Below are positions 1-64,000 of a stretch of DNA of 64,000 nt, piece after piece. This stretch comes from Fodinisporobacter ferrooxydans (GTDB taxonomy: Bacteria; Bacillota; Bacilli; Tumebacillales; MYW30-H2). Each line of letters starts with the position of its first letter. Positions within the stretch are counted from its first letter, which is position 1. The position numbers and the translations under genes were made by a program. The stretch is from NCBI RefSeq assembly GCF_022818495.1, contig NZ_CP089291.1:3427501-3491500 (forward strand). Reading direction: 5' to 3'. Below the pieces are notes generated by a model, which did not search any database, was not told the DNA's origin, and worked only from the letters and a program-made list of their open reading frames with translations.

Positions 1-2
1 GC

Positions 3-854
3 GCAAACGTTACGTTTCTCGTGCGTGAAAAACGGGCATTGCAGTTGGAACAAACCGGGCTGCAAATCGAGAGTCCATTCGGAAATGTCGTGTTGCATCC
101 TGTGATTGCAACAGATGTGACTGCGATTGAACATTGCGATCTGATTCTATTATCTGTTAAAAATTATCATTTATCATCTGTTCTGGAAACGATCTGCCCT
201 CTCATTCAAAAAGGTGCGAAAGTATTGCCATTGCTCAATGGCGTTGAGCATTTCGAGATGTTGCAACATGCGTTCGGAAAAGATACAGTATTAGGCGGTT
301 TGTGCCATATTATCGCCACATTGGATCAGGATGGTAAAATCATACATACGAACCAAATTCACAGCATGACATTTGGACCGATCGAGCCGCAACAGACAAC
401 ATTTTGCCAAGAGTTTTACGCATTAGCCAAAAAAGCCAATTTTGATATCAGTTTCAAAGAAAATATTTGGCATTCCATTTGGCACAAATATGTATTCATC
501 ACCGCGTTTTCCGGAATTACGACAGCGTCCCGCTTGTCGATTGACGGAGTTGTCGGTTGTGATGCTACTCGCTGCGTATTGCAGCGCTCTTTAGAGGAAA
601 TGTGTTCGCTGGCAGCCAAATACGGCGGGCAGCAAGCAGAGGATTATGTAACAAAAACGTTGCTGATGTTGGAAAAAATGGCAGAAGGTACGACTTCCTC
701 CATGCACCAGGATTTTCGGAAAGGATTAGAGTTAGAAGTGGAGAGTCTGCAAGGAGCGGCCGTGAGGCTTGCCCATAAAGCATCTTTGCAAGTGCCGGTA
801 ATTGAAACCCTTTATGGGCTGATTAAACCTTTTGAAAAAGGGAATTGCTGTTAA
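3..854 (+). CDS. 2-dehydropantoate 2-reductase-like protein (5' partial)
   Basis: The frame is open at the left edge and starts with ANVTFLVREK, so roughly 25 N-terminal residues, including the GxGxxG NADPH loop, lie outside the window. The rest fits the ApbA/PanE fold: a LLSVKNYH strand, the LLNGVEH turn and the helical C-terminal domain with the conserved Lys in WHKYVF. The family reduces ketopantoate to pantoate with NADPH for coenzyme A synthesis in the cytosol. The Asn that usually follows the catalytic Lys is not conserved here (KYVFITAFSG), as in many PanE paralogues, so the substrate may differ. The internal GTG at position 21 is not the true start. Stop at 852-854. Confidence 0.8.
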   Translation, partial: ANVTFLVREKRALQLEQTGLQIESPFGNVVLHPVIATDVTAIEHCDLILLSVKNYHLSSVLETICPLIQKGAKVLPLLNGVEHFEMLQHAFGKDTVLGGLCHIIATLDQDGKIIHTNQIHSMTFGPIEPQQTTFCQEFYALAKKANFDISFKENIWHSIWHKYVFITAFSGITTASRLSIDGVVGCDATRCVLQRSLEEMCSLAAKYGGQQAEDYVTKTLLMLEKMAEGTTSSMHQDFRKGLELEVESLQGAAVRLAHKASLQVPVIETLYGLIKPFEKGNCC

Positions 855-874
855 AATGGAATTGCTGTTAAAAT
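841..874. repeat. 17-bp tandem duplication across the panE-like stop codon
   Basis: Two perfect copies of GGAATTGCTGTTAAAAT lie head to tail. The first copy contains the last codons and the TAA of the reductase gene; the second is non-coding. The protein end is unchanged. Confidence 0.9.
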
Positions 875-911
875 GCAGTGTGACGATCATGGAGAATAGT
901 GAAAGCTTATA

Positions 912-936
912 AGGGGAGATGGATTCTCCCCTGTTT
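912..936 (+). terminator. Possible weak terminator after the reductase gene
   Basis: An 8-bp perfect stem (AGGGGAGA with TCTCCCCT) and a 5-nt loop, followed only by GTTTG. The U-tract is poor, so termination is uncertain. Confidence 0.4.
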
Positions 937-980
937 GAATTCATCAAGATTAGGGGCGCAATCGAATCAAGGAGGAGACT

Positions 981-2234
981 ATGCGGACTGTTTATAAAGC
1001 TTTGACTTTTACGTATATCGTCTACGCGGTGGGAATTTTGGCGTATATTTATACACAAGATCCTTCCCGCGTTCCAGTATATGATATCGGCGGAGTGAGT
1101 GATCCGACAACATTTATGAGCCGAGCGCAAATTCATGAAGCAAATGCGGTCTCTCGTTTGCAGTATGTGAGTTTCTTTATTTTTGAACCATTGCAATGGA
1201 TCATTTATTTCGTTGTGCTCACTAGCGGAGTCTCGGGAAGAATGAAATACATGACACAGCAAATGACACATGTGAAAGCATTCCAAAGGATTCTATATGT
1301 GATTGGTCTGTTGGCGCTGCTTTTTATCGTACATTTGCCGATCAATGGATTTTATTTTGTGATCGACCATCTGTATCATTTATCAAGCCAAACCGCGAGT
1401 TCTTGGTTGGGTGACTTGTTAAAATCGTTTGGACTTGACTTGATTACACAAGTTCCGTTATTTTTGGGCGTTTTCTGGCTGATCAAAAAACAACCCAATC
1501 GTTGGTGGATTTCGATCTGGGTGTTGTCAATTCCCATTACGATTTTCCTCATGTTTATCCAGCCGCTCGTCGTGGATCCCATATTTAATACGTTTCAGCC
1601 ACTGCCTGACCAACAATTGAAAGCGGAAATCATATCGTTGACGACAAAAGCCCACATTCCTACAGATCAAATTTATGTGGTGAATAAATCAAAACAAACA
1701 AATGAACTGAACGCATACGTAACAGGAATTGGCAGCCAAACGCGAGTAGTATATTGGGATACGTTATTGCATTCGATGACAAAAGGGGAAATTGTATTTG
1801 TTACCGCACACGAAATCGGCCATTATGTGCTGCACCACATTTACATCGGAATTGTGGTGGGTCTGCTCATAGGTTATGGTGTGTTATGGGTGTTTTATCG
1901 ACTTTATCTGTGGATCGTACAGCGTTTCAAAGAAAGCCTGCATATCGATGGACCGCATGATTTTGTCGCTCTGCCGTTGTTGTTATTGCTGTATTCCGTG
2001 CTCTCGTTTGCCATCCTGCCGGTGGAAAACGCAATCTCCCGGACGATGGAACATCAGGCGGATCAATATGCGATGATGTTGACACACGATAAGAAAGATG
2101 CGATACAATCGTTTCAAATGTTTGCAAAACATGACTTGCAAGCTGTCAATCCCCCTTTCCTGGTCTACATCTTTTTAGACGATCACCCGACGCTGTTGCA
2201 GCGCATCGATTTTGTTGCACATTGGAAATCGTAA
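981..2234 (+). CDS. M48 family (Ste24-like) membrane metallopeptidase
   Basis: A 417-residue integral membrane zinc protease of the CAAX-protease/HtpX superfamily, of the Ste24 length class. Several hydrophobic segments occupy the N-terminal half. The zinc motif HEIGH is near residue 277, followed by another membrane segment, and the third ligand Glu lies in SRTMEHQAD near residue 357. The active site of such enzymes faces the cytosol, where they cleave membrane-associated or misfolded proteins; the bacterial substrate is unknown. The start ATG follows a strong AAGGAGG. It stands alone between the panE-like gene and the serine acetyltransferase. Confidence 0.88.
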   Translation: MRTVYKALTFTYIVYAVGILAYIYTQDPSRVPVYDIGGVSDPTTFMSRAQIHEANAVSRLQYVSFFIFEPLQWIIYFVVLTSGVSGRMKYMTQQMTHVKAFQRILYVIGLLALLFIVHLPINGFYFVIDHLYHLSSQTASSWLGDLLKSFGLDLITQVPLFLGVFWLIKKQPNRWWISIWVLSIPITIFLMFIQPLVVDPIFNTFQPLPDQQLKAEIISLTTKAHIPTDQIYVVNKSKQTNELNAYVTGIGSQTRVVYWDTLLHSMTKGEIVFVTAHEIGHYVLHHIYIGIVVGLLIGYGVLWVFYRLYLWIVQRFKESLHIDGPHDFVALPLLLLLYSVLSFAILPVENAISRTMEHQADQYAMMLTHDKKDAIQSFQMFAKHDLQAVNPPFLVYIFLDDHPTLLQRIDFVAHWKS

Positions 2235-2390
2235 TGGAAACATAATGGGCAGATAGGAATTGAAAATGATAATCATCTATTGAAAAAATTTTTTTATTCT
2301 GGTATTGATTGTAGTATGTATGAATCGTTTGATATGGATTGTGTAGGGGAGAAATTGAAACCGGAAACTGAGAATAGAGGGAAGCGGGAC

Positions 2391-3299
2391 ATGTTGACAC
2401 AAGAAGGTTCGCAGCAACTGGCAAGAACAGCATTGGCTTTGCAAAATGGATATACGAGTCATCCGGAATTTTCGAATAAAAACAAAATCGTACCAAATCG
2501 CGAAGAAGTGATCTCGATCCTCATGGAAATTCGCGGCGTACTGTTGCCGGGATATTTTCCTTCTTCCGTCGACGAGAAAAATCCAGTGACGTTGTTGGAA
2601 GTATTAGGCGCCATACAGTGGCGTCTGGCACGATTGATCCATGATTCGATCGAACATGCGTGCCCGCAAACCTGTAAAATGAATCCCAACTGCATCTGTG
2701 AAATATTTCGGCTGAGTTTGGATAAATCGACACAGTTGGTCGAACGATTGCCGGATATTCGGGAAATTCTTTTAAAAGATATTCAGGCTGCATATGATGG
2801 AGATCCGGCTGCCAGCAATCTGGATGAGATTATTCTGGCATATCCCAGCCTGTTTGCCGTAATGGTGTACCGGATTGCGAATATTTTACACAAATTAGAC
2901 GTTGGTTTAATTCCGCGCATTATGACGGAATATGCCCATAGCCGCACGGGAATTGACATTCATCCCAGCGCCAGTATCGGCCACAGCTTTTTTATCGATC
3001 ATGGAACAGGTGTCGTCATTGGGGCTACATGCGAAATTGGAAACCATGTAAAAATATACCAAGGTGTTACGCTAGGCGCGTTAAGCTTTGAGAAAGATGA
3101 AGCAGGCGCTTTGGTGCGCGGCACAAAACGGCATCCCACCATTGAGGATCATGTAACCATTTACGCAGGAGCAACAGTACTCGGAGGATCTACAGTGATC
3201 GGCGCAGGATCTGTGATCGGGGGCAATGTGTGGCTGACGGAAAGTGTTCCTCAGCGCAGCAAAGTCATCAGCCGCCCGCAAATTGAGTTGCGAAAATGA
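2391..3299 (+). CDS. cysE: Serine O-acetyltransferase (EpsC/CysE type)
   Basis: Transfers acetyl from acetyl-CoA to serine, the first step of cysteine synthesis, in the cytosol. The 302-residue protein has a helical N-terminal domain and, from about residue 190, a left-handed beta-helix of hexapeptide repeats with the catalytic segment FIDHGTGVVIGATCEIG and the loop KIYQGVTLGA. The length matches the longer EpsC subgroup. The frame is open upstream to 2280, but AGAGG at 2376-2380 points to ATG 2391. The rhodanese-CstR operon follows, so this end of the window has a sulfur theme, although that operon has its own promoter. Confidence 0.87.
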   Translation: MLTQEGSQQLARTALALQNGYTSHPEFSNKNKIVPNREEVISILMEIRGVLLPGYFPSSVDEKNPVTLLEVLGAIQWRLARLIHDSIEHACPQTCKMNPNCICEIFRLSLDKSTQLVERLPDIREILLKDIQAAYDGDPAASNLDEIILAYPSLFAVMVYRIANILHKLDVGLIPRIMTEYAHSRTGIDIHPSASIGHSFFIDHGTGVVIGATCEIGNHVKIYQGVTLGALSFEKDEAGALVRGTKRHPTIEDHVTIYAGATVLGGSTVIGAGSVIGGNVWLTESVPQRSKVISRPQIELRK

Positions 3300-3366
3300 A
3301 TACGAAACGGAAGCTCAAATGATTCCAATCTTTTGGTTTCAAAAAATTGGATAGGCGTGTGCGCTC

Positions 3367-3413
3367 TTGACGAAATTAGAGTTTCCTCGTATTATATACC
3401 CTATATGGTATAT
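3367..3413 (+). promoter_or_regulatory. Promoter with CstR-like operator for rhodanese-cstR
   Basis: A sigma-A-type promoter: -35 TTGACG (3367-3372), 17-bp spacer, -10 TATTAT (3390-3395). Directly after the -10 is a near-perfect 20-bp palindrome (3394-3413) with core ATACC-CTATAT-GGTAT at 3396-3411. CsoR/CstR-family operators are known to have ATACC/GGTAT arms. The site covers the expected transcription start, so a bound regulator would block transcription; with cstR second in the operon this implies autorepression. Confidence 0.75.
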
Positions 3414-3435
3414 GAATGAATGGGAGGAAACAACG

Positions 3436-3759
3436 ATGTTTGGTTCGAAACCTAAAATAATAAATATTACATCCTTTGATGTGAATCAACGATTAAAGAA
3501 AGGTGAAACACTTACAATTATCGATGTCCGTGAAAACGATGAAGTAGCTGCGGGCAAGATTCCAGGAGCCAAACATATCCGTTTGTCTGAATTGCCGCAG
3601 CGCATCCACGAGATTCCTAAAAACGCAGAAGCAATTATGGTTTGCAGAAGCGGTGGCCGCAGTGCGAAAGCGTGTGAGTTTCTCCTGAGCCAAGGATACC
3701 GCAATGTAAAAAATCTAATGGGCGGCATGCTTGGTTGGGACGGGGATATCGAACGATAA
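3436..3759 (+). CDS. Single-domain rhodanese (sulfurtransferase)
   Basis: A 107-residue cytosolic rhodanese that should carry a persulfide on Cys70 in the active loop CRSGGRS, followed by the usual helix AKACEFLLSQGY and the C-terminal GGMLGWDGD. Such proteins move sulfane sulfur between thiols, sulfite or thiosulfate. ATG 3436 has GGGAGGA at 3422-3428; the frame is open upstream to 3367, but that part is promoter. The gene ends 23 bp before the cstR-like gene and shares its operator-controlled promoter, as in known persulfide-detoxification operons. Confidence 0.9.
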   Translation: MFGSKPKIINITSFDVNQRLKKGETLTIIDVRENDEVAAGKIPGAKHIRLSELPQRIHEIPKNAEAIMVCRSGGRSAKACEFLLSQGYRNVKNLMGGMLGWDGDIER

Positions 3760-3782
3760 AGAAGACGTAGAGGTGATACACG

Positions 3783-4043
3783 GTGCAATATGATGACGCA
3801 ATCAAAAACCGACTACGGCGAATTGAAGGGCAAATACACGGTGTTGCGAACATGATCGAACAAAACAAGAATTGTAAAGATGTCGTTACGCAATTATCGG
3901 CCGTTCGTTCCGCTGTAGACCGGGCCATTGGGTTAATCGTTGCAAACAATCTTGCGGAATGTATCCGCATGGATATGGAAAAAGGCATCATACCGGACAA
4001 AGCGATCCAGGAAGCGGTCGATTTGCTCGTGAAAAGCAGATGA
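3783..4043 (+). CDS. cstR: CsoR/CstR-family persulfide-sensing repressor
   Basis: An 86-residue all-helical DUF156 repressor. It has Cys31 (NKNCKDV) and Cys60 (NLAECIRM), the same spacing as the reactive pair of Staphylococcus CstR. The copper-binding His of CsoR, four residues before the second Cys, is replaced by Asn56. This favours persulfide sensing by cysteine cross-linking over copper binding. Start is GTG 3783 with AGAGGTGA just upstream. It is cotranscribed with the rhodanese and probably represses its own promoter; a second matching operator lies upstream of the HesB-like selenoprotein gene at 11.5 kb. Confidence 0.85.
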   Translation: MQYDDAIKNRLRRIEGQIHGVANMIEQNKNCKDVVTQLSAVRSAVDRAIGLIVANNLAECIRMDMEKGIIPDKAIQEAVDLLVKSR

Positions 4044-4097
4044 TACCATGGGAATTCTAAAGCATTCTTCAAATAAAAGGAATTTCTTAAATGAAAT

Positions 4098-4129
4098 GGA
4101 ACTCTCAAACATATGAGAGTTCCTTTTTG
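4098..4129 (+). terminator. Terminator of the rhodanese-cstR operon
   Basis: A perfect 10-bp stem (GGAACTCTCA with TGAGAGTTCC), 6-nt loop, then TTTTT. Confidence 0.9.
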
Positions 4130-4253
4130 CTGCGATTCGAACATATCCATTTGTTGAATTTAGGGATTTGTCCGGAAAATTAACACGTTTATGACAAGAG
4201 ATGAATGAAATGAGGCGAGTTTATTATAATGTAAAGTATTGGGGGAATGCAGA

Positions 4254-6866
4254 ATGGATCTGAATCGTTTTACGCAAAAATCAATCGAAGCCATCCAACA
4301 AGCCGAATCAAAAGCACTGCGGCATGACAATATGGAAATTGATGCAGATCATCTCTTGTGTGCTCTGATTGAACAAGAGGAAGGACTGATTCCACGCCTT
4401 TTGCAAAAAATGCAAGTGGATGTCCAAGGGCTGCAAAAGGAGCTAGAGCGGTTGATTCAAAGCAAACCGCGAGTATCCGGTCCGGGACGGGAACCGGGTA
4501 AAATTTATATCAGTCAAAACGCAAACCAAGTGTTATTGAACGCAGAAGAAGAAGCGAAACAGATGCATGATGAATATGTTTCCGTGGAGCACTTGTTTCT
4601 TGCGTTGTTGGACACTGACAAGCATTCTGCACTGGGACGACTGTTGCAAAACTACAAAGTGAACCGCCAGGGATTCTTGCAAGCACTCACATCTGTCCGC
4701 GGCAACCAGCGGGTTACCAGCGCAACGCCGGAAATCACCTATGAAGCGCTGGAGAAGTACGGGTTTGATATGGTGGAAGCCGCGAAAAAAAATAAATTGG
4801 ATCCCGTCATCGGCCGCGATGCGGAAATTCGTCACGTCATCCGAATTCTTGCCAGAAAGACCAAGAACAACCCGGTTTTGATCGGTGAACCGGGTGTCGG
4901 TAAAACGGCGATCGTCGAAGGATTGGCACAACGGATTTTGCGCGGGGATGTACCGGAAGGGCTGAAAGATAAAAAAATTTTTGCGTTGGATATGGGCGCG
5001 TTAATCGCGGGCGCCAAATTTCGCGGTGAATTTGAAGAGCGTTTAAAAGCGGTGTTGCAAGAAGTGAAAAAGAGCGAAGGAAGGATTTTATTATTTATCG
5101 ATGAAATTCATACCATCGTCGGTGCCGGCAAGACAGAAGGGGCAATGGATGCCGGGAATTTGCTAAAACCGATGCTGGCCCGGGGAGAATTGCATTGCAT
5201 CGGCGCAACCACATTAGATGAATATCGCAAGTACATAGAAAAAGACGCCGCATTGGAACGGCGGTTTCAGATCGTATTGGCGGACGAGCCGACTGTGGAA
5301 GATACCATTTCCATTTTGCGCGGCCTGAAGGAACGGTTTGAACTGTTTCACGGCGTCAAGATCCACGATCAAGCGTTAATTGCAGCAGCCAAACTGTCAC
5401 ACCGTTATATTGCCGAACGCTTCTTGCCCGATAAGGCAATCGACCTTGTGGATGAAGCGTGTGCCATGATCCGGACAGAAATCGATTCCATGCCGGCCGA
5501 GGTTGATGAGATATCCCGCCGTGTCATGCAGTTGGAAATTGAAGAAGCCGCATTAAAAAAAGAACAGGATGCGGTCAGCCAGGAGCGTCTGCTGCTGTTG
5601 CAAAAAGAGCTGACAGAGCTCAGAGAGCAATTGATAACGTTAAAAGCCCAATGGGACAACGAGAAACAGGCATTGCACAAGATCCAGACACTGCGCGAAC
5701 AATGGGAAACGCTCCAACAGCAAATTGAACAAGCAGAACGATCCTATGATCTGGAGAAAGCGGCCGAATTAAAATATGGGAGACTCCCGCAACTGGAAAA
5801 ACAGATCAAGGAAGAGGAAAGAAAACAATCACAGACGCAGAATGAGTTTATGTTGCTTCGGCAAGAAGTTACGGATGACGAAATTGCACGCATCATCTCC
5901 AAATGGACGGGGATTCCTTTGACCAAATTATTGGAAAGCGATCGTGAGAAACTGTTAAAATTGGAGCAAACATTACATGAACGAGTGATCGGTCAGGACG
6001 AAGCGGTAAAACGTGTCGCAGAAGCGATCTTGCGCGCGCGTGCAGGCATCAACGACCCTCGTCGCCCGATCGGTTCCTTTATCTTTTTGGGGCCGACCGG
6101 CGTAGGGAAGACGGAGCTCGCCAAAACACTTGCCGTCACGTTGTTTGATTCGGAAGAGCAATTGGTCCGCATCGATATGAGTGAATATATGGAGAAACAC
6201 AGTGTATCCCGTCTGATCGGTGCGCCTCCTGGCTACATCGGGTTTGAAGAAGGCGGGCAATTGACGGAAGCCGTACGCCGCAAACCGTATTCCGTTGTAC
6301 TGTTTGATGAAATCGAAAAGGCTCATGCGGACGTTTTTCACGTGCTCTTGCAAGTGCTGGACGACGGGAGAATTACAGATTCAAAAGGCCGAACGGTGGA
6401 TTTTAAAAATACGGTGCTCATCCTGACATCCAATATCGGATCACATGAGTTGTTGGAAGGAATGAATGAATCCGGCGACATCAGGCAAGAGGCAACAGAT
6501 CGCGTGATGCGGGAATTGCGGCTCCATTTTCGCCCGGAATTTTTAAACCGGATCGACGATATCATCGTATTTAAACCTTTGACGCAAAACGAAGTGATCC
6601 ATATTATCGATGCATTGCTTGCAGATCTGCAAAATCGGCTGCGGGATCGCAAACTGCATCTCCAATTGACGGAGCGGGCCAAGCAATTCATGGCGAAAGT
6701 AGCATATGATCCGGTGTACGGCGCCCGTCCCCTGCGCAGATTTTTGCAGCGCCATGTGGAAACGCTGCTCGCAAAGGCGATCATAGCCGGTACGTTTGCT
6801 GATGGATCGAATATTACGATTGATGAAAAAAATGGACAATTGCAGATCGAGCCAGTACAGGCTTGA
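4254..6866 (+). CDS. clpB: ATP-dependent disaggregase ClpB
   Basis: A hexameric AAA+ chaperone of 870 residues that, with DnaK, pulls proteins out of heat-induced aggregates in the cytosol. Order: Clp N-domain (1-150), first AAA module with Walker A GEPGVGKT at 211-218 and a DEIH Walker B, the ClpB-specific coiled-coil middle domain (about 395-530, rich in Glu, Gln and Lys), second AAA module with GPTGVGKT and [11 protein letters not shown], then the small C-terminal domain with [10 protein letters not shown]. The middle domain separates it from ClpC/ClpA. ATG 4254 is preceded by GGGGGAA. A TATAAT lies at 4225-4230; no CIRCE or CtsR box was seen. Confidence 0.96.
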
Positions 6867-6941
6867 AAAGCAAACAATTCTGCCGATTTATGGTATGATT
6901 TTGTTGGGTGTTTCCCACTGGAAAAGAGGAGGAATGAGAAA

Positions 6942-7424
6942 ATGAGTCAAACAAATGGTTTAAAACAGTTGGTTCATGCGAGAAAAAGTCTGCTGCGCAT
7001 GGTGCAGTCCATTCCCGAGGATGTCATCGACATCCAGCCAGCCGGTTTTAATAACACAATACGCTGGAACGTCGGGCATATTTTAGTGGTAGCCGAATAT
7101 TATGTACTGGGAAAAACAGGCCATGAAGCACAACTTCCCAAGGAGTACGTTACGTTTTTCGGCAATGGCACCAAACCGTCCGATTGGACAGGCGAGCCGC
7201 CATCCTTTGCGACGTTGATCCAACAGTTGGAAGACCAGTTGTCCCGCATCCAAACCGCTTTAAGCGGACGTTTGGACGAAGCGCTTGCCAATCCGGTTCC
7301 GTTAGGCTCAACTGGCCTCCAATTTGAGACATATGGAGAAGTATTGAATCTCGGAATTTATCATGAAGGAAACCATACGGGGTTTATTAATGCGCTACGG
7401 CGTGTTGTCAGTGCGACAAAATAA
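6942..7424 (+). CDS. DinB-superfamily metal-binding protein
   Basis: A 160-residue four-helix-bundle protein of the DinB/YfiT superfamily. Histidines that fit the metal site occur in WNVGHIL and in YHEGNHTGF near the C-terminus. Members are metal-dependent thiol transferases or damage-inducible proteins, but most have no known substrate. AAAGAGGAGG precedes the ATG. The next gene starts within or just after its last codons. Confidence 0.8.
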   Translation: MSQTNGLKQLVHARKSLLRMVQSIPEDVIDIQPAGFNNTIRWNVGHILVVAEYYVLGKTGHEAQLPKEYVTFFGNGTKPSDWTGEPPSFATLIQQLEDQLSRIQTALSGRLDEALANPVPLGSTGLQFETYGEVLNLGIYHEGNHTGFINALRRVVSATK

Positions 7425-7440
7425 TAGTTCCCGTTTCATC

Positions 7441-8064
7441 ATGGGAGTATTCTTGGCGGCCGGAAACAGCAACCGCATGGGGACATCGAAATTGGCATTA
7501 CCTTTCTGCGAGAAAACGGTCGGCAGTCTGTCGTTATCCAAATATCTTGCATCCCAATTGCAAAAGATCGCAGTTGTAACGCAAACAACAGATACGCTGC
7601 AGTGGATGGATGAAGATTGTTTTGCCGTTCCCGTTCGAAACAAATGGATGCAAGTTTGTTGTCAAGATGCAAAAAAAGGAATGAGCCATTCCTTGCGCTG
7701 CGGTGTTTTAGCGGCACAAGCGGCTGGCGCTGAAGGGATTGTGATTGGACTTGCAGATCAACCGTTCGTTACGACTTCACACATCAATCGCTTGTGTGAA
7801 GTCTTTGAGCAAAAACGGGCAGCAAAAGAATGTTTGCAGTTCGTTTGTTTCACCAATCGCAATCTTGCGTATCCGCCCGTTTTGTTCGCAGCAAGCCTGT
7901 TTCCGGAATTGTTGCAATTGAAAGGGGATCAAGGAGCTGGAAGGATGGTACAAACCGGATTCTACAATGGGATGCGAATCGAAGATGAAGGTTCCGACTG
8001 GTATATCGATGTGGATACTCCGGAAGATTATCAAACATGTCTAAACATTGCAAACAAACGGTAG
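7441..8064 (+). CDS. MobA/MocA-like nucleotidyltransferase
   Basis: A cytosolic NTP transferase of the MobA-like family (about 207 residues) with the N-terminal nucleotide loop LAAGNSNRMGTSK, the GLADQPFV metal-binding Asp and a C-terminal DVDTPEDY. MocA-type relatives attach CMP to molybdopterin and often serve molybdenum hydroxylases such as xanthine dehydrogenase. No such enzyme is in the window, so the substrate is inferred. The start is uncertain: ATG 7441 gives the canonical N-terminus but lacks a clear ribosome site, while in-frame starts further upstream (7363, 7392, GTG 7411) overlap the DinB-like gene and would allow translational coupling. Confidence 0.75.
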   Translation: MGVFLAAGNSNRMGTSKLALPFCEKTVGSLSLSKYLASQLQKIAVVTQTTDTLQWMDEDCFAVPVRNKWMQVCCQDAKKGMSHSLRCGVLAAQAAGAEGIVIGLADQPFVTTSHINRLCEVFEQKRAAKECLQFVCFTNRNLAYPPVLFAASLFPELLQLKGDQGAGRMVQTGFYNGMRIEDEGSDWYIDVDTPEDYQTCLNIANKR

Positions 8065-8086
8065 TTATGCAAATATAAGCATGGAG

Positions 8087-8122
8087 AAAAAGGATTTGGA
8101 CATGGATTCCAAATCCTTTTTT
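8087..8122 (+). terminator. Terminator after the MobA-like gene
   Basis: A perfect stem of at least 9 bp (GGATTTGGA 8092-8100 with TCCAAATCC 8108-8116), extended by flanking A/T pairs, ending in TTTTTT. Confidence 0.9.
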
Positions 8123-8126
8123 CTTT

Positions 8127-8166
8127 AGGCATTCACCCAATATTCCATTTGTGCGTATACTACAGC
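8127..8166 (+). promoter_or_regulatory. Bipartite promoter-like motif, copy 1
   Basis: AGGCATTCACCCA (8127-8139), 12 unrelated bases, then TGCGTATACTACAGC (8152-8166). Both blocks recur exactly, with the same 12-bp gap, at 58182-58221 upstream of a SpoVK remnant. The blocks sit like -35 and -10 boxes, about 70 bp before the aminotransferase start. CACC and CGTATACTA with 16 bp between them resemble the mother-cell SigK pattern (AC, then CATAnnnTA), with one mismatch in the -10. The sigma factor is inferred. Confidence 0.55.
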
Positions 8167-8192
8167 GTTACAAAAGAAAACGTCTGTCGCAC

Positions 8193-8218
8193 GAAAATTT
8201 ATGATGAAAATTTATGAA
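8193..8218. repeat. 13-bp tandem repeat before the aminotransferase gene
   Basis: GAAAATTTATGAT followed directly by GAAAATTTATGAA, in the 5' leader of the gene at 8233. Confidence 0.85.
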
Positions 8219-8232
8219 TTTGGGTGGGTTGA

Positions 8233-9693
8233 ATGGGACGATTGGAGCGTTACTTTAAACCCTTTCGCAATCAAACGATCGGATATCACCATACATTCGT
8301 ATCGCCAAACGGAAAGAAACGCATGATTTACGCGGATTGGACGGCGAGCGGGCGATTATATTTGCCAATCGAAGAACGAATCAGTCAAGTTTTCGGCCCT
8401 CTGGTGGGAAATACACATTCGGAGGCAAGCCTCACCGGGGCGGCCATGACAAACGCCTACCATGAAGCGCTGCAAATCATCAAACATCATGTTCATGCAA
8501 ATGATCATGATGTGATTTTGAATGCGGGGAATGGCACCACTGCCGTAATCAATAAAATGCAAAGAATATTAGGTTTGCGAGTCCATGAGAAGTTTCTGGG
8601 ACAAGTACGATTGCAAGAAAAGCCCATTGTATTCCTTACACACATGGAACATCATTCCAACCATATTTCTTGGGAGGAAACAATTGCCGATGTGGAAATT
8701 ATCCAGCCGACACCCAACGGTCTGGTCGATCTGAAGCATTTTCAATACTTGTTGGAAAAATACAAAAACCGAACCGTTAAGATCGGGTCTTTTACCGCCT
8801 GCTCCAATGTAACCGGAATACAGACACCCTATCATACAATGGCGAAAATGCTGCATGAGCATGGAGGCATTTGTTTTGTTGATTTTGCTGCAAGCGCTCC
8901 ATATGTAAAAATCGATATGCACCCAGCGTCTCCATTGGAAAAATTGGATGGCATTTTCTTTTCTCCTCATAAATTTTTAGGTGGTCCGGGGACATCCGGC
9001 GTCATGGTATTTGATTCTTCATTGTATAAAAATACAATCCCGGATCAACCGGGCGGCGGAACGGTTGAATTCACAGATCCGTGGGGAGGAAAGTTGTATG
9101 CCTCCGCTATCGAAATGCGGGAAGACGGAGGGACTCCTGGTTTCCTGCAAGTCATTCGCACAGCTCTTTGTATTCGCTTGAAAGAAGCGATGGGCATCGA
9201 AAACATAGAGAAGCGGGAAAAAGAATTATTGCATCTTTTAATAAAAGGCATGCGGGAGATACCAGGGATCACGGTCCTTGGCGGCCATCTGGAAGACAGG
9301 CATGGCATCGTGTCGTTTCAAGCAAAAGATATCCACTACAATTTGTTTGCGAAGCTTTTAAATGATCGATTTGGCATTCAAGTTCGCGGCGGTTGTGCTT
9401 GTGCGGGACCCTATGGCCATTATCTGCTGCGCTTATCACGGCTACAATCCAAACAAATAAAAGCTGCGATTGCAGCCGGGGACTTATCGACAAAACCGGG
9501 ATGGGTGCGAATATCCTTGCATCCAATTATGACAGATAAAGATGTGCAGACGATTGTTGAAGGAATTGCAGAAACGGTCAAAAACGGAAACAAGTGGAAG
9601 GAAGAGTATAGGTATTCTGCCAAGACGAATGAATTTACGTATGTCCGACAACAGACGAATCAGCCTATGATTGAGAAAATGTTTCGGCTTTAA
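8233..9693 (+). CDS. Class V aminotransferase / cysteine desulfurase-like protein
   Basis: A 486-residue PLP enzyme of the cysteine desulfurase/selenocysteine lyase superfamily, longer than NifS or SufS (about 400). The PLP Lys is residue 247 in SPHKFLGGPGTSG; the SxxHH-type region reads THMEHHSNHISWEE; a Cys-rich loop, GGCACAGPYGH (Cys388, Cys390), lies where desulfurases hold their catalytic Cys. The reaction (cysteine or selenocysteine lyase versus another class V reaction) cannot be settled by eye. Start ATG 8233 has GGGTGGG upstream. It is monocistronic, behind a motif shared with a sporulation gene remnant, so expression during sporulation is possible. Confidence 0.8.
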   Translation: MGRLERYFKPFRNQTIGYHHTFVSPNGKKRMIYADWTASGRLYLPIEERISQVFGPLVGNTHSEASLTGAAMTNAYHEALQIIKHHVHANDHDVILNAGNGTTAVINKMQRILGLRVHEKFLGQVRLQEKPIVFLTHMEHHSNHISWEETIADVEIIQPTPNGLVDLKHFQYLLEKYKNRTVKIGSFTACSNVTGIQTPYHTMAKMLHEHGGICFVDFAASAPYVKIDMHPASPLEKLDGIFFSPHKFLGGPGTSGVMVFDSSLYKNTIPDQPGGGTVEFTDPWGGKLYASAIEMREDGGTPGFLQVIRTALCIRLKEAMGIENIEKREKELLHLLIKGMREIPGITVLGGHLEDRHGIVSFQAKDIHYNLFAKLLNDRFGIQVRGGCACAGPYGHYLLRLSRLQSKQIKAAIAAGDLSTKPGWVRISLHPIMTDKDVQTIVEGIAETVKNGNKWKEEYRYSAKTNEFTYVRQQTNQPMIEKMFRL

Positions 9694-9813
9694 CGTCTTC
9701 TTGCATTCTTTTCAGAAATATATAAAAACCTTTCGAAAATGAAGAAAAACAGGGATATAGGCAGTATATCCATGTCTAATTCCTGAAATTGAACACTATT
9801 CTCAACAGAATAA

Positions 9814-9833
9814 AAGCATTTGCAAGCATTTGC
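9814..9833. repeat. 10-bp tandem repeat
   Basis: Two perfect copies of AAGCATTTGC in the gap before the gene at 9900. Confidence 0.85.
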
Positions 9834-9899
9834 AGCATGAAATTTTATGAGGACTTACGGTATAATATAAACAATCGGTCAAAATAGGAGCGATCTTTC

Positions 9900-10475
9900 A
9901 TGGCTCGACGAGTAGCCACAGATTACAAACACATTCGGTTGGAACTAAGTCCTCAAGCATTGCAAACGTTTATGAATTTATTTGAAGGCCATCATGCTGT
10001 AACACAAGTTTTCGTATATGAAAACGGCGATACAGAATTGATCCTGCATGATCACGAAAAACAAATTCCTCTCGTATTCCATCCAAACGGTTCGCATTAT
10101 TTGTTCGAAGGATCCTTTTGTATTGAAGATTTACAACTGGCGAATACGGTGCGCAAAGCGATTCATTCCTTCAAAGGTGAGGCGATTGTTCAGCGTATTT
10201 ATCCGACAAATGCGATCGAGTATCATTATGATGGCGGCGAAGTAATCAAAATTCAGGAGTTAAAAGGGAATACGGCGCGGGTGATTTACGAGTACAAAAA
10301 TCCTGTGCGGCAATTTCAACAATTGTATTCCGAGTCTTGGATTGAGTGTCAAGCGGAATGGATTCAATTGCAAATCGATTTGCTTTTGGATCAGCGGTCA
10401 AAACGGGTGCGAGTGGAAGAAATCGACGAGAAACTTAAAGTATTGGCACATGAATTATTCCTATTAGAGGGCTGA
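9900..10475 (+). CDS. Conserved-looking protein of unknown function
   Basis: A soluble 191-residue protein with no signal peptide or membrane segment. It is rich in beta-prone stretches with alternating hydrophobic residues (VTQVFVYENGDTELIL, ARVIYEYKNPV) and ends in an amphipathic helix. No family was recognised. Coding is supported by a good TATAAT (9861-9866), an AGGAG ribosome site, full-length codon structure and a terminator directly after it, so it is a single-gene transcript. Confidence 0.75.
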   Translation: MARRVATDYKHIRLELSPQALQTFMNLFEGHHAVTQVFVYENGDTELILHDHEKQIPLVFHPNGSHYLFEGSFCIEDLQLANTVRKAIHSFKGEAIVQRIYPTNAIEYHYDGGEVIKIQELKGNTARVIYEYKNPVRQFQQLYSESWIECQAEWIQLQIDLLLDQRSKRVRVEEIDEKLKVLAHELFLLEG

Positions 10476-10501
10476 TTGAATCAAAATATGATTTGCTATA
10501 T

Positions 10502-10536
10502 GGAGTGAGGACATTGTCTTCACTCCTTTATTTTTT
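10502..10536 (+). terminator. Terminator after the gene at 9900
   Basis: GGAGTGAGGACA pairs with TGTCTTCACTCC (one G-U pair), followed by TTTATTTTTT. Confidence 0.88.
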
Positions 10537-10626
10537 GTTAGCAATAAATTACATCTTTCGATCGTAAAAAAAAACTATTGTCCAAATTCGAAATTCATGT
10601 TAATTTATTGTTCGTATGAGTTTTCT

Positions 10627-10683
10627 AGGAACCAGGATTCACTCATGGAACATCTCCTCCGGTTAGTGAATGGCGTAGGTCCT
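10627..10683 (+). promoter_or_regulatory. Structured 5' leader of speD
   Basis: Nested inverted repeats lie in the 60-120 nt before speD: an outer pair AGGAACC (10627-10633) with GGTCCT (10678-10683), one base bulged, and an inner perfect 7-bp pair ATTCACT (10637-10643) with AGTGAAT (10665-10671) enclosing a pyrimidine-rich loop. The frame through it is open but has no coding character. A cis-regulatory RNA is possible; it matches no riboswitch class I can name. Confidence 0.4.
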
Positions 10684-10743
10684 ATTCTCTTTTTCGACAT
10701 ATCAACAATACCTATACCTTCCCTAAGAGAGGAGAATTCAGAG

Positions 10744-11169
10744 ATGGAATACTCGACATTCGGAAGACATGTTGCAATTGATACTTGGGGCGTAGATTTT
10801 GAATTGTTAAATGATGCACAATGGCTGCAGCACCAGATGATTGAAGCTGCCGAAGCTTGCGGAGCGACTGTCATGTCTGTACAGGCCAAGCAATTTGAAC
10901 CACAAGGAGCAACTGTACTCGTATTATTATCGGAAAGTCATCTCTCCATTCACACATATCCTGAGCGAGGTTTTGCCGCTTTGGATTGTTATACATGCGG
11001 AGAAACGGTTGATCCTGATGTTGCGATTCAGTATATGGTTCAATCTTTAAAACCGAGGAAAATTTATGCGCACAAACTGATTCGAGGAACTGGTGAATTC
11101 GAAGTTGTCAAACCAAATTTGACTCACGAAGAACAAGTGATTGAACAACCGGAATTAATTGCAAAGTAA
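10744..11169 (+). CDS. speD: S-adenosylmethionine decarboxylase proenzyme
   Basis: Decarboxylates SAM to supply aminopropyl groups for spermidine in the cytosol. The 141-residue proenzyme cleaves itself between Glu64 and Ser65 (SESHLSIHTYPE), turning Ser65 into the pyruvoyl cofactor; His70 and Cys85 keep the spacing of the known processing residues in class 1b enzymes. ATG 10744 follows AGAGGAG; in-frame codons back to 10597 belong to the leader. No spermidine synthase lies next to it. The leader contains inverted repeats (10627-10683). Confidence 0.95.
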   Translation: MEYSTFGRHVAIDTWGVDFELLNDAQWLQHQMIEAAEACGATVMSVQAKQFEPQGATVLVLLSESHLSIHTYPERGFAALDCYTCGETVDPDVAIQYMVQSLKPRKIYAHKLIRGTGEFEVVKPNLTHEEQVIEQPELIAK

Positions 11170-11186
11170 TTTCGATAGAATTCTAT

Positions 11187-11232
11187 AAACCAAGCACTAA
11201 ACCAAGCACCTGACCGGGTACTTGGTTTTTTA
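11187..11232 (+). terminator. speD terminator with duplicated left arm
   Basis: AACCAAGCACC (11200-11210) pairs with GGGTACTTGGTT (one mismatch), followed by a T-tract to 11232. The left arm is present twice as a 12-bp tandem repeat (AAACCAAGCACT/C, 11187-11210), so two alternative stems are possible. Confidence 0.85.
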
Positions 11233-11383
11233 TTTGTTTGGCAATTTTTTTCAATACTGTAAATTTCTGAAGTTTCGGTCAATACGGAATATTCGATTGA
11301 TATGATACATATGCACAGACAGTCGTTTTCGTTTATAAATTTAAAAGTGTAACCGGAACTGTACAGATTTAATCGGATCGGCA

Positions 11384-11434
11384 TTGACATCTTGTATGAA
11401 ACTACATATAGTATTTTTATACCCATATAGGTAT
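11384..11434 (+). promoter_or_regulatory. Promoter with CstR-like operator for the HesB-like selenoprotein
   Basis: -35 TTGACA (11384-11389), 17-bp spacer, -10 TATAGT (11407-11412). Six bases later comes ATACC-CATATA-GGTAT (11419-11434), with the same arms and 6-bp spacer as the site in front of the rhodanese-cstR operon at 3396-3411. The palindrome lies over the expected transcription start, fitting repression. The rest of this 337-bp gap holds the speD terminator and a 72-nt leader. Confidence 0.75.
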
Positions 11435-11506
11435 ATGAACGTTGAAAGAAAAGCATTTCAGTGATGCGATGTTGGATGTCAAAACGAGATTGATGGAGGG
11501 AAAAAC

Positions 11507-11797
11507 ATGATTCAAATAACAGATGAAGCAATGCAGCATCTGAAATCCATTCTCGCGTCTTCCGATCAAACCATGGTTCGACTTTATCTGGCAGGAGTTG
11601 GCTGAGGCGGTCCCAATTATGGAATGACTCTGGAAGAGTCAGCAGATGAGCATGATGAACGTATCGTGCAAGACGGCATACAATTTGTTTATAATTCCGG
11701 TATATCATCATACATGGATGGCATAACAATTGACTACACACGTTCCTGGCTAGGAAAGGGATTCAGCATCTACCGTAAAGGGATGTCTGCATGTTAA
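11507..11797 (+). CDS. HesB/IscA-like selenoprotein (TGA codon 33 read as selenocysteine)
   Basis: A 96-residue A-type Fe-S carrier-like protein. The frame from ATG 11507 (GGAGGG upstream) has one in-frame TGA (11603-11605) at codon 33. The context is GVG-(TGA)-GGPNYGM, which aligns the TGA with the conserved Cys of the HesB domain. The frame then continues intact to TAA, with family-typical GITIDYTRSWLGKGFSI and a C-terminal Cys. HesB-like proteins with Sec here are a known family (TIGR01911). A SECIS-like hairpin lies 19 nt after the TGA. The protein probably binds or passes Fe-S or sulfur species. It has its own CstR-like operator and terminator. The alternative, a nonsense mutation, is less likely given the intact downstream frame and hairpin. 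Confidence 0.85.
11625..11641 (+). promoter_or_regulatory. Bacterial SECIS-like element
   Basis: A perfect 6-bp stem (TGACTC with GAGTCA) closes a 5-nt loop TGGAA. G occurs at loop position two, 26 nt after the TGA. Bacterial SECIS elements are described as a short stem with G in the first two loop positions, 16-37 nt from the UGA; this fits. Confidence 0.75.
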
Positions 11798-11802
11798 TAT
11801 TC

Positions 11803-11829
11803 GACCATCATTCGATGGTCTTTTTTTTA
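11803..11829 (+). terminator. Terminator of the HesB-like gene
   Basis: A perfect 7-bp stem (GACCATC with GATGGTC), 4-nt loop, then eight T. Confidence 0.92.
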
Positions 11830-11840
11830 GGGGGGAATCT

Positions 11841-11861
11841 ATTTTTCGAAATTCGAAAAAT
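11841..11861. promoter_or_regulatory. Perfect 21-bp inverted repeat upstream of the MFS gene
   Basis: ATTTTTCGAA and TTCGAAAAAT flank a central A, 29 bp before the start of the transporter. A dimeric repressor site is likely; no matching regulator gene is adjacent. The speD upstream region (10585-10600) has a similar, imperfect TTCGAAATTC. Confidence 0.55.
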
Positions 11862-11889
11862 ATGTTAATGTAAGTATTGGTGATTTCAA

Positions 11890-13170
11890 ATGAAAACGAC
11901 TGAACTGTGGAAACGAAATTTGGTCATATTGTGGTTTGGCAATTTTTTTGTGCTTGCGGGAATGAATTTAATTATTCCGTTTTTACCTTTGTATATTCAG
12001 GAATTAGGTGTGAAAGACATTCACCATGTAGAATTGTGGGCCGGTGTGATATTCGCGGGCGCACCGCTTTTATCAGCCACATTTTCACCTTTGTGGGGGA
12101 AATTGTCGGACCGCTACGGCCGTAAGATCATGCTGATCCGATCCGGTATAGGCATGGGAATTGTCATGATTTTGATGGGATTTGCAAAATCTCCTTTGCA
12201 ATTGTTGCTGCTTCGTCTGATGATGGGAACGATTTCCGGATTTATACCTACTTCGACCGCTCTGCAAGCGACGGAAACGCCAAAAGAACACGCAGGGAGA
12301 GCGCTGGGGATTCTGCAGACGGGAAATGTTACAGGTTCTTTGATCGGGCCGCTTTTGGGTGGTGTTTTGGCGGAATGGATCGGGATTCGCAACGTCTTTT
12401 ATTTGACGGGAACCGCTTTGCTGCTTGCGGCAATTATCGTCATACTGGGTGTGCATGAAAGCAAGACGTATGAAAGGTTTTCTTTCAGAAGACGTGTCCA
12501 CCGGAATTTGGATCGCAAACGGGATTCCAAAGAAAGCAAATCTGACGCCAATCCGCCTGTTACGGACAAGCAAAGAGGGATTCGTTCGATCGTCAAAGAG
12601 TACCCTATCTTATTGGCGCTTTTTTTATCTTCCTTTTTGATTATGGCAGGCATGCAGAGTATTGAACCGATTATTACCGTGTATATCCAATCCTTGCATG
12701 TACAAAGCCACATTGCAGTCGTTGGCGGACTGGTTTTTGCAGCAAGCGGTATTGGAACGATTCTGGCCGCACCGATCCTTGGCAGACTTGGTGATCGTTA
12801 TGGCAATCAGCGGATTTTAATGGCTGCTCTGCTGATAATGGCTGTGTTGTATATTCCTCAGGCATTTGTGCGAACGCCTTGGGAACTGATGGCATTGCGG
12901 TTGCTGATGGGATTGTGTATTGGGGGGTTGTTGCCGTCCATTAACGCCATGATTCGTAAAGTGACACCGAACGCCTCGCAAGGCGTGGTCTATGGATTTA
13001 ATGCTGCAGCAGTTGGCTTTGGCAGCGTGGGAGGACCGTTATTTGGCGGATTTATCGCTTCACATATAGGGATTTCCTATATCTTCTTCTTTACGTCAGC
13101 ATTCTTTTTATTTAATTTCCTTTGGATTGTCTATCATGTCAAAACAAATGCGAAAAGTCAGGCAATATGA
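11890..13170 (+). CDS. MFS drug-efflux-type transporter
   Basis: A 426-residue, 12-helix major facilitator. The loop 2-3 signature reads GKLSDRYGRK and recurs in the second half as GRLGDRYGNQ; a basic cytoplasmic loop of about 45 residues separates the halves (residues 190-235). The RLMMGTISGFIP segment in helix 5 resembles motif C of proton antiport exporters (MdtG/YttB-like). The substrate is unknown. The luciferase-like monooxygenase gene follows after 50 bp and may be cotranscribed. A perfect inverted repeat at 11841 is a probable operator. Confidence 0.85.
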   Translation: MKTTELWKRNLVILWFGNFFVLAGMNLIIPFLPLYIQELGVKDIHHVELWAGVIFAGAPLLSATFSPLWGKLSDRYGRKIMLIRSGIGMGIVMILMGFAKSPLQLLLLRLMMGTISGFIPTSTALQATETPKEHAGRALGILQTGNVTGSLIGPLLGGVLAEWIGIRNVFYLTGTALLLAAIIVILGVHESKTYERFSFRRRVHRNLDRKRDSKESKSDANPPVTDKQRGIRSIVKEYPILLALFLSSFLIMAGMQSIEPIITVYIQSLHVQSHIAVVGGLVFAASGIGTILAAPILGRLGDRYGNQRILMAALLIMAVLYIPQAFVRTPWELMALRLLMGLCIGGLLPSINAMIRKVTPNASQGVVYGFNAAAVGFGSVGGPLFGGFIASHIGISYIFFFTSAFFLFNFLWIVYHVKTNAKSQAI

Positions 13171-13220
13171 TAAAAGGATTAGAGAAACCGGAACAATCAA
13201 CGAAATGGGGGGAAGCGTAA

Positions 13221-14231
13221 ATGGTAACGTTAAGTGTATTGGATCAATCGCCGGTGGCTGCCGGGAAAACACCAAACGAAGCATTCGCTGACACTGCCCG
13301 GCTTGCGATGGAAGTTGAAACATTGGGTTACAAACGTTTTTGGGTGTCGGAACATCATAATACGTTAAGCCTGGCAGGATCAAGTCCGGAAATTTTGATC
13401 AGTCATCTTGCCGCTCGAACGAAACATTTGCGAATAGGTTCCGGCGGCGTCATGCTGCCACATTATAGTTCGTACAAAGTGGCTGAAAACTTTCGCGTAC
13501 TGGAAGCATTATATCCAGAGCGGATTGATTTGGGCTTGGGCAGGGCGCCAGGCGGCCATCCGATTGCTACGTGGGCATTACAGGACGGAAAGAATATTTC
13601 TTTTGAACACTATCCGGTTCAAATCGATGAACTGATCGGGTATCTCTATGATACGCTGCCTGTTGGTCATCGCTTTAAAAATCTTAAGGCAACTCCGATT
13701 CCCAGCACAGTTCCAGACATGTGGCTGCTGGGATCAAGCGGAGAAAGTGCCGGATTGGCCGCTGAACGGGGCGCAGGTTTTGCATTTGCCCAATTCATTA
13801 ATGGGGACGGTGGAGCGGATGTTGTCAGAGACTATCAAACCCGCTTTCAAGCGACTGTTGTAGGCAATAAACCACGGTCGATCGCAGCGATTTTTGCCAT
13901 TTGCGCAGACACGGATGGGGAAGCGGAACGATTGGCTGCCAGTTTGGATCTTATACTTCTTCTGCATGAACAAGGGAAGCGGCCTGACGCAGTTCCATCC
14001 GTTCAGGAAGCATTGGAATTCCCCTATACTGCGTTTGACCGGAAACGAATCTTGGAAAATCGAAAACGCATGATTGTGGGATCTCCAACGTCTGTCAAAC
14101 AGCAAATTCTCTCCATGGCCAAAGAGTATAATACGGATGAATGGATGATTGTCACCACAACACATGACTTTGCTGCAAAACTTCATTCCTATCGTTTGCT
14201 GGCGGAAGCTTTTCAATTGCCAATATCGTAA
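13221..14231 (+). CDS. LLM-class flavin-dependent monooxygenase
   Basis: A 336-residue TIM-barrel flavoenzyme of the bacterial luciferase-like superfamily. Visible are the N-terminal LSVLDQSP, the FWVSEHHN strand-turn, GSGGVMLPHYSSYKVAENFRVLEAL and the LGLGRAPGG loop, as in the one-component YhbW-like subgroup. Such enzymes use FMNH2 and oxygen on an organic substrate, unknown here. GGGGGGAAG precedes the ATG. Position between an exporter and ABC-2 permease genes suggests detoxification or small-molecule handling. Confidence 0.88.
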   Translation: MVTLSVLDQSPVAAGKTPNEAFADTARLAMEVETLGYKRFWVSEHHNTLSLAGSSPEILISHLAARTKHLRIGSGGVMLPHYSSYKVAENFRVLEALYPERIDLGLGRAPGGHPIATWALQDGKNISFEHYPVQIDELIGYLYDTLPVGHRFKNLKATPIPSTVPDMWLLGSSGESAGLAAERGAGFAFAQFINGDGGADVVRDYQTRFQATVVGNKPRSIAAIFAICADTDGEAERLAASLDLILLLHEQGKRPDAVPSVQEALEFPYTAFDRKRILENRKRMIVGSPTSVKQQILSMAKEYNTDEWMIVTTTHDFAAKLHSYRLLAEAFQLPIS

Positions 14232-14249
14232 TATATGGGCGGAGGCACA

Positions 14250-15056
14250 ATGACACGACGTTTACGAATGTATCTGGAGTTTTCGCGGAAATCCTTTCAA
14301 CGATCTGCCGTGTACCGGTTTGATGCGTGGACGCGGCTATTTGCCAACATCATCTTTCTCTTCATGTGGGGATTCATTTGGTACGGTCTTTATGCAGGCA
14401 AACTCACGACTTCCGGAACTTCTTTTCATACGATGTTAAGCTATATTCTGATCAGCCAGGCACTGTCCGGGCTGCATGGCGCTGCTACACCCCTGTGGGA
14501 GATTCAGGAGCGGGTGCGAACCGGCGATATCGCGATGGAAATCGTCCGGCCCTTCGATTATCCGTTGAAAGTATTGTTTTCAGACTTTGGCAGCATGTTC
14601 TTTTATTTTCTTGTCGCGATTTTGCCGCTGTATGCGAGTCTAGGTTTTTTCTTTCATCCGGTCATGCCGCATACGGCATCGGGATGGCTTTTATTCCTGT
14701 TATCCGCTTTTTTGGGTTATCTGATTCGCTATAGCATAGAGTTGACATTTGGCCTATTTACCTTCTGGCTTGTCGAAACAGGCGGCGTGGAAGATATTTT
14801 CTATTTTTCCGTATCACTTCTGTCCGGCACCACAGTGCCGCTTTGGTTTTTTCCTCATTGGCTGCGAGTATTGGCGGAATGGCTGCCGTTTCAAGGCATT
14901 TTCTTCGTACCTGATTCGATTTTTGTGGGATTGCTTTCCCGGCAACAGGCGTTCCAACAAATTTTGCTGCAAATCCTATGGATTTGCATCACATATGGCA
15001 TCTTGCGCTTCGTTTGGCGAAGGGCTGTAACAAAAGTCGTTGTACAGGGAGGGTAG
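14250..15056 (+). CDS. ABC-2 type transporter permease, subunit 1
   Basis: A 268-residue membrane protein with about six hydrophobic segments, of the ABC-2 exporter permease class (DUF990/ABC2_membrane_6-like). Typical features are the amphipathic N-terminus EFSRKSFQRSAVYRFD and the VRTGDIAMEIVRPFDYPL motif. GGAGG precedes ATG 14250; an ATG five codons earlier is possible. It starts 18 bp after the monooxygenase and ends 8 bp before the second permease gene, so the three ABC genes form a unit. The substrate is unknown. Confidence 0.85.
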   Translation: MTRRLRMYLEFSRKSFQRSAVYRFDAWTRLFANIIFLFMWGFIWYGLYAGKLTTSGTSFHTMLSYILISQALSGLHGAATPLWEIQERVRTGDIAMEIVRPFDYPLKVLFSDFGSMFFYFLVAILPLYASLGFFFHPVMPHTASGWLLFLLSAFLGYLIRYSIELTFGLFTFWLVETGGVEDIFYFSVSLLSGTTVPLWFFPHWLRVLAEWLPFQGIFFVPDSIFVGLLSRQQAFQQILLQILWICITYGILRFVWRRAVTKVVVQGG

Positions 15057-15064
15057 GAGAGCGG

Positions 15065-15877
15065 ATGGCAGCAAGGATGAGCAGGAATATCCGATTGTAC
15101 GGTACGATGATACAAGCGAGTATCCGGGCACAATTTCAGTATCGATACGCATTTTTTATGAACATTCTCGGGTGGGCGATGAGTTATGCAGGAACCGCCA
15201 TCACCATGTGGACGGTGTTGTACCGATTTCAAGAGTTGCACGGCTGGACGTTTTGGCAGCTTTTATTTTTATTTGCATTATCTGTCTTGTCATGGGGCGT
15301 TTGCGTAATTTTTTTCTTTCATTTTCGCAGCATGGATCAATATATTCTCAATGGCACATTTGACCGGTTTCTCATTCGCCCCATCCATCCGTTTTTTCAT
15401 TTTATGGCGATGAAATTTGATGTGGGAGCATTTGGACAATTGCTGTTCAGTATCATTGCACTTTGTCTCGCTGCTTCCCATTTGCACTTGCAATGGCAGC
15501 TCCTGGATGTATTTGTATTGATCGGGGCGATCCTTGGCGGCACATGCATTCAAGGCGGACTGATCATTCTCATATCGGCAGCCGCATTTTGGACGACGCG
15601 TTCCGAACGGCTGTACTGGGTCATTATGTTTCCAGCCAAAAGCATGATGAATTATCCGTTATCGATTTATCCGCGATTGCTGCAATGGCTTGTTACCTAT
15701 CTCATTCCTTTTGCATTTGTCAATTATTTTCCGGCCATCGTGCTGCTGGGAAAAGCCAAGAGCCGGAGTGTTCAGGTATTCGGAGAAATCAGTCCGGTGA
15801 TCGGGCTCGTGTTTTTCTATATATGTTACCGCATTTGGATGGCGGGTTTGAATCGTTACAAAAGCGCCGGTTCGTAA
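15065..15877 (+). CDS. ABC-2 type transporter permease, subunit 2
   Basis: A 270-residue membrane protein with about six hydrophobic segments, distantly similar to the preceding permease and carrying the matching ILNGTFDRFLIRPIHPF motif. It should form a heterodimer with that permease and be driven by the ATPase encoded next. GGGAGGGTAGGAG precedes ATG 15065; ATG 15077 is an alternative. Confidence 0.85.
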   Translation: MAARMSRNIRLYGTMIQASIRAQFQYRYAFFMNILGWAMSYAGTAITMWTVLYRFQELHGWTFWQLLFLFALSVLSWGVCVIFFFHFRSMDQYILNGTFDRFLIRPIHPFFHFMAMKFDVGAFGQLLFSIIALCLAASHLHLQWQLLDVFVLIGAILGGTCIQGGLIILISAAAFWTTRSERLYWVIMFPAKSMMNYPLSIYPRLLQWLVTYLIPFAFVNYFPAIVLLGKAKSRSVQVFGEISPVIGLVFFYICYRIWMAGLNRYKSAGS

Positions 15878-15930
15878 ATGAAGGGGAATGGGCAGTGTTG
15901 GAATTGATGAAGAGTGGGGGATTGGCAATT

Positions 15931-16941
15931 GTGAACGTAATCGAAGTACAGCATCTCTCCAAACAGTTTTCGATCGCCAAACGGCAAGCGGGGATGTGGG
16001 GCGCTTTTCAAAGCTTGTTTCACAGGGAATATATCGTGAAAACAGCCGTTGAAGATGTTTCATTCGCGATCGGCGCCGGAGAGATGGTCGGATATATTGG
16101 TCCAAATGGCGCCGGGAAATCCACGACGATTAAAATGCTGACAGGCATTCTCGTCCCGACGGCAGGGGACATTCGCGTCAACGGGATTGTGCCTTACCAA
16201 GAACGGCAAAAAAACGCCCTGCAAATCGGCGTGGTGTTTGGACAAAGAAGCCAGTTGTGGTGGGATCTGCCGACGATTGAATCCTTTGAACTATTAAAGC
16301 AAGTGTACCAAATTTCCGATTCCCGCTACCGTATCAATATGCAGACATTCACAGAGGTACTTGGATTGGATGAATTTTTCCAGACGCCGGTTCGGCAGCT
16401 TTCGTTGGGACAGCGCATGCGGGCGGATATTGCTGCAGCGCTTTTGCATGATCCAAAGATCCTGTTTCTCGACGAACCGACAATTGGGCTCGATGTTGTC
16501 GCAAAAGAGAAAATGCGAACGTTTATTCAAGAGATGAATCTGGAACGCAATGTTACCGTCATTTTGACGACACATGATATGGCAGACATTGAAAAGTTGT
16601 GCAGCCGCATGATACTCATTGATAAAGGCCATGTCATGTATGATGGGCCGTTATCCACCATTAAGGATATGTATGGAACCTATCGCGTCTTGATCGTCGA
16701 TGTTGGTCAGGATGCTTCGTTTCAAATCGAGGAAGCGGAACTCATACGGGAAGAAGGAACGCGGAAATGGTTTCGTTTTGACCGCAACCGGATCCGTGCT
16801 TCTCAGTTGATTCAAAGAATCTCGGACCAGTACGAAATTCATGATTTGACCATCGAGGAACCGGATATTGACACGATTATTCGGCAAATTTATCAGGAAG
16901 GAATCGAAAACCCGCAAGGGGTCGCGCACAAACAGGGATGA
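15931..16941 (+). CDS. ABC-2 exporter ATP-binding protein
   Basis: A 336-residue ATPase powering the two upstream permeases. It has Walker A GPNGAGKST, the Q-loop VVFGQRSQLWWDL (an extended form typical of this subgroup), signature LSLGQRMRAD, Walker B ILFLDEPTIGLD and the switch His in TTHDM, followed by a C-terminal domain of about 90 residues. GTG 15931 is preferred because GGGGG at 15916-15920 lies at proper distance and the protein then begins NVIEVQHLSKQF; ATG 15907 is an alternative. Codons further upstream overlap the permease gene in another frame. Confidence 0.9.
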   Translation: MNVIEVQHLSKQFSIAKRQAGMWGAFQSLFHREYIVKTAVEDVSFAIGAGEMVGYIGPNGAGKSTTIKMLTGILVPTAGDIRVNGIVPYQERQKNALQIGVVFGQRSQLWWDLPTIESFELLKQVYQISDSRYRINMQTFTEVLGLDEFFQTPVRQLSLGQRMRADIAAALLHDPKILFLDEPTIGLDVVAKEKMRTFIQEMNLERNVTVILTTHDMADIEKLCSRMILIDKGHVMYDGPLSTIKDMYGTYRVLIVDVGQDASFQIEEAELIREEGTRKWFRFDRNRIRASQLIQRISDQYEIHDLTIEEPDIDTIIRQIYQEGIENPQGVAHKQG

Positions 16942-16975
16942 CACCAGGAGGGACGCATCCTGGTGCCAGCTTTTC
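16942..16975. terminator. Hairpin between convergent genes
   Basis: CACCAGGA (16942-16949) pairs perfectly with TCCTGGTG (16958-16965). The plus side is followed by CCAGCTTTTCTT, a modest U-tract. Confidence 0.6.
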
Positions 16976-16978
16976 TTA

Positions 16979-17368
16979 TTACCACATGAATCCTCTGCCG
17001 TAACCACCGTATCCGCCATAGGGAGCGACAGATCCCCCGTATACGCCCGGTCTTCCATATCCGTTCCAACCGCCGGCGCCAAAGCCCCAAAAACCGGCAA
17101 TTAAAGCAAATGCAATCAGAAACCAGACGGGCCACCATGTTTGTGTTGCTTCCGTGCCATCCGATTCTCCCAAGATTGCTTGTTGGATGTTCCCGTTGCT
17201 GTGCGCGGTTCCGGCTGCGAACTGATTTCCATTTGCGGGACGCAATACAATTCCTTCGTTTGTAATCGAATGTAGGACTCCTTGGTGAACGGTTCCGTTT
17301 TTTAAGCGCACCATGACTTGCTTGCCGACATAACCATTGCAAAAACTGCGAAATCCACTGTCCTGCAC
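16979..17368 (-). CDS. Small LSm-like protein with Gly/Tyr-rich membrane tail
   Basis: A 129-residue protein in three parts: an N-terminal segment resembling an Sm/LSm-type barrel (GKQVMVRLKNGTVHQGVLHSI, residues 15-50), one membrane segment (WWPVWFLIAFALIAGFWGFG) and a C-terminal tail rich in Gly and Tyr (YGGYGGYGRGF). The start is taken as GTG at 17368, preceded by AAAGGAG; in-frame ATGs upstream lack such a site. The tail recalls Bacilli spore- or envelope-associated small proteins, but no family is assigned. Confidence 0.6.
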   Translation of the reverse strand: MQDSGFRSFCNGYVGKQVMVRLKNGTVHQGVLHSITNEGIVLRPANGNQFAAGTAHSNGNIQQAILGESDGTEATQTWWPVWFLIAFALIAGFWGFGAGGWNGYGRPGVYGGSVAPYGGYGGYGRGFMW

Positions 17369-17416
17369 AAATATTCTCCTTTCCATTTTCAAAACATGTA
17401 TGACGAGAGAAAACAA

Positions 17417-17446
17417 TCGATCCGGTTATGCGGACAACCGGATCGA
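17417..17446 (-). terminator. Terminator of the small membrane-protein gene
   Basis: A perfect 11-bp stem (TCGATCCGGTT with AACCGGATCGA). On the minus strand it is followed by TTGTTTTCTC. Confidence 0.7.
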
Positions 17447-17526
17447 CTGATTTCTATTTCGAATGTGGTGTATCGAACGGATGCTATACTTTATGAAATG
17501 ACCCGTTCATTTGGGACGGCATCTGT

Positions 17527-17763
17527 CTATTTCGCCAGATTTGTGTTTTCAAAACTATGGGACACTGCTTTCGCATCTTTCCATTTCGCTATCCAATTAT
17601 GGTACAAACTCCCTATGCTCAACCGGAGGTTTTTCCATTTGTTCAACCGTATCAGAAAGATCTTTTTTATATCCGGATGGATTAAGAACAAAAAAGCGAT
17701 GACGCTGACACCCATTAAAACGACTCCAAAAATCCCCATCCAAGTATACATTTCCATTTTCAT
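17527..17763 (-). CDS. Small single-span membrane protein, unknown
   Basis: 78 residues: one strongly hydrophobic N-terminal segment (MGIFGVVLMGVSVIAFLFLI) and a basic cytoplasmic tail. A good ribosome site (AGGTGTAGGGG) precedes the ATG and a terminator follows at 17446, supporting a real gene. No homologue was recognised. Confidence 0.5.
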   Translation of the reverse strand: MKMEMYTWMGIFGVVLMGVSVIAFLFLIHPDIKKIFLIRLNKWKNLRLSIGSLYHNWIAKWKDAKAVSHSFENTNLAK

Positions 17764-18141
17764 TTCCCCTACACCTCTCTATTTGGAATTTGTAAACGAT
17801 GCTTTCAGAATCCTCTGAAATGTATTGAAACAACTCTTAAATGTAAATCGTTATGCGGTTCATTTCGTATCGGATCGATGATGATTCATTCCTGTTACTA
17901 TAATTTTAAAAACTGCAAGGGTTTTTGGGATGGACTATTTGAATTATTTTTGACTAGTTCATTTGAACTATTTACAAGAGTAAAATGATTATGATTTCAA
18001 AAAAATGGTAGTTGGCGAACGCTTGGTTGTGTTAGAATTTTTCTCATAAGGAAAAAAAGCGATACTTGATCGGAATGATCGAAGCTACCATTGCAAACAT
18101 GCTAGAATAATAGAATAAGCGGGCAGGAAAGGACGGACAGC
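17764..18141. other. Intergenic region upstream of sbcD
   Basis: A 378-bp divergent gap. It holds the start region of the small membrane-protein gene and, on the plus side, a perfect 16-bp palindrome TAGTTCATTTGAACTA (17955-17970) in an A/T-rich tract with related half-sites (GGACTATTTGAA just upstream). It could be an operator for sbcDC. No ORF with coding character was seen. Confidence 0.4.
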
Positions 18142-19299
18142 ATGAAAATCTTTCACACGGCTGATTGGCACTTAGGCAAGCTGGTTCAAGGTTTTGCCAT
18201 GACAGAAGATCAGCGTTATGTACTCGATCAGTTTCTTGATGCAGTCAAGTCTGAGCGACCGGACGCAGTGATCATAGCAGGGGACTTGTATGATCGAGCG
18301 GTGCCTCCGAATGAGGCAGTGGGATTGTTGGACGATGTATTGACCCGATTGATCGTTGATATGAAAACACCGGTGCTCATGATTGCAGGCAATCACGATA
18401 GTCCGGAACGGATCCATTTTGCGAATTCGATTTTAAAAGATCAAGGACTCTACATCCAAGGCAAATTGCAAAAAGAAATGCAGCCAGCCATTTTGTACGA
18501 TGCACATGGACCGGTGCATTTCTATCTCGTCCCATATGCAGAGCCTGGCCAAGTCCGAACACTGCTGGAAGATGAGACGATACGCACACATAATGACGCC
18601 ATGCAGGCGATTATAAAAATGCTGGAGCCGTATATGGATCCGTTGGCACGCCATGTGTTCATAGGACATGCATTTGTCACACCGTCAGGCGAAGCAGGAG
18701 AATACCAGTGCGATTCCGAGCGTCCCCTTGCGATCGGAGGGGCGGAGTATATACAAGCCAGCCATTTTCAAAATTTTCATTACGTGGCGCTCGGACATTT
18801 GCATCAAGCACATCATGTGGGAAATGAGCGCATCCGTTATGCCGGCTCTCCCTTGAAATATTCGATTTCTGAGGAATATCATGACAAGGGCTTCTACAGT
18901 GTTGAATTGGCTGCCGACGGGAATGTGCAAGTGGACAAGCGATCGCTTGTGCCGCGCCGTGATGTGCGCAGTGTTGCAGGTTTGTTGGATGATATCAAGC
19001 AACATGACAGGTGTGAAGACTATGTATTCGTCACGCTGCTTGATTCACATGCGGTTTTGTTCCCCATGGAGCATGTCCGCACTGTCTATCCAAATGCCAT
19101 GCATGTGACGCGCAAGCAATCAACCGCCGTTCTGACAGATCCGGGAACGCAAACGCTGGAACGCCATAAAATGGACAGCATGTCATTGTTTCAAGCATTT
19201 TATAAAGAAGTGAAGGGCACGGAACTTCCCCATGAAATGGAAACGTTGTTTCAGGAAGTGTTGGAAGATGTGCTCAGAAGGGAGAAAGGGGACGTATGA
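18142..19299 (+). CDS. sbcD: DNA repair nuclease subunit SbcD (Mre11-like)
   Basis: The 385-residue metallophosphoesterase subunit of the SbcCD complex, which trims DNA hairpins and protein-blocked ends. All phosphodiesterase motifs are present in order: TADWHLGK (metal Asp and His), GDLYDR, AGNHDSPER, GHAFV and GHLHQAH, followed by the capping domain. Its stop overlaps the sbcC start by four bases (ATGA, 19296-19299), a sign of translational coupling. Confidence 0.95.
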   Translation: MKIFHTADWHLGKLVQGFAMTEDQRYVLDQFLDAVKSERPDAVIIAGDLYDRAVPPNEAVGLLDDVLTRLIVDMKTPVLMIAGNHDSPERIHFANSILKDQGLYIQGKLQKEMQPAILYDAHGPVHFYLVPYAEPGQVRTLLEDETIRTHNDAMQAIIKMLEPYMDPLARHVFIGHAFVTPSGEAGEYQCDSERPLAIGGAEYIQASHFQNFHYVALGHLHQAHHVGNERIRYAGSPLKYSISEEYHDKGFYSVELAADGNVQVDKRSLVPRRDVRSVAGLLDDIKQHDRCEDYVFVTLLDSHAVLFPMEHVRTVYPNAMHVTRKQSTAVLTDPGTQTLERHKMDSMSLFQAFYKEVKGTELPHEMETLFQEVLEDVLRREKGDV

Positions 19300-22200
19300 A
19301 ACCGATCCGTTTGGCAATGACCGCATTCGGGCCATATAAAGATACGCAAGTGATCGATTTTCGGGATATCGAACCCTATCAATTATTTGCCATTTCGGGA
19401 AAAACTGGAGCCGGGAAAACAACCATTTTTGACGGCATTTGCTACGCCTTATACGGAGAAGCGAATGGAGAGGATCGCAAGGATGCGAAACTTTTGCGCA
19501 GCCATTTCGCGGATGATCAAATCCATACGGCGGTCGAGCTGATATTTGCATTGCAGGGGAAAACGTATAAGATTTTCCGGCAAATGCCTCATACAAAAAA
19601 CGGCAATAAAAATCCAAGCGGGCAAAAAATCGAGTTTTATGAACAGACAGGTGGTCTGGAGGTTCCCTGCGTCGATCGCTTTCATGTCACGGATGTCAAT
19701 CAAAAAGTGATCGATCTGATCGGTCTTTCAAAGGATCAATTCACGCAGATTGTCATGCTTCCACAGGGAGAATTCCGCAAATTGCTGACATCCGATACGG
19801 TGAACAAAGAAGAAATATTGCGCAGGATTTTTAAAACCGAATCGTTTCAATGGATGCGCCAACTGCTGGATGAACGCAGAAAAGAAGCGCAAACAAAGCT
19901 TGAGCAACTGCAGATAAAACTGGATACGCTGATGCAAACGATTGCAACGGCGCTGCCTGAGCGCTCCAATTCCCTTTTGTCCCAAATACTGTCGCAAGCA
20001 AATAAAAATGCCTATCAAATCCTTGCCGGTTTGCAAGGGGAATTGCAAGAGTATGAAGATCGGATCAAGGAGTGGGAGCAGAAAAAAGATCAGACGTTCC
20101 GGTCGTATAAAGAAAAAGAGGCCGAGTATCATCGTGCCAAAGCATACAATGACCGCTTTGTCGAATTGGATGCCAAACAACAGCAAAAGTCAGCACTGGA
20201 ACAAAAACTTCCGGAACATCGATCCAGGGAAAAACAGCTGCAACTGGCCGAGAAAGCAGCGCGAATCGAACCGTATGAGGAGCACATGCTGGCGAGTCGA
20301 TCCCTCGTTCAGGAAAAAAGGCGCCAATGGGATCAATGCAGCCGTTTGCTGCAAGAAGCCGTCGAAACACTTACGCATGCCGAAGTCCAAGCTGCAATCG
20401 AGACAAAAAAACAGCAGCAGCGAGAGCAAGTCAGCCGGGATATTCAAACGTATGAAGAGTTGCAGCCCAAACTGGCAGAGTTGCACAACAAACGGCAATC
20501 CATACAAAAACTTGCGGAACAGGAACAAAAGAGTCAAAGCGGATTGCAGCAACGGGAAGATCGCATCAAACAATGGAATCAGGAACGAATATTAATTGCC
20601 AATGAACTTTCCGATCTCGAACAACAAGCGGTACAGTTGCCAAAGCTCAGTCGGCAACACATGGAGCTGGAAGCAAAACACCAAGCAGTTGTCGAATATC
20701 TCAAGCTTCAGCAGGAATACCGACGCTATCAAAAAGAAGAGTTGACAGCACGTCAGGCGTATGAACAAGCGCTTGAACAATATCAAATATTTGAAAATCA
20801 ATGGATACAAGGACAAGCAGGCATTCTGGCAGAACATCTGCAGGACGGTGCGCCTTGTCCTGTTTGCGGCAGCTTGGATCACCCTTTGAAGGCTGAAATG
20901 TCTGCAAATGTTCCAAGCAAATCCATGCTTGATAAAAAAAGGAACGAACGGGAGCAACAAACAGCGCGCTACAATGAATTAAAATCACAATGTACTGCAG
21001 CACAACTGGCACAGGAGCAAAAAGCCGATATGCTTTCCAACTTTCAAATTCCGGCAGAACATGCCAGTGAATATGTGAACGCATTGGCGGAACAACTGCA
21101 GGAAATGAATACGCAAGTGAAACATTTGGAGATACAAACCGCTGAGATCGAGACTAAACGCCAGGCGGAACGTGAATGGCAGGCAAAGCTGCAGCAATTG
21201 GAAACGGAACGGGCAGCATTGCAACGACAAGTACATGAGATTCAACTGCAACGGGTGCAAGAAAAAGCGAAATATGACAGCATCAAGGAAACGTTGCCTG
21301 TTGATATTTCTTCATTATCCGATTTACAGGGCAAGTTAAAACATATACGCGCATTACAAAAACAACTGGAGCAGCAATGGCAGTTGGCCGAAGAACAATT
21401 GCGGAACGCCAGAGAGTCGGAAATTGCCATGCGAGCCAATTTGCAGCATGCAGAACGACAGCGGCAGGAAGCATGTCAAGCAAACGAAGCAGCAACACAA
21501 CGGTACCGCCTGGAACTGGCAAATGCCGGTTTTGAAACAGAGGAATCCTATCAATCTGCCAAACTGGCGCCAGTCATGCGGGAAGCGTTAAAAGAAGAAA
21601 TCGATACATTTACGTCAACGTTGCTGCTTTTGACCCAAAGGGTTTATGAAATGCAAAAAGAACTCAGCGGCAAGCCTCGAACAAATGTAGAGGAGCTATT
21701 GCAAAATCTCAAACAACTGGAAACCCAATACAATACTTTGGTCAGTGAATACGAAACAGACCGCGTCCACTACAAAGATGCCACCATGTTAAAAGAGCGG
21801 ATTGAACGGACTTGTCAAGACATTTCGGAACAGGAAAAAGCCTCCCAAGTCATTACTGGACTGTATGATGTCGTTCGCGGCGAAAACGAACAAAAATTAT
21901 CGTTTGAACGGTATTTGCAAATTGAATTTCTGGAATTGATCATTCAAGCTGCCAATATCCGCTTGAAAAAACTCACACATGGGCAATTTTACCTGGAACG
22001 GAGCGAAAAACTGGCGGGACAAGGGAGACAAAGCGGGCTTGGTCTGGATGTATTCGATTCCTATACAGGGCAAAAGCGAGACGTAAAATCCCTGTCCGGC
22101 GGTGAAAAATTCAAAGCATCCTTAAGTTTGGCATTAGGATTGACAGATATCATTCAATCGTACAAAGGCGGAATTTCCATCGATACGATGTGGATCGATG

Positions 22201-22388
22201 AGGGGTTCGGATCCTTGGATGAGGAATCCTTGCATGAAGCGATTGAAGCACTTGCAGAACTGCAAAAAGCTGGCCGCATGATCGGTGTCATTTCACATGT
22301 GCAAGAGCTGAAACAAGCGTTTCCCGCCGTGCTGGAAGTGGAGAAAACAAACGATGGCCATAGTCAGGCAAGGTTTGTCATTCGCTAG
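19296..22388 (+). CDS. sbcC: DNA repair ATPase SbcC (Rad50-like)
   Basis: A 1030-residue SMC-like ATPase, partner of SbcD. The N-terminal half-site has Walker A GKTGAGKT (35-42); two long coiled coils rich in Gln, Glu and Lys flank the zinc hook CPVC at 521-524; the C-terminal half-site has signature SLSGGEKFKASL and Walker B MWIDEGFGSLD. Length and order fit the family with no visible defect. It is expressed with sbcD, which it overlaps. Confidence 0.95.
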   Translation: MKPIRLAMTAFGPYKDTQVIDFRDIEPYQLFAISGKTGAGKTTIFDGICYALYGEANGEDRKDAKLLRSHFADDQIHTAVELIFALQGKTYKIFRQMPHTKNGNKNPSGQKIEFYEQTGGLEVPCVDRFHVTDVNQKVIDLIGLSKDQFTQIVMLPQGEFRKLLTSDTVNKEEILRRIFKTESFQWMRQLLDERRKEAQTKLEQLQIKLDTLMQTIATALPERSNSLLSQILSQANKNAYQILAGLQGELQEYEDRIKEWEQKKDQTFRSYKEKEAEYHRAKAYNDRFVELDAKQQQKSALEQKLPEHRSREKQLQLAEKAARIEPYEEHMLASRSLVQEKRRQWDQCSRLLQEAVETLTHAEVQAAIETKKQQQREQVSRDIQTYEELQPKLAELHNKRQSIQKLAEQEQKSQSGLQQREDRIKQWNQERILIANELSDLEQQAVQLPKLSRQHMELEAKHQAVVEYLKLQQEYRRYQKEELTARQAYEQALEQYQIFENQWIQGQAGILAEHLQDGAPCPVCGSLDHPLKAEMSANVPSKSMLDKKRNEREQQTARYNELKSQCTAAQLAQEQKADMLSNFQIPAEHASEYVNALAEQLQEMNTQVKHLEIQTAEIETKRQAEREWQAKLQQLETERAALQRQVHEIQLQRVQEKAKYDSIKETLPVDISSLSDLQGKLKHIRALQKQLEQQWQLAEEQLRNARESEIAMRANLQHAERQRQEACQANEAATQRYRLELANAGFETEESYQSAKLAPVMREALKEEIDTFTSTLLLLTQRVYEMQKELSGKPRTNVEELLQNLKQLETQYNTLVSEYETDRVHYKDATMLKERIERTCQDISEQEKASQVITGLYDVVRGENEQKLSFERYLQIEFLELIIQAANIRLKKLTHGQFYLERSEKLAGQGRQSGLGLDVFDSYTGQKRDVKSLSGGEKFKASLSLALGLTDIIQSYKGGISIDTMWIDEGFGSLDEESLHEAIEALAELQKAGRMIGVISHVQELKQAFPAVLEVEKTNDGHSQARFVIR

Positions 22389-22440
22389 ATCCGATCGGAC
22401 TGCGGCTGCTATGGATGTGTTTTCCTCCGATCAGTGAAAA

Positions 22441-22474
22441 TAGCCCGTATCCATCCATTCTGTGGTACGGGCTA
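22441..22474 (-). terminator. Terminator of the helicase gene
   Basis: TAGCCCGTA pairs with TACGGGCTA (9 bp, 16-nt loop). On the minus strand it is followed by TTTTC, so it serves the helicase gene. Confidence 0.65.
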
Positions 22475-22489
22475 GCGTAATTTCATCCT

Positions 22490-24007
22490 TTATTTTGCGT
22501 TTGCGCGCTTTGGTTTCTTATCCCTGTCTCTGCTTTTCTCGCGATCCCTGTCCCGATTTCTGCCTTTCTCCCGATCCCAATCCCGATGTTTTTTTGCATT
22601 CCGGGAAGAGTCCATCTTTCCTCCGCCAGAAATTCCGGAACGGATCCGTCTTGACGATTCCCTGCCGCGATTTTCTGATTTTTTCACGCGAATCGGCGTG
22701 ACATCCGACAATTGGATGGGAATCTCCTGTGTTTCTTTTGTCAGGAGTTTTAGTGCTGCAGATATCAAAAGAATGGAATCTTGCTGATCCAAAAGTTCTT
22801 CGGCAATGGCACGATAGCCGCCTAATTCCTCGTTTTCGATCGTATTCATCAACTGTTCCATAGCCATCCGCTGTTTGCCGCGAATCGCTTCTGCAAATGT
22901 CGGCATGGGCCGCTTCGTAATTTTTCGCTTGGTAATGCGTTCAATCTGATGCAGATGGTCAACTTCCCGCGGCGTTACAAATGTGACGGCAATTCCGCTT
23001 TTCCCGGCGCGACCGGTACGACCGATGCGATGCACATAACTGTCGATATCTTGCGGGATGTCAAAGTTGTATACATGCGTGACGCCGGAAATGTCCAAAC
23101 CCCTTGCAGCAACATCGGTAGCGACCAGGATCTCGATCCCGCCATCCCGGAATTTATGCATGACAATATCCCGTTGCCGTTGGCTTAGATCCCCGTGCAA
23201 TCCGTCCGCTTGATATCCCCGCGTAATCAACGCATTGACCAACTCGTCTACACGTCGCTTGGTGCGGCCAAATACAATGGCAAGCTCAGGGTCTTGAATG
23301 TCTAACAAACGTGTCAAAACATCTAATTTTTGCCGTTCATTGATCTCATAGTACACTTGTTCAATACTTGGAACGGTTACTTCTTGCGCTTTGACAGAGA
23401 CAATCTGAATTTCTTTCATAAAGCGTTCTGCCAGCTTCTTGATTTCCGGCTTCATGGTTGCCGAGAATAGTAACGTTTGTCTTGCTTCCGGACATTCGGT
23501 AAGGATCGCTTCAATGTCTTCGATAAATCCCATATCCAGCATTTCATCCGCTTCATCCAGAACAGCCATGCGGATATTTTTCAGTCGAATCGTTTTGCGA
23601 TTCAAGTGATCGAGCAATCGACCCGGTGTAGCGATTACTACATGCGGCCGATTTTTTAATCCGCGGATCTGCCGGTTAATATCTTGACCGCCATACACGG
23701 GCAGAACGCGTACTTCTTTTAACATGCCTACTTTGCGAATTTCTTCCGCTACTTGAATACAGAGTTCCCTGGTAGGAGTGAGAATTAACCCCTGAATCGA
23801 TTCGTTATCCGAATCGACCATTTCCACCATCGGAATGGAAAACGCCACCGTCTTGCCTGTTCCTGTTTGGGCTTGTCCAATCATATCGCGGCCGGTGAGG
23901 GCTACCGGTATTGCTTCCGCTTGTATTGCAGTTGCTGATTCAAATCCCATCTCTTCCAGTGCTTGTAATACAGGTGAACTTAAATTAAGATCAGAAAATT
24001 GTGCCAT
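22490..24007 (-). CDS. DEAD-box RNA helicase (CshA-like)
   Basis: A 505-residue ATP-dependent RNA helicase for RNA decay or ribosome assembly, especially in the cold. It has the Q motif ([10 protein letters not shown]), motif I AQTGTGKT, Ia PTREL, II DEAD, III SAT, V ARGLDI and [10 protein letters not shown]. After the core (about residue 370) comes a CshA-like extension, then a basic tail made of repeated D-R-E-K and R-D units, likely an RNA-binding tail. The low-complexity tail may vary in length through slippage. Confidence 0.94.
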
Positions 24008-24367
24008 TCGTATCCTTCTTTCTTATTGCTTCAAGGGGAATGTACCCCCGGATTTCGATATGTATTGATGGCGAGCATTCCTCCATAATACATGATTTCT
24101 TCATATAGTAGCAAGTATGGAATAACAATAACTCATATAGAAATTGCAAAATAACTTTATTAGGATACTATCGTCATTTTAAAATGTACTTGCCACTTGT
24201 CATTTTGTTCCGTACAAGTCAAAAATATTCATGTTGCAATGCGAATTCCGCATCGCTTCAAAACGAAGTTCGATCCATAAATCGTGCATGCATATCGCAT
24301 AAAAAGGCAATCAAACGGTTAAAGTATGCAGGTTCTATATCGAAGTGAAATGAGGTGCCATGCGGCA
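24008..24367. other. Divergent intergenic region, helicase leader
   Basis: About 360 bp between the helicase start and the small gene at 24368. Read from the helicase strand it would form a long 5' leader; it holds the inverted repeat ACTTGT (24195-24200) with ACAAGT (24214-24219). Long structured leaders are common for cold-induced DEAD helicases. Nothing else was recognised. Confidence 0.35.
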
Positions 24368-24604
24368 ATGTTTGAACGTCATGAATTAATCCCGGAAGAT
24401 GATGGATATGTATTGGTATTGTATGTTCGATCCTACGTTGAAGAATTTTCGACGCAATTGGATGAACCGATGGATGAACGAAATACCCGATTGCTAAAAG
24501 CGAAAATAAAACGTTATATTCGAGAACATGTGCCTGATATACGAATTGTCCGGGTAAAAATCATGATGGGTTCCATTCTTTTGGGAAGCCTGACGATAAA
24601 ATAA
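24368..24604 (+). CDS. Small conserved-looking protein, unknown
   Basis: 78 residues with no signal peptide: a mixed alpha/beta pattern with an acidic N-terminal half, an amphipathic helix (RLLKAKIKRYIREH) and a hydrophobic C-terminus (VKIMMGSILLGSLTI). Similar C-terminal strings occur in small Bacilli proteins linked to cell-wall or spore functions, but I cannot name a family. ATG 24368 has GAGGTG at proper spacing; the frame is open upstream to 24326. Confidence 0.55.
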   Translation: MFERHELIPEDDGYVLVLYVRSYVEEFSTQLDEPMDERNTRLLKAKIKRYIREHVPDIRIVRVKIMMGSILLGSLTIK

Positions 24605-24825
24605 ATACTCTGATTTGCATAGATCAGACCTTTCTTCTTCTCTTTACTTTACAAAATAAATATAGTTACTATATGATATTGATGTGTTTACATACTGTGT
24701 ATACGTCGCGCAGTCAAAGCTATTTTGGTGATTTTCACACATTGTATTCAATAGACGGATTTTCCAGCGAATAACGGTATCCTGTAGATTTTCAAACTTG
24801 AAATAAAGGAGAGAAAACGATAACT

Positions 24826-26028
24826 ATGTTGAATTTTGTCTTGCACACTCCGACAAAAATCTATTTTGGCAAAAAAGAAGTGGATCGTACCGGGGAGATT
24901 GTGAAGGAATACGGGCAAAAAGCGCTGCTTGTCACGGGGCGGTCATCCACGAAAAAAACCGGTTCCCTTGATAAAGTGATCGACTCTTTGCAAGCGGCTG
25001 ATGTGGATTATGTGCTTTTTGACCGCATCGAACCAAATCCTCGTGCCACGACGGTTGACGAAGGAGGACGGATTGCCCGGGAAGAACGGTGTGATCTGAT
25101 CATCGCGCTTGGCGGCGGCTCTGCCATGGATGCGGCAAAAGCCATAGCTGCAGTTGCCATTTCCGGAAGAGGGATTCATGAATATATTCGCGGCAACAAA
25201 ACCGGATTATGGAAGGAATTGTTGCCGATTCGGGAAGCACTTCCGATTGTAACGATTCCGACATTGGCAGCAACAGGCTCGGAAGCAAATTCCGGCGCTG
25301 TCATCACCAATTGGGAAACCAAAGAAAAATCCAGCATTAGCGGCCCGGCATTATTTCCCAAAGCGGCCATTCTCGACCCGGAATTGACGTTTACAGTACC
25401 AGTCAGTTACACGGCGGATGGTGCTGTCGACATGTTTACACACTTGTATGAAGGGTACATGACGGGAAACGAGCAGGCAAATGTACAAGATGAAATCACG
25501 GAAGGGCTCATGCGCAATGTAGTGGCATATGCCAAAACAGCAATTGACCAACCGGACAATTATGAAGCGAGAGAGCATTTGCTTTGGACTAGCACACTCG
25601 CTCTTGTCGGCATCGCAAACGCCGGAAGAGGGGGCACTTTCCCCGTTCATCAAATGGAACATACGTTGTCTGCCCATTACGACATTTCTCATGGGCGGGG
25701 ATTGGCCATTTTGACACCTGCCTATTTTCGGATCGTCATTCAAAACGATCGCCCGCATCGCTTGGCAAGGCTCGGACGCCAGGTATTCAACGTTACCGGC
25801 AGCGACGATCTGGCAGCAGTGAAAGAAACCATCCAGGCAATCGAACAATGGTTTAAGGAAATAGGAACATTTGATACATTAAAGAATGTGGGTGTGCGTC
25901 AAGCAGATTTGCAGCTGATGGCGGAAGAAACAGTGCGTGTAGGCGGCCTTGGGAAAGGGTTTCTGGATGGAACACATCCGATTTCGGCAGAAGAAATATT
26001 GCGCATCTATCAGGACGTTTATGAATAA
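24826..26028 (+). CDS. Iron-dependent alcohol dehydrogenase (BdhA/YugJ-like)
   Basis: A 400-residue group III (Fe-type) alcohol dehydrogenase that interconverts aldehydes or butyraldehyde and alcohols with NAD(P)H in the cytosol. It shows the nucleotide loop GGGSAMDAAKAIA, the TLAATGSEAN segment and the iron ligands in HQMEHTLSAHYDISHGRGLA. AAAGGAGAG precedes the ATG by about 12 nt. A 15-bp inverted repeat (24660-24674) lies in the upstream region. It is monocistronic. Confidence 0.92.
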   Translation: MLNFVLHTPTKIYFGKKEVDRTGEIVKEYGQKALLVTGRSSTKKTGSLDKVIDSLQAADVDYVLFDRIEPNPRATTVDEGGRIAREERCDLIIALGGGSAMDAAKAIAAVAISGRGIHEYIRGNKTGLWKELLPIREALPIVTIPTLAATGSEANSGAVITNWETKEKSSISGPALFPKAAILDPELTFTVPVSYTADGAVDMFTHLYEGYMTGNEQANVQDEITEGLMRNVVAYAKTAIDQPDNYEAREHLLWTSTLALVGIANAGRGGTFPVHQMEHTLSAHYDISHGRGLAILTPAYFRIVIQNDRPHRLARLGRQVFNVTGSDDLAAVKETIQAIEQWFKEIGTFDTLKNVGVRQADLQLMAEETVRVGGLGKGFLDGTHPISAEEILRIYQDVYE

Positions 26029-26164
26029 TTCACGATTTTGATATCAGCCATTTTGATCCGGCTAGTTGTCGAAGAACATTGATCGATCAAAATAGACTGT
26101 GATTGTGAGCCAATCCCATCTTATTGGAATAGAATATAAGAAATACAGGTAAGTAAATCATGTG

Positions 26165-26207
26165 GCCTATGGGAGCAAGAGCCTATGGGAATCCAAGCAA
26201 TCCAAGC
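26165..26207. repeat. Two short tandem repeats at the start of the gene at 26185
   Basis: GCCTATGGGA occurs at 26165-26174 and 26181-26190 (16-bp period), and AATCCAAGC is repeated head to tail at 26190-26207. The latter is in frame and gives the I-Q-A repeat at the N-terminus. Confidence 0.85.
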
Positions 26208-26607
26208 ATTGTATCGTTCACTTGATGTAATCACGGTTGTTTTATTGCTCACAGGTCAGATTACGATTAGTGGTGTGTTTGTAACAACAGAAGGGGGATT
26301 TTCGCTTTCCTTGGCTGGTCCAATTACTGGCGGTGCCCGATCTGTCAGCAATGAATCAACGCCAAACGGAAATTTCGTGATTGATGTCATTGATGTGATC
26401 GCGGCATTTTTGTTGATATTGGACCAAATCAATGTGATCGGAACATTTGTCAGCGCACATCGGTTTACTATCGTAATAAGCGGTCCGCCTTTTGGAGAAC
26501 CAAAACGTGTGGCATATCTCCCTGCAACATTGCGTTTTTTCTCAAGTTATCGTGAAACTGTCTTGCAAAAATGCAATGTTGCCATCCAGAAACCAAGGAA
26601 GAAGTGA
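26185..26607 (+). CDS. Hydrophobic protein with internal duplication, unknown
   Basis: A 140-residue protein with two related units of about 35 residues. DVITVVLLLTGQITISGVFV and DVIAAFLLILDQINVIGTFV open the units, each followed by a beta-prone tract ending in SLAGP or VISGP. Residues 20-110 thus form a tandem repeat, possibly two membrane-associated hairpins. The C-terminus is basic. GGGAG precedes ATG 26185. A second small membrane protein gene overlaps its stop. No family was recognised. Confidence 0.55.
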   Translation: MGIQAIQALYRSLDVITVVLLLTGQITISGVFVTTEGGFSLSLAGPITGGARSVSNESTPNGNFVIDVIDVIAAFLLILDQINVIGTFVSAHRFTIVISGPPFGEPKRVAYLPATLRFFSSYRETVLQKCNVAIQKPRKK

Positions 26608-26759
26608 GCAATTTGGCATTGACAAATCTTCCGCCGATCAAGCCTTCAAAAGGCGTGGTGTTCTTTATGGGAGCATTTTTGGCAACTTTCGTATTCTGGT
26701 TTACACGTCCAAAATCCACTGATGAAGAATCAGTTGACAGACAACCGAAAGATTTCTAA
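26604..26759 (+). CDS. Small single-span membrane protein, unknown
   Basis: About 51 residues with one membrane segment (GVVFFMGAFLATFVFWF) and an acidic tail. GTG 26604 overlaps the TGA of the previous gene (GTGA) and has AAGGAAG just upstream; TTG 26613 is an alternative start. The overlap suggests translational coupling and a joint function with the repeat protein before it. Confidence 0.5.
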   Translation: MSNLALTNLPPIKPSKGVVFFMGAFLATFVFWFTRPKSTDEESVDRQPKDF

Positions 26760-26810
26760 ATGAACGGAAGCTATCCTAAAAAAGGGGTAGTTGGTGGTAG
26801 TTTATTGTGA

Positions 26811-26854
26811 AAATATGCCTGTAATCACGATTCAAGTGGTACGGGCATATTTTT
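26811..26854. terminator. Bidirectional terminator
   Basis: AAATATGCCTGTA pairs with TACGGGCATATTT (one G-U pair), flanked by T on the plus side and TTTTC on the minus side. It serves the small genes before it and the convergent cardiolipin synthase gene. Confidence 0.85.
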
Positions 26855-26871
26855 GTTTGCATGCTGTCGTA

Positions 26872-28374
26872 TCATAATAGGGGAGATAGCAATCGTGCAA
26901 AGGATTCAAACGTGCGATCTTTAAATGAACGTTCAGAAAACGCTGCAAATGTTAATTCTTTTGAATCCAGTTCATCGATTTTGTGATTTTCTACCAGTTG
27001 CTGTGTGCTTTCTGTTTCGTACAGAAAGACATTCACTTCAAAGTTTAAATGAAAACTCCGCATATCGATATTGGAAGTGCCGACAGAAGAAAGAACATTG
27101 TCCACAATTAAAATTTTGCTGTGTATGAATCCTTTTTGATACTCATACAGCTTCACGCCTGCTTTTAAAAGCTCTTCAAAATACGAATGGGATGCATAAA
27201 AAACAATTTTTTTATCCGGTTTTGCCGGAAACAGAATCCGTACATCCAATCCGCTCAGTGCAGCGATTTTTAGTGCGCTTAACACATCGGGATCGGGAAC
27301 GAAATATGGTGAAGCGAGCCAGATGCTTTCTTTTGCCGAAGTAATCATGGAAAAAAACAAGTTTTTAATCGATTCCCATTCTTTATCAGGACCGCCTGCT
27401 GCAATTTGCACGCCGCCAAACGTTTCCTGTGTCGATGGGAAGCGTGGGAAATAGCGTTGAAAATCGAAGGATTCTTTCGTTGCGTACATCCAATCCTGAA
27501 AAAATATGGTCTGTAAGCTCGCAACACACTCTCCTTCCAAAAATAAATGTGTATCCCGCCAAAATCCCAGCTGTTTATCTTTCCCCAAGTATTCATCACC
27601 GATATTCAGTCCGCCGACAAATCCTTTTTTGCCGTCAATCACAATGATTTTCCGATGATTGCGAAAGTTGATTCGATTATTAAACAAGCGGAATGTGACG
27701 GGAAGGAACGGTTCTACTTTCACTCCATATTTGCGCAAGTCCGATATGTAGGTATCCGATAATTGAAAACATCCCACCCAATCATATAAAACACGAATTT
27801 CTACACCTGCTTTGGCTTTTTCTATTAATACATCTTTAATGACATTGCCGATTTCATCATCGCGAATAATATAATATTCCAGGTGAATATGATGGGCTGC
27901 CTGTTTTAATTCAGAGAGAATCGCCGGAAAAGTCTCTTGCCCGTTTGTTAAAACTTTTGTATTCGTATGAAAGGAAATCGGAAATTCCCCAATGTTATGA
28001 GAAAGCTTTAATATTTTTTTATAATTCGATAGAGTATAAAATTGACTTGCAAGTTCTTTTTGTCCCCGTTCAAAATAGCGTTTGTCGAACTCCAGTTTTT
28101 GTGCAAATATATTTTTTTTGCGATAACTTCTTCCAAAGAGAAGATAAAAAAGAAAGCCGATGATTGGATTGATCGACAATGCTGTAAGCCAGGTAATGGT
28201 TCTTGAGGGATCCCTATTTTCATAAATGATCACCAGAGATATCAAGGATGCAAGGATGGTAAAAGACAGGTTGATGATCCCGATATGCCACCCGTTCCAA
28301 AAATGATTGAAAAGTATGCTGATCCCCCAAAAAACAAACCATAATAGCGTTAACGCGAACGTATGTTTTTTCAT
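26872..28374 (-). CDS. cls: Cardiolipin synthase (phospholipase D type)
   Basis: Makes cardiolipin from two phosphatidylglycerols at the membrane. About 500 residues: two N-terminal membrane segments, then two phospholipase D domains with the HKD motifs HRKIIVIDGKKGFVGG and HSKILIVDNVLSSVG. Length is as expected for the family. The start is taken at 28374 (MKKHTFAL), where GAGGG lies five bases upstream, rather than six codons earlier. Confidence 0.93.
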   Translation of the reverse strand: MKKHTFALTLLWFVFWGISILFNHFWNGWHIGIINLSFTILASLISLVIIYENRDPSRTITWLTALSINPIIGFLFYLLFGRSYRKKNIFAQKLEFDKRYFERGQKELASQFYTLSNYKKILKLSHNIGEFPISFHTNTKVLTNGQETFPAILSELKQAAHHIHLEYYIIRDDEIGNVIKDVLIEKAKAGVEIRVLYDWVGCFQLSDTYISDLRKYGVKVEPFLPVTFRLFNNRINFRNHRKIIVIDGKKGFVGGLNIGDEYLGKDKQLGFWRDTHLFLEGECVASLQTIFFQDWMYATKESFDFQRYFPRFPSTQETFGGVQIAAGGPDKEWESIKNLFFSMITSAKESIWLASPYFVPDPDVLSALKIAALSGLDVRILFPAKPDKKIVFYASHSYFEELLKAGVKLYEYQKGFIHSKILIVDNVLSSVGTSNIDMRSFHLNFEVNVFLYETESTQQLVENHKIDELDSKELTFAAFSERSFKDRTFESFARLLSPLL

Positions 28375-28593
28375 AAAACCCTCACTTTTCATCCGTTGTA
28401 TTGCGTATACATATTCCTTTTCTTTTTATAGTTTCCTTTATTGAAAAGGCACAAACAAAAATTTTTTACGATTCTTGCATATCTTTTTTATTCAAAGTTT
28501 TTGTGGAAAATTGTAAACTATATAAGTGGCCCAATGCGGCATCGATACAAAACCATTTCAGTCAACGGTGGTATAAGAGAAGGAAGATGTAAA

Positions 28594-29943
28594 ATGAAAG
28601 TTGCAAAATTTGGCGGAACTTCTTTGGCGAATGCGCAGCAAATGCAAAAAGTGTGTTCGATTGTTTTGGCAGATCCGGACAGAAAGATCGTAGTTGTGTC
28701 TGCACCCGGAAAGCGGTACAGCGGAGACACAAAAGTAACCGATCTATTAATTGCGTGTGCAAACACATATTGGGAAAAGGGGCAGGCTGGAGAAGAACTG
28801 CAAGCCGTTGTTTCCAGATATGATGAAATTGTTCAAGAATTGAACTTGCCCAAACAAGTGACAGAGCAAATTGCTTCAGACCTTCAGGAAAGGCTGTTTA
28901 CAAGAGAACGCTGTACAAAAGAGCGTTTCATGGACCGCATGAAAGCAGCCGGTGAAGATCATTGTGCAAAAATTGTGGCACATTATTTACAAAGTTTAGG
29001 AAAGCGGGCAGAGTACGTTCATCCGGGAAACGCAGGCATGATCGTAAGCGATGAACCGGGAAATGCACAGATTCTTCCGGATTCGTATGCCAAATTGCGT
29101 GAACTGCGCAACCGGGAAGGTATTCTCGTCTTTCCAGGCTTTTTCGGTTATTCGATCGATGGAGAAGTCGTTACTTTTTCCCGCGGCGGGTCTGATATAA
29201 CAGGATCGATCGTGGCGGCTGCCATCGAAGCGGATCTTTATGAAAACTTTACGGATGTAGATTCGGTGTATGCAGTCAACCCCAATTTAGTCGCAAATCC
29301 ATATCAGATTGAAGAAATCACATATCGGGAAATGAGAGAACTTTCCTATGCCGGATTCTCCGTTTTTCATGAGGAGGCATTGGTACCGGCGTTCCGTGCA
29401 GGAATTCCCGTATGCATTAAAAATACCAACAACCCGATGGCGCCGGGTACAAGAATCGTGTCCGAACGGAAAATCACGTCGAAACCGGTGGCTGGTATTG
29501 CAGGGGATGCGGGTTTTTGCAGCATTTACTTAAGCAAATATTTAATGAACCGGGAAATCGGTTTTGGACGCAGGCTCTTGCAAATTCTTGAAGCGGAAGG
29601 TTTGTCTTATGAGCATACTCCTTCCGGAATCGACAATATTTCCGTTATTTTAAGGGAAGATCAACTCGACCCGGTATTGGAGCACAAATTGATTCATCGG
29701 ATTCAAGAAGAATTAAAGGTGGATGAGGTTACGATCGTTCACAAGTTGGCACTTGTCATGATTGTCGGGGAAGGAATGCGCAGTTCTGTTGGCACGACAG
29801 CCCGTGCAACAACCGCGCTGGCGAAGAAAAAAATCAATATTGAAATGATCAATCAAGGATCCTCGGAAGTGAGCATCATGTTCGGGGTGCAGGCCAAAGA
29901 TGTGGACGATGCAGTCGTGGCGCTGTACCAAGAGTTTTTTTAA
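28594..29943 (+). CDS. Aspartate kinase (class III-like)
   Basis: Phosphorylates aspartate, the first step towards lysine, threonine and methionine. The 449-residue monofunctional enzyme begins with the kinase motif KFGGTSLAN, has the VVVSAPGKR and SRGGSDITGS loops and FTDVDSVY, and ends with two ACT regulatory domains from about residue 305. Size and the missing internal small-subunit start resemble Bacillus ThrD/YclM rather than the LysC alpha/beta type. ATG 28594 follows GAGAAGGAAG. No lysine riboswitch was recognised in the 200-bp leader. Confidence 0.92.
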   Translation: MKVAKFGGTSLANAQQMQKVCSIVLADPDRKIVVVSAPGKRYSGDTKVTDLLIACANTYWEKGQAGEELQAVVSRYDEIVQELNLPKQVTEQIASDLQERLFTRERCTKERFMDRMKAAGEDHCAKIVAHYLQSLGKRAEYVHPGNAGMIVSDEPGNAQILPDSYAKLRELRNREGILVFPGFFGYSIDGEVVTFSRGGSDITGSIVAAAIEADLYENFTDVDSVYAVNPNLVANPYQIEEITYREMRELSYAGFSVFHEEALVPAFRAGIPVCIKNTNNPMAPGTRIVSERKITSKPVAGIAGDAGFCSIYLSKYLMNREIGFGRRLLQILEAEGLSYEHTPSGIDNISVILREDQLDPVLEHKLIHRIQEELKVDEVTIVHKLALVMIVGEGMRSSVGTTARATTALAKKKINIEMINQGSSEVSIMFGVQAKDVDDAVVALYQEFF

Positions 29944-30027
29944 GAGTTCGTTTTAGCTCCTCCAAACTCATCGCAGTCAAACATCTGCTGTTTTAAAAAT
30001 GTTTTAGAAAACAATATAGAAACATGG

Positions 30028-30100
30028 AAAACACTCGCAGAGCCTCGCAAGCGTGTTGGATTGTACATCCACATGCTTGCGAAGCGATGGCGAGTGTTTT
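30028..30100. terminator. Large bidirectional terminator hairpin
   Basis: Outer arms AAAACACTCGC (30028-30038) and GCGAGTGTTTT (30090-30100), inner arms CGCAAGC (30046-30052) and GCTTGCG (30075-30081). It stands between the convergent aspartokinase and penicillin-binding protein genes and has T-tracts on both strands. Confidence 0.9.
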
Positions 30101-30143
30101 CGTGTTGATCAAAACTACCTATTTGATTATATATTTCAAAGCT

Positions 30144-31991
30144 TTATTTGATCGGATGCGCAAAATAATAATCCATAATTTTTCTTGAAACCGGACCGAT
30201 TCCCGTCCAGCTTTCTCCGCCGCTTGGAATGACGACAACAAGCGCAATTTGCGGATGATCGGCCGGCGCATACCCGATAAAGACAGACGTGTCATTGTTG
30301 TTGGGCTGCATGCCAACTTGGGCCGTACCTGTTTTGGCGGCAACCGTATAGTTCGCACCTACAAAGATGGAGTGGGCTGTGCCTTCCGGTGAAGCGACCA
30401 CTTGTTGCATCCCTTCTTGAACGAGCTTGATGTTTGCTTGTGAAACAGGCACCGTATTTAATACTTTCGGCGGAAATGTTTTGACAACATGTCCATTCGG
30501 ATCCACGATTTCTTTTACAATATGCGGTTCCATCCGTTTTCCGCCATTCGCTATCGTACTTACGTATTGCGCCAGGGAAATGGGCGTAAATTCTTCCTCT
30601 TGCCCAATCGAGGCAAATAACAGATCTCCAGGGTTCCCGTTATCATACATAAAACCGGAAGCTTCATATGGAAGATCAATACCTGTTCCCGTTTTCGGAA
30701 CGCCGAGACCGAATGCCCGTTGGTAATAACGCAATCGATCCATGACGTATTTATGCGCAGTCGGGCCATCAAGACCTTTTGCATAATGGTAAGCAACCTT
30801 ATAAAAATAGGTGTCATTGGAAAGGGCGAGCGCCCGTATCAGGTTCACTTTTCCGTTTCCGGACAGCCACCAGTTGTTAAATCGCTGTCCATCCCAAATA
30901 AAATATCCGGGATCAAAAAAAATGGTGGAAGCGTTAATCACACCGTCTTGCAATGCTGCCACTGCAGTCAACGGTTTTTCGGTCGATCCCGGCGGGAAGA
31001 GTCCTTGAATCGCCCAATTGTTTTGCGACGCCTGCCATTGGGCAACGTGTTTATTAATCCCATCGATAAACCATTGGGGATTGAAGCTTGGGTAGCTGGC
31101 CATTGCATAGACTTCGCCGGTATTGGGATTCATGGCAACAGCAGCCGCGTTTTTTGCAGGTCTTCCCATTTTTTGCAATGCCAACACCTGTGTCTTCAAT
31201 GCATCTTGCATCGTTTGTTGCAAACCGGCGTCGATGTTGAGAATCAGATCATCACCTTTTGTTGGCGGCGGATCCAATCCCAAATTTTTGATGATGTGAT
31301 TCTGATTGTCGACTTCTACTGTCAATTTGCCGTTTTGTCCGTGCAAATATGATTCGTACTGCATTTCCACTCCGGCAAGGCCTACTTTGTCGTCTTCCTG
31401 GTAATGGAGTTTCTTATAATGCGCCACTTGGTTTGCCGGTATGGAGTTTAGATAGCCGATCACATGTCCTGCCAAATCCCCATACAAATATTTCCTGACA
31501 GGTTCAATAATAATATTGCAGCCTGGGAATTGATCCTGGTGTTCCCGAATAAAGGAAACCTGTTGATCGGTAAGACCCGTGGCGATCCGGTGGCTCACAC
31601 TCACCCATGGATTTGCCGTCATGCGTTTTTCAATTTCCGTTGTTGAAATTTGCGGAATCAACTGATGAATCCGATTTGCCAATGTTTGAAACTTCGGATC
31701 CGTTTTGTGAAATGTCCCGCTGTACATCAAAGTAAAGGAAGGGGTATCCGATACGAGCAATGTTTTGTTTCTATCGTAGATAAATCCCCGCGGCGCCGGG
31801 ATCGGCATTTGATCCAAATGGCTTGCGGCAGCAAGAGCCCGATAGGATTCACCTTTTGTAAGCTGTACAAAGCTTAAACGAACAACCAAAGCGGATAACA
31901 GTAGAAACAACAGCAAAAACAATAAATTCATACGACCGGTCAAGGTTTTCCCGGCTGAATCTTGTTGCTGATCTGTCTTTAAGAAACTCAT
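30144..31991 (-). CDS. Class B penicillin-binding protein (transpeptidase, PBP2-like)
   Basis: A D,D-transpeptidase of 615 residues that crosslinks peptidoglycan outside the membrane. Order: short cytoplasmic N-terminus, one membrane anchor (LLFLLLFLLLSALVV), dimerisation domain with APRGFIYDRN, and the transpeptidase domain with SxxK as STEK in FPPGSTEKPL, SxN as SND and KTG in AAKTGTAQVG. The pattern matches the MrdA/PbpA elongation subgroup; no PASTA domains are present. The start at 31991 has AGGTGA upstream; a GTG four codons earlier is possible. Confidence 0.92.
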   Translation of the reverse strand: MSFLKTDQQQDSAGKTLTGRMNLLFLLLFLLLSALVVRLSFVQLTKGESYRALAAASHLDQMPIPAPRGFIYDRNKTLLVSDTPSFTLMYSGTFHKTDPKFQTLANRIHQLIPQISTTEIEKRMTANPWVSVSHRIATGLTDQQVSFIREHQDQFPGCNIIIEPVRKYLYGDLAGHVIGYLNSIPANQVAHYKKLHYQEDDKVGLAGVEMQYESYLHGQNGKLTVEVDNQNHIIKNLGLDPPPTKGDDLILNIDAGLQQTMQDALKTQVLALQKMGRPAKNAAAVAMNPNTGEVYAMASYPSFNPQWFIDGINKHVAQWQASQNNWAIQGLFPPGSTEKPLTAVAALQDGVINASTIFFDPGYFIWDGQRFNNWWLSGNGKVNLIRALALSNDTYFYKVAYHYAKGLDGPTAHKYVMDRLRYYQRAFGLGVPKTGTGIDLPYEASGFMYDNGNPGDLLFASIGQEEEFTPISLAQYVSTIANGGKRMEPHIVKEIVDPNGHVVKTFPPKVLNTVPVSQANIKLVQEGMQQVVASPEGTAHSIFVGANYTVAAKTGTAQVGMQPNNNDTSVFIGYAPADHPQIALVVVIPSGGESWTGIGPVSRKIMDYYFAHPIK

Positions 31992-32003
31992 AGCAAAAAT
32001 CAC

Positions 32004-32292
32004 CTATTCTATAAAAATCTCGTTATCGCAAATTCCTGGCAAACCGTTACATGATAGATTTCGTGCGAAGATGTCACCATATAAATTGACGATACATTGA
32101 TAAGAATAGTTCGTCCTGTCGGGAAATTCGATTCAAGAGCTTATACGGCAACAAATATCTTCTATAAAATAAGAAAAATTTTAAATAAGTGATGGAACGC
32201 ACAGCCAATTCGCATATGTTTTACTATGATATAAATACGGTTATGTTAACCGTAATCTTCAAACAAGTACTAGTGGAAAGCAGGGGTACATC
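32004..32292. other. Intergenic region with 19-bp inverted repeat
   Basis: The region between the PBP gene and a tiny ORF. TACGGTTA-TGT-TAACCGTA (32236-32254) is a perfect inverted repeat just after TATGAT/TATAAA -10-like sequences (32225-32235). It is probably an operator or an mRNA hairpin for the gene at 32293. No ORF was seen in the remainder. Confidence 0.5.
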
Positions 32293-32385
32293 ATGCTGGG
32301 TTTTGTGACAATGTCAATCCTTTTCGTCGGGGCATTTGGTTCCATTGCAGCACTCACATTGCGGGCATTTAAAGGTGATGTTTGA
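32293..32385 (+). CDS. 30-residue hydrophobic peptide
   Basis: A short ORF encoding one membrane span (MLGFVTMSILFVGAFGSIAA) with a basic/acidic C-terminal RAFKGDV. It has a ribosome site (AGGGG, 8 nt upstream), a promoter-like region with a perfect inverted repeat before it, and a strong terminator 46 bp after it. This compact unit argues for a real small protein. Its function is unknown; KdpF- or toxin-like peptides have similar size, without further support. Confidence 0.5.
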   Translation: MLGFVTMSILFVGAFGSIAALTLRAFKGDV

Positions 32386-32430
32386 TTGATCTATAAAAGA
32401 CTTTCCCAAGAGTTGAATTCGACTGTATTA

Positions 32431-32467
32431 CCAGTGGATCCTATGATTGTCCACTGTTTTTTTTTAT
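32431..32467 (+). terminator. Terminator of the 30-residue peptide gene
   Basis: CAGTGGA (32432-32438) pairs with TCCACTG (32450-32456), followed by ten T. Confidence 0.9.
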
Positions 32468-32507
32468 TGTGTTTTGATTTTCTTTTTAAGTGAATCGATG
32501 GTTTTAT

Positions 32508-33767
32508 TTATTGGACAATACATCCCAAAATATCAACAGCAATTTTTTCATAAATGCCATTCGTCCAACCGAATCCTTCTTGTAAAGGATAGCGTCCTAC
32601 AGCTTGGATATTAAAATCCACTACATTATATTTTTCATATAATTTACCATGTTTTAAAAACACATGTGTACATAAGCGAATCCATCTCTTGGCGATTTGT
32701 AAACTTTCTTCCAAATAACCGTAATTTTTCAAACCCTGAATCACAATCCATTGTAAAGGGGCCCACCCATTCGGATAATCCCATTGAAATCCGGAAGGTA
32801 CGGTTGATGTCACCATTCCGCCAGCACAAAGAAATAACGAAATATGTTTTCGTATTTTAGCCGCTTGTTGAGGAGAAGCAACACTTGCCCACAATGGATA
32901 AAAGGTTGCAAGAGAAAAATAGCGGTACTGCTGTTTGGTGACAAAGTTGTAATCGAGATACATTCCTAATTCTTGATTCCAAAGATATTGATCCATTAAT
33001 TTTTTTCGTTTTGAAGCCCTATTTTTCCAAAAAACAACTTCATTTTCTAAATGTAGTATTTTGGATAAATATGAAAAATCCGTTTCATATTTGTATAATA
33101 AGGAATTCAAATCTACCGGGATAACATTTCCACATTGCCTATAAAACCGTCCTGTATAATCCCACCCTGATTCGGCTTCCACCCGCTCTTGCCAGAAACG
33201 CTCGGAAAAATACGTATCGGAAAAGTAAAGATATGATTCGCCTTTCACTTTAAGCAAGGATTCTAATCGATCATAGTAGCGATTCAAACCAATTTCTTGA
33301 TGGAAATGCGTATTGGCATCCATCCAGACATTCTCATACTCGACTTTGGCCCACTCATAGGCGTACCGGAGCCATTCCAGATCCCCTTCCCAAACTTCCT
33401 GAATCATGGATGTAAGAAAGGGAGGTTGAGATCGGCTTAAATGAGCAAGTTCAGAACTGTTTGGTATTATACCGAATGTTTTTATTTCATATAAAAAATT
33501 TTCTACAATGCCTCTTGCTAATGAATGAAGTTTGGAAATCTTTAATCCCAATATCATAAAATAGCTGTCCCAGTAAAACAATTGCTGGAATACGCCGCCC
33601 GGAACTACGTAAGAATGCGGCAAATAAAACAACTCGTTTTTTGTGTATGGAGGAGCCGTTTTGATGAGATATTTCCAAAACTGATGAATATGAAGCAATG
33701 TTTTCTCAATCGTTCTATCGCTGCATTGAACCCGAATCTGAGGTAAATCAAAATACAATGTATCCAC
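32508..33767 (-). CDS. Trehalase-like glycoside hydrolase (GH37)
   Basis: Probably splits trehalose into two glucoses. The 419-residue protein carries both GH37 signatures: PGGVFQQLFYWDSYF (family PGGRFxExYxWDxYF) and QWDYPNGWAPLQ. The catalytic acid Asp fits ESGWDYTGRF and the catalytic base Glu fits QEGFGWTNG. It has no signal peptide and is shorter than E. coli TreA or TreF (about 550), lacking extra N-terminal sequence. It stands alone, away from trehalose transport genes. Confidence 0.85.
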   Translation of the reverse strand: MDTLYFDLPQIRVQCSDRTIEKTLLHIHQFWKYLIKTAPPYTKNELFYLPHSYVVPGGVFQQLFYWDSYFMILGLKISKLHSLARGIVENFLYEIKTFGIIPNSSELAHLSRSQPPFLTSMIQEVWEGDLEWLRYAYEWAKVEYENVWMDANTHFHQEIGLNRYYDRLESLLKVKGESYLYFSDTYFSERFWQERVEAESGWDYTGRFYRQCGNVIPVDLNSLLYKYETDFSYLSKILHLENEVVFWKNRASKRKKLMDQYLWNQELGMYLDYNFVTKQQYRYFSLATFYPLWASVASPQQAAKIRKHISLFLCAGGMVTSTVPSGFQWDYPNGWAPLQWIVIQGLKNYGYLEESLQIAKRWIRLCTHVFLKHGKLYEKYNVVDFNIQAVGRYPLQEGFGWTNGIYEKIAVDILGCIVQ

Positions 33768-34213
33768 CTCCAGTTGTTACTCGCCAAGATATTGAAAGCA
33801 TTAAATCTGCGACGCCCGAGCTTTGCCTCATGCCCTATAATCATATACGCTGAAAAATTCTGCACCATTCAATATCTTCGCTAAAATTTAAGCTTTTCCC
33901 GGAATCTAATGTGGTACATGAATATACACCGGTTTAAAACCGGGGTCGATTGATTTATAGAAGTGACATTGTCTGGGTAAATTAAGGGCAAACCAATCAC
34001 CTAAATCTCTGGTTCGATTTGTTGATTTAAAAACGCATTTTGTCTCTTTGGTAAAGTCACAAATATCAAAAGACAATTTACAAAAGGACGAACATTGACG
34101 GATGTCGGTTATTTTCCGATTGATACGATGGGAGATGAAGCGATTAACGTATATTGCAGGGGGCAAATGAAATCTGGAAATTCAAGAGGTTTAGCAAGGG
34201 GGAAGCAGTATCG
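33768..34213. other. Divergent intergenic region, trehalase/MFS
   Basis: 446 bp without a supported gene. It contains a near-palindrome CCGGTTTAAAACCGG around 33930-33945 and CGTATATGATTATAG on the minus strand as a possible trehalase promoter. A minus ORF (33906-34166) lacks a ribosome site and recognisable motifs. Confidence 0.35.
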
Positions 34214-35458
34214 ATGGAAAAAAACTTGCGTGATCTCATTTTGTCAAAGCCCATATTTACGCTTTTGACAACACTGCTGCTTATGGAATTTATGCGCGGT
34301 GCATTGCTTTTTGCGATTTTGCCGCTTTACCTTACAGAGAACTTGGGTTTGTCCAAAACAGTAATGGGTGCTGCCCTCGCCGTTCATTATTTCACCGACA
34401 ATTTGCTGCGCCCTTTGGCAGGCTGGCTGATCGATCGATATGGACAAAAGCTTGTACTCATCATTGGTATAACAATTGCATTCGTTTCTTTATATATCGT
34501 AGTACAAACACATACGACGTTTTGGGTGTTTGCGGGTCTTGGATTGTTGGGAGTTGGCACTAGCCCCACCTGGCCTTCTGTAATTACAGGCACGATCCAT
34601 CGTGTGCCTGAACAAGATCGTGCGACGATGATGGGGATCATGTTTCAGTTTTGGATCGTCGGTGCCGGACTAGGTCCTATTTTAATTAATTTAATACCTC
34701 GCACTGCGTATTCCATCGCCTTTTTTGTGCTATTTGGCTGTCTTGGCGTTGCATTTTTATTGGCTTTGTTCTTTCAAAATTGGCAAACCCACATACGAAA
34801 TAGGACGGATCAAACAAATTTGCAATACTTTCGAACGCTGAAACAACGGATCAAGTCTGTTTCCTCCTTTTTTCCGGGCATGTTTGCGCAAACCTTTGCG
34901 TTTGCATTGTTAATTCCCATACTGACTGTGTACGCAAATTCCGTTCTGCACTTGCCGACAATGTGGTTTAGCATTCTACTGACTACAGGAGGACTCGTTA
35001 CCGTTCTTTTTTTGATTCCCATCGGCAGACTTGTCGATCGGTTTGGCGCCCGTTATTTTCTGATCGCGGGTTTTGTTATAAGCGGACTTCTTCTCCTGAT
35101 TCTCCCGTTGTTTCGTACCATCGGTTCGTTGATGGTATTGATCTGCATCATTGGTTTTGCATATGCGTTAATTTTGCCTTCTTGGAATACGATTTTGTCT
35201 CTTAGCATTCCTGCAGATCAACGCGGTGCGATGTGGGGGATTTTTATGACTGTCGAAGGAATCGGGAGTGCAACAGGCCCTCTGGCGGGTGGAACTTTAT
35301 ACGATGCGTTCGGTCCTGCCGCCCCTTTCTTTGTAAGTGCTGTTGTATTTTTATTGATGGCAGTCGTGTATTGGCTGCATCCGTTAACGCGCAAATATGG
35401 TTCCGGGACGCTCGATAAAAGTTTGTATATTACTATCAGAAGAAAACGGAGAACATGA
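34214..35458 (+). CDS. MFS transporter
   Basis: A 414-residue major facilitator with 12 hydrophobic segments; the loop 2-3 motif reads GWLIDRYGQK and recurs as GRLVDRFGAR. The residues TSPTWPSVITGTIHRV in helix 4-5 resemble sugar- or drug-transport relatives; the substrate is unknown. ATG 34214 is chosen because GGGGGAAG lies upstream. The sugar catabolic locus begins 200 bp downstream on the same strand, so import or export of a related compound is possible. Confidence 0.82.
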   Translation: MEKNLRDLILSKPIFTLLTTLLLMEFMRGALLFAILPLYLTENLGLSKTVMGAALAVHYFTDNLLRPLAGWLIDRYGQKLVLIIGITIAFVSLYIVVQTHTTFWVFAGLGLLGVGTSPTWPSVITGTIHRVPEQDRATMMGIMFQFWIVGAGLGPILINLIPRTAYSIAFFVLFGCLGVAFLLALFFQNWQTHIRNRTDQTNLQYFRTLKQRIKSVSSFFPGMFAQTFAFALLIPILTVYANSVLHLPTMWFSILLTTGGLVTVLFLIPIGRLVDRFGARYFLIAGFVISGLLLLILPLFRTIGSLMVLICIIGFAYALILPSWNTILSLSIPADQRGAMWGIFMTVEGIGSATGPLAGGTLYDAFGPAAPFFVSAVVFLLMAVVYWLHPLTRKYGSGTLDKSLYITIRRKRRT

Positions 35459-35601
35459 CACCCATTACGAGTCGCCATTTTCTTGAGTGGCCATGTAACA
35501 CCCGATCTCAAAGTCAATCCGCTTGATTTTTGGGATCAAGGAAACTGAGCAAGCAGAGTAAAATGAAGCGTAAAATTTCACAATTTCAATCAATCCTCAT
35601 A

Positions 35602-35629
35602 GCTGGTTTCTTATTATAATAAAACCAGC
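35602..35629 (+). promoter_or_regulatory. Inverted repeat around the -10 region of the sugar locus
   Basis: GCTGGTTT (35602-35609) and AAACCAGC (35622-35629) flank an A/T-rich centre that includes TTATAAT. It lies 25 bp before the first gene and may be an operator. Confidence 0.5.
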
Positions 35630-35653
35630 GCTTATGAAGGGAGGATGATGGAT

Positions 35654-36481
35654 ATGGTAATACTCACCGGTTTTGCAGATGAGATTTCACCGGATCTAAA
35701 GGTTCAGCTCGATATACTGGAATCAGAACGAATCAAACATATCGAATTTCGGGGAGCATGGGGAAAAAACGTTTTGAAGCTGAGCGATGAAGAATTGCAG
35801 CAAGTGAAAGCAGAGATGGACCGGCGCGGGATTCAAATGTCTTCGGTTGGTTCTCCGATCGGCAAAATTAAAATCACGGATGATTTTGAACAACATTTGG
35901 TTGACTTTGACAGGGCAATCGATGTGGCGAACATGTTTAACGCACCGTATATCCGAATTTTCTCATTTTTTATTCCGCAAGGGGAAGATCCTGCACAGTA
36001 TCGGAATGAAGTCATAGGACGAATGCAAGCGCTTGTAAAGCGGGCAGAAGCTGCCGGAGTTGTGCTTTTGCATGAGAATGAAAAGGAAATTTACGGTGAT
36101 ATTGCGGAACGTTGTCTGGACATTTTAGAAACATGCCAATCTCCCCATTTGCGTTGTGCATTCGATCCTGCCAATTTTGTGCAATGCGGAGTGAAACCGT
36201 TTGCGAACGGATTTCCGTTATTGGAAAACTATATTGAATATGTACATATAAAAGATGCTTTATTCGATCAAGGCAAAGTCGTTCCGGCAGGCGAAGGCGA
36301 CGGTGAAGTTTTGGACGTGTTGAAAGCTTTGCAAAGGAAAGGCTACTCCGGTTTTCTATCACTGGAACCGCATTTAAAAGCAGCAGGTTCATTTTCCGGT
36401 TTTAGCGGACCAGAATTGTTTAAAACGGCAACTTCCGCATTGAAGGGGTTGTTGGCACAAATCGGCGAAGAGTGGTCATAG
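35654..36481 (+). CDS. TIM-barrel sugar isomerase/epimerase (AP endonuclease 2 family)
   Basis: A 275-residue cytosolic xylose-isomerase-like barrel. Metal-ligand patterns are visible: HENEKEIYGD (Glu and surrounding), CAFDPANFVQCG (Asp), YVHIKDAL (His and Lys) and LSLEPHL (final Glu). Such proteins isomerise or epimerise sugars or keto-sugars, or cleave 3-keto-glycosides. ATG 35654 has GGAGG at ideal distance; ATGs at 35645 and 35648 are closer. A Gfo/Idh dehydrogenase follows after 26 bp, a common partner. Confidence 0.87.
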   Translation: MVILTGFADEISPDLKVQLDILESERIKHIEFRGAWGKNVLKLSDEELQQVKAEMDRRGIQMSSVGSPIGKIKITDDFEQHLVDFDRAIDVANMFNAPYIRIFSFFIPQGEDPAQYRNEVIGRMQALVKRAEAAGVVLLHENEKEIYGDIAERCLDILETCQSPHLRCAFDPANFVQCGVKPFANGFPLLENYIEYVHIKDALFDQGKVVPAGEGDGEVLDVLKALQRKGYSGFLSLEPHLKAAGSFSGFSGPELFKTATSALKGLLAQIGEEWS

Positions 36482-36507
36482 GTTAAAAGATTGGGAGGGA
36501 AAATGAA

Positions 36508-37599
36508 ATGGCAAAAAAACAATATGGATTTGCCATTGTGGGTGCGGGTGTGATTGGAAAAGCACATGCAGCAACGCTTCAACATATCGAGCAGGCAAAA
36601 CTTGTTGCGGTATGTGATGTGATTCCGGATCGGGCGCGCGAGATCGCCAAAACATATCATTGCGATTGGTATACGGATCTGCAGGAAATGTTGGTAAATC
36701 CGGCCATCGATATCGTAAATGTTTGTACGCCAAGTGGAATGCATGGAAGGCACGCGATTGCGGCGGCACGCGCCGGAAAACATGTCATTGCTGAAAAGCC
36801 GATGGATGTAACTCTTGATATGGCACATGAGATGATCGAGGAATGTAAGAAAGCAAATGTAAAATTGGCGGTCATTTCACAGCACCGGTTTGATCCGGCA
36901 ACTGTTCAGGTGAAGCAAGAAATCGAAAACGGCCGTTTTGGCAAATTGCTGATGGGTACGGGCGCCATCAATTGGTACCGGTCACAAGCGTACTATGACA
37001 GCGGCGACTGGCGCGGCACATGGGAATTGGACGGCGGCGGCGCTTTGATGAATCAGGGAATTCATACAATTGACGTATTGCAGTATCTGATGGGCCCGGT
37101 TGCAAGCGTATATGCACATTGTGAAACATTGGGACATGAACGCATTGAGGTCGAAGATGCTGCGGTTGCTACTGTAAGGTTCCGGAATGGTGCGATTGGT
37201 ACAATTGTGGGGACTACTTGCGCATATCCGGGACTTACAACACGGATTGAAGTGTTTGGCAAAGATGGCAGCGCTGTCATTGATAATGATGCGTTGGTGC
37301 ATGCTGTTTTTCGCGATGAAGCAGGAGAGGTTGGCAACTACGGAGGCAAGGTCGCTGCAGAAAAAAGCAAGAAAGATGAAACAGGCGCCGCGGATCCAGC
37401 CGCGATCTCACATAAAGGCCATCTGGCACAAATACAAGATATGATTGACGCACTTGATGAAAATCGTGAACCTCAGGTAAATGGGGAAGAAGCCATCCGT
37501 CCGCTTGAAATTATTCTGGCTATCTATGAATCTGCAAGAACCGGTGAACTGGTAAAATTGCCGCTGCAAAACACGGAACAAGCAAAAATAGTAGTATAG
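36508..37599 (+). CDS. Gfo/Idh/MocA-family sugar dehydrogenase (copy 1)
   Basis: A 363-residue NAD(P)-dependent oxidoreductase. The Rossmann loop GAGVIGKAH is at the N-terminus, the catalytic Lys is in AEKPMDV, and the active-site His is in GGGALMNQGIHTIDVL. It is clearly paralogous to the gene at 47300 (long identical runs such as VISQHRFDPAT and YYDSGDWRGTW). Probable role: oxidation of a sugar, inositol or glycoside hydroxyl to the ketone, followed by the TIM-barrel enzymes of the locus. GGGAGGG precedes the ATG. Confidence 0.9.
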   Translation: MAKKQYGFAIVGAGVIGKAHAATLQHIEQAKLVAVCDVIPDRAREIAKTYHCDWYTDLQEMLVNPAIDIVNVCTPSGMHGRHAIAAARAGKHVIAEKPMDVTLDMAHEMIEECKKANVKLAVISQHRFDPATVQVKQEIENGRFGKLLMGTGAINWYRSQAYYDSGDWRGTWELDGGGALMNQGIHTIDVLQYLMGPVASVYAHCETLGHERIEVEDAAVATVRFRNGAIGTIVGTTCAYPGLTTRIEVFGKDGSAVIDNDALVHAVFRDEAGEVGNYGGKVAAEKSKKDETGAADPAAISHKGHLAQIQDMIDALDENREPQVNGEEAIRPLEIILAIYESARTGELVKLPLQNTEQAKIVV

Positions 37600-37650
37600 T
37601 AAACATGTATGGCTCCAAACGGATGATGCATAGTTTTGGGCAGTCGGAAT

Positions 37651-37713
37651 AAAAAAGCAGGCAAGAGCAGGCAAGAGCAGGCAAAACCTTGAAATGGGGA
37701 GCCTGCTTTTTTT
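37651..37713 (+). terminator. Terminator with triplicated left arm
   Basis: AAAAAAGCAGGC can pair with GCCTGCTTTTTTT (37701-37713). The left-arm core GCAGGCAAGA is repeated about three times in tandem (37657-37684), so three alternative stems with different loops exist. It ends the two-gene unit 35654-37599. Confidence 0.85.
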
Positions 37714-37821
37714 ATTTCGTTGATCGAATCGCCACAGGGATTCGACTCAGGGAATTGAAAACATGCAAACATTCGCTATATACTGGAAACACAGCAAATA
37801 TGTATCCGTTTTCAATTCGTT

Positions 37822-39615
37822 TTGATTGGAAAAGGAGAGATTCGTATCCGTAATCCGTTTAAATCTTACAGTATCGGTTATATTTTTTTTGGCAGTTTTG
37901 CAGGAATCATTGTTGTTTTAACCATTTTTGTCAGTTGGGTGAGTTATGACCTTTCGTTGAATCAACTGGAAATCAATACGACTTCATTTCAAAAAAGCAT
38001 ATTGAGTCAATTAAATAAGAAATTGGAAATTGAAATGACATCGATTGAAGATCTATCGTTGGCAATAGCAAGAAATGATGCTTTGCATACGTTTATGAAA
38101 GGGATTGATGACACATATAAACGCAATCAAACGGTAACGAATATGACGAATAGTATCGAAAATATTACATTTAGCGAGCCAATCATCGATTCGATAACGA
38201 TATATCTGGAAAATCCGCCAAGTTATGGACAACAAGTGTCTATACAGTACGACAGATTGAAAGACATGCAAACATTGGCATGGTATCAAAAAGTTAAAAA
38301 TTCAGATTTTTCCTGGATTGGCGAGCATAAAATTCTTACGAATCATGGAAAGGTTTCTGTGATTAGTTTTGTCAGAAAACTTTATAATTCTGTTGGTGTT
38401 ACACAAGGATTTTTGGTGATCAATCTAAAGTCGGATGATTTTAAAAAGATGTTTCAGGGTGAGGGAATCGTATCAAATGTACTTCTCTTAGATTCTGGTG
38501 GATATCTGATTGTCGGTGCCGGAGATCCGGATTTTATCCGAAAAGCCAATGTATATCTCAATCAGATCGATACATTGGGGGATCAAAAGGAACAAAATGA
38601 AAATGGAGTAACACGTAGTAATGACCAACTGGTTGTATGGAATCGTTCGTTTCAATCGGGTTGGATTTTAATCGAAGTAACGCCATTGCGTAAACTTGCT
38701 GATGGGAGTTTTCGCATGGCAGTTATTTTTACGGGATTTGGGTTGATTGCCATCATCGTATCCTTGCTTTTTACGTTATATATATCGAAACAATTTACTC
38801 GCCCGATATTTGAACTCATCAAAAATATGAAAGATATACCAAGGGAATTTGGCGAAAATCGCCTGCCGGAAGACTACCAAAACGAGTTTGGCGCCCTATT
38901 TCAAGGATATAAGCATATGGTCAATCGTATTCTGGAACTATACCACTCGTTGGATAACCAATACCAGAAGCAAAGGGAAGCGGAAATCAAAGCACTGCAA
39001 TCCATGATAAACCCGCATTTTTTATATAACACACTGGACCAATTAAATTGGATGGCGATTGCTGCGGGTGAGGAACGAATGAGCATGGTTCTGGAATTAA
39101 TGGGCAAGATGTTTCGAATTGGATTATCCAATGGAGAAAGTTTGATAACGATTCGGGAGGAATTGCTGCACCTGGAATGTTATATGAAAATTCAACAAAT
39201 CCGTTTAGGCGAAGGAATTACATATCAATTTGATGTACCGTCAGAAGTTCAAGAATTTTATATCCCCAAACTTACCTTGCAGCCGTTCGTAGAAAATTCA
39301 ATTTTACATGGATTTCACGACCGGCATGAGGGCCATAGTTTGATTCGGATTTCCGAAGATAAAGATTTTTTGCATGTACAGATTGCCGATAACGGGATTG
39401 GACTTCGAGCGGACAATCGCAATGACAATAAACAATTGGGGGGATATGGCATACGCAACGTCAGCGAACGTTTAAAAGCGTATTTTGGAAGCTCCTTTGG
39501 CATTCAGATGGAAAGTCTTGAAAACATGGGTACGGTAGTATCGTTTCGATTACCCAAGATAACGGATAAACAGAATTTTGGGGGACTGCAATATGTGGAA
39601 AATAGTAATCATTGA
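37822..39615 (+). CDS. YesM-type sensor histidine kinase
   Basis: A 597-residue membrane kinase: N-terminal membrane span (about 15-35), extracellular Cache-like sensor (35-295), second span (MAVIFTGFGLIAIIVSLLFTLYI), HAMP, then the His_kinase box MINPHFLYNTLDQLNWM with the phospho-accepting His and an ATPase domain with ENSILHGF, DNGIGL and GGYGIRNV. It pairs with the response regulator that overlaps its end by 23 bases. The start is odd: TTG 37822 has no ribosome site, while AAAGGAG (37831-37837) lies inside the frame and points at ATC 37846. Confidence 0.9.
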   Translation: MIGKGEIRIRNPFKSYSIGYIFFGSFAGIIVVLTIFVSWVSYDLSLNQLEINTTSFQKSILSQLNKKLEIEMTSIEDLSLAIARNDALHTFMKGIDDTYKRNQTVTNMTNSIENITFSEPIIDSITIYLENPPSYGQQVSIQYDRLKDMQTLAWYQKVKNSDFSWIGEHKILTNHGKVSVISFVRKLYNSVGVTQGFLVINLKSDDFKKMFQGEGIVSNVLLLDSGGYLIVGAGDPDFIRKANVYLNQIDTLGDQKEQNENGVTRSNDQLVVWNRSFQSGWILIEVTPLRKLADGSFRMAVIFTGFGLIAIIVSLLFTLYISKQFTRPIFELIKNMKDIPREFGENRLPEDYQNEFGALFQGYKHMVNRILELYHSLDNQYQKQREAEIKALQSMINPHFLYNTLDQLNWMAIAAGEERMSMVLELMGKMFRIGLSNGESLITIREELLHLECYMKIQQIRLGEGITYQFDVPSEVQEFYIPKLTLQPFVENSILHGFHDRHEGHSLIRISEDKDFLHVQIADNGIGLRADNRNDNKQLGGYGIRNVSERLKAYFGSSFGIQMESLENMGTVVSFRLPKITDKQNFGGLQYVENSNH

Positions 39616-40384
39616 TGATGATCCGCAAGTCCTTACAGGAATGAAACGCGCCATTCCCTGGGGAGAATTGAATGCCGTATGTGTTGGGGAAGGACTCGAC
39701 GGAAAAAAAGGTTTGGATGTCATTCGGAACGAACGACCGGATATTGTATTGACGGATATTTATATGCCTGTGATGAGCGGGTTGGAAATGCTTGAACAAT
39801 TACGTAATGAAGACTATCAAGGCAAATTGATCATCTTAAGCGGCTACTCGGATTTTGAATATGCCAGGCAGGCACTCCGGTTGCAAGTGGATGATTACCT
39901 GTCAAAGCCAGTGACAATCTCCACGATCAAAACAGTGATTCAAAACGCAATCCGGCAATTGGAACAGGAAGCGGTACAACGAGTGTTCCAAGAAGAAATC
40001 AAACAGCGTCTTAAGATGTATGAACCGTTTTATGATAACGATTTGGCGAAATCAGGAAATGAAAATATAAAACATAAGAAAATGGTCGAGTTCGTGATTC
40101 AGTATATTCAAGAACATTACGCGAAAGATATAACGATTTGCGAAATAGCAGAAAAATTATATATATCGAAAAACTACTTGAATCAGATTTTCAAAAAAGC
40201 TACAGGGGAATCGTTTAATCATTACCTGACGCTTGTTCGGTTGGAAAAAGCGAAAGCAATGATTCTGGAAGGAAACTATTTGGTATATGAGATCGCCGAA
40301 AAAGTCGGATATAAAAACACGCCTTATTTTAGTACCCTATTTAAGAAATATATGGGGATGAACCCAACCGATTTCATTAGATAA
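39593..40384 (+). CDS. YesN-type response regulator (AraC output)
   Basis: 263 residues: a receiver domain with the acidic pair IIDDDPQ, phospho-acceptor Asp55 in LTDIYMP, SGYSDF and Lys in LSKPV, then a linker and a C-terminal AraC double helix-turn-helix (ITICEIAEKLYISKNYLNQIFKK). It overlaps the kinase gene and has TTTGGGGG as ribosome site. It probably activates the transport genes that start at 40495 when the kinase senses the sugar. Confidence 0.92.
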   Translation: MWKIVIIDDDPQVLTGMKRAIPWGELNAVCVGEGLDGKKGLDVIRNERPDIVLTDIYMPVMSGLEMLEQLRNEDYQGKLIILSGYSDFEYARQALRLQVDDYLSKPVTISTIKTVIQNAIRQLEQEAVQRVFQEEIKQRLKMYEPFYDNDLAKSGNENIKHKKMVEFVIQYIQEHYAKDITICEIAEKLYISKNYLNQIFKKATGESFNHYLTLVRLEKAKAMILEGNYLVYEIAEKVGYKNTPYFSTLFKKYMGMNPTDFIR

Positions 40385-40448
40385 ACCTTTCATTAAAAAT
40401 TGTTATATTTTAAAATATTTTGTTCATTCGTAGTATATAAAATGAAAA

Positions 40449-40462
40449 GAAAGCGCATTACA
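40449..40462 (+). promoter_or_regulatory. Possible cre (CcpA) site before the binding-protein gene
   Basis: GAAAGCGCATTACA resembles the cre consensus TGAAAGCGYTTTCA, with some mismatches, and lies between the response regulator gene and the solute-binding protein gene. Catabolite repression is the expected role. Confidence 0.4.
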
Positions 40463-40494
40463 ATAAGTATATCAGGTATTCAATAGGGGGAACG

Positions 40495-41790
40495 ATGGAG
40501 GGAACATGCTGTCTGAAGCATATCCAAGCATTCATGATTTTTTCAACCTTAGGATTGGCATTGGCCGGATGCGGACTTACTACTTCCACACAAACAGAAG
40601 GAGGAAGTGTCTCGAGTCAAAACATAATCCATTTGAAGATCGCCTGGTGGGGTTCCCAGGTTCGACATGATGTAACATTAAAAGCGATCAAATTGTATGA
40701 AAAAGAACATCCTGATGAAACGTTTACTGCCGAATATTCCTCATACAATGATTACTGGAAGACACTTGCGACAGAGGAATCCGCAAACGCAGCTCCAGAT
40801 ATCATCCAAATGGATGCAGCATATCTCGCGGACTATGCAGCTCGTGGACGATTGGCTGATTTGTCGACAGGAATCAGCACGGGAGACATCGATCAACCGC
40901 TTCTGGATTCGGGCAAATATAAGGGCAAGTTATATGCAGTCGCTTTAGGAAATAATGCGTATGGCATCGCCTATAATAAAATTGCCTTGGAAAAACTGGG
41001 CATATCCCTTCCGAGAGCCAGCTGGACTTGGGATGCGTATTTTCAGCTAGCAAAGAAAATTCAACCAAAACTTGAGCAAGGTCATTTCGCAATCAGTGAC
41101 AGTTCTGCGGATGCGAGAGTCTATCAAACCTATCAATTGGCCATGGGCAAAGGCGATATTGCAGCAGCAAAGTTTGCGATTGATGAGCACACATGGGCCA
41201 ATTGGGAGCGGACATTTGCGGAATTGCGGAAAGAAGGCGTCGTTCCACCGCCGAATGTGGAGACATCTGAAAAACAGTATGATCCAAAACAAGACTTATT
41301 ATTAAACGGAACGGTATTATTCCGGCCGATGTTCGCAGCCGAATTTCCTGCTTACAACAGTATCCGACCGGGCATATTCGCATTGACTACGATGCCAAAA
41401 GGAGTACAAGCCGGCGGTTATTTGAAGCCATCGATGTTTTGGGCGGTGAATCCTCGCTCCAAGCACATAAAAGAAGCAAAGAACTTTATTAATTGGTTTA
41501 TTCATGATCCGAAAGCTGCGGAAATTCTGGGGACTACAAGGGGGATTCCGGTATCGAATCAAGTGTTGGATGCGTTGCGTTCCAATTTTACGGACGCAGA
41601 TAAAGAACAGCTGGAGCTTATAAAGAAGACCGCCAAAGATGCCAATCCATTTGCGTCAGGTCCCAAAGGATGGGGAAATTTCGAGGAACCCGATTATAAA
41701 CGGATCACCCAACAGCTGGAGTTTGGCAAAGCATCATACGATCAAGTGTTTCAGGAACTAGAGAAAAAGTTTTACGACGATATTCAATAA
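40495..41790 (+). CDS. Sugar ABC transporter substrate-binding lipoprotein 1
   Basis: A 431-residue family 1 solute-binding protein on the outer membrane face. The signal peptide ends in a lipobox LAGC (Cys about 25). The mature part has LKIAWWGSQ, DIIQMDAAYLADYA, the hinge and YNKIALEKLGI, typical of oligosaccharide-binding proteins. It lies just after the two-component genes and before an AraC regulator; the permeases are 3 kb downstream after a second binding protein. Confidence 0.9.
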   Translation: MEGTCCLKHIQAFMIFSTLGLALAGCGLTTSTQTEGGSVSSQNIIHLKIAWWGSQVRHDVTLKAIKLYEKEHPDETFTAEYSSYNDYWKTLATEESANAAPDIIQMDAAYLADYAARGRLADLSTGISTGDIDQPLLDSGKYKGKLYAVALGNNAYGIAYNKIALEKLGISLPRASWTWDAYFQLAKKIQPKLEQGHFAISDSSADARVYQTYQLAMGKGDIAAAKFAIDEHTWANWERTFAELRKEGVVPPPNVETSEKQYDPKQDLLLNGTVLFRPMFAAEFPAYNSIRPGIFALTTMPKGVQAGGYLKPSMFWAVNPRSKHIKEAKNFINWFIHDPKAAEILGTTRGIPVSNQVLDALRSNFTDADKEQLELIKKTAKDANPFASGPKGWGNFEEPDYKRITQQLEFGKASYDQVFQELEKKFYDDIQ

Positions 41791-41822
41791 TTTTGTCGAT
41801 ACTTTTTAGGTGGGGATCGAAA

Positions 41823-42737
41823 ATGAAACACTGGATAACGGCATGTTTTCGAAAAAAAGATGAAAAATTCCCTCATACAAGTCTACATTCACATAATCAA
41901 TTCGAGATTTATCATTTTCATAGTGGAAATTGCAAATATATGATTCATGATCGTGTTTATGATTTGCAGCCGGGAGATTTGATTCTAATGAATGGTCTGA
42001 CGCTGCATCGTGCGATTCCTTTGCCACCCGTGCCGTATGAACGAAGTGTCATTCAATTTTCTCCTGATTGGATCCGTCCTGTTACAAAATTGATCAACAT
42101 GCCGGAGTTGTTAAGTCCGTTCCAGAAACGGCGAAACTGTTTGCTGCGGACCGCTGATGACTTCTCCCTGAAAAAAATCGATGAGTTAATGCAAAGAATC
42201 GCGGAACAAGCAAGTGATGCATCGAAACAGAATCCCCAACGATATAGTGAAGCGCGAATCAAAACGTTGCTTGTAGAACTTCTTTTTCATATCTATGAAT
42301 TATGTGTACTGGATGAAAGAGATTCTCCCAATCATACATCTGAAAAAGAACAGCATGTAGAACGAATGATCCAATGGATCGATTTGCATTTTACGAAAAA
42401 AATTCACCTCGATGATATTGCCCAAAATTTAAACATCAGCAAATATTACTTGTCACATGTATTCAAGGAAATTACCGGAAGTACAGTGATGGATTATCTC
42501 ATGAGCCGTCGCTTGAATTGGGCCAAGTATTTACTGGAAACCGAGCCGGAAATGTCGATATCGGATATTACAATGGATTCCGGATTTGAAAGTTTAGCGC
42601 ATTTTAGCAGATATTTTCGGCAAAAGCTAGGAATTTCACCGACAGCATACAGGAAGCAAACATGCAGCGCAATCCTCGGTCCATTCCCTCGACAAACAAA
42701 GCAACATCTTACAAGTGCATGTTCAAAAAGCGGTTAA
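41823..42737 (+). CDS. AraC-family regulator with cupin sensor domain
   Basis: 304 residues: an N-terminal cupin-like domain (HSHNQFEIYHFHSGNCKYMI, then PGDLILMNGLTLHRA) that likely binds a sugar, and a C-terminal AraC double helix-turn-helix (IHLDDIAQNLNISKYYLSHVFKE). AGGTGGGG precedes ATG 41823. It is the second regulator of the locus besides the two-component system; it sits between the two binding-protein genes. Confidence 0.92.
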   Translation: MKHWITACFRKKDEKFPHTSLHSHNQFEIYHFHSGNCKYMIHDRVYDLQPGDLILMNGLTLHRAIPLPPVPYERSVIQFSPDWIRPVTKLINMPELLSPFQKRRNCLLRTADDFSLKKIDELMQRIAEQASDASKQNPQRYSEARIKTLLVELLFHIYELCVLDERDSPNHTSEKEQHVERMIQWIDLHFTKKIHLDDIAQNLNISKYYLSHVFKEITGSTVMDYLMSRRLNWAKYLLETEPEMSISDITMDSGFESLAHFSRYFRQKLGISPTAYRKQTCSAILGPFPRQTKQHLTSACSKSG

Positions 42738-42956
42738 GTAAGACACAAGGAGCGCAAAGCCGAAGCATGAAAAGTCGATTACAGGCGTGAAACATGAGTT
42801 TTATTTTAAACTCTTCATCAATAAGCTAAAAGTAGAATCATAGTTTTGCAAAAAATAGGTGAGAAGGGAGGGGCGCGGGGAAACAATTATCTATGATTTG
42901 TATATGAGAAATCGTAATGTGATTGCACAATACAAACAATAGGGGGAATATGTGTT

Positions 42957-44357
42957 ATGGCAAAATTGAAAGCGATTTCAAAAAGAAAAATTCTTGCATT
43001 GGCGGGGATCAGTCTCAGCGGCACATTAGTCGTAGCCGGTTGCGGTTCCGCTGCAACAAGCGGTTCGTCCGCTCCCGCCAAAGGAAACTCGGCTGGCGGT
43101 AAAAACATAACGATTACCGTGTATGTAGGCAGATACAACGCAGATCCGAAAGCACAAGAAAATCTGTTCAAAAACACATTAATTCCAGAATTCGAAAAAG
43201 CGAATCCCGGAGTTCATATTAAATTTTCCGCATGGAGTACAGCAGCCGAAGAAAACACGTCGATCCAAACATCTTTGGCGACGAAACAAGGACCGGATAT
43301 TTTCGAACTTGGGTCAACATTAATTCCGACCGCATATGCGACGAATGGATTTCATGTGTTCAGCCAACAAGACTGGAACACGCTGGGCGGACAGAAGAAG
43401 TTCTTCCCGGCACAAATGACAATGTCCGGCCCAAGCCCTGACAAATACATTGCCGTACCCGAATATATGCAGCCATTTGGCATGGTTTACAACAAGAAAA
43501 TGTTTGCTGCGGCAGGAATCAAAACTCCGCCAAAGACATGGACGGAATTTGTGGATGATGCAAAAAAAATGACAAATCCATCCAAAGACCAATGGGGGAC
43601 TGTCATTGACCCGTCCGATTCCTTTGATCCCTGGAAAATCGGTTGGGGATTCACCAAACAACTCGGTGGTGATTTCATCAGCAAGGATCTCAAAACAGCA
43701 ACATTGGATTCAAAGGAGTCGATCAATGGATTAAAATTTTGGTTTGATTGGCTGACAAAATACCATATCGTGTCACCCAACGATCTCACGTATAAAGCGG
43801 TAGACGCCGATAAAGCATTTGAAAATGGGCATGTCGGTATGGAAATCATGCGTGCACCTACCATGGTACCCGCATTAAGCAAATCGGTTGTAAAAAATGA
43901 TTATGCATTTGCACCTATGCCGACCATTCCCTACGGCATGACAACTTTGCCCGCAGGTGGCGTGCCGACGCAAACGATCGTATCCGGTCAATATTTTTGT
44001 ATACCGAATTATGTAACGGGGGCACGCTACCAGGCAGTGTTAAAATTTTTGAAGTTTTTAACAGATGTAAAACAACAACAGGAATTTTTCAAAACGTACG
44101 GGTATATGCCGGCAAACTTAGATGCCTATCAAAATGATCCGGAATTAAATACAGATCTCATCAAAGCATTTATTGATGCGGAAAAGAATGCTTCACCGAC
44201 TCCGTTTACCGGTGCATGGGGGAATCTTGAAGTCGTCTACGGAGGTGTTGCAAGCAAAATCGCCAATGAGATTGCGACAAACTCTTATAAAGAAGCGGAC
44301 ATTGCCAATCTGTTAAAAGCGGCCAATGCACAGGTACAGTCATCCTTGCAGCAGTAA
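42957..44357 (+). CDS. Sugar ABC transporter substrate-binding lipoprotein 2
   Basis: A 466-residue family 1 solute-binding lipoprotein with a basic N-terminus, hydrophobic core and lipobox VAGC, then a Ser/Ala/Gly-rich linker. The mature part shows ITVYVGRYN, QGPDIFELGSTLIPTYA-like segments and GMVYNKKMFAAAGIKTPPKTW. A hairpin after the gene (44372-44389) should protect its mRNA, giving more binding protein than permease. It is probably the main receptor for the permeases at 44486 and 45460. Confidence 0.92.
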   Translation: MAKLKAISKRKILALAGISLSGTLVVAGCGSAATSGSSAPAKGNSAGGKNITITVYVGRYNADPKAQENLFKNTLIPEFEKANPGVHIKFSAWSTAAEENTSIQTSLATKQGPDIFELGSTLIPTAYATNGFHVFSQQDWNTLGGQKKFFPAQMTMSGPSPDKYIAVPEYMQPFGMVYNKKMFAAAGIKTPPKTWTEFVDDAKKMTNPSKDQWGTVIDPSDSFDPWKIGWGFTKQLGGDFISKDLKTATLDSKESINGLKFWFDWLTKYHIVSPNDLTYKAVDADKAFENGHVGMEIMRAPTMVPALSKSVVKNDYAFAPMPTIPYGMTTLPAGGVPTQTIVSGQYFCIPNYVTGARYQAVLKFLKFLTDVKQQQEFFKTYGYMPANLDAYQNDPELNTDLIKAFIDAEKNASPTPFTGAWGNLEVVYGGVASKIANEIATNSYKEADIANLLKAANAQVQSSLQQ

Positions 44358-44371
44358 TCAGTACGAGATGG

Positions 44372-44389
44372 GGTGGGAAGCCTCCCACC
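44372..44389 (+). other. Intercistronic hairpin
   Basis: GGTGGGA pairs with TCCCACC across a 4-nt loop, without a U-tract. It lies between the binding-protein and permease genes and probably acts as an mRNA-stabilising element rather than a terminator. Confidence 0.6.
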
Positions 44390-44485
44390 TCCATTTGCTC
44401 CATCCTCATGCAGATTTCCAGCTAAACGGCCATGGCATTTGCCCGCAAAGGCATGTCGCAACTTTTCTTTGAAGGAGGGGAAAAT

Positions 44486-45460
44486 GTGCGGGAAACACAG
44501 GTTGAGCCAATCACATCTTCAGCTGCAAACACCGTTTCACGTGTGGGGCCAGGAGTCGGCAAGTTGCAAAAAAGGAACAGCCCTCCTTATTGGATGATGT
44601 TTCCGGCATTATTGCTTCTTATCATCATTGTTGTCGCACCATTTTTAGTAGCTGTTTACACCAGTTTTACCAAGTTGGATCAGTATACGATTGCCAACTG
44701 GACACACGCTCCATTTGTCGGATGGAAGAATTACGTAAATGCATTTACGCAAGGAAATGCACTGGGTGCTTCTGCCATTCAGAGTGTTTGGGTAAGTATC
44801 GCATTTTCCCTGCTGACTACGATCGGTATTACCCCAATCGGAATCATCGCAGCATTATTGGTGAATAAACCGTTCCGTGGACAAAGATGGGTGCGGGCAA
44901 TGTTCCTGATCCCTTATGTCATGCCGATATTCGTAAATGCAATTACCTGGCGACTGCTGTTTATGAACGGGTGGGGCTTAATTGACAGGATTTTGTCGGC
45001 GCTCCATTTGGCGAGCAAGAATACATTCTGGTTAATTGGGCCGCATAGTTTTTGGGCGATGGTGATTGCGGACATTTGGTCTTCGTGGCCGTTTGTGTAT
45101 TTGATGGTTTTGGCGGGATTGCAGGGAATTTCGGACGATCTGTATGAATCCGCTCATATGGATGGCGCCACACCCATTCGTTGTTTCTTTTCCATTACAT
45201 TGCCGTCACTCCGTCCGATTTTGGGATTGGCACTTTTGCTTTCGACATTGAACCATTTTAATAATTTTACGTTGCCGTTTATTATGTTCGGAACGCCACC
45301 TGCACCGCAAGCGGACGTTTTGCCTTTAAACGTGTATGTTACATCGTTCCAAACGTTTAATTTTGGCCTGGGTGCCGCCATGTCGTTGCTTACACTCGTA
45401 TTAATGATGATTCCGGCATTTTTCTATATTCGTATGTTGCGGCTGGGGGAGGAATCTTGA
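44486..45460 (+). CDS. Sugar ABC transporter permease 1 (MalF-like)
   Basis: A 324-residue inner-membrane subunit with six spans and the EAA-type loop ESAHMDGATPIRCFFSITLPSLRP that contacts the ATPase. GTG 44486 is preceded by GAAGGAGGGG; the ATG at 44432 lacks a site. It overlaps the next permease gene. No ATPase gene is present in the locus, so a shared MsmX-type ATPase encoded elsewhere is expected. Confidence 0.92.
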   Translation: MRETQVEPITSSAANTVSRVGPGVGKLQKRNSPPYWMMFPALLLLIIIVVAPFLVAVYTSFTKLDQYTIANWTHAPFVGWKNYVNAFTQGNALGASAIQSVWVSIAFSLLTTIGITPIGIIAALLVNKPFRGQRWVRAMFLIPYVMPIFVNAITWRLLFMNGWGLIDRILSALHLASKNTFWLIGPHSFWAMVIADIWSSWPFVYLMVLAGLQGISDDLYESAHMDGATPIRCFFSITLPSLRPILGLALLLSTLNHFNNFTLPFIMFGTPPAPQADVLPLNVYVTSFQTFNFGLGAAMSLLTLVLMMIPAFFYIRMLRLGEES

Positions 45461-46329
45461 TGCCGGCAAAACGTTTAACTTCACAGCGCGGGGTATGGAA
45501 CAAATTGCGAGCGATTGGGATTTGTATCTTTGCGATCATGATACTCTTGCCGATTTCCTATGTCATTCTGATTTCTATTACACCGGATTCGGAAGTTGGT
45601 TCCGGTTCCCTTTTGCCTACGCATTTTGCATGGAACAATTACGTCCAAATGTGGCAAACGGTAAACCTTGCGCAAAATATTCAAAACAGTATTATAATCT
45701 CCGCCTTTACTGGCATCCTGTCAACGATCATCGCTTTAGGCGCAGCATATGTTCTTGCCCGCTTTCAATTTAGAGGAAGAAAGACGTTTTTGCTTTCCTT
45801 GATTACGATGCAGACGATTCCCCAAGTCATGATGTTGTTGCCGTTATTTGTCATCCTCGTCATCATTCAAAACGCAATCAATGTTCACCTTGTGGGACAG
45901 TACTATACAGTGATTATTACTTACATGACGTTTGCATTGCCATTTGCTTGCTGGTTGCTGTTATCCTATATGGCGAACATTCCGGTTGAACTGGAAGAAG
46001 CAGGATTGGTTGACGGATGTACCCGCTGGCAAGTTGTCAGGCACATTGTATTCCCGTTAATGTTGCCGGGAATGGTAGTTTCTTTCGTATTTTCGTTTTT
46101 GCTGGCTTGGAGCGACGTTTTGTTTGCGAGTGTGTTGACATCACCCGCAACACATACAGTTGCTGTTGGTTTACAGGCATATATTGCAAGCGGTGAAGCT
46201 GGAGGAGACGTATATTGGGGCCAGTTGATGGCAGCAAGCCTGACAAGCGGTTTGCCAATTGTGATCATCTTTCTATTCTTCCAAAAATACATCATGGGAG
46301 GCTTGGCAAGCGGAGCGGTAAAGGGCTGA
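45460..46329 (+). CDS. Sugar ABC transporter permease 2 (MalG-like)
   Basis: 289 residues with six spans and EAA loop EEAGLVDGCTRWQVVRHIVFPLMLPG. Its ATG overlaps the previous stop (TGATG), so the two permeases are coupled and form the membrane channel. The C-terminal GGLASGAVKG is the usual end of the family. Confidence 0.93.
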   Translation: MPAKRLTSQRGVWNKLRAIGICIFAIMILLPISYVILISITPDSEVGSGSLLPTHFAWNNYVQMWQTVNLAQNIQNSIIISAFTGILSTIIALGAAYVLARFQFRGRKTFLLSLITMQTIPQVMMLLPLFVILVIIQNAINVHLVGQYYTVIITYMTFALPFACWLLLSYMANIPVELEEAGLVDGCTRWQVVRHIVFPLMLPGMVVSFVFSFLLAWSDVLFASVLTSPATHTVAVGLQAYIASGEAGGDVYWGQLMAASLTSGLPIVIIFLFFQKYIMGGLASGAVKG

Positions 46330-46408
46330 TGGAACATCGATCGGCCATCAATCGGACAACAAATTTTATCATGTTTCAAAGTACATTTATTATGAGTGGA
46401 GGGTTCCT

Positions 46409-47170
46409 ATGTTGCTGGGTTGTTGCGTGGATGCAGAGCATCTTTCTCATGTTGCGGAAAGCGGTTTCGATTTTGCGGAATTACGTGTCGAATCAACGCT
46501 GCCAATGGAAAAAGAAGACGTTTGGCAGAGAGAACGCAAGCGGTTGTTAAGCTGCAACGTCCCCATTCCCAGTTTTAACGTATTATTGCCAAGGGGCATG
46601 CATGTAGTCGGTCCAAATGTAGCGCTTGCTGAACTCAGAACGTACTTGGATACTGTTTTCTATCGGATGGCCGAGTTGGGGGGACGACATATTTCATTTG
46701 GATCAGGCGCTGCCCGAAATGTTCCGGAACATTTTGAACGACAGCAGGCAAAAGCGCAACTCGTAGATTTTATCGGCTTGCTTGCAAGTATTGCCGAACC
46801 TTATTCGATTCAAGTAAACATCGAGTTTCTCAATCGGAAAGAAACAAATATCATTCTTAGCCTGAAAGAAGCAAATGAATACGCCAAACAAATCAACAAA
46901 ACCTCAGTAAAAATACTGGCCGATCTTTATCACATCATGGAGGAAGAGGAGCCGTTAGCTGATCTTTATCAGGTGCGAGAACATCTGGGATATGTGCATG
47001 TCGCTGATTCCGGGCGCTTGTATCCTGGCAGTGGAAGCTATCCGTATCATGAGTACTTCAAAATATTAAGAGAAATCGGATATGACGGACCCGTCTCGGT
47101 GGAATGCAGATGGGGCAATATTCGCGAGGAAATGAAAGCGGCTGCGCGATTTTTGCGACAGTTTGTGTAA
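46409..47170 (+). CDS. TIM-barrel sugar isomerase/epimerase (second)
   Basis: A 253-residue xylose-isomerase-like barrel with ISFGSGAARN, VNIEFLNRKETN (metal Glu), LADLYHIMEEE (Asp and His), YVHVADSGR (His) and VSVECRW (final Glu). It is distinct in sequence from those at 35654 and 48378. TGGAGGG precedes the ATG. It lies between permease and dehydrogenase genes in one probable transcript. Confidence 0.87.
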   Translation: MLLGCCVDAEHLSHVAESGFDFAELRVESTLPMEKEDVWQRERKRLLSCNVPIPSFNVLLPRGMHVVGPNVALAELRTYLDTVFYRMAELGGRHISFGSGAARNVPEHFERQQAKAQLVDFIGLLASIAEPYSIQVNIEFLNRKETNIILSLKEANEYAKQINKTSVKILADLYHIMEEEEPLADLYQVREHLGYVHVADSGRLYPGSGSYPYHEYFKILREIGYDGPVSVECRWGNIREEMKAAARFLRQFV

Positions 47171-47204
47171 ACGCAAGTACAAAAGGAAACGCAAGAACAA
47201 AAGG
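47169..47204. repeat. 18-bp tandem repeat
   Basis: AAACGCAAGTACAAAAGG is followed directly by AAACGCAAGAACAAAAGG (one mismatch), starting in the stop codon of the isomerase gene. Confidence 0.9.
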
Positions 47205-47221
47205 ATAAGAAACAAAATGCT

Positions 47222-47281
47222 ATTCGAACGGAAGAAGTTCGAATGAAAAAAGTTCGAATGGAAAAAATTCGAAAGGAAAAA
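47222..47281. repeat. 15-bp tandem repeat array in a gene leader
   Basis: Four units of 15 bp with consensus RTTCGAATGGAAAAA (47222-47236, 47237-47251, 47252-47266, 47267-47281), plus a partial fifth that merges with the ribosome site at 47285-47291. The array is open in the frame of the next gene but lies before its likely start. Confidence 0.9.
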
Positions 47282-47299
47282 GTTAGAGGGGATTATTTG

Positions 47300-48361
47300 A
47301 TGGCAGAAACACTCGGTTTCGCAGTGATCGGTTGTGGGGTTATCGGCTTAAAACACGCGGAGGAAATTAGCCGGATTGCGGATGCAAAGCTGGTGGCTGT
47401 AACAGATTCTGTTTTGGAGCGGGCGAAAAGCAGCGGGGAAACGTTTGGAGTCGAGTGGTATCAAGATTTTCGACAAATGCTGAAACGACCGGATATTCAA
47501 ATTGTCAATATTTGCACACCGAGTGGAATGCACGCGGATTTTGCGGTCGAAGTGGCCAAGGCGGGAAAGCATGTGATTGTAGAAAAACCGATTGACATTG
47601 CCATAGAAAAGGCGGATGCCATGATTGAAGCATGCAAAGAAGCGGGTGTGAAGCTTTGCGTCATTTCACAGCACCGGTTTGACCCTGCGACGGCAAGAGT
47701 CAAAGCAAGCATTGAAGAAGGCAAGCTTGGACAACTGTTTTTGGCTGAAGCGGCAGTCAATTGGTATCGTTCGCAAGGATACTATGACAGCGGTGATTGG
47801 CGGGGCACGTGGGCGTTTGATGGCGGAGGAGCTCTCATGAACCAATCCATTCATACGATTGATGTATTGCAGTATCTGATGGGACCGATTGAAAGTGTGC
47901 ATGCGTACATGGGGACAAAGAACCATGAGCGGATTGAAGTAGAGGATGTGGCAGTTGCCATTGCTCGCTTTCGAAACGGGGGAATGGGTACAATTGCAGG
48001 AACGACTGCAGCATATCCCGGATTATCGACACGGCTAGAGATTTTTGGAACAAACGGCAGTGCAGTCATTGAATCCGATCAATTGACACATTTATATCAA
48101 ATCGAAACGCCTGTGAAAGGTGTGCATCACAGAATCAAGGCGACCAATCTGGCCCAAGAGTCAGAATGCAACAAGAATGATACAGCTTCAACACCGGCGA
48201 TTTCTGCACACCGATTCCAATTTCAAGACATGATTGACGCGGTTCGAAGCAATCGGGAACCGCTGGTAAATGGAATTGAGGGAAGAAAAAGTTTGGAAAT
48301 TATTTTGGCCATCTACAAATCTGCCCAGACAGGCGAGACGGTGTATTTGCCACTTAACTAA
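47300..48361 (+). CDS. Gfo/Idh/MocA-family sugar dehydrogenase (copy 2)
   Basis: A 353-residue paralogue of the enzyme at 36508. The Rossmann loop is GCGVIGLKH, the catalytic Lys lies in VEKPIDI and the His in GGGALMNQSIHTIDVL. The C-terminal third differs most (residues 270-315). It should oxidise the same or a related sugar. ATG 47300 has AGAGGGG upstream; the frame is open to 47243 through the 15-bp repeat array. A TIM-barrel gene follows after 16 bp. Confidence 0.9.
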   Translation: MAETLGFAVIGCGVIGLKHAEEISRIADAKLVAVTDSVLERAKSSGETFGVEWYQDFRQMLKRPDIQIVNICTPSGMHADFAVEVAKAGKHVIVEKPIDIAIEKADAMIEACKEAGVKLCVISQHRFDPATARVKASIEEGKLGQLFLAEAAVNWYRSQGYYDSGDWRGTWAFDGGGALMNQSIHTIDVLQYLMGPIESVHAYMGTKNHERIEVEDVAVAIARFRNGGMGTIAGTTAAYPGLSTRLEIFGTNGSAVIESDQLTHLYQIETPVKGVHHRIKATNLAQESECNKNDTASTPAISAHRFQFQDMIDAVRSNREPLVNGIEGRKSLEIILAIYKSAQTGETVYLPLN

Positions 48362-48377
48362 TAATGGGGTGTTATCG

Positions 48378-49193
48378 ATGAAAATTGCCTATTCCAATCT
48401 GGCTTGTCCGGAATGGTCGATGGAAGAAGTCATGACAAACGCTGTAAAATATGGGTATGACGGTGTCGAGTTGCGATTGTTGGACGGGGAAGTGATTCGC
48501 CCGGACATCGCTGCTAGCGCGCGCCGCAACATTGTACGGCTAGCAAAAGAAAACGGATTGGACATTGTCGGAATCGGTGCATCTACCCGGTTTGCCATGA
48601 GCGATGCAAAGGAACGTCAACAAAATGTCAATGATTTATTGGCCTATATCGAATTGGCGGCAGCTATGGAAGTGCCGATTGTCCGCACGTTCGGAGGCGT
48701 ATTCAATAAAAGCAACACAGATCCGCAGCATCATGCGGATTGTGTACAGCGAGTGGCTGATTCTTTAAATCAAGTGGTTTCCCGTGCAGAGGAGTTAGGA
48801 ATTGACGTGTTGTTGGAGACACATGATGAATTTTCCTCATCCTATCTCGTAAAGGATGCACTGAAACAAGTTTCCAGCGATCGAATCGGGGCGCTTTGGG
48901 ATACGCACCATCCCTATCGGATGGGAGAAACGGTGGAAGAAACATATGAAAACCTGAAAGACCGGTTACGGCATGTCCATTTAAAAGATGCGAAACGCAA
49001 CGGGGATGGTTGGGATTTGGTATTGTTTGGATTGGGTGAAGTTCCGGTTCAACAGGTGGTAAAAAAACTTCAACAAGTAGGTTATAATCGTTATCTCACC
49101 GTTGAGTGGGAAAGAAAATGGCATCCGGAAATAGCAGAGGCACATCTGGCGATACCGCAGCATATCGAAATTTTGAAAGGTTATTTGGATTGA
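48378..49193 (+). CDS. TIM-barrel sugar isomerase/epimerase (third)
   Basis: A 271-residue xylose-isomerase-like barrel with YDGVELRL, VLLETHDEFSSS (metal Glu and His), ALWDTHHPYRMGE (Asp, His), HVHLKDAKR (His) and TVEWERKWHP (final Glu). GGGGTG precedes ATG 48378. It ends the intact part of the sugar locus; the next gene is a truncated SDR. Confidence 0.88.
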   Translation: MKIAYSNLACPEWSMEEVMTNAVKYGYDGVELRLLDGEVIRPDIAASARRNIVRLAKENGLDIVGIGASTRFAMSDAKERQQNVNDLLAYIELAAAMEVPIVRTFGGVFNKSNTDPQHHADCVQRVADSLNQVVSRAEELGIDVLLETHDEFSSSYLVKDALKQVSSDRIGALWDTHHPYRMGETVEETYENLKDRLRHVHLKDAKRNGDGWDLVLFGLGEVPVQQVVKKLQQVGYNRYLTVEWERKWHPEIAEAHLAIPQHIEILKGYLD

Positions 49194-49202
49194 ATCGAAG
49201 GT

Positions 49203-49730
49203 GCAAAATATCGGGTTTTACAACGCGAAAAGATATTTTATGGAGCGCTGAATCTAGACGAAATTTTTGAGCTTTCGATGGACGAATGGGATGACATCAT
49301 GGACGTCAATTTAAAAGGAATCGTGCTAACTTGCCAGATATTTGCGAAGAAAATGATCGAGCAGAAACGGAAAGGCAGCATTATTAACATTTCATCCGTT
49401 TCTTCCATGACTCCCTTGTCAAAAGTATTTACGTATTCCGTATCAAAAGCAGGACTCAACAGCGTGACGCAGTTTTTGGCACGGGAATTTGCTCCATATG
49501 GCATTCGTGTCAATGCCATTATCCCTGGGTTTTTCCCGGCCGAACAAAATCGGAAAATTTTAAGTGAAGAAAGAATCGGGTCCATTATGAAACATACGCC
49601 GATGAATCGTTTCGGGAAACCGGAAGAACTGCAGGGAGCAGCGATTTGGCTAGCTTCAGAACAAGCTTCAAGCTTTGTCACCGGCACTTTGGTTCGGGTC
49701 GACGGCGGTTTTGGAAGCATGACTATCTGA
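49203..49730 (+). pseudogene. 5'-truncated short-chain dehydrogenase (SDR)
   Basis: Only the C-terminal two thirds of an SDR remain: GALNLDEIFELSMDEWDDIMDVNLKG, the catalytic Ser region (SIINISSVSS), YSVSKAG (Tyr and Lys) and the C-terminal VDGGFGSM. The NAD-binding TGxxxGxG segment and about 85 residues are missing; upstream codons in frame have no SDR character and no ribosome site fits. Deletion at the end of the sugar operon is the simplest reading. An ATG at 49278 could still start a short, probably inactive product. Confidence 0.8.
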
Positions 49731-49841
49731 ATCAGATCAATGGCTTTGCAACTCATTGTGTCTTGCTATCACTTTTTGAACACTTACGTATAGTAAATTA
49801 ACTTTAAGAAACCATATCGATAATCGAATCTGTCTGGAAAC

Positions 49842-49876
49842 AAAACGGAGCTCCTTTATGGAACTCCGTTTTGTTA
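49842..49876 (+). terminator. Terminator at the end of the sugar locus
   Basis: AAAACGGAG pairs with CTCCGTTTT, with further pairing inside the loop, followed by TTTTGTTATT. Confidence 0.8.
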
Positions 49877-49947
49877 TTACATGATTCGTACTGGAGGGTA
49901 AGTATTGTTTTTAACTCGGTAGTTTGAAACAACGGGCCAACGAGTGT

Positions 49948-50865
49948 TCACGGAAGCACATTGCCTGCCGCGCGATAGATCTTATACCATTCTTCCCGTG
50001 TCAGATACACATCGCTTGCCTTGCAGCAATCTTTTAACCGTTCTATATTCATCGTACCAATGATCGGCTGCATGTGTGCGGGATGGCGCAAAAGCCAGGC
50101 AATGGCGATGGTCGTGTTGCTCACTTCATATTTCTCCGCGATTTCATCGATCTTCTGATTCAATTCCGGGAACTTATCGTTTCCAAGGAATACGCCTTCA
50201 AAGAATCCGTACTGGAAAGGCGACCAAGGCTGAATTGTGATATCGTTCAGTCTGCAATAATCGAGCACACTGCCGTCTCGGTTCACGGCAGAATCATTTT
50301 CCATATTCACATTGATTCCGCTGGAGATCATGGTGGCGTTTGTGATGCTTAGTTGCAGTTGGTTTGCCACAATCGGCTGCTTCACTGACTTTTTCAGCAA
50401 CTGTATCTGCATCGGATTCTGATTGGAAACGCCAAAATGCCGCACTTTTCCGGAGCTTTCAAGAATATCGAAAGCCTCCGCCACCTCTTCTGGCTCAACC
50501 AGCGCATCCGGACGGTGCAGAAGCAGAACGTCCAGATAATCGGTTTTCAGCCGCTTCAAGATGCCGTCAACCGACCCTAAAATATGTTCTTTGGAAAAGT
50601 CGAACATTCCCTTCCGAATGCCGCACTTCGATTGCAGGATGATCCTTTCGCGAATATCATCGTTCATTTGAATGGCCTCCGCGAATATTTCCTCACATGT
50701 TCCGCCGCCGTAAATATCGGCGTGGTCGAAGAAGTTCGCGCCTTCCTCCAGTGCAGCCTGGACAAAGCGCTCAGCCTCTGCTTTGTCCAGTGAATTGATA
50801 CGCATGCATCCGACTGCAACGACCGGTACTTCTAATGTGCTGCTTCCAAGCCTTATTGTTCTCAT
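49948..50865 (-). CDS. Aldo/keto reductase (YdhF-like)
   Basis: A 305-residue NADPH-dependent TIM barrel. The catalytic tetrad is visible: Asp and Tyr in FFDHADIYGGG, Lys in ILQSKCGI and His in LLLHRPD. Resembles E. coli YdhF, whose substrate is unknown. It is transcribed against the flanking operons and probably stands alone. Confidence 0.92.
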   Translation of the reverse strand: MRTIRLGSSTLEVPVVAVGCMRINSLDKAEAERFVQAALEEGANFFDHADIYGGGTCEEIFAEAIQMNDDIRERIILQSKCGIRKGMFDFSKEHILGSVDGILKRLKTDYLDVLLLHRPDALVEPEEVAEAFDILESSGKVRHFGVSNQNPMQIQLLKKSVKQPIVANQLQLSITNATMISSGINVNMENDSAVNRDGSVLDYCRLNDITIQPWSPFQYGFFEGVFLGNDKFPELNQKIDEIAEKYEVSNTTIAIAWLLRHPAHMQPIIGTMNIERLKDCCKASDVYLTREEWYKIYRAAGNVLP

Positions 50866-51177
50866 GAATGTCCTCCCACTAAAAAGTAATGTTTTCTCCT
50901 AATTTATAATTGCGTAATTTGGCATGTTGGGTTTGCTAGCGCAGAAGAATGGTGCAATTCCTCACCCGCTCACCATTTATTTTAACTTAACACGAATTCG
51001 AGAAGCTTCCGTGTATTTCCTCTTTTTTATTTGGAATCCTGACGAACTCATGAGAAAATTACACATGCAATTGATACTGTGCGTAGTGAGTTGTGATATT
51101 AATTTACTTCTTGAAAAAACGACCTTAGCTATGCTTTAATAAATTTAAAGAATGTTTAGAATGATGAGGCGAATTTC
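50866..51177. other. Divergent promoter region between AKR and ROK genes
   Basis: 312 bp, A/T-rich, without a supported gene. A weak promoter for the ROK gene may use TTGAAA (51111-51116) and TTTAAT (51135-51140). ROK regulators usually bind near their own promoter, but no clear palindrome was found. Confidence 0.3.
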
Positions 51178-52356
51178 ATGTTAAGAAAGTCGAGCGCGAA
51201 GGGGACAGCTGAATTAAGAAGGCAAAACCGTGACGCGATACTGCAGGCACTGTGGTCCAATGGTCCTTTGTCGCGTACGGATTTGAGTGATATAACGGGT
51301 TTGAGCCCTGCGAGTATAACGAACATCGTGGATCAGCTGTTGGGGGAACACCTGCTGTTGGAGAGCGGAGAGGTCAAGTCCCATGTAGGTCGTAAACCAA
51401 TTCTCCTTGATCTGAATCGGCAAAACATCATGTCCATTGCGATCGATGTAACCGCACCGAATGAAGCAACGGTTGCATTGATTAATTTACATTACGAGCC
51501 CCTGCGCACTGTTGAAATAGAAATTGAGGAATATCAAATTTCTTCACTTCTTGAAAAAATTATGGTGGCAGTCCATGGCTTCATGAGAGACGCTCACAAG
51601 CATTGTGTTGTGGGTGTAGGCATCACGGTACCCGAAGATCTGGATATCAGCAAGGCAAAGATGCTCTTTTCAACCTCGCTTTCATCAGAGCGAATCGAAT
51701 TTGCGGAAGCATTGCGTTATCAGTATCGAATTCCGGTACGCATGGAACGAAAGGTTAACGGTATGGCATTGGCAGAGTTGGACACTGGTGTGTGTAAGGA
51801 ACTGAACAGTTTTCTTTATCTTAACCTCGCAAAGACAGTGGATGCATCGCTGGTCCTGCAACGAAAAGTTGTATTGCAGGGGTTCACTGGAGATATTGGG
51901 CACATCGAAGTTGCTTCTCAAGGAGTGGCATGTCGCTGTGGTCGGCGCGGCTGTCTTGATACATTGGTAGGTGGTTGGGCCATTATGCACCGGGTGTTAG
52001 CTGACAAGTTGCTTGAATTGGCAGACAAGGCAGATCCATTGTTACTGTTATCGACACACGTGAGTGTGGATGATGTCGTGCAGCAAGCAAGGTGCGGTGA
52101 TGAGTTGGCTCAACACATTTGTGAGGATGCTGTAAGTGCACTGCGTAAGGCACTAGACGCGGTCTTGGCACTCTTACAAGTAGAGGGGGTGGTATTGGGG
52201 TCGGATGCGTACCGCTTGTGGCCAAGGGCTCTTTCCGAATTGCTTCAGGGAAAATCGTTACGTAAGCCTGTGGAGGTTTTGTCGGGTGGTTTGGCATCGT
52301 CAGCCTTGCTTGGTGCTGCAGGTTTTGCATTCCGAACATGGATTGGAGAGAAGTAA
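51178..52356 (+). CDS. ROK-family transcriptional regulator
   Basis: 392 residues: an N-terminal winged helix (GPLSRTDLSDITGLSPASITNIVDQL) and a C-terminal ROK kinase-like domain with the zinc motif CRCGRRGC preceded by GHIEV. Of the NagC/XylR type, it should bind a sugar-like effector and control the catabolic genes downstream. ATG 51178 follows GATGAGGCG. The gene looks intact, whereas the operon behind it is damaged. Confidence 0.9.
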   Translation: MLRKSSAKGTAELRRQNRDAILQALWSNGPLSRTDLSDITGLSPASITNIVDQLLGEHLLLESGEVKSHVGRKPILLDLNRQNIMSIAIDVTAPNEATVALINLHYEPLRTVEIEIEEYQISSLLEKIMVAVHGFMRDAHKHCVVGVGITVPEDLDISKAKMLFSTSLSSERIEFAEALRYQYRIPVRMERKVNGMALAELDTGVCKELNSFLYLNLAKTVDASLVLQRKVVLQGFTGDIGHIEVASQGVACRCGRRGCLDTLVGGWAIMHRVLADKLLELADKADPLLLLSTHVSVDDVVQQARCGDELAQHICEDAVSALRKALDAVLALLQVEGVVLGSDAYRLWPRALSELLQGKSLRKPVEVLSGGLASSALLGAAGFAFRTWIGEK

Positions 52357-52379
52357 TTCAGTAAGGGAGGGGAAGCAAC

Positions 52380-53068
52380 ATGGCAAATTCATTCACTGCG
52401 TTGTTTGACAGCAAAAAGATGGTCTTGGTTGTCAGTCTACCCAACAATGACCTTGAAATGGCAAAAGCCGCTGTAGAAGGTGGGGCAGATGCCATTAAGG
52501 TGCACGCAAACGTCGAACATTTTGCGAGTGGCAAGGCGTTTAGTTCAATCTCAGAGCAAAGCGAGACCCTGCAGCAGATCGTTCAGACAGCAGGCGTTCC
52601 CGTTGGACTTGTACCAGGGGCGTCTACACAAGCTCTAGGGAATGACTTATCCGATTTCATAGAACTTGGTTTTTCATTTTTTTCCATATACGGGCATCAC
52701 GCACGTGCCGAACTTCTTTCCATTCCCGATGTCGCCAAGATGATTGCGATAGACAGTTCATATACCGCTGATCAGCTCGCAGCCGTAAATCATTTGCCAG
52801 TAGATGTACTGGAGGTGGGCATTATCGACCATAAAGGATATGGGCAGTTGCTTTGTGTTCAAGACCTACTCAAATACCGCGCGATCGCGGACAACGTGAA
52901 GAAGCCGATATTGGTACCTACACAGAGGGCTGTCAAAGCAAGTGATGTGCCATTGTTGCATGAAGCTGGTGTAAGCCAATCATGATTGGTGCTGTGGTAA
53001 CGGGTGATGCACCGCAGTCGGTATTTGAACGAACAAATGAGTTTCGACAAGCGATTAATCAAGTCTAA
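52380..53068 (+). pseudogene. TIM-barrel protein with C-terminal frameshift
   Basis: A ribulose-phosphate-binding-type barrel (GGADAIKVHANVEHF, VPVGLVPGAS, LPVDVLEVGIIDHKGYG). The reading frame stops at 52985 after HEAGVSQS. In the +1 frame the expected end follows at once: IMIGAVVTGDAPQSV up to TAA 53066-53068, which includes the phosphate-binding IGAVV loop. One base (for example a G near 52973) appears lost. The product would lack its last barrel strand. The substrate is unknown; position suggests part of the ROK-controlled pathway. A sequencing error is possible. Confidence 0.75.
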
Positions 53069-53089
53069 GGTGCGGAGGGGGAACTATAG

Positions 53090-53745
53090 ATGTGGCAGGC
53101 AATCGGCATTATCATTTTATTTTTAGTCATTGCAGTATTTATGTTCTTAAGGAAGATTCCAACAGTACTTGCTTTGCCCATTCTGGCGATTGGCATTGGA
53201 ATAATTGGCGGCATGCCGTTGATCCATATGGTAAAAGGCCAGGATACCGGGCTCCTCACAACGGTGATTGAGCAAGGATCCATCAAGCTTGCTTCCGCTT
53301 ACATCGCTGTGATTTTTGGTGCATGGTTGGGGCAAATCATGAATCAAACGGGCATTTCCAAGACAATGGTAAAGACTGCTGCAGAGCTTGGTGGAGATCG
53401 CCCATTCCTCATTGTGGTTTTGCTATCAATCGCTGTCGGACTCTTATTTACCACGATCGGTGGATTAGGGGCAACCATCATGGTAGCAAGCATCGTAATT
53501 CCGATTTTTATGTCTATCGGTTTGCCAGCAATCACGGCAGTGGGTATTTACTTATTCGCACAGGCAATCGGGTTGGAAGTCAACCTATCAAATTGGCAGC
53601 TCTATACAAAGGTTACAGGCGTTTCCTTGGACACGGTACGCACATTTGCATTAATTCTCGCTGCAGCCACCGCTATTATGCTGCTGATTTTTGCAGTCAT
53701 TGAATTTAAGCGTGCACGTCTTCGTTTTACATGGGCGAAACCCGT
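53090..53745 (+). pseudogene. 3'-truncated membrane transporter
   Basis: About 220 residues of a transporter remain (six to seven hydrophobic segments, GAWLGQIMNQTGISKTMVKTAAELGGDRP). The type resembles GntP/CitMHS-like carboxylate carriers, normally about 430 residues. Around 53745 the sequence changes into the interior of a hydantoinase-type gene in another frame; the transporter frame runs on to 53929 as nonsense. A deletion removed the second half. Confidence 0.75.
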
Positions 53746-55482
53746 AAAGAGTCTCGAAACACCGCCACAAATGGAGACACGTGTACCCAAGTTGTCGCTA
53801 GTGTCGATGATCCGAGCGTGGAATTGGAAGTGCAAAATTACTCCCAAGAGCTTGGAATTCCTGCCACTGCGACGCATGAAATCTCCAAACTTTACGGACT
53901 TCGTACGAGAACTCGTACAGCAGTCATAAACGCGAGCATACTCCCTAAGATGATGGCGACGGCCACCATGACAGAATTGAGCGTAAAGACAGCAGGTATC
54001 ATGTCGCCGCTGATGATTATGCGCTGTGATGGGGGTGTCATGAGTGTGGAAGAGTTGAGCAGGCGTCCCATTCTTACATTGTTGTCGGGACCAGCAGCGG
54101 GGGTAGCCGGTGTGTTGATGTATGAACGTGTTTCAAATGGGGTGTTTTTAGAAGTCGGAGGTACGAGTACCGATATCTCGGTGATCCGTGACGGGAAAGT
54201 GATGGTGGATTATTCGGAAATTGGCGGACACAAGACGTATGTGACTTCCCTGGACGTACGAAAAGTGGGGATTGCTGGTGGGAGCATGATACGGGTTGGG
54301 GACGGGCGCATTGTGGATATAGGTCCTCGCAGTGCACACATTGCAGGTCTGGAGTATGCGACTTACACCGAGGCGAACATAGATGGCGCAACCGTGGAAC
54401 GCATTCAGCCGCGGCCAGGTGATCCGGATGATTACGCGGTTCTCCGACTCCCGGATGGGCGTCTTGTGGCTTTGACCCTTGCGTGTGCCGCAAATGCCAG
54501 CGGATATGTCCAACCTGAACACTATGCGTATGGTGATGCAGATAAGGCACGTCTTGGATTGCAGAAACTGGCAGACTTCCTAGGCGTGCCGATCGATGAC
54601 ATACTTAAGCATATACACGAAAAAGCCGCAGAAAAGAACGCACAGGTTATACGCGCCATGCTTGCAGACTATCAACTGGAAGGCATGGAGATCACGCTCG
54701 TAGGCGGCGGCGGAGGCAGTGCGGCTGTCGTTCCTTATCTCAGCAAGTACATGGGACTTTCACACGTTATTGCAAGGAATGCCGAGGTCATATCTCCAAT
54801 TGGTGTCGCGCTCGCCATGGTCCGGGATGTCGTCGAGCGAACGATTCCACGACCTACGAATGAAGATATTCTGCGTGTACGGGAAGAGGCATTGCAGCAG
54901 GTACTTCGAGCCGGTGCAGCACCGGAAACCGTAGAAATCCAAGTGGAAGTCGACCCCCAGCGGAATGTAGTTCGTGCCGTTGCGATCGGTGCTACGGAAC
55001 TGCGAACGAAAAATCGTGCAACTGCCGAATTGACAGAGAAAGAGTTGCAACAAGTGGCTGCACAATCACTTGGTGTTTCTGTAGAGCAGGTGAAGCTTGC
55101 CGGACGCACAGAGAGCTTTTACACCTATACGTCTGAAGTCCGCAAGAAGCATTTGTTCGGTCTGATCCAAAGGGTCAAAAAGCCCATTCGAGTGATAGAC
55201 AACGGCGGAGTGATCCGTTTGCAGAGAGCACAGGGTTCGGTGGTGTCTACAACGATTGAGAGGTTGTCTATAACCTTGGCGGATGCAGTCAACAGCGTTT
55301 CCACTTACGGTGACGGCGGTGCAGAGCTGCCTGACCTGTTCGTTCTGAGTCCCAACCGAATCATCGATTTGTCCGGATTGCCAAGCGTCGAACAGATGTT
55401 AAGTTTAGCCACTGTGGAATTGCAAACGACTTCAACGAATGAACAGCTTGTGTTGATCTTGTGCCGCCGGGGTGTGGCGTAA
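53746..55482 (+). pseudogene. 5'-truncated hydantoinase/oxoprolinase A-like protein
   Basis: About 575 residues of an ATP-dependent hydantoinase/acetone carboxylase-type A subunit. HEISKLYGLRTRTRTAVINASILP, MRCDGGVMS, LLSGPAAGVAGV and GGTSTDISVI belong to the Hydantoinase_A domain. The N-terminal domain with the first GIDVGGTFTD phosphate loop (about 150 residues) is gone, lost in the deletion that joined this gene to the transporter. An ATG at 53731 could start a chimeric product, but ATP binding would fail. The original substrate is unknown. Confidence 0.8.
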
Positions 55483-55483
55483 T

Positions 55484-56041
55484 ATGAATCCGTTCTTTCA
55501 GCCTTGGAATATTCTGTACGAGTACATGATGGATCATGATCCCGATGCAAAGCGTATGACGCCGACACAACGCCGCAATTGCGCAGCCTTTATCGTGCAA
55601 TGGGTGGAACATTGCGTTGAGGATTATCGTGACATCGCTGGCGAAAGGCTGCCTTCAAGCGTTGCGGCAGACCATCACATTTCGATTTTGAGTTGCAAGG
55701 AGAACAACATCCAAAGCGCTTTGTTATACGCGGTGATCGACGTTGATCGACGTTGATCGACGGGAGATTACTTTGTTTCAAACGAGTATTCGTGAGTTTT
55801 GGAATGAAGTAAGGCAAAACTCGGTGACAGAGTGGGCGTTTATGGATGTCGAAGAATTGTTTATCGGGCACGAGTTGTACCACTTCTTCGAGTGCAGTAA
55901 ATGGGGCTTTGCTTACCAGGAAAGCCCCATCACCTTGCCGCATCCGTTCTTTCGCTGGAAAAAATCAAGCCTAAGCTGGTGACTGAGCTCGCCGCACAAC
56001 TATTCACACAGCACTTATACAAGGGAGGATTTTTCGTATGA
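55484..56041 (+). pseudogene. Unknown protein broken by a 10-bp duplication
   Basis: Starts ATG 55484 two bases after the hydantoinase stop. The frame reads to VIDVDRR and stops at TGA because of an extra 10-bp unit (55735-55762). The next frame continues the protein (REITLFQTSIREFWNEV, HELYHFFE). Near 55950 a second indel returns to the first frame (LEKIKPKLVTELAAQLFTQHLYKGG), ending at TGA 56039-56041. That stop overlaps the next start (ATGA), supporting the reconstruction. Intact length would be about 180 residues. No family was recognised. Confidence 0.7.
55735..55762. repeat. 10-bp tandem duplication causing a frameshift
   Basis: GATCGACGTT is present 2.8 times. Removing one unit joins the two frames seamlessly (AVIDVDRREITLFQ). 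Confidence 0.9.
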
Positions 56042-57396
56042 ATGAGTTAGAAGTAGATGTCGCGGTACTTGGTGGTGGGCCTGCAGGTATAGCAGCCGCT
56101 CTGGGCGCCGCAAGAATGGGCGCAAGTACATTACTTATTGAACGGTATGGATTTCTCGGCGGCATGTCCACCATTAGTCTCGTATATCCTTGGCAAACGT
56201 TCCATACGATGGCTGGCAAACAGGTGATACGTGGAGTAGCACAAGATATTGTGGATGAGCTTGTACGCCGGAATGCATCCCCTGGCCATTTGCGAGACAC
56301 AATTGGGTTCGTTCACACACTGACTCCGTTTGATCCAGATATGTTCAAACTTGTTGCAGCAGAAATGCTGCTGGATTCTGGATGTAGGCTGATGCTTCAT
56401 ACATATGTGGCGGAGGCAGAGGCGAAAGATGGACATATTGCAAGCGTTAAGGTCGTAAACAAATCCGGGATGCAAACGGTGAAAAGTAAAATTTTTATCG
56501 ATACGACCGGTGATGCGGATGTGGCGTATTGGGCAGGTACGGAAGTACTGAAAGGGCGAGAAAGCGATCATAAGACGCAACCGATGACCATGAAGTTTCG
56601 TATGAATCATGTCAATATTGATGCAATTCGGGATTACATGAAGCAACACCCCGATGAGTTCTACAAGAAAAGCTTGATAGCAGATCTTGATCGCATCCCC
56701 TTGACTGGTGTCCAAGGGTTTTATAAACACTGGAAAGAGGCAGATTTGCCCATATTGCGTGACCAAGTCCTTTTCTTTATAGGGCCACGTGAGGATGAAG
56801 TATTAATTAACCAATCACGCGTCTCCGGGTATGACGGAACACAAGTAGAAGATTTGACGAAAGCGGAAGTAGAAGGGCGCAGGCAGGTGGTGATGATAGC
56901 AGAATTCTTGAACCGGCAGATTCCAGGCTTTGAAAACGCACGTATCACCCAGGTTGGTACACAAATTGGTGTTCGGGAAACGAGGCGTGCAGTTGGATTG
57001 TATCAGTTAAATCGGGATGACGTCATTCAAGGTCGGAAATTTGAGGATGTGATTGCCCGCAGCGGCTATCCGATTGACATACACGATCCATCCGGAAAAG
57101 GAGTGGATTCCGCCTGGATTGGCGACGATGGTGCTTACGATATTCCGTATCGGTGTTTGCTTCCGAAAGAAGTTGACAACCTTCTGATGGCGGGCCGATG
57201 CATGTCCACCACACATGATGCCCACTCCACAACATGGCTTACTCCGAGTTGCATGGCTACGGGTCAAGCGGCGGGTACGGCTGCAGCGATGGCGGCTCTC
57301 AAAGGTGTCTCACCGCACGATTTACAGGTGGGTGAGCTTCAAAGGAATCTATTGACGAATCGAGCTGATCTTGGATTTTCCTTGGTAGATCTGTAA
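56038..57396 (+). CDS. FAD-dependent oxidoreductase
   Basis: A 452-residue flavoprotein of the FAD_oxidored type (PF12831-like). The dinucleotide loop GGGPAGIAAALGAARMGA is N-terminal, with FLGGMST, the DTTGDADVAYWAG segment and a C-terminal NLLMAGRCMSTTHDAHSTTW loop that would contact FAD. The gene is intact, has GGGAGG as ribosome site and overlaps the broken gene before it. It is the last gene of the ROK operon; its pathway partners are damaged, so it may now be without function. Confidence 0.88.
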   Translation: MNELEVDVAVLGGGPAGIAAALGAARMGASTLLIERYGFLGGMSTISLVYPWQTFHTMAGKQVIRGVAQDIVDELVRRNASPGHLRDTIGFVHTLTPFDPDMFKLVAAEMLLDSGCRLMLHTYVAEAEAKDGHIASVKVVNKSGMQTVKSKIFIDTTGDADVAYWAGTEVLKGRESDHKTQPMTMKFRMNHVNIDAIRDYMKQHPDEFYKKSLIADLDRIPLTGVQGFYKHWKEADLPILRDQVLFFIGPREDEVLINQSRVSGYDGTQVEDLTKAEVEGRRQVVMIAEFLNRQIPGFENARITQVGTQIGVRETRRAVGLYQLNRDDVIQGRKFEDVIARSGYPIDIHDPSGKGVDSAWIGDDGAYDIPYRCLLPKEVDNLLMAGRCMSTTHDAHSTTWLTPSCMATGQAAGTAAAMAALKGVSPHDLQVGELQRNLLTNRADLGFSLVDL

Positions 57397-57471
57397 GGAA
57401 CCTATGTAGACAATCGTCGGGCTAAAACTGTACGAACCTTGTTGAAGTTGGGTGCTGGTTGTGTAATTGGA

Positions 57472-57496
57472 ACCGTTGGTCATCCATGCCAACGGT
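57472..57496 (+). terminator. Hairpin after the FAD oxidoreductase gene
   Basis: ACCGTTGG pairs with CCAACGGT over a 9-nt loop. No T-tract follows, so termination is uncertain. Confidence 0.4.
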
Positions 57497-57627
57497 GACC
57501 CTTCTCCAAGTAGTATAAAGATTAGGTTTCGGAACGATTGCGAAACGCGGAGAAGGTTATAGGCATTGAGTTATTAGAAGAATAGAATCATAAAATGGCG
57601 TATAATTAAGTAAGGAAGGTTATCTCT

Positions 57628-57741
57628 ATGGATTTTATTATGAAAGAAGAACTCGATAAAATCGTCGGTAACAAGGCGGTTATCCCGGTGAAAGACTTAA
57701 TCCGCGTGATGAAAGAGGCGGAATGGAAATTATTGGTTTGA
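57628..57741 (+). CDS. Short ORF, possible antitoxin N-terminal part
   Basis: 37 codons from ATG 57628 with TAAGGAAGG upstream. The text KEELDKIVGNKAVIPVKDL looks like a coding fragment. Its end overlaps the start of the next ORF (57723) in another frame, so it may be an independent small gene or the front part of a frameshifted one. Confidence 0.35.
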   Translation: MDFIMKEELDKIVGNKAVIPVKDLIRVMKEAEWKLLV

Positions 57742-57917
57742 TTAAAGAAGAATTTGATGCGCATGTTGCAACCATCAAAGACGCGGATTCTGACGTGCGA
57801 AGGAGAATTGAATTCAATCCTGAATTGCTAAAAAGCCTTGAGCGGGCTGAAAAGGACATTGAAAATGGGGATTTTTATACAACAGAAGAAATTTTGGATA
57901 TGATTGATCGTGGATAA
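57723..57917 (+). CDS. Antitoxin-like small protein
   Basis: 64 residues, acidic and helical. The C-terminal pattern SLERAEKDIENGDFYTTEEILDMI resembles the end of RelB/Phd-type antitoxins. No intact toxin follows: after 57918 there are only short frames (DKYWIYYK, then RFATLKAWYI to a stop near 58070) that could be toxin debris. Assignment is weak. Confidence 0.35.
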   Translation: MEIIGLIKEEFDAHVATIKDADSDVRRRIEFNPELLKSLERAEKDIENGDFYTTEEILDMIDRG

Positions 57918-58181
57918 ATATTGGATTTATTATAAGTTTTCGTAGAATAGTAAGATTTGCTACATTGAAAGCCTGGTACATACAGCTCAGTCGTATGATC
58001 GATAACGAGTTGCTAATTCCAATAGTGGATGAATACGAAGAATCCTCCAATGTCCCCCAGAAGATATAATAAAATTCCTTTTTTCCTTTTTTGCTTTAAA
58101 AATTATAGCACGAATCGTCCCATTTTTTATTAAGCTTTGTGCTGTTCTCCATTCCTCTTTATTTGGCACCTGAAAGAAAGT
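57918..58181. other. Intergenic debris
   Basis: Short coding-like fragments in the plus direction up to about 58070, then A/T-rich DNA with a TATAAT on the minus strand near 58110. Nothing could be assigned. Confidence 0.3.
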
Positions 58182-58221
58182 AGGCATTCACCCATCTCAT
58201 CTCACCTGCGTATACTACAGC
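58182..58221 (+). promoter_or_regulatory. Bipartite promoter-like motif, copy 2
   Basis: AGGCATTCACCCA (58182-58194), 12 bases, TGCGTATACTACAGC (58207-58221). Identical blocks and spacing to 8127-8166. It lies 28 bp before the TTG start of the SpoVK remnant. In Bacillus, spoVK is a sporulation gene of the mother cell. Confidence 0.6.
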
Positions 58222-58249
58222 AACCTTGAGAAAAGTGAGGTGACAACCG

Positions 58250-58603
58250 TTGCAAAAGGAGGGCAGCAAATCCCTTCCCGCTATGAATGAAACGAAGTCA
58301 TTGAAGAATATAAAGCCGGTCATCTTGCGTTGCAAGAAGCGTTTAAACGGCTGCACTCCGAGCGAACGGATCCAGCGATTCGCATGAAATCTGGCCAATC
58401 ACTTTCGACTGCGCCAGTACGCAATGAAACCAAACCGGTAAAAAAAGAACCCCTTTCCAATGCGGAACAATTGCACATGATCTTTAAAGGCAATCCGGAT
58501 ACCGGAAAGACAACGGTTGCCAGAATCCTGGCCCGACTCCTGCGGGAAATACAGATTATCAAATTGACGTGGCCAAAGAAAAAAGGGATAAGAATTTTGA
58601 GAT
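58250..58603 (+). pseudogene. spoVK: Remnant of stage V sporulation protein K (AAA ATPase)
   Basis: TTG 58250 has GTGAGGTGA upstream. The SpoVK-like text then appears in another frame with an in-frame TGA before it (NEVIEEYKAGHLALQEAFKRL) and continues to QLHMIFKGNPDTGKTTVARILARLL, the Walker A region of the SpoVK/CbbX family. The sequence stops matching right after this; the rest of the ATPase domain is gone. Frameshift, deletion and 3' truncation make it a relic; an intact copy may exist elsewhere. Confidence 0.7.
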
Positions 58604-58826
58604 GATTTATGACTTACACTTTAATAAGGGGTTAGCACTCAAAACAATTGAAAAAGAGTAGGGGTTCGATTGGAGGTACAGCAACAAGGTACTTCGTGAA
58701 AAGGGTTATGAGCCGAATACAGATACGTATTTTGAACAGCTAAAAGAAAAAAGAAAGGAACTTTTTTCATATTTTGTAAATTGCAATTTGGATAAACTGT
58801 TTGTGTGTATCCTTATTTTAAATTAG
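58563..58826 (+). pseudogene. Remnant of a helix-turn-helix protein
   Basis: A coding-like frame reads IDVAKEKRDKNFEMIYDLHF, a helix, then KTIEKE, a TAG, and continues GFDWRYSNKVLREKGYEPNT up to TAG 58824-58826. The pattern suggests a helix-turn-helix region of a recombinase- or regulator-like protein with an amber codon in place of a Tyr. No family is assigned. Confidence 0.4.
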
Positions 58827-58943
58827 TTGGGCAATTTTTCCTTAGTATCGGAAATGTTACCATAACATCCAGGTAGGAATCGAAAGAAAAGCACATAGCA
58901 TAATAGTAATTGGATACTGTATCAAAAGGGAGGGAGGAATCGA

Positions 58944-59756
58944 TTGATTCATTTCAAAAATCAGGTGCAAATTAAATTTGATGGGACGTACATACATAAA
59001 GTGACTCGTTCAGAAAATGAAGGGGAAGTTCTACGCTATTTAACCAATAAGAACTTTCCGGTACCCCGCTTCATTCGAATTGAACGTTTGGATGATTGTA
59101 ATAGCAATCTGGTGATGGAATATATTCATGGACCGCACTTGGAGGTTTGTCCCAGCTTTTATGAGCGTGCATTTGCGTTGATAGTAAAGATTCATGAACT
59201 AAGCTTTAAAACCAACATTCTACCAATAACAACAAACTCCATTTATGCCAGTTTAATGAAAGGGCCGGATTTGAAAGAAATCTGTGAAGTGTTCTTGTGG
59301 CCGAAAGACAGAATACTAATGATTGCTCATATTTGGCAATTCGTTGATATCATGGGACCGGCATCGGAACCCGTTATCTTCTCTCATGGAGATTATCATC
59401 CCCGAAACATTATCATTCGAGATGATGATGTGATAGCAATTGATTGGGAGAATGCAGGGTATCACTCCATTTTTCAAGACTTGTATACATTAATTCATGC
59501 ATGCTACCCGGATAAAAGAGCTTCCTTGCTTCCCAAAGAACGAGCCAGATTGTTTCATTTATTCTCCAAACAATACATGGACTCCCGATTGTTGGACGGA
59601 TATAGGACTTTTTATTTACTGAACCGTTTATTGGAGTTGGTTTACATTTCCGATGATCTCAAGAATAGCCGCCGTGAAGAGGAAATGTTAAGGATGCAAG
59701 GAGAAACTGTTTTTTATGATTTGTTTTGTTATTTAAAAACAAGGGAGATTTTCTAA
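58944..59756 (+). CDS. APH-family phosphotransferase
   Basis: A 270-residue kinase-fold protein of the aminoglycoside phosphotransferase/choline kinase group. The catalytic loop is FSHGDYHPRNIII (Asp base) and the metal Asp lies in AIDWENAGY. TTG 58944 is the start, with GGGAGGGAGG upstream. It overlaps the glycosyltransferase gene by one base (TAATG). Kinase-glycosyltransferase pairs of this kind occur in spore coat (CotS-like) loci of Bacilli, so a coat or surface-polymer role is possible. The substrate is unknown. Confidence 0.82.
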   Translation: MIHFKNQVQIKFDGTYIHKVTRSENEGEVLRYLTNKNFPVPRFIRIERLDDCNSNLVMEYIHGPHLEVCPSFYERAFALIVKIHELSFKTNILPITTNSIYASLMKGPDLKEICEVFLWPKDRILMIAHIWQFVDIMGPASEPVIFSHGDYHPRNIIIRDDDVIAIDWENAGYHSIFQDLYTLIHACYPDKRASLLPKERARLFHLFSKQYMDSRLLDGYRTFYLLNRLLELVYISDDLKNSRREEEMLRMQGETVFYDLFCYLKTREIF

Positions 59757-60751
59757 TGAAAAAAGTCGGTTTGGTAATGAGAAAAATTCAGTTTGGAGAG
59801 GCACAAGGACCTCGTGTTTGGGCTGACAGACTAAAACAAATCGGTCACGAAATCGGTGTGGATATTGTTTTTATCTCTCCTGAAAGACATGTGAGTTCCA
59901 CTGAAGTGTTGCCCGGCTATGAATTTGAAAAAAGCGATTTGGTCAATTATGATATCGTTCTTGACAAGATTCGATCCGAAAAAATTGAGCATGTGATTTA
60001 TACCGTCGCCGGTTTTTCATTTTTAAAGCTATTTATTCCAAATGCTGTCCTATTTCCACATAGTTTCCCGGATCCGGAGCTGGCCAACTCGGAAATGATG
60101 ACTCCCTTTTATCAGATGGTGGAAAAGGCTATCGTGCAAACGGAGTTTTTAAAAGAACGAATCGTAAAGTTCGGTGTGAATGATGTCACTGTCATTCCGA
60201 TCGGAGTTGAAGATGAATTAGCCATGAAACATTATGATCCGAACAAAATAGTACCAAACAGAGTCGTATGGATTGGGCGGGATGAATCCAATCGGCGTCC
60301 GGATCTTGTGGTCGATTACGCCCGCCAAAATCCTCAGGTCGAGATCTATATGGTATTTGGAGGACTGCGCTATAGGGAAAGCATGAAACGGTTTTCCCTA
60401 CCATCGAACTTACACTTGCGTTTTGGATTATCCCGCGATGAAGTTTTTGAGTTAATGAATACTTCAAAGGTCTACTGGTCATGTTCAAGGTTTGATACAT
60501 TTGCCATGCCGTTGGCGGAGGCTTTGTCGATGGGGAAATTGATTGTGAAGCCGGAGCATCCATGCTATCGTCATATTTCCTCCAGACATGTTTATGCGGG
60601 AAATGAGGAAAATTGGTTTGACTTATTAAATATGGCTCTGGCCCATCCGCTTCAGGTATCCGATGAAAATCGCCAATATGCGTTCGATCATTTCTCTACA
60701 GTCAAAATGAAAGAGGGTTACCGGGATTTTTTTGCAAAATGGTTGAAATAG
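59756..60751 (+). CDS. Glycosyltransferase (GT4-like)
   Basis: A 331-residue GT-B fold enzyme. The C-terminal nucleotide-sugar domain has WIGRDESNRRPDLVV and the signature SRFDTFAMPLAEALSMGKLIV (the E-x7-E-like motif). The first half is an acceptor-binding Rossmann domain. ATG 59756 overlaps the previous stop. Donor and acceptor sugars are unknown; it likely acts with the phosphotransferase before it. Confidence 0.85.
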   Translation: MKKVGLVMRKIQFGEAQGPRVWADRLKQIGHEIGVDIVFISPERHVSSTEVLPGYEFEKSDLVNYDIVLDKIRSEKIEHVIYTVAGFSFLKLFIPNAVLFPHSFPDPELANSEMMTPFYQMVEKAIVQTEFLKERIVKFGVNDVTVIPIGVEDELAMKHYDPNKIVPNRVVWIGRDESNRRPDLVVDYARQNPQVEIYMVFGGLRYRESMKRFSLPSNLHLRFGLSRDEVFELMNTSKVYWSCSRFDTFAMPLAEALSMGKLIVKPEHPCYRHISSRHVYAGNEENWFDLLNMALAHPLQVSDENRQYAFDHFSTVKMKEGYRDFFAKWLK

Positions 60752-60880
60752 ACCGTGTGCCGATATTGTGAGTGGCCAACTTCGGTTTGTAAGATAGGTT
60801 ATAGAAAACAAACCGTAAGCAGTGAATAATAAAAAAATATTATTTAAAACATCATTATGGTTAGAAAGGTGAGATAAAAA

Positions 60881-61100
60881 GTGACAGATAAAATTTTGAT
60901 TGTTGTTCGAGCAAAAGACCGCCACGGACAGGTACACGTATATACAGCCCCATTCCATGATGTGGATCGCACCGTTATCGATTGTCAAGCGGAAGGGTTT
61001 GTGAAAGTGATCGCAGACAAATAAGGGCAGATTGTCGGAGCACATATGGTTGGGGAGCACGCTGGTGAACTCATTCAGGAACTGGTTTTTGCGATGCATA
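60881..61100 (+). pseudogene. C-terminal fragment of a pyridine nucleotide-disulfide oxidoreductase
   Basis: From GTG 60881 the frame shows the dimerisation domain of dihydrolipoamide dehydrogenase/mercuric reductase-like enzymes: VDRTVIDCQAEGFVKVIADK, a TAA at 61022, then GQIVGAHMVGEHAGELIQEL. All FAD and NAD domains are missing. It is fused near 61100 to a dehalogenase fragment in another frame. Confidence 0.7.
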
Positions 61101-61652
61101 ACCGCATCCCGATTGGCCGAGTACACATGGCTTCGTTCATTAATGCACCGGTATGCGAATTTTGAACAGGTGAATCGGGATGCACTCCGATTTGCGCTGA
61201 ATCAACTGCAGTTGCAGTATACCAACGATACGATCGAATCATTGATCAACGCGTATTTGACACTCGAGCACTATCCGGAAGTCAGACAGGCACTGGCAGC
61301 ATTTCAGAAATGTAAGCTTGTCATTTTATCGAATGGGACGGAGTATATGCTACAGTCTGTTGTAAACAACGCCGGATTTCAAGCGTACTTTGAGGGGATT
61401 CTAAGTGTTGATGTTTTACAAATCTATAAGCCGGATCCACAGGTCTATCAATTGGCAGTGTCCAAACTTGGCCTATCAAAAGACAAAATTTTGTTCGTTT
61501 CCTCAAACGGTTGGGATGTCGCCGGTTCTAAATCTTTTGGATTCACGGTTGGGTGGATCAATCGACAAGGAAAGACGGCAGAAGAATTGGGAGCACGTCC
61601 CGATTATACGGTCAACAACTTGCTGGAACTTGCCAATTGTATTTCATCGTGA
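61101..61652 (+). pseudogene. 5'-truncated HAD-family hydrolase (haloacid dehalogenase type II)
   Basis: About 180 residues remain: AEYTWLRSLMHRYANFEQVN, the Ser/Asn loop VILSNGTEYML, Lys in YKPDPQVY and the acidic-loop region FVSSNGWDVAGS. The first 50 residues with the nucleophile DxYGT are missing, so it cannot be active. The upstream part of the open frame (61032-61100) is antisense-like reading of the oxidoreductase fragment. Confidence 0.75.
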
Positions 61653-61913
61653 AGATTGACGGAATTTCTTGGAATTTGAAATAAGTTGAATGAAATTTTG
61701 ATGAACCGGATGCGATATGGATACTGTTTTGAGAACAGCAATGTAATCGTAGAGGCGTTTATTATGCATTTCTTGTCGTGTTCCAAATCCACCCGGTATT
61801 AAAAAAGCGTTCATGCTTGGTTGATCATTGAAACTGTAATTCGGTAATACCGTGAATCCCGCTTGTGTTTGTACTGGCCTCATGGATTCTGAAATGTTGA
61901 AAGAAAACGTCAC
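61644..61913 (-). pseudogene. Fragment of a DJ-1/PfpI-family protein
   Basis: ISESMRPVQTQAGFTVLPNYSFNDQPSMNAFLIPGG, read in order, matches the N-terminal half of DJ-1/PfpI glutaminase-like proteins, including the IPGGFGTR strand. The nucleophile Cys region and C-terminus are absent; after LYDYIAVL the frame has no family character. The N-terminus is also cut. Confidence 0.6.
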
Positions 61914-61925
61914 ATAGAAGGACTT

Positions 61926-62612
61926 CTAATGTGACGAGTTCGGGATGCTTTTGACGAGTGCAGCCTCTACAAAAAGCCGCTGATCAGTAAGATGCCATGC
62001 GTTTAATGGGTAACAGGTTTCCAGGTCGAGCGCCGGATATGCTGTGTTTGGCAAAGGGTCGTTTACGTGTAAAATTCGTTGATTCATAACGGAGAACGTA
62101 AACGTTCCTTGTTCGGTTGTTACAAGGATCTTGGTTCCTGGCTTGAGCGAGTCAATCTGATGAAACGTCGTTACGTTATGTGCTGCAATAATACTTTTGC
62201 CGATTTGCCCTGGCATTACGCTGGAGGGCAAGTGACCAGGAGCTTTGGCAAGTTCCGGTTGATCCGTTCCTTCGAGAATTGGCTCGTTGAGGTGTAACTC
62301 AGGAATCGAAAGTTCCCCAATTACTTTGCCCTTTTCCGGTATCCTCGAAAGTGCGGGAGCAGGTACCGGGTACAATCCGGAGATGCGGGTGTTGGGCTGA
62401 CGATTTGGCTGGTGTATGCTGTCGGATTTTTGTACGGGCAGATAATTCGGCTCCGTCGTGTTCGCATCTGATATGATGTGTTGCGCTTGATGCAGCAGGA
62501 TGGACGACATAATATGCGAATACGCCAACAAGAATAGAGGGTAAAGGAGAACTGCTGTACCGACGACCGGCAGTCCAGCTCCGATCCAGCGAATGAATGT
62601 ACGTTTTGTCAT
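61926..62612 (-). CDS. Sortase (class D/E-like)
   Basis: A 228-residue membrane-anchored transpeptidase. One N-terminal span (VVGTAVLLYPLFLLAYS), a linker and the sortase barrel with catalytic His145 (IIAAHNVTT), Cys200 (DLETCYP) and Arg212 (TDQRLFV). It attaches proteins with a C-terminal sorting signal to cell wall or pilin partners outside the cell. The gene before it (62642-63277) encodes a likely substrate, 29 bp away, so the two form an operon. Confidence 0.88.
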   Translation of the reverse strand: MTKRTFIRWIGAGLPVVGTAVLLYPLFLLAYSHIMSSILLHQAQHIISDANTTEPNYLPVQKSDSIHQPNRQPNTRISGLYPVPAPALSRIPEKGKVIGELSIPELHLNEPILEGTDQPELAKAPGHLPSSVMPGQIGKSIIAAHNVTTFHQIDSLKPGTKILVTTEQGTFTFSVMNQRILHVNDPLPNTAYPALDLETCYPLNAWHLTDQRLFVEAALVKSIPNSSH

Positions 62613-62641
62613 TTTCGTTACGTGAAAAAAAGAGTTCAGTG

Positions 62642-63277
62642 TTAAGCTCGACGGCGGTTCAAGTACAAGATGGAAGCTCCCGTCAAGAGGATGGCTGCAC
62701 CGGTTGCCGCGTAAGATCCGTATGCAAATCCAGTTACAGGTGAAGTGGCTTGTTTTACAGAATTAGAAGGAGATGTGACAGCCCACCCAACAGGTGCTCC
62801 AAGAATCGGATGTGACAAGGTCGTTCCATTGATTTTTGCTGGGATTTTGTTTAACACAAATGTACCGGCGGTCGTTGTATCATAATATTTGCTATTTACA
62901 TTGATATTTGCATCAGTATAACTAAATACGACAGGCTTGTTGAATTTACCGATTATTGTGTTCGTGGCTGGATCTACGACTTTAAACGCAAAATCCATCA
63001 AAACAGTTTCACCTGCGGGTGCTTTGTTCTGGAAGTTCGTCAAGGGTCCTTCCAGTATTTCGAATTTTACTGGTCGATTGAATGCACCGGATGGAATTGC
63101 AATTTTGATGTTGTCATGTGAAACTGTTGTTGCTTTTGTCGGGTCAATCGTTTGTTCTGCCACGACTGTCGGAAATCCGATTTTTTGAAAATCAGGTGGT
63201 GGTGTTGCTGCGAAAGCGACTGAGGTCGATAACGCTGTGGCTACCCCGATGAATCCAAATGCTGCCATCCGTTTCAT
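62642..63277 (-). CDS. Secreted surface protein, likely sortase substrate
   Basis: 211 residues: a signal peptide ending at AFA-A (about residue 23), a beta-rich domain of about 150 residues, and a C-terminal sorting signal with SPVTG (179-183), a hydrophobic span and RRRA. SPVTG is a deviating xPxTG motif. The domain has the ZU5-like pattern IAIPSGAFNRPVKFEI but is not assigned with certainty. AGGAGCG precedes the ATG. It is probably anchored by the downstream sortase. Confidence 0.75.
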   Translation of the reverse strand: MKRMAAFGFIGVATALSTSVAFAATPPPDFQKIGFPTVVAEQTIDPTKATTVSHDNIKIAIPSGAFNRPVKFEILEGPLTNFQNKAPAGETVLMDFAFKVVDPATNTIIGKFNKPVVFSYTDANINVNSKYYDTTTAGTFVLNKIPAKINGTTLSHPILGAPVGWAVTSPSNSVKQATSPVTGFAYGSYAATGAAILLTGASILYLNRRRA

Positions 63278-63480
63278 GATTTTACACGCTCCTTTAAGTT
63301 TTGATTGGTTGTTTCAATCTAATTAACGACGTGTCCAAGCGAACGGTTCGCATATTTTATAAAATATTTTTTGTTTCTTTGTTATACTTTTGGAAAACCG
63401 AACGGAACGATCAATCGTATTTTTGATAGGGGTATTCTGAATGGTTGATTGCAGTTCAAAGGGGTGTCATTGTCCGCAAC

Positions 63481-64000
63481 ATGACGAATTTGTCTGATTT
63501 GGAGTTGTTAAACGCTATGGAACGAGGGGATGGCACAGCGTTAGAGGAATTGTATGAACGATACGTCTCCATCACCTATTCGTTTGCGCTGCGAATTACC
63601 GAAGATCCATCATTAAGTCAAGAAATCGTACAAGACATATTTATGAAAATATGGACATCACCAAGGCTTTATCATCCGGAACGAGGCAAGTTTTCCAGTT
63701 GGCTATTGGCTTTGACTCGAAATGCATCGATAGACGGACTACGAAAAAAAGCGAGACAAAATCGATTTGCACTTACACCTTCCATCGATTTGCACGCGTT
63801 GCCTGATGAGAACCAAAACTTTTTGGGGAATCTCGAACAAGAAGAATTGCGGGAAGCGATACAAACGAGTTTGCGTACATTAAAGCAGGAGCAAATCGAA
63901 CTTCTGCAATTGATATATTGGCAGGGGAATACGTTATCCGAAATTGCGCAGCAGAAGGATCTGCCTTTAGGTACCGTTAAGAGCAGACTGCATACGATCC
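63481..64000 (+). CDS. ECF-type RNA polymerase sigma factor (3' partial)
   Basis: The frame is open to the right edge (173 codons). Region 2 shows ALEELYERYVSITYSFALRI, DPSLSQEIVQDIFMKIW and WLLALTRNASIDGLRKKAR; region 4 begins with LLQLIYWQGNTLSEIAQQ and GTVKSRLH. It resembles SigK/SigE-type ECF factors of Actinobacteria and Bacilli. The ribosome site AAAGGGGTG lies 14 nt before ATG 63481, rather far, so an upstream non-ATG start is possible. It is divergent from the sortase-substrate operon. Confidence 0.88.
   Translation, partial: MTNLSDLELLNAMERGDGTALEELYERYVSITYSFALRITEDPSLSQEIVQDIFMKIWTSPRLYHPERGKFSSWLLALTRNASIDGLRKKARQNRFALTPSIDLHALPDENQNFLGNLEQEELREAIQTSLRTLKQEQIELLQLIYWQGNTLSEIAQQKDLPLGTVKSRLHTI

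Follow-up and report, generated by a model that had tools for sequence, protein, structure and literature searches.

A gene of 96 codons with a TGA inside its reading frame almost certainly encodes a selenoprotein of the HesB/IscA type in Fodinisporobacter ferrooxydans, and on its sequence it is to be placed as a new, divergent member of the known HesB-like selenoprotein family. HesB-like selenoproteins have been known since the 2000s. The gene lies within a stretch of 64,000 nucleotides of contig NZ_CP089291.1 (positions 3,427,501 to 3,491,500), which constitutes the window analysed here. We infer that the TGA is read as selenocysteine (Sec), a reading made likely by the TGA of the orthologues, the coding-type evolution past it, a SECIS hairpin and the Sec machinery of the genome. 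In the proposed mechanism, a single-gene transcription unit would encode a 96-residue HesB-like selenoprotein, its UGA codon 33 would be decoded as Sec by SelB and Sec-tRNA(UCA) under the guidance of the SECIS hairpin, and the product would adopt the IscA/SufA fold with Sec33 at the first cluster ligand position and a single Cys96 in place of the CxC pair.

The frame closes with a TAA (11795-11797) and holds one in-frame TGA; read through that codon, its product is MIQITDEAMQHLKSILASSDQTMVRLYLAGVG-U-GGPNYGMTLEESADEHDERIVQDGIQFVYNSGISSYMDGITIDYTRSWLGKGFSIYRKGMSAC, where U corresponds to the TGA at 11603-11605. The original prediction had described this single TGA at the conserved Cys site, a promoter, ribosome site and terminator belonging to the gene, a SECIS-like hairpin with G in its loop and an antisense ORF over the same locus, and all of these are present (Table 1), the flanking signals as sequence matches. 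The antisense ORF has no Pfam family above cut-off in a profile search and is likely a false gene call over the selenoprotein locus, the selenoprotein gene itself being one that standard gene calling would skip or mis-start. The neighbours in the window, speD and an MFS transporter gene, give no functional hint, and a search around the orthologues found no conserved adjoining gene. Scattered genes of a sulphur type (DsrE-like, rhodanese, DUF302, TlpA-like) could be recognised around the orthologues by eye only, a signal too weak to use.

Table 1. Features of the selenoprotein locus, in window coordinates.
Feature	Positions	Strand	Basis
Promoter-like TTGACA-17 nt-TATAGT	11384-11412	+	11/12 consensus positions; consensus match only
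Ribosome-binding site GGAGG, 7 nt upstream of ATG	11495-11499	+	Sequence
HesB/IscA-like selenoprotein gene, 96 aa + TAA	11507-11797	+	TIGR00049, PF01521, IscA fold
TGA codon, predicted Sec33, corresponding to the first ligand Cys in A-type carriers	11603-11605	+	Orthologues all TGA; distant relatives Cys
Bacterial SECIS hairpin TGACTC-TGGAA-GAGTCA, 6-bp stem, loop G at 11632-11633	11625-11641	+	Conserved position, compensatory changes (27 Sec genes), synonymous resampling
Terminal Cys96 codon	11792-11794	+	Alignment; present in 6/7 group members
Intrinsic terminator GACCATC-ATTC-GATGGTC-TTTTTTTTA	11803-11829	+	Sequence
Antisense ORF, 205 aa, GTG start	11124-11741	-	ORF list

With Cys substituted for U, the protein matches TIGR00049 at 61.4 bits (cut-off 58.8) and Pfam PF01521 (Fe-S_biosyn) at 42.4 bits (cut-off 26.3), and it thus carries the A-type carrier domain. 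It is also a HesB-like selenoprotein in the broad sense of the literature, having an IscA/HesB-like domain with Sec in a UxGP motif, the type of motif given for these proteins (PMC13188914). With the same substitution, its scores of 47.1 bits for TIGR01911 (cut-off 66.35) and 58.2 bits for NF038090 (cut-off 85) lie below both thresholds, so that it represents a divergent HesB-like group and is a formal member of neither model. With this one qualification, the original interpretation is supported, and both conditions named as refuting it came out in its favour: the genome has the Sec machinery, and relatives have Cys or TGA at the site.

AlphaFold2, given 10 sequences, predicts an IscA fold with a mean pLDDT of 87.5. 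Among solved structures, HI1723, E. coli IscA and SufA match best (TM to the query 0.71-0.84), DsrR ranking lower, and in alignment Sec33 takes the place of their first conserved Cys. The C-terminal tail that bears Cys96 has a pLDDT below 50, and among the seven group members this Cys is missing in L024 only. Where A-type carriers have three ligands, a first Cys and a C-terminal CxC, the window protein has Sec33 and the single Cys96; since the CxC pair is absent, Fe-S carrier activity cannot be assumed. From the fold and these residues, the protein may bind or transfer a metal, an Fe-S cluster or a persulfide via Sec33 and Cys96, a role whose chances we would put at about even. The main rival, plausible but less favoured, keeps the Sec reading and makes the product a small selenol redox protein with a Sec33-Cys96 selenenyl-sulfide that handles neither metal nor Fe-S clusters. 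Such chemistry would suit the single C-terminal Cys that is left, and uncharacterised selenoproteins are mostly thought to have redox functions (PMC13188914); however, the fold and sequence are those of an A-type carrier, and, with a C-terminus of low pLDDT, the proximity of Sec33 and Cys96 is putative. A HesB-like selenoprotein of Methanococcus maripaludis was identified through mutagenesis and 75Se labelling, which favours the Sec reading, and its disruption mutant retained nitrogen fixation; the role of HesB-like selenoproteins is still unclear in general, M. maripaludis included (PMC11097638).

The decoding of the TGA as Sec finds its first support in the relatives of the gene. All six orthologues found, which are 43-61% identical and come from three other genera, have TGA, and in no case TAA or TAG, at the corresponding codon; five belong to a set of 14 genomes from this order (G002-G005, of one genus, and G011) and the sixth to Aneurinibacillus tyrosinisolvens (L057, identical with L070 of G181), and a fragment in G112 (L072) has the TGA as well. 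In the alignment, the site is Cys in some more distant relatives (Desulfosporosinus L059-L063) and TGA in others, as had been predicted. A tree of 55 rows, whose deep forks are unsure because the columns are few, recovers the window group as a single clade (support 81/88) composed of Sec forms alone and implies at least four changes between Sec and Cys over the family. Close alternations occur within one genus (L082 with TGA, L086 with TGT) and within one family (L081 and L092 with TGA, L085 with TGT). Codon-position differences were taken in place of NG86 dS, which was saturated: in the seven genes, positions 1/2/3 differ by 0.31/0.21/0.56 downstream of the TGA and by 0.29/0.17/0.49 upstream. 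Third positions vary most on both sides, which argues for one coding frame through the TGA, and purifying selection acts on the downstream codons.

At first sight, one stop codon interrupting a frame that is otherwise normal suggests a nonsense mutation in what was once a Cys gene, or a sequencing error, with the hairpin arising by chance; however, the same TGA in six orthologues of other genera without any TAA or TAG, the selection downstream of it and the conserved SECIS make this explanation extremely improbable. A change of code, with TGA decoded as Trp or simply read through, would also open the frame by turning the TGA into a residue, but TGA terminates 10 of the 36 window ORFs counted, orthologues of the gene themselves stop with TGA past the last Cys and lose similarity beyond it, and the Sec33 site is aligned with Cys rather than Trp, which leaves this reading hardly credible. 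Nor is there more than a negligible probability of two products, a 32-residue peptide and a downstream protein restarting at ATG 11624: an ATG-start ORF of 57 residues does exist (11624-11797), but the restart ATG is lost in at least one orthologue (TGG in L024), the regions on either side of the TGA form one IscA domain, and this reading offers no account of why TGA and SECIS are conserved.

The reading of the TGA as Sec is further supported by the hairpin, which begins 19 nt downstream of the UGA, within the coding sequence, and has G in its apical loop. Across 32 different Sec genes, the spacing between the TGA and a downstream hairpin is nearly constant. The motif CTGG occupies positions 28-31 from the T of the TGA in 31 of these 32 genes, against 25% expected from synonymous resampling, and in 10 of 28 Cys genes. 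The full 6-bp stem of the window gene forms in 0.9% of synonymous recodings, and the mean number of stem pairs over the 32 Sec genes is 5.1, against 3.2 +/- 0.19 expected. In the covariation set of 27 Sec genes, which like the resampling set contains related sequences, 92.6% of cells pair; three stem pairs have changed on both sides (8 cells), a level reached by none of 500 shuffles, and pairing falls to 25-51% when the partner is slid by 1-3 columns. Sec-SufA genes, which have their hairpin in another register and reach a score of 1 of 6 on the fixed-register count, were excluded from the covariation test. The SECIS is weaker in Cys homologues than in Sec genes. The Cys-type HesB genes L060, L059 and L086 retain all or most of the hairpin (L060 perfectly), and these are probably remnants of a change from Sec to Cys, in keeping with the remnant SECIS-like hairpin described for the HesB of Desulfitobacterium hafniense (PMC1794560). 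Rfam SECIS_1 has no match at the window, a miss that carries no information because the model is also silent in all 14 control genomes.

Moreover, the complete genome (one contig, 4.86 Mb) contains the Sec machinery for which a search had been proposed. A profile search recovers selB as an ORF of 638 residues (387.5 bits over both stretches, cut-off 242), and a tRNA-Sec (selC) with anticodon TCA is present; selA (598.7 bits, cut-off 268) is directly followed by a selD (412.9 bits), and there is a second selD (364.9 bits, cut-off 125). Both selD genes (L094 at C1:2685729 and L095 at C1:147069) have an in-frame TGA of their own, with the Sec motifs KAGUGCK and GAGUACK and a hairpin downstream of each TGA.

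In total, the genome has four Sec HesB-like genes (that of the window, C1:362868, C1:4080654 and C1:135797) and one Cys SufA-type carrier (C1:4552526), and a SECIS model built from the Sec gene set has these four as its top matches there. The fourth (L099, C1:135797-135847, minus strand; VNLEGGUGAGIQFDMVLDEP) was found through this model only; it scores 45.9 bits for Pfam Fe-S_biosyn and is without a C-terminal Cys, and it may have relatives in other genomes of the order, where there are partial SECIS matches. The paralogue at C1:4080654-4080905 (minus strand; L018/L049) has GISUGKPKLGV in place of UGGP and a CC end. A SufA-type A-type carrier with Sec at its first ligand Cys (KSGGUSGFSYGM and a CGCG tail; SECIS-like hairpin GGCAC-TGGATC-GTGCC) occurs in three of the four species of one related genus (L034 in G002, L036 in G003, L037 in G004; also L131-L133), the fourth species having Cys. 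It is rare: a strict pattern, run on 399 genomes of the class, had no match in any other genus and gave only one chance match in 398 genomes of the phylum, and no earlier report turned up in the literature examined. L103, a match to this Sec-SufA pattern, was rejected as chance, since it lies in a different frame of an ORF for an unrelated membrane protein. On a bolder reading, possible but less likely than not, the window gene would fall into a separate subfamily that consists of Sec forms only and is marked by a Sec and terminal-Cys pair; together with its three Sec IscA-like paralogues, and alongside the single Cys SufA-type carrier, it would represent a branch of metal or Fe-S handling in these Bacilli that depends on selenium. 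With its four Sec paralogues and its one Cys carrier, the genome should be useful for asking what Sec contributes to this fold.

Finally, HesB-like selenoproteins are an established family listed in reviews (PMC1794560, PMC9312934, PMC13188914), and a literature search on IscA-type selenoproteins and on selenoproteins of Effusibacillus or Kyrpidia found nothing relevant. The window protein resembles TIGR01911 (HesB_rel_seleno), a family with the UxGP motif known from Firmicutes, in its Sec at the family Cys position, UGGP motif, length of about 95 residues and SECIS closely downstream, and differs in forming a divergent clade below the cut-off. NF038090 (IscA_HesB_Se) aligns over its full length (1-89) and is the best among the specific models, although its threshold is likewise not reached. 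The Cys-type HesB-like proteins of Desulfosporosinus share a motif of the GVGCGGPNFGM type and 39-43% identity with the window protein, but have a Cys codon for the TGA, a Cys-rich tail and a hairpin partly kept (intact in L060). With the A-type carriers IscA, SufA and ErpA, the protein shares the fold (TM 0.79-0.84 to E. coli IscA and SufA) and the position of the first ligand, whereas it has Sec for that Cys and one terminal Cys for the C-terminal CxC.
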